From Firmicutes bacterium UBA1426 (GTDB lineage: Bacteria; Bacillota; Clostridia; Peptostreptococcales; Anaerovoracaceae), in the NCBI GenBank assembly GCA_002329675.1, contig DCUA01000212.1:8912-21438 (forward strand): 12,527 nucleotides of DNA. The letters are read 5' to 3'. The first letter of the stretch is position 1. The number at the start of each line of letters is the position of its first letter. Below the pieces are notes generated by a model, which had not been told where the DNA came from, did no database searches, and worked only from the letters and a program-made list of their open reading frames with translations. Positions 1 to 12,527 of the stretch are shown here, in pieces. The translations under genes and the position numbers were made by a program.

Positions 1-1227
1 AAACAGCAGAAGAACTCCCGCCACAATGATAGTTGACTCAAATAACACGTTCTGGAATGACATAAAGAACCACAAGGGGACAAACCAGAAATATAAGGTC
101 CTATATGTGAGTCTATTTGTTTCTTTCTTTGCTTTTATCAGAAAGTTATAGCATACAAATAGTGCAACTACGATGGGGATGAAGCATAGAACATTATAGT
201 CATAATAATAATCCCAGAATCCCGTTGGTACGGTTGCGTTTGTTTGGGTTACAAGTTTTCCAACTAAGTGTCCATTAGTTTCAATTCCAAGAAGATTGTC
301 AAGTTGTAGGACGCCAAAATAAAAACATGTGAACGAATATAATCCAATAAAATTATGACTAACCGCACGGTTTAGTATGTTGATTTTTAGATTGTTAAAT
401 GAGAGCGGAAAATAGCCATAATACACAGCCATAAATGATGCCCATTCTGGTCCATCATACCCAATCAAATCAGAATAGCTAAAAGTATAGACTCCATAAT
501 GATTCATTCGATAGTTCGTGTAATTCAGCAACCCAATTGCAGCAACCACCCCGACAATAATAATAATTCGTTTTGTTCGTTTATAATTTTTTCTCTGTCT
601 GATAGAATTGAGCGCAGAAGCCGCTTCAAAGAACAAGAACAATGAAATAAACTGCGCTGCACAGATTATCATTTGCATTCTAGCAGAACGAGTCACAAAT
701 GGAATTGCCATTATAATGACTACCCAAAGCAGATATTTTTTCTTTTTCGTCGCTTTGAAGGCATAGTAGTCAGCAGCCATTACGATAAACGGTGAGTTCG
801 TTAAGTACGAAATAATTGGTGCAGAATATGTATGAATGTCAATATGCTGGAGTCCCGGAATTAGAGAACCGCTTCCCAGAAAATTCTCAATCAAATATAA
901 TCCAACAAACCCCAAATTTAGTATAGGCAGTAGTGTACGACCAGTTGATGTGATCCTAATCCTTTGGTTTGGTAAAACTTTCGCAGGTTTTGCACTTTTC
1001 GTTATATAGGTATAAGCTAACGTCAAGACTGCCAACATGATAAAAATATAGTTGAACATTCCAGACTCATGTTTATCAATAAGTCTTGACCATCCTAACT
1101 GATAAAAGAAAAGCGGAACATAAGTGCCCGCCCATATATATGTTAAAGCGCAAAAATGGTTTTTCTTTATAAAAAACTGTTGCACCCACGCAATTGTCAT
1201 CACTGCGCATACTACATAGATTATCAT
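1..1227 (-). CDS. Wzy-like oligosaccharide repeat-unit polymerase (partial, C-terminus outside window)
   Basis: The minus-strand frame from ATG at 1227 is open to the window edge, giving 409 residues with no stop. The start has a good ribosome site (GGGAGGA at about 7 bases) and lies 38 bases after rfbC. The protein is highly hydrophobic with many predicted membrane spans, for example around residues 3-20, 30-45, 58-75, 100-117, 166-177, 186-203, 220-236 and 345-364. A basic RSARMQ stretch (180-185) follows one span, and a long aromatic-rich non-membrane stretch covers about 238-345. This layout fits Wzy-type polymerases, which join undecaprenyl-linked repeat units on the outer face of the membrane. 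Such polymerases diverge strongly, so the family call rests on topology and context. A flippase is less likely because the large loop is atypical for Wzx. It is more AT-rich than the rml genes, as is common for repeat-specific genes. Confidence 0.75.
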   Translation of the reverse strand, partial: MIIYVVCAVMTIAWVQQFFIKKNHFCALTYIWAGTYVPLFFYQLGWSRLIDKHESGMFNYIFIMLAVLTLAYTYITKSAKPAKVLPNQRIRITSTGRTLLPILNLGFVGLYLIENFLGSGSLIPGLQHIDIHTYSAPIISYLTNSPFIVMAADYYAFKATKKKKYLLWVVIIMAIPFVTRSARMQMIICAAQFISLFLFFEAASALNSIRQRKNYKRTKRIIIIVGVVAAIGLLNYTNYRMNHYGVYTFSYSDLIGYDGPEWASFMAVYYGYFPLSFNNLKINILNRAVSHNFIGLYSFTCFYFGVLQLDNLLGIETNGHLVGKLVTQTNATVPTGFWDYYYDYNVLCFIPIVVALFVCYNFLIKAKKETNRLTYRTLYFWFVPLWFFMSFQNVLFESTIIVAGVLLLF

Positions 1228-1265
1228 TCTTTATCCTCCCAGACAGATCCTTTAATCAAATAGTA

Positions 1266-1871
1266 TTAAAACCTAAACGTATCCCGAATTCCCAGCCATT
1301 TCTGGTCCTTCTCGCTCAGATTCAGCGGCACGCCGTCTACCAGGTATCCTTCTGCGCTGGGCGATTCTTTGTACTCACCGGTCAGTTTCGGCCACACGAT
1401 CCCGATTTCCGGGTCATTCCAGGCCATGCCGCCTTCGTCGTTTGCGTGGTAAAAATCATCGCATTTGTAGCAGAATTCGGCGGTGTCCGAGAGCACCAGG
1501 AAACCATGCGCAAAGCCTCTGGGAATGAGGAACTGCTTCTTGTTCTCTTCCGTCAAAAGTTCCCCATGATATTTGCCGTAGGTCGGAGAATCCGCACGCA
1601 GGTCAACGGCAACGTCGAACACCTCGCCCTTGATCACACGGACGAGTTTGGTCTGGGGGTATTGTTTCTGGAAGTGGAGGCCCCGCAGGACGCCCTTGGT
1701 GCTCATGCTCTGGTTGTCCTGGACGAAGGTGATATCAAAGCCTGCTTCCTCCATGTCCCGCTGGCTGTATGTCTCCATGAAATAGCCCCTGGAATCACCA
1801 TGGACGGCGGGCGTGATCACACACAGCCCCTGAATTCCGTTAACGTCTCTCTCGACCGTTATCTGTCCCAT
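1266..1871 (-). CDS. rfbC: dTDP-4-dehydrorhamnose 3,5-epimerase RfbC/RmlC
   Basis: The 201-residue protein matches the usual RmlC length. It catalyses the double epimerisation of dTDP-4-keto-6-deoxyglucose at C3 and C5, the third step of dTDP-L-rhamnose synthesis, in the cytoplasm. Visible family motifs are DSRGYFMETY (26-35), QDNQS (51-55), RGLHFQ (63-68) with the presumed catalytic His66, FDVAVDLR (85-92), PRGFAHGF (117-124) and Tyr135 in EFCYKCDDFY, the expected partner acid. The start ATG at 1871 has an AGGAAGG site about 10 bases upstream. It lies 102 bases downstream of rfbD, the largest internal gap in the operon, and 38 bases upstream of the polymerase. The call is firm because the other three pathway enzymes are in the same cluster. 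Confidence 0.97.
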   Translation of the reverse strand: MGQITVERDVNGIQGLCVITPAVHGDSRGYFMETYSQRDMEEAGFDITFVQDNQSMSTKGVLRGLHFQKQYPQTKLVRVIKGEVFDVAVDLRADSPTYGKYHGELLTEENKKQFLIPRGFAHGFLVLSDTAEFCYKCDDFYHANDEGGMAWNDPEIGIVWPKLTGEYKESPSAEGYLVDGVPLNLSEKDQKWLGIRDTFRF

Positions 1872-1947
1872 ACCCTATTTCCCTTCCTGCTGCTTGCTGC
1901 TAATATCGTTGCTTTTTTGAAACCAAATGGCTTCCCGATCGCCCTCT

Positions 1948-1974
1948 GGACTCCTTCGGCAGATGCCTGAGTCC
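1948..1974 (-). other. Stem-loop just after the rfbD stop codon
   Basis: On the minus strand GGACTC and GAGTCC form a perfect 6-bp outer stem. Inside it GGC and GCC form a 3-bp inner stem with an ATCT loop. The structure touches the rfbD stop codon at 1974-1976. No T-run follows it, so it is not an intrinsic terminator, and transcription must continue to rfbC and the polymerase. It could protect the upstream message or tune rfbC expression. Pairing is read from sequence only. Confidence 0.4.
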
Positions 1975-3011
1975 TACAGTTTTGCTTCCTGCAGGTACCG
2001 TTTCACCGCATCCTGCCATGTCGGCAGCGGCTGGAATCCCGCTTCTGTGAGCTTCTTTTTCTCCAGCCTGCTGTTATATGGCCTTGCTGCCACGGAGAGC
2101 CCGTACTCCTCCGTCGTGACCGGGATGACCTTTGTGGAGAGTCCGTATTGCTTATAGAACTCCACGCAGAAGTCATACCAGCTGATATATCCGCCGGGCT
2201 CTGATTCAGAGTTTGTTGCGTGGTAGTAACCGTATTTCTCGGTCTCCACCATATCCACAAGGAGCCGTGCCAGGTCGAGGGTGTAGGTCGGGGTACCGAT
2301 CTGGTCGTTTACGACGCGGACGGTATCATGCGTTTTCCCGACATTGATCATGGTCTTGATGAAGTTTTTCCCGTTCAGTCCGAATACCCAGGCGATCCGG
2401 ACGATGAAATACTTCTCCAGGATGCTGCTGACTGCCTGCTCCCCCTCTAATTTGCTCTGACCATAGACATTGAGGGGTGCGTAACATTTATCATCCGGCT
2501 CCCACGGTCTTGTCCCCTGGCCGTCAAAGACATAGTCCGTGCTGATATAGACCATCTTGGCGTCGACCGCTTTAGCGGCTTTGGCAATATTCTCCGTGCC
2601 GACTGCGTTGATCTGATGGACTTTTTCCCGGTTCGCCTCATCCTCCGCAGCGTCAACCGCCGTCCATGCGGCACAGTGGATGACCACATCCGGTTTTAAT
2701 TCTTCGATGGTGCGCTTTACGGCATCGGCCTGGGTTATGTCCAGCTGGACGTAAGGAGCCGTTACGACCGCGCTCCCGTCATCCACACCGCTGTACGTTC
2801 CCTGGATATCCGATCCGACCGCTTCATGATTTCTGCCGACGAGGTTGTTGACCACGTCATGTCCAAGCTGACCGCCAACGCCTGTTACAAACACTTTCAT
2901 GGATTCACCTGCTCTGCTCCCGCTTCCGATCGCGGTATGTCCACGGCGCAGCAGTTCTTTGACCACATCGTGGCCCAGCTGGCCGTTTACTCCTGTTACA
3001 AAAACTTTCAA
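1974..3011 (-). CDS. rfbD: dTDP-4-dehydrorhamnose reductase RfbD/RmlD, with duplicated N-terminus
   Basis: This enzyme reduces dTDP-4-keto-L-rhamnose to dTDP-L-rhamnose, the last pathway step. The open frame of 345 residues begins with TTG at 3011. Its first 29 residues repeat, in diverged form, the residues beginning at Met38 (MKVFVTGV.GQLGHDVV in both). Starting at the second copy, ATG at 2900 gives 308 residues, much closer to the normal family length. That ATG has an AGGTG site 5 bases upstream, so I favour 2900 as the main start. Motifs in the long numbering are GVGGQLG (44-50, NAD(P) binding), HCAAWTAVDAAE (112-123), STDYVFDG (157-164) and YGQSK (183-187, catalytic Tyr/Lys). The long frame starts 4 bases after the acyltransferase stop. 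The enzyme core looks intact. Whether the 37 extra residues are ever made is unknown. Confidence 0.95.
   Translation of the reverse strand: MKVFVTGVNGQLGHDVVKELLRRGHTAIGSGSRAGESMKVFVTGVGGQLGHDVVNNLVGRNHEAVGSDIQGTYSGVDDGSAVVTAPYVQLDITQADAVKRTIEELKPDVVIHCAAWTAVDAAEDEANREKVHQINAVGTENIAKAAKAVDAKMVYISTDYVFDGQGTRPWEPDDKCYAPLNVYGQSKLEGEQAVSSILEKYFIVRIAWVFGLNGKNFIKTMINVGKTHDTVRVVNDQIGTPTYTLDLARLLVDMVETEKYGYYHATNSESEPGGYISWYDFCVEFYKQYGLSTKVIPVTTEEYGLSVAARPYNSRLEKKKLTEAGFQPLPTWQDAVKRYLQEAKL
2901..3011 (-). repeat. Partial, diverged duplication of the rfbD 5' end
   Basis: This 111-base segment encodes a second copy of the first ~29 RmlD residues, fused in frame ahead of the full gene through a short non-homologous linker (SGSRAGES). 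The copies share MKVFVTGV, GQLGHDVV and a GH.A.GS-type ending, but differ at many silent sites and in KELLRRGH versus NNLVGRNH. They are therefore not a recent tandem duplication. The linker DNA contains the ribosome site of the full copy. The simplest reading is recombination between two rfbD alleles, leaving the 5' stub of one in front of the other. Confidence 0.85.
2906..2910 (-). promoter_or_regulatory. Internal ribosome binding site favouring the rfbD start at 2900
   Basis: AGGTG lies 5 bases before ATG 2900, at the second copy of the RmlD N-terminus. The upstream alternative, TTG at 3011, has only a weaker AAGGG about 9 bases away. Together with family length this favours the internal ATG as the main start. 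Confidence 0.6.
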
Positions 3012-3015
3012 TCAA

Positions 3016-4056
3016 TCATACCCTTATTAATCCACGGCACTTTCTCCATGCCATGTCCACTAATAACGGGACCCCTACACCTGCTAATAAATAAAACGGC
3101 CACAACCATACAGGCTGTTGTAAAACTGGAAATGAAGATAAATAGTCCATTTCCATAGAACTGATAGATATGTATGCCCAAGTTACATACTTGAACGCAA
3201 GAAAGTGCCCCAGTATTATCGGTGTCGTATGTCTGCCAAGTATGGATAATACATTCAGCATACTTCCTGAGAGCATAGCTGCTATTGCGTACACAAAAAT
3301 CCATCCAGCAACCATACAAACAAAGTAAAACCCAATATTGGTTATTTGACCTTGAGCAACTGAAACCGATCCTAATACATTCATGATCAGTAGTATTATT
3401 AATGAAATCGGTAGGCTAATAGTTTTATGCTTTCGTATCCACGTATTAACATCATATCTCTTCCAATAGTAACCAACTCCAAATGCAACATATCCAGAAA
3501 AAAATGACTGTGTAGAAACAGGAAGTTGAATATGTTTCATAGATACTACTTGGGCACAAATACCAGCCATCACAATACTTCCTGCAAAAAAACACTCTTT
3601 GTTCTTGGTTTTATTTGCGACAAATCGAACCAACATACAGATAATTGAGACAAGGAACAGAATCCGCAAAAACCAAGTTGCTCCGCCCATTGTTGTCCCA
3701 CCCATAAAAAATACTATCTTGATAATATTCTTTAAGAGAGTTGGAATACTATACACCTGTTCAATGGGGGCACCGACGACTTCAGCGACAGCAGAATCAA
3801 TCGTGTATAACCCAAGATCAATGAATTTGTTATTCAGTATTGCGAAAAGAACATTGGATAAGGCAAATGGTATATATAGAGTTTTTAGTCTGCGTTTAAA
3901 AAAATTGAACACATTTTCTTTACTCTCTATTGTTTTATCATTCCAAAAATAACCAGATAGCATAAAGAATAATGCCATATGGAATAGGTAAACAAAATGT
4001 ACTCCATCGCTTGCAGTATGGCCATATACCATCAATATGATGCCAATGCCCTTCAT
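3016..4056 (-). CDS. Membrane acyltransferase-3 family protein (O-acetyltransferase-like); 5' end split by a G-run
   Basis: The 346-residue in-frame product is strongly hydrophobic with about ten predicted membrane spans. It begins at the family hallmark MKGIGIILMVYGHT, which contains the conserved His (residue 13) of the acyltransferase-3 (OafA/WecH/YfiQ-like) domain. Such proteins transfer acetyl or similar groups to sugars of membrane-linked glycans. ATG 4056 has no ribosome site and lacks the usual residues just before the first span. Those residues (YRDSYLDA) lie directly upstream in frame, but that frame meets a TAG with no start codon before it. A proper start, ATG 4136, lies in another frame; adding one G to the run at 4081-4087 would join both parts into 373 residues (see 4053-4136). 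The gene is AT-rich beside rfbB and rfbD, suggesting separate acquisition. The family call is secure; the sugar and acyl group are unknown. Confidence 0.88.
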   Translation of the reverse strand: MKGIGIILMVYGHTASDGVHFVYLFHMALFFMLSGYFWNDKTIESKENVFNFFKRRLKTLYIPFALSNVLFAILNNKFIDLGLYTIDSAVAEVVGAPIEQVYSIPTLLKNIIKIVFFMGGTTMGGATWFLRILFLVSIICMLVRFVANKTKNKECFFAGSIVMAGICAQVVSMKHIQLPVSTQSFFSGYVAFGVGYYWKRYDVNTWIRKHKTISLPISLIILLIMNVLGSVSVAQGQITNIGFYFVCMVAGWIFVYAIAAMLSGSMLNVLSILGRHTTPIILGHFLAFKYVTWAYISISSMEMDYLSSFPVLQQPVWLWPFYLLAGVGVPLLVDMAWRKCRGLIRV

Positions 4057-4136
4057 TGCATCAAGATAAGAATCTCTGTACCCCCCCGACTATTTAACGG
4101 AAAGGAACGTTTTTCTCCTTCTTTAGATTGATTCAT
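4053..4136 (-). CDS. Out-of-frame 5' segment of the acyltransferase (27 codons), ending ATGA on the internal start
   Basis: ATG 4136 lies 2 bases after the rfbB stop and has an AAGG site about 6 bases upstream, so it looks like the real translation start. It reads MNQSKEGEKRSFPLNSRGG and then, past the G7 run, runs out of frame to a TGA at 4055-4053. That TGA overlaps the internal ATG 4056 as ATGA, so a terminating ribosome might restart there and make an N-terminally trimmed enzyme. With one extra G, the same start would read RGGYRDSYLDAMKGIG, a typical acyltransferase-3 N-terminus. The start and frame relation are seen directly; restart is inference. It could simply be a broken gene or a sequence error. 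Confidence 0.7.
   Translation of the reverse strand: MNQSKEGEKRSFPLNSRGGTEILILMQ
4081..4087 (-). repeat. G7 homopolymer at a frame junction
   Basis: Seven consecutive C on the plus strand (G on the coding strand) are flanked as C-G7-TAC. The run sits exactly where the frame from ATG 4136 and the acyltransferase frame part ways. Eight G would make them continuous. It is one of only two G/C runs of six or more that I found in the window. Confidence 0.9.
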
Positions 4137-4138
4137 AT

Positions 4139-5158
4139 TCACCTTGTCCCGTACATGCGCTCGTAGTACTTGGTGTACTCCCCGGAGATGATCTCTTCCC
4201 ACCAGGGCTTATTGTCCAGGTACCACTGGATCGTCTTTTTGATGCCGTCCGCAAACCTGGTCTCCGGCAGCCAGCCCAGCTCGTTGTGGATCTTGGTGGG
4301 GTCGATGGCATACCGCATATCGTGACCCTTCCGGTCCGTCACGTAGGTGATCAGGCTCTCGGGCTTGTTCAGTTCATGGCAGATCAGCTTCACGATGTCG
4401 ATATTGGCCATTTCGTTATGACCGCCGACATTATAGACTTCGCCGATCCGGCCCTTCCGCACAATCAGGTCGATGGCCTTGCAGTGATCCTCCACGTACA
4501 GCCAGTCGCGGACGTTAAGGCCTTGTCCATAGACCGGAAGCGGCTTGTCGTTCAGGCAGTTAGCGATCATGAGGGGGATCAGCTTTTCAGGGAAATGATA
4601 TGGCCCATAGTTGTTGCTGCAACGGCTGATCGTCACAGGCAGGCCATATGTACGGAGGTACGCAAGGACCAGAAGATCTGCGCCAGCCTTGGAAGAGCTG
4701 TACGGAGAACTCGTATGGATTGGGGTCTCCTCTGTGAAGAATAGATCCGGGCGGTCAAGAGGCAGGTCGCCATAGACCTCGTCCGTGGAAACCTGATGGT
4801 ACCTCACATTGCCGAACGCACGGCAGGCATCCATCATAGTCGCTGTTCCGATAATATTGGTCTGCAGGAAGATGCCGGGGTTCTCTATGCTACGGTCCAC
4901 GTGGCTCTCCGCCGCGAAATTGATGACCACATCGGGCTTTTCCTCTTCAAAGAGGGCGAAGACGCCTTCCCGGTCGCAGATGTCCAACTTACAGAAGCGG
5001 AAGTTGGGGTTGTCCATCACGGGAGCGAGAGTGCTCAGGTTCCCGGCGTAGGTGAGCTTGTCGATACAGACCACACGGTCGTCTGGGTGCTCTTTCAGAT
5101 GATAATGGATGAAGTTTCCGCCGATGAAGCCGGCGCCGCCAGTAACAAATATCGTCAT
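4139..5158 (-). CDS. rfbB: dTDP-glucose 4,6-dehydratase RfbB/RmlB
   Basis: The 339-residue extended-SDR enzyme converts dTDP-glucose to dTDP-4-keto-6-deoxyglucose with bound NAD, the second step of dTDP-L-rhamnose synthesis. Motifs in order are GGAGFIG (7-13), DKLTYAGN (33-40), AAESHVDRSI (82-91), STDEVYGDL (124-132) with the dehydration residues Asp126 and Glu127, YSSSK (153-157) with catalytic Tyr/Lys, and NNYGPYHFPEKLIP (182-195). Length and motifs are full and normal. An AGGAAAGGA ribosome site precedes ATG 5158, which lies 18 bases after rfbA. The stop is 2 bases from the acyltransferase ATG at 4136, so the two are probably co-translated. Confidence 0.98.
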   Translation of the reverse strand: MTIFVTGGAGFIGGNFIHYHLKEHPDDRVVCIDKLTYAGNLSTLAPVMDNPNFRFCKLDICDREGVFALFEEEKPDVVINFAAESHVDRSIENPGIFLQTNIIGTATMMDACRAFGNVRYHQVSTDEVYGDLPLDRPDLFFTEETPIHTSSPYSSSKAGADLLVLAYLRTYGLPVTISRCSNNYGPYHFPEKLIPLMIANCLNDKPLPVYGQGLNVRDWLYVEDHCKAIDLIVRKGRIGEVYNVGGHNEMANIDIVKLICHELNKPESLITYVTDRKGHDMRYAIDPTKIHNELGWLPETRFADGIKKTIQWYLDNKPWWEEIISGEYTKYYERMYGTR

Positions 5159-5176
5159 ACTTTATTCCTTTCCTGC

Positions 5177-6061
5177 TCAGTACCGTACTTTGCCCTCAGC
5201 AACTGCTTTCAGGTGCGCACCGTAAGGGCTCTTTCCGTAGGCTGCAGCACTCTTCAGCAGTCCATCTTTATCAATCCAACCGTTGATGAAAGCGATCTCT
5301 TCCGGAGCGGAGATTGTGATGCTCTGTCTGGTCTCGATGGTCTCCACAAAATTTGCTGCATCAAGAAGTGAAGAAAATGTACCTGTATCAAGCCACGCAA
5401 AGCCACGGCCCAATAGCTGCACATCCAGAAGACCATCCTTCAGATACATCTCGTTGAGGGTTGTGATTTCGAGCTCACCGCGGGCAGAAGGCTTCACCTG
5501 ATTGGCACGGGAAGCCACCCCTGCTGGGTAGAAATAGAGGCCTATCACAGCATAATTCGACTTCGGCACCTTCGGTTTTTCCTCAATACTTAGTGCTTTT
5601 CCGTTTTCATCAAACTCCACCACGCCGAAGCGTTCCGGATCGGTCACATAGTATCCAAACACAGTTGCCCTTCCGCTTTCCGCATCTTCTACTGCACTCT
5701 TCAGTACTTTCCTGAATCCGTTGCCGTACAGAAGATTATCCCCGAGACACATCGCACATGCGTCATCTCCAATGAATTTCTCACCAAGAATGAATGCTTG
5801 CGCCAGTCCATCAGGACTCGGTTGCACACAGTAGGATAAGGAAATCCCGAATTGACTACCGTCTCCCATCAATGCTTCCATCCGTGGAGTATCCTCCGGG
5901 GTGGAAATAATGAGGATATCACGGATGCCGGCGAGCATGAGTGTGCTTAACGGATAGTACAACATTGGTTTTGAGTATATGGGTAATAGCTGTTTTGAGG
6001 TAACTTTCGTTAGTGGGTAGAGCCGGGTACCAGATCCGCCGGCTAGCACGATGCCTTTCAT
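5177..6061 (-). CDS. rfbA: Glucose-1-phosphate thymidylyltransferase RfbA/RmlA
   Basis: The 294-residue protein makes dTDP-glucose from glucose-1-phosphate and dTTP, the committed first step of the rhamnose pathway. Motifs are [11 protein letters not shown] (8-18, nucleotide binding), [11 protein letters not shown] (23-33), [10 protein letters not shown] (81-90), LGDN (106-109, metal-binding Asp), EEKP (160-163), GELEIT (195-200) and WLDTG (223-227). Length is normal. ATG 6061 overlaps the stop of the preceding glycosyltransferase by 4 bases (ATGA) and has a strong GGAGG site, so translation is likely coupled. RmlA is commonly inhibited by dTDP-rhamnose; that is family knowledge, not read from this sequence. 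Confidence 0.98.
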
Positions 6062-7284
6062 ATATGTCCTCCATTCTTTTCGAAGACTTCAAACACCTTT
6101 CGATTAAATGCTGTGACAGAGTACTCTTCCTCAGCTAATTGTCTACATGAATTCCTGATTTCAGTTGTCTTCTTGCTTATCCCTGTTATAATTCGTTCCA
6201 AGCCATCAACGCTTATTGCCTTTGAATAGACAACTGCCGGATGGTTCTCTGGGGCAAGATACCTTAATCCACTCGTATAAAAACAGCAAACGGGAGTTTC
6301 ACACCCGAAAGAAATCAAACATGATAAAGGCATAGTATCAGAAGTGCTTGCCAATAAATACAGATCCGACATTGAGTACAGGTGTGCCAGTTCACTCTGA
6401 TTATCTAAATATCCAATCGTTGTCATATTGAAGGGCATTTCCTCAGAACTCAGATTCCCATCATACCCAACATTTATGAAATGATAGTCTGATCCTTGAA
6501 GGCGCTTTGCTACTTCAAAAAAATAATCTTTTACCCCTTTTCTTGGATCAGAATATTTAGCAACTGTCAAAACGAGCACTTTATCTCTTGGGATCTTATA
6601 CTTTTCAAATAATGATTCATCAATTTCGTACTTATAGAGACTAAGATCTATACCCCAAGAGGCCCGAACCATTTTCATGCCTTTTGTTAAGGCAGAATCT
6701 CTGAATTTCACCAGATTTGTTTCGGGTCCTAACAATGTCAATCCATCAAACCCATCATATGCCTTTTTCTTCATGCGAAAAATTGCTCTTGAGCGGTCAA
6801 AAAACAGACTTTTGGGATACCCTTTGATATCAGGACATTCCGAGCATTCTGTTTGGTATTTGATGCACTCACCGCTATAACAACATTTTCCTAATCCAGC
6901 ATATTCATCCGGTGTGATATATACAGTTGGAATCTCGTTTTTTTTCAAATAATTCAACAGACGACTCTCATTGAGATAGTATCCATGTAAGTTAAGGAGA
7001 ATAGCCTTCCTTATCTCACATCGTTTAAGGATGCTGATGAGACGCGAAGTAGCAATATTGGAAAAAAACCCCTGATATCCCGTCAGCAAAGCAAGGAATT
7101 TATGAGCATAGACTTCAAATCTGCTATCAATTCTGAACAAGTGTACATTGTCTCCCGAATTATAACGACCATAGAAAACATAAGGTTCATATCCATGCGC
7201 TAAACCGTAATCATACAGCTGCCGTGTGATTGAACCTGTGCTTCCATAATCCAGGAAAGAATTAATAATAGCGACTTTTTCCAT
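6058..7284 (-). CDS. GT4-type glycosyltransferase with N-domain cysteine cluster (WcaC/colanic-acid-like)
   Basis: The 408-residue cytoplasmic protein probably adds one sugar to the lipid-linked repeat unit. The N-terminal domain holds a small-spaced cysteine cluster, Cys134, 135, 140, 147 and 150, followed by [15 protein letters not shown]. This resembles the GHCA...C...C..CP...YP.S signature seen in WcaC-like colanic acid and capsule transferases and may bind a metal. The usual HDCW stretch before it is replaced by TPDEYAG. The C-domain has [10 protein letters not shown] (241-250) and [19 protein letters not shown] (292-310). At the donor site DTMPL...CETPV (316-332), the place of the usual second Glu of the EX7E motif is Ile324. 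The start has a GAGGAG site, 36 bases after the GT2 gene. The sequence is AT-rich. Donor and acceptor cannot be read from sequence. Confidence 0.85.
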
Positions 7285-7320
7285 ATTGCTCCTCTTGTAC
7301 TCATGAGAAAAACTGTTCGT

Positions 7321-8085
7321 TTAGCTCTTCATCCTAAAATAGACCGATTTCAAAATCTCCCAGCCATAACTTTCAAGCCAGTAGATCACGCCGTATCCAT
7401 TGTCCCTGTAAATCCTGTACTTCTCCCTGCCTCGTGCCAGGACTTTCTTCATCTTCACATCCGTACTCACGCCGTCCGCAGGGAAATTCGTTATTATTTC
7501 CGGTATGACTCGGATCTTTATGCCCGGCACTTTCCTCAACTTTGTATAGAGATGGAAATCGGCGTAAGCCTTAAACCGTTCATCAAACCCGTACTTTTGA
7601 TAAATCTCACGCCGCAGGAACATACTCGGGTGATTCCAATGACGGCTTGTTACCGGGAACTTGTCCATCTTGGACATCTTGATAGTTACTGAGCCATCTG
7701 GATTTATGTAGTGAAGGCCACCATAGGTGAGGTCGAATTCTTCCTCGTTATAAAACCTATTAACCTTCCACAGGGCATCTGCCTGATACCAGTCTCCGGC
7801 ATTTAAGAACGAGATGAAATCTCCTGTGGCAGCCTTCACGCCTTTATTCATGGCGTTATAGATGCCACTATCTTTTTCGCTCCTGATCGCGTACTTGATC
7901 CCCTTTTTCTCAAACCGTTCCCGATATCCCTCAGCGATATCTACCGTCTTATCCGTACTCGCTCCATCAAAGATCAGATATTCATAAGGAGCATAGTGCT
8001 GCTCCAGCACCGACTCTATCGTTTTCCCAATTACCTTCTCAGCGTTAAAACATACAGTTACAACTGTAAATCGGAGGTCACTCAT
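7321..8085 (-). CDS. Family 2 (GT-A) glycosyltransferase, WcaE/WcaA-like
   Basis: The 254-residue protein is a typical inverting GT-A transferase acting at the inner membrane face. It shows TVVTVCFNAE (7-16), the nucleotide-binding FDGASTDKT (39-47), DSGIYNAMNKG (72-82), NAGDW (95-99), equivalent to the metal-binding DXD, and WNHPSMF (150-156) near the acceptor/catalytic part. The DSGIYDAMNKG-like block is characteristic of colanic-acid and capsule GT2 enzymes. Length is complete and no membrane anchor is evident. ATG 8085 lies 14 bases after the epimerase stop; a strong AGGAGGTGA site overlaps that stop, indicating coupled translation. The sugar it transfers is unknown. Confidence 0.9.
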   Translation of the reverse strand: MSDLRFTVVTVCFNAEKVIGKTIESVLEQHYAPYEYLIFDGASTDKTVDIAEGYRERFEKKGIKYAIRSEKDSGIYNAMNKGVKAATGDFISFLNAGDWYQADALWKVNRFYNEEEFDLTYGGLHYINPDGSVTIKMSKMDKFPVTSRHWNHPSMFLRREIYQKYGFDERFKAYADFHLYTKLRKVPGIKIRVIPEIITNFPADGVSTDVKMKKVLARGREKYRIYRDNGYGVIYWLESYGWEILKSVYFRMKS

Positions 8086-8099
8086 CCCACATCACCTCC

Positions 8100-9104
8100 T
8101 CAGAACAATCCTTGCTGATCGCAATCCTTAAACCAATCAGCAAAGCTTTCTTCAAGAGTGTAGTGGAACTTGTAGTCCGTTCCCGCCAGCTTCTTCCCGC
8201 TGATGTTCGTGCTGACCATCAGCTTCTTCACACGAGCGGGATGAATGCCCTTCTTCGCGCCGATAGGAGCTAAAACAGTTGCTCCAGCCATTAACATCCA
8301 CTCTGGCACCATCGGCACCTTACGACCTTTAAGGTCTGTGGATGCCTTCATTGCTTCCACGATCTGTTCAATCGTATATGCAGGCTCAAAGGTGCAGTTG
8401 ATGATGTCATAACCGGGGAAGGAGTTATCAATCATGCGGTACTTCATGAACTGAACCAGTTCCTTGACATACACACAGGCTTTAATCGTGTCCTTCCGCC
8501 CAGCGTAGATGTAGTAGTGACCCTTGATGCCCTTGTACAGCCGGGTCATATTACCGTGCTCACCTTTGCCGTATACGATGCCTGGACGGACGATGGTGAG
8601 CTCTCTATGCTTTTCCTTCTCGCACCAACCGATATGAATCTTCTCAGCGACGAGTTTTGATATACCGTAGGGCGTGTTTGGGGTAGGAAGAGTATCTTCG
8701 CTTTTCAGTTCCTCTGATGCTCCATACGGTGCGATAGAAGATGTAAAGAGGATCTTCTTGATGCCGTGCTTCTCTGCGAATGCAACCACGTTTTCCGCGC
8801 CACGGATGTTGGTCTCAAAGTATTCTTTATCTTCATGACCGGGAGTACGATGTACTGCGGCAAGATTGAAGATGATATCAGAGGATGTCGGAGTGAAGGA
8901 GAAATCTACTTCTTTCCTTACATCCAGTCTTATGTATTCAACGCCGTCGTTTTTCTCAACGACTCCCGGAACTACACCCTCTTCGCCGGGCATCACAATA
9001 TCGAGATCGTAGATATTGTCGCCGGGCTGTTTAAGAGAAAGCAGCGTGTGAATCAGATGAGTTCCAATAAAACCAGAGCCACCAAAGATAATGTAATTCA
9101 TCAT
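8100..9104 (-). CDS. NAD-dependent epimerase/dehydratase (extended SDR)
   Basis: The 334-residue protein has the SDR layout: GGSGFIG (8-14) for NAD binding, LDV (60-62), NLAAVHR (80-86), TSSIAPYG (121-128), and YGISK (146-150) with catalytic Tyr146 and Lys150. RPGIVYGKGEHGN follows in the substrate half. It presumably epimerises, dehydrates or reduces a nucleotide sugar for one of the transferases here. RmlB is accounted for elsewhere, and the STDEVYG motif is missing, so this is not a second 4,6-dehydratase. It could equally be a 4-epimerase or a 4-ketoreductase. The start has two adjacent ATG codons (9104 and 9101) behind a GGAGG site. The -1-frame tail of the preceding transferase would end in TGA at 9103-9101, an ATGA overlap. 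Confidence 0.88.
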   Translation of the reverse strand: MMNYIIFGGSGFIGTHLIHTLLSLKQPGDNIYDLDIVMPGEEGVVPGVVEKNDGVEYIRLDVRKEVDFSFTPTSSDIIFNLAAVHRTPGHEDKEYFETNIRGAENVVAFAEKHGIKKILFTSSIAPYGASEELKSEDTLPTPNTPYGISKLVAEKIHIGWCEKEKHRELTIVRPGIVYGKGEHGNMTRLYKGIKGHYYIYAGRKDTIKACVYVKELVQFMKYRMIDNSFPGYDIINCTFEPAYTIEQIVEAMKASTDLKGRKVPMVPEWMLMAGATVLAPIGAKKGIHPARVKKLMVSTNISGKKLAGTDYKFHYTLEESFADWFKDCDQQGLF

Positions 9105-9278
9105 GCCGCCTCCTTCATTTGGAGGTCAGCATCTTCGCTGGTCTCGGTCTTTACCTCTATCTTCTCTTCGTCACCTTTCTCTCCACCCGTAATATGGGCG
9201 GCTGTAAGAGAAGTGATGGCATCACTCGTTCTAAAGGCTTCGGGGATATCAAATAAGCTACTTAGCCGTACCCCCCCC
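9101..9278 (-). CDS. Out-of-frame C-terminal extension of the WbuB-like glycosyltransferase
   Basis: Past the G8 run at 9271-9278 the annotated transferase frame stops within three codons (Tyr-Gly-stop at 9262). The -1 frame remains open for about 55 codons. It begins RLSSLFDIPEAFRTSDAI, continues through an acidic Glu/Lys/Thr-rich stretch, and ends QMKEAA with TGA at 9103-9101. The stop overlaps the next gene's ATG as ATGA, the same junction used elsewhere in this operon. The composition looks like ordinary protein and the frame fills an otherwise empty 157-base gap. Nine G instead of eight would give a continuous 501-residue protein. I do not recognise a domain in the tail. Confidence 0.72.
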
Positions 9279-10605
9279 GCTTGATTTGGGCTGTCATTTC
9301 ATTTCCTCCAGTCATATTCTCAACAGCCGTATCAGGGCTGATGATCGCTTCTTTGTATTTTCGGATGGACACATCTTTTGTGAGGTGTTCTACTAAATAT
9401 GCCCTGCTTCTTGCGCCCATCTCTTCAAGTTCAGGACTTCCCGCATGTTCATTGAACCAAGCAATATTCTTTTCGACTTGCTCATAGTCTCCAGGTTCAC
9501 ACACCAGACCGCCCTGTGTCTCGTCAATCAGGCAACAAACTTCCGACCCGCTTTCAAGAACACCGAGGATCGGTTTTCCTGCCGCTGCAAGGCCATAGTA
9601 CTTACTGGGACAGCTGACACCCTTGATTCCCTTAGCATTCACACACCAGTGGACGTCTCCGGCGTTTAATGAGTAGATCAGGTCTGCCTTGTCCTGGTAG
9701 GGGATGAAGGCGGTATTATTCATACCGTGCTCCTTCACATACATCACCAGCTTATCCAGGACACTCCCTGCGCCGACGAAAGCAAAGACCACATCCCGTC
9801 CATCAGGCGTTTTCGCACCCTTAAACTGCTCAATGACCTTGATCAGTCCTTCAAGGTCGTAGTAGAGACCAATGTTGCCGCTGTACATCACCACAAACTT
9901 ATCAACCAGTCCGTACTTCGCCCGGAACTCAATGACCCGTGGATGATCAGCAGGAAGAGGATAAATCTCCTTCTCATCGATCCAGTTATTGATCATCGCA
10001 ACCTTAGGAGGATTCTTCTTGAAGCGGCTTCTCACGCTATCCACCAGGTCGCGGCCAACCGTGATCACCAGATCAGATTTCCGGCAACTGTACTTGTCTA
10101 TAGCCATCATTACCTTGAGCGCCAGCTTATTTCCGAAGTATCCCACCGCCATAATCTGCTCAGGGTTTAAGTCCTGAATGTTGTAGAAAAGCGCAGGCCG
10201 TTTCCCGTCAGCAGTTCTCAGTTTTTTCTTCCCATACACACCTAAAAGACCGCCCATGAGTGGGGGCTGTGAGATGGTAAATACATAATCGAAAGGTTCC
10301 TTTAGCTCTCTCGTAGCCTTACGAGCGTTAAAGAAATATGCTACAATGTTCTTTATCCTGCTCTTCTTACTACTCTTTGAAAACTCGGGAACTGGCACAC
10401 GAAGAACATGCACCCCGTTTATATCCTCCCGATAAATTCTCTTTTCTTGATACTCAGTGGCAATCGTCCCGGTATAAGAAGGAACAACGCAGAGCACCGT
10501 TATATCGAATTCATCCCGCATCCCTTCAGCAAGCTCACGGAGTATTTGCCCTGTGGACGCCACATCTGGGATGTAGTAATGGGCGTATATTAGTAGTTTC
10601 TTCAT
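9262..10605 (-). CDS. GT4 glycosyltransferase, WbuB-like; C-terminus cut by a G8 frame break
   Basis: The 447-residue GT-B transferase resembles WbuB-type enzymes of O-antigen and capsule loci. Visible blocks are HYYIPDVASTGQI (9-21), SQPPLMGG (112-119), YNIQDLNPEQIMAVG (141-155), MINNWIDEKE (204-213), YSGNIGLYYDLEGLI (241-255), FVGAGS (276-281) and KGVSCPSKYYGLAAAGKP (328-345). Gly338 stands where many GT4 enzymes have Glu. The catalytic fold appears complete by about residue 422, so the frame break affects only a tail. ATG 10605 overlaps the acetyltransferase stop as ATGA and has an AAGG-rich site upstream. WbuB-like enzymes often transfer an N-acetylated 6-deoxy sugar; here donor and acceptor are unknown. 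The two nearby SDR enzymes may supply its donor. Confidence 0.88.
   Translation of the reverse strand: MKKLLIYAHYYIPDVASTGQILRELAEGMRDEFDITVLCVVPSYTGTIATEYQEKRIYREDINGVHVLRVPVPEFSKSSKKSRIKNIVAYFFNARKATRELKEPFDYVFTISQPPLMGGLLGVYGKKKLRTADGKRPALFYNIQDLNPEQIMAVGYFGNKLALKVMMAIDKYSCRKSDLVITVGRDLVDSVRSRFKKNPPKVAMINNWIDEKEIYPLPADHPRVIEFRAKYGLVDKFVVMYSGNIGLYYDLEGLIKVIEQFKGAKTPDGRDVVFAFVGAGSVLDKLVMYVKEHGMNNTAFIPYQDKADLIYSLNAGDVHWCVNAKGIKGVSCPSKYYGLAAAGKPILGVLESGSEVCCLIDETQGGLVCEPGDYEQVEKNIAWFNEHAGSPELEEMGARSRAYLVEHLTKDVSIRKYKEAIISPDTAVENMTGGNEMTAQIKRGGYG
9271..9278 (-). repeat. G8 homopolymer at a frame junction
   Basis: Eight consecutive C on the plus strand (G on the coding strand) lie in the context C-G8-TAC near the 3' end of the WbuB-like transferase frame. 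Nine G, or a -1 shift, would fuse the 9262-10605 frame with the tail ending at 9101. It is the longest G/C run found in the window. Confidence 0.9.
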
Positions 10606-11189
10606 GCCTTACCTTCTCCCAGCTTCTTTATCACCTTTGCCGGATTACCGGCAATCACACTTCCTGCTTCAAACTTCCCGGCAACGACTGCACCAGCTCC
10701 AACCACGCAACCATCACCAAGAACCGTACCTTTGAGGATTATGCTGTTACATCCGATAAAACAGTTCTTGCCAATGAAAATTTCCCTCGCTGGAACTACA
10801 TCAGCATCTCCGCCATTTGGATCGAGAAGGTATCTATTCCGGGTTTCCCAATCGATAGGGTGGAAATCGTTATCAAGGATTTTCACGTTTCCGCCTATAG
10901 CCGTGTTATCACCAATCTCTATACCTTTTCTCGCATAGATTGTTGCGCCGGAGATACCAACATTATTGCCGATGTGGATATAAGCTCCTGGACGGCGCGT
11001 AACGATGATAGTGCGAGAATATAAGCCAACAAGGTTAGAGAGGAACGAAGATTTGATAACCACATTCTCACCAATGGTCATCTCTGCTCCACCTTTGTTG
11101 AAAATCACAGGGACTCCCTTTAGTAGCAACCCTTTTCCATATTTTACTTTAGCGAGCCGCATAACGGCCTTAAACCAATTACTATTCAT
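10602..11189 (-). CDS. Left-handed beta-helix (hexapeptide-repeat) O-acetyltransferase, WcaF/CatB-like
   Basis: The 195-residue protein has the [LIV]-G-x-x-x-x hexapeptide repeats of LbH acyltransferases, in two blocks: about residues 38-104 (MTIGENVVI, IHIGNNVGI, IEIGDNTAIGG) and 138-182 (IFIGKNCFIG, TVLGDGCVVGAGAVV, GSVIAGNPAKVI). Between them is DNDFHPID (106-113), where His110 is the expected catalytic base. AGNPAK (180-185) is the usual acetyl-CoA end of the helix. It most likely acetylates a sugar hydroxyl of the repeat unit or its lipid-linked precursor in the cytoplasm, using acetyl-CoA. The ribosome site is weak (GAAG). It starts 14 bases after the preceding SDR gene and ends in an ATGA overlap with the transferase. 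Serine acetyltransferase is unlikely given the context and N-terminus. Confidence 0.9.
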   Translation of the reverse strand: MNSNWFKAVMRLAKVKYGKGLLLKGVPVIFNKGGAEMTIGENVVIKSSFLSNLVGLYSRTIIVTRRPGAYIHIGNNVGISGATIYARKGIEIGDNTAIGGNVKILDNDFHPIDWETRNRYLLDPNGGDADVVPAREIFIGKNCFIGCNSIILKGTVLGDGCVVGAGAVVAGKFEAGSVIAGNPAKVIKKLGEGKA

Positions 11190-11203
11190 CTTTTCTTCGT
11201 TAA

Positions 11204-12142
11204 TTAAAGCTTATAAAACTCTCTCATAAACTCAGCTGTCTTCTTAATCCCCTCGCTAAGACTTATAGGATCAAGAGCGCCGTAAGCTGTTTCATACCGT
11301 GTTATATCCAGATAGTTCACCGGGACATCTACCTTTCTCGCCTCGGTGTACTTGACATTCATTTCGATCCCAAGTGTTTCTTCAATCGTTTCAAGTACCT
11401 TCCTGATACTCGTTCCATAACCGCATCCGAGGTTGAAAGTATGGTGGCGATCATCACCGTTGACGATCTTAAGGATTCCTCTGACCGCATCGTCTATGTA
11501 GATAAAGTCACGAACAACGCTGCCATCTCCATAGACCTGAATCTCATCGCCTTTCAGCGCGCGATAGGAAAAGGTCGTTACCGCTCCAAGAACCCCATTA
11601 GGCCGCTGATATGGGCCGTAAGGATTCGTGAGACGAATGATTCGATAATCCAATCCGTGCATATAGCGGTAGAGGTAAAGGAGCTTTTCAATCGTCACCT
11701 TCTGTACTCCATAAGAGGTGATCGGGTTTGTCGGAGTCTTTTCACTTAACGGGCAGTCAGCTTCTTTTCCATAAACAGTGCCGCCGGATGAGAGAAATAC
11801 TACTTTTTTCACGCCCTGGTGAACACAGGCTTCAAGGAGATTTGCAGAAAGAACAACATTACCTGTAAGCTCCTGAGCAATTTGCTGATTGGATGTTGTG
11901 GGAACCGTTGTGCTTATCAGGTGGTATACAATCTCCTGATCTTTCAGAAGCGCCTCATAGTCGGTATCTGCCGTTAGCTCTGATTCGATAAAGGTCACAC
12001 GAGGAAGATGCATATCTTCCATCGTCTTAAAGTGCTCTTTGTTCCGATCCACTACGGTGATCTGATTGTCAGGTTCTTTCGCTAAAGCAATAACCAGATT
12101 CGTCCCTATAAAGCCCGCTGCTCCTAGTAAAATTGTTCTCAT
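11204..12142 (-). CDS. GalE-like NAD-dependent epimerase/dehydratase (extended SDR)
   Basis: The 312-residue protein is the first gene after the leader. Motifs are GAAGFIG (7-13), YHLIS (73-77), FLSSGGTVYG (116-125), SYGVQK (143-148) with catalytic Tyr144 and Lys148, RLTNPYGPYQRP, and VYGDGSVVRDFIYIDD in the substrate half. The last two are typical of UDP-glucose/UDP-GlcNAc 4-epimerases and related enzymes. It probably provides a galactose-type or other epimerised nucleotide sugar. A 4-ketoreductase role is possible, because the SDR family cannot be split with certainty by motif. The start ATG 12142 has GGAG 7 bases upstream and is preceded by a structured 5' leader. The rightmost position in the cluster makes it the likely first gene of the transcript. 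Confidence 0.9.
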   Translation of the reverse strand: MRTILLGAAGFIGTNLVIALAKEPDNQITVVDRNKEHFKTMEDMHLPRVTFIESELTADTDYEALLKDQEIVYHLISTTVPTTSNQQIAQELTGNVVLSANLLEACVHQGVKKVVFLSSGGTVYGKEADCPLSEKTPTNPITSYGVQKVTIEKLLYLYRYMHGLDYRIIRLTNPYGPYQRPNGVLGAVTTFSYRALKGDEIQVYGDGSVVRDFIYIDDAVRGILKIVNGDDRHHTFNLGCGYGTSIRKVLETIEETLGIEMNVKYTEARKVDVPVNYLDITRYETAYGALDPISLSEGIKKTAEFMREFYKL

Positions 12143-12167
12143 TCACATACTCCATTCACCGTGTTAA

Positions 12168-12181
12168 CGGGCTAATGCCCG
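12168..12181 (-). promoter_or_regulatory. GC-rich leader hairpin before the first gene
   Basis: On the minus strand CGGGC-ATTA-GCCCG forms a perfect 5-bp stem with a 4-base loop. It lies 15 bases upstream of the GGAG ribosome site of the first gene. Its 5' arm is also part of an alternative pairing with AATGGCCCGG near 12223-12232, so the two structures cannot form together. No T-run follows, so it is not a classic terminator. Confidence 0.4.
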
Positions 12182-12278
12182 GCCTGTTTCTATCTATTTC
12201 TATTCCTTTTCCCGCCCATCTACCGGGCCATTTTTCTTCTTTTTGAGTTGACCCCTACCCAACACATTTCAGTCGCTT

Positions 12279-12284
12279 ATTATA
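12279..12284 (-). promoter_or_regulatory. Possible -10 box (TATAAT)
   Basis: A perfect TATAAT on the minus strand lies about 137 bases upstream of the first start codon. The -35 region is poor: the best candidate is TGAAGG with a 19-base spacer, within the third direct repeat. A weak -35 overlapped by a repeated element fits an activator-dependent promoter, but a chance TATAAT cannot be excluded. Confidence 0.4.
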
Positions 12285-12319
12285 TCCCCCGGCACAGGTC
12301 TGCCCTTCATATTTCAGTC

Positions 12320-12336
12320 GAGAATTTTCAATTCTC
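12320..12336. repeat. Perfect inverted repeat in the leader
   Basis: GAGAATT and AATTCTC form a perfect 7-bp palindrome around a 3-base centre. It overlaps the AT-rich start of the third direct repeat, upstream of the TATAAT box. It could be an operator half-site pair or a small RNA hairpin. Confidence 0.45.
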
Positions 12337-12390
12337 TGGAGTCTGCCCTTCAACACGTCAGTCGATTATTTTTCCGCCCTCATCACTTCA

Positions 12391-12410
12391 AAAACCCTTG
12401 TTTTTCAAGG
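12391..12410 (-). terminator. Weak intrinsic terminator-like hairpin
   Basis: On the minus strand CCTTG-AAAAA-CAAGG forms a 5-bp stem, followed after one G by TTTT and a further T. An alternative 6-bp stem, AAAAAC with GTTTTT, overlaps it. Its place upstream of the candidate promoter suggests it ends transcription of a gene to the right of the window. The stem is short, so this is tentative. Confidence 0.3.
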
Positions 12411-12505
12411 CTTCCGGCGGTTTTCATTTTGTGTGCAGACGTTTACCCAACGGTTTTTCAGTTGAGTATTTTGAGCCTGGGTTTTATGTGCCGGGAGGTT
12501 GAGTC

Positions 12506-12527
12506 TAAGCGACTGATTTCGGAGGGT
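12506..12527 (+). repeat. Inverted partial copy of the leader repeat at the window edge
   Basis: TAAGCGACTGA on the plus strand matches 11 bases of the fourth direct repeat, which lies on the minus strand, and is followed by a GGAGGGT end similar to GGGTAGGG. It is in the opposite orientation to the other units and is cut by the window edge, so its extent is unknown. Confidence 0.45.

What the first reader, a model, noticed from the sequence alone, without database searches (positions are those of the whole stretch)
4053..4136. Acyltransferase N-terminus split by a G7 run: candidate phase-variable switch
The well-placed start (ATG 4136, good ribosome site, 2 bases after rfbB) and the acyltransferase body are in different frames, and the frames part exactly at a G7 run. 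One extra G gives a continuous 373-residue protein with the expected YRDSYLDAMKGIG N-terminus. Surface-glycan O-acetyltransferases are well-known targets of homopolymer phase variation in other bacteria. In the present state the short frame ends in ATGA on an internal Met codon, so the 'off' phase might still make a trimmed enzyme by restart. This would be an on/modified switch rather than on/off.
Basis: partly seen in the sequence, partly recalled or inferred. Interest (0 to 1): 0.8.

Follow-up and report, generated by a model that had tools for sequence, protein, structure and literature searches.

The report
Poly-G switch in a sugar-coat gene
A run of seven Gs separates the start of a surface-sugar-decorating enzyme gene from its body; similar G runs crowd into the sugar-coat genes of this uncultured bacterium and leave several out of frame, so it is most likely one of a set of random on/off switches that vary the cell surface.

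Summary
In detail: a G7 on the minus strand (C7 at 4081-4087) separates the well-placed start (ATG 4136) from the Acyl_transf_3 body (3016-4056). Of 51 homologues, 50 carry a leader before the KGIG motif, so ATG 4056 is an unlikely natural start.

New evidence lifts it above a lone frameshift. Of the genome's 13 G runs of eight or more, 9 lie on four surface-glycan contigs holding 3.4% of its bases (A/T runs: 7 of 96). A second tract in the window (9271-9278) cuts a glycosyltransferase from a 3' tail that three relatives read in one frame. A pyruvyl transferase and an FrhB-type Fe-S protein are split at G/C tracts on another glycan contig.

Best explanation: slipped-strand poly-G phase variation, the assembly showing the acyltransferase out of phase. 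Length variation between cells could not be tested, G7 is short, and the genome is a fragmented draft. The 'on/modified' restart idea is weakly supported. The mechanism is known from Campylobacter and Helicobacter; no report of it in Lachnospiraceae or other gut Clostridia appeared in the listings I saw (taxon inferred).

The parts
4081..4087 (-). G7 tract at the frame change, 49 bases into the leader frame
4053..4136 (-). Leader frame: ATG 4136, 27 codons, TGA overlapping ATG 4056; AAGGTG at 4145-4140
4057..4089 (-). 11 open codons of the body frame above ATG 4056 (SGGYRDSYLDA) without ATG/GTG/TTG, below a TAG at 4090-4092
3016..4056 (-). Acyl_transf_3 body, 346 aa from ATG 4056
   Evidence: PF01757, 97.2 bits, profile 7-324 of 326
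4139..5158 (-). rmlB/rfbB-type dTDP-glucose dehydratase gene, directly upstream
   Evidence: GDP_Man_Dehyd, Epimerase; the rmlB name is by resemblance
9271..9278 (-). Second tract, G8, 9 bases before the stop of a glycosyltransferase ORF
9262..10605 (-). Glycosyltransferase ORF, 447 aa, ending KRGGYG*
9101..9270 (-). Conserved 3' tail (..LSSLFDIPEAF..DADLQMKEAA*) in another frame than the glycosyltransferase ORF; its stop overlaps the next gene's ATG
8100..9104 (-). Next gene, epimerase/dehydratase-like by sequence (not run against Pfam)

Best explanation
The G7 is a phase-variation tract. During replication the run gains or loses a G by slipped-strand mispairing. In one phase class translation from ATG 4136 runs into the acyltransferase and full-length enzyme is made; in the state shown in the assembly it ends 27 codons after its start, about nine codons past the run. 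The same process acts on at least three other tracts in the glycan loci of this genome, so cells of one population would carry different combinations of glycan-modifying enzymes. Shown: the tract, the two frames, the conserved leader region beyond the only body start, the concentration of tracts in glycan contigs, three further genes or tails out of frame at such tracts, and in-frame relatives (as proteins) for one of them. Inferred: slippage, reversibility, and the effect on the glycan.
For: G7 exactly in the short zone open in both frames. 50 of 51 homologues have 5-33 residues before KGIG (48 of 49 scored by script, P0015 and P0023 by eye). Two homologues, P0018 (SGGGYSRN) and P0007 (AGGGTARN), have three Gly in a row near the corresponding leader position and P0051 has two; their DNA was not seen. 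Second window tract: P0175, P0176 and P0178 read enzyme and tail in one frame, the window does not. C99:4676: PS_pyruv_trans cut into profile 1-166 and 241-279 on the two sides of a G8. C99:18271: the two pieces of an FrhB-type protein abut at residue 21 of an intact paralogue on the same contig. 9 of 13 G runs of 8 or more, and 4 of 4 of 9 or more, lie on four contigs with 3.4% of the bases and 13 of 17 PF00534 matches; A/T runs 7 of 96 (Fisher P 1.5e-6).
Against: No reads, no second strain and no orthologue of this acyltransferase: none in 147 relatives at E 1e-20, one catalogue member. G7 is at the low end. The ten acyltransferase loci examined with DNA (L002-L011, of 12 fetched) hold no G/C run of 7 or more, so the tract is not a family trait. 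I came to the four contigs through their tracts, although the PF00534 count is independent. The same-genus genome G001 has 7 runs of 8 or more, none in a glycan locus that I could recognise. A/T runs are also slightly over-represented there (binomial P 0.047). One long gap of the gene string (102 bases, rmlD to rmlC) has no tract.
Confidence: 0.75

Rival explanations
1. Consensus or sequencing error at a homopolymer in a draft assembly; the real gene is intact and fixed.
For: 236-contig, 86%-complete assembly; homopolymers are where such errors fall (general knowledge).
Against: Errors do not create long G runs preferentially in glycan genes, and relatives show the frame difference at the second tract in independent data.
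Confidence: 0.1
2. A fixed frameshift: the acyltransferase is a young pseudogene in a variable locus.
For: Locus not found in 147 relatives, two of them of the same genus; homopolymers are mutation-prone.
Against: The 346-codon body and the leader are otherwise intact; several genes of the same kind are affected at the same kind of site.
Confidence: 0.08
3. ATG 4056 is a working start, by reinitiation at the ATGA or in its own right; the tract trims or tunes the enzyme.
For: The leader's TGA overlaps ATG 4056; homologue P0013 is catalogued from the same Met.
Against: 50 of 51 homologues carry residues before KGIG; no Shine-Dalgarno-like stretch before ATG 4056; the overlap may be incidental.
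Confidence: 0.04
4. Programmed frameshifting or transcript slippage at the G7 makes the full-length enzyme without any change in the DNA.
For: The leader reads CGG GGG GGT at the run, where re-pairing one base back is conceivable.
Against: No conserved length across the tracts: G7 to G10, some in frame and some not. No stimulatory element was looked for.
Confidence: 0.03

Closest known systems
[quoted passage not shown] PMC4965091, passages incl. parts of the abstract)
   Same: Short G runs inside ORFs of surface-structure enzymes; one tract at a 3' end (cj0045) where another length extends the ORF to overlap the next gene's start.
   Different: Different phylum (taxon here inferred); switching measured there (0.004 for a G8, 0.02 for a G11), not here; this genome has 13 runs of 8 or more, up to G10.
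C-terminal phase variation in Helicobacter canadensis (PMC2823697, abstract and section 6)
   Same: G runs near the 3' end whose frames give different tails, one of which could merge two neighbouring coding sequences.
   Different: Tracts there are G10 or longer and vary in the reads; here G8, variation not testable. Here the other frame ends on an ATGA overlap at three gene pairs.
Homopolymer tracts as a general regulatory device in prokaryotes (PMC2831843, passages and start of abstract only)
   Same: General idea of tracts within coding genes; Clostridia were among the groups sampled.
   Different: Nothing on Lachnospiraceae or poly-G in the passages searched.
Invertible-promoter and recombinase switches in gut anaerobes (Bacteroides, Clostridioides difficile; passages of PMC11868660 and PMC12355684; CwpV from a search listing)
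   Same: Random switching of surface structures in gut anaerobes.
   Different: Recombinase-driven inversion, not homopolymer slippage.

Membership tests
Homopolymer (slipped-strand) translational phase variation | Homopolymer inside or near the 5' end of an ORF, splitting two open frames | tested here: met
Homopolymer (slipped-strand) translational phase variation | Tract long enough to slip often | tested here: inconclusive
   G7 here; other tracts G8-G10. C. jejuni counts seven or more; rate here unknown.
Homopolymer (slipped-strand) translational phase variation | Tracts concentrated in surface-structure genes | tested here: met
   9 of 13 on four glycan contigs; A/T control 7 of 96
Homopolymer (slipped-strand) translational phase variation | Reversible length change in a clonal population | not testable with these tools
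   No reads; one assembly of this species
C-terminal (3'-tract) phase variation | Tract near the 3' end whose frames give different tails, with relatives in another phase | tested here: met
   Window 9271-9278 against P0175, P0176, P0178 at protein level; similar layout at C75:4826 and C163:13197 without relatives checked
Acyltransferase family 3 (PF01757) | Profile match over the cut-off | tested here: met
   97.2 bits, cut-off 31
Acyltransferase family 3 (PF01757) | N-terminal motif before the first helix, present in the product | tested here: not met
   Motif encoded in the body frame but above its only start; the product of ATG 4056 begins at profile position 7
Acyltransferase family 3 (PF01757) | Transfers an acyl group to a surface glycan | not testable with these tools
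   Inferred from neighbours only

The most novel reading that the evidence does not exclude
An uncultured (probably gut Clostridia) lineage runs a poly-G phase-variable set over its surface-glycan loci like that of Campylobacter, with a repeated extra design: at three gene pairs a tract near the 3' end decides whether the first ORF runs on to an ATGA overlap with the second, so one run would set both the tail of enzyme A and the translational coupling of enzyme B. The wider family uses G runs as promoter spacers too (26 sites in 13 of 349 genomes, reversed control 0). The shared G8-TAC flank in this genome would mark a common origin or a common factor.
Probability: 0.35. Interest if true: 0.8.

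Novelty: new member of a known kind. Interest (0 to 1): 0.6.

Why it matters
If true, homopolymer switching of surface sugars, known chiefly (recalled) from mucosal Gram-negative bacteria, also operates in anaerobes of the Clostridia, where the passages I read speak of inversion. It offers a simple test, read-level run lengths in existing metagenomes, of how these bacteria vary the surface that phages and host antibodies meet, and it warns that catalogues hold such enzymes in truncated form: the protein catalogue holds this one as the 346-aa body only.

Tried and rejected
Strain comparison of the acyltransferase: no orthologue in 147 relatives at E 1e-20, one catalogue member. DNA of the glycosyltransferase relatives: at E 1e-190 no genome but the own among 349 of the family, so the tail comparison stays at protein level. 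Acyltransferase loci with DNA: ten of the twelve fetched (L002-L011) examined, no G/C run of 7 or more. PDB by sequence: no match up to E 1. No structure was predicted. Misbinning of the four contigs: tetranucleotide profiles correlate 0.72-0.92 with five other samples of the bin and 0.78-0.85 with the sister genome G001, against 0.46-0.80 with samples of five other genera; this argues against a foreign origin but does not exclude it, and the ranges overlap. RmlD at E 1e-60 and the acyltransferase at E 1e-20 were not found in the two same-genus genomes, so the locus varies between species. A family-wide G7-TAC motif: rejected. Over 196 genomes the pattern stands out in the own genome (8 against 0 for the reversed pattern) and in G029 (6 against 1), but over the other family rows matches and reversed control are about equally frequent by hand count. 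Sister genome G001: the genes at its G8 runs look like housekeeping genes by sequence (recalled, not run against Pfam), no glycan cluster seen.

Literature: eight searches listed no paper whose title or abstract start reports homopolymer phase variation in Lachnospiraceae or other gut Clostridia; lists were capped at 20 rows, most subscription papers are not held, and PMC6437147, which holds all three terms, was not opened. Seen: PMC2823697 abstract and section 6; passages of PMC4965091, PMC11868660, PMC12355684, PMC3711429 and PMC2831843; all others as listings only.

Full report
What is there. The window is G000:C75:8912-21438, in a 2.23 Mb genome of 236 contigs, 86% complete. On the minus strand it reads as a surface-polysaccharide gene string: epimerase, hexapeptide transferase, glycosyltransferases and dTDP-rhamnose-type genes, with the Acyl_transf_3 gene between rmlB and rmlD. 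The reported G7 is at 4081-4087. The leader from ATG 4136 and the body from ATG 4056 are in different frames, and the G7 is the only run of three or more bases in the 37 bases where both are open.

Why the upstream start probably belongs to the gene. Of 51 catalogued homologues other than the window's own, 50 carry residues before the KGIG motif (5-33 in 48 of the 49 that the script could score; P0015 and P0023 by eye); only P0013 starts at the motif as ours does. An RD..LD stretch like theirs lies in the body frame just below the run, but that frame holds no ATG, GTG or TTG before a TAG. ATG 4136 has AAGGTG before it and lies 2 bases from the rmlB stop. If it is the start, the 82-base gap closes; the gaps of the string are otherwise -4 to 38 except 157 (second tract) and 102 (rmlD to rmlC, no tract).

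A second tract in the same window. The G8 at 9271-9278 ends a glycosyltransferase ORF at ..KRGGYG*. Directly below, in another frame, lies a tail that ends DADLQMKEAA*. Three relatives, P0175 (507 aa), P0176 (510 aa) and P0178 (503 aa), read enzyme and tail as one frame; P0177 (425 aa) has no such tail. The window piece matches the three tails at 54-62% identity, E 2e-19 to 3e-14 in a set of the 120 listed proteins, the next match being E 4.7. The tail's stop overlaps the next gene's ATG; a possible inner start (ATG 9297 behind GGAGG) means that the tail could also be a small ORF of its own.

The rest of the genome. There are 28 G7 runs and 13 of 8 or more. Nine of the 13, and all four of 9 or more, lie on C75, C80, C99 and C163, 76,428 bases or 3.4% of the genome; binomial P 4e-11, with the caution that I came to these contigs through their tracts. 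They hold 13 of 17 PF00534 matches. A/T runs of 8 or more: 7 of 96 there, a slight excess (P 0.047). With the window's G7, five of ten tracts leave a gene or tail out of frame: the acyltransferase; the glycosyltransferase tail; a polysaccharide pyruvyl transferase cut in two at C99:4676; an FrhB-type Fe-S protein at C99:18271, whose pieces abut when aligned to an intact paralogue on the same contig; and, on weaker grounds and without relatives, the tail of a glycerophosphotransferase-type protein at C75:4826. Five are in frame: C80:12633 and C80:15678 (glycosyltransferases; the second at a contig end), C99:6982 and C163:6590 (hexapeptide transferases), and C163:13197 (TupA-type, with a long tail).

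Shared design at 3' ends. At window 9271, C75:4826 and C163:13197 one frame runs on to end in (K/E)E(V)AA* at an ATGA overlap with the next gene, while another stops soon after the run. Those residues are spelled by the next gene's ribosome site. C. jejuni cj0045 has a comparable layout (PMC4965091, passages), and C-terminal switching is described in H. canadensis (PMC2823697), so the layout has precedents. That it couples translation is inference.

How it most likely works. Slipped-strand gain or loss of a G puts ATG 4136 in or out of frame with the body; the assembly shows it out. In C. jejuni the reported switching frequency is 0.004 for a G8 tract; a G7 would be expected to be slower, and no rate is known for this organism. 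Consensus error, fixed pseudogene, use of ATG 4056 and recoding are weighed in their own sections. Error and decay do not explain why long G runs concentrate in glycan loci.

Limits. No reads, no second strain. The enzyme's substrate is unknown.

Beyond the genome. In 349 genomes of the family a -35, G-run, -10 pattern has 26 sites in 13 genomes and none for the reversed pattern. In G233 (five) and G261 (two) it stands before tandem genes for exported proteins; the two run against Pfam both carry CWB2 domains. The own genome has no such site. This suggests wider use of poly-G switching in the family, though in other genes.

Noticed in passing
L129 (G233:C46:27000-45000) at 3282, 5907, 9009, 11893, 14322; L131 (G261:C34:1-8000) at 1662, 4180: Tandem exported-protein genes each behind TTGACA, 10 bases, G8 or G9, TATACT: G runs sit in the promoter spacer (18 or 19 bases), a layout like transcriptional phase variation. 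Two of the proteins were run against Pfam and both carry CWB2.
   Followed up: partly
26 places in 13 of 349 family genomes (one search list): TTGACA - 8 to 12 bases - G7 or more - TATA promoter-like sites, reversed control 0 in every row; e.g. three within 11.3 kb in G200:C1 (263465-274714).
   Followed up: partly
window 4081-4087 and 9271-9278; G000 C75:4826, C80:15678, C99:4676, C163:6590, C163:13197, C198:15570: The run is followed by TAC at 7 of 13 G runs of 8 or more but only 1 of 28 G7 runs (the window's own; Fisher P 5e-4), in unrelated genes, often with ATC before it. Unexplained.
   Followed up: partly
L130 (G009:C18:4000-16000) at 2809, 5424, 9442: Glycan-type gene string of another genus with G10, G11 and G9 runs; G11 at the 5' end of an FkbM methyltransferase-type ORF and G9 in a Glyco_transf_56-type ORF.
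   Followed up: partly
window 1974-3011: RmlD with its N-terminal stretch of about 37 residues repeated in tandem; full-length matches of the same 345-aa length up to 95% identity exist (P0054, 24 members), so it looks inherited and ordinary.
   Followed up: partly
L094 (G000:C100:1-7389) 4032-4059: C7 and G7 14 bases apart in inverted orientation between genes; terminator-like.
   Followed up: no
L136 (G034:C183:5000-9211) from about 2709: Repeats that read as PHAWG / PTCVGVT / SHPHMRGGY with G7 and G9 runs inside; looks like a CRISPR-type array read as protein (recalled, not tested).
   Followed up: no
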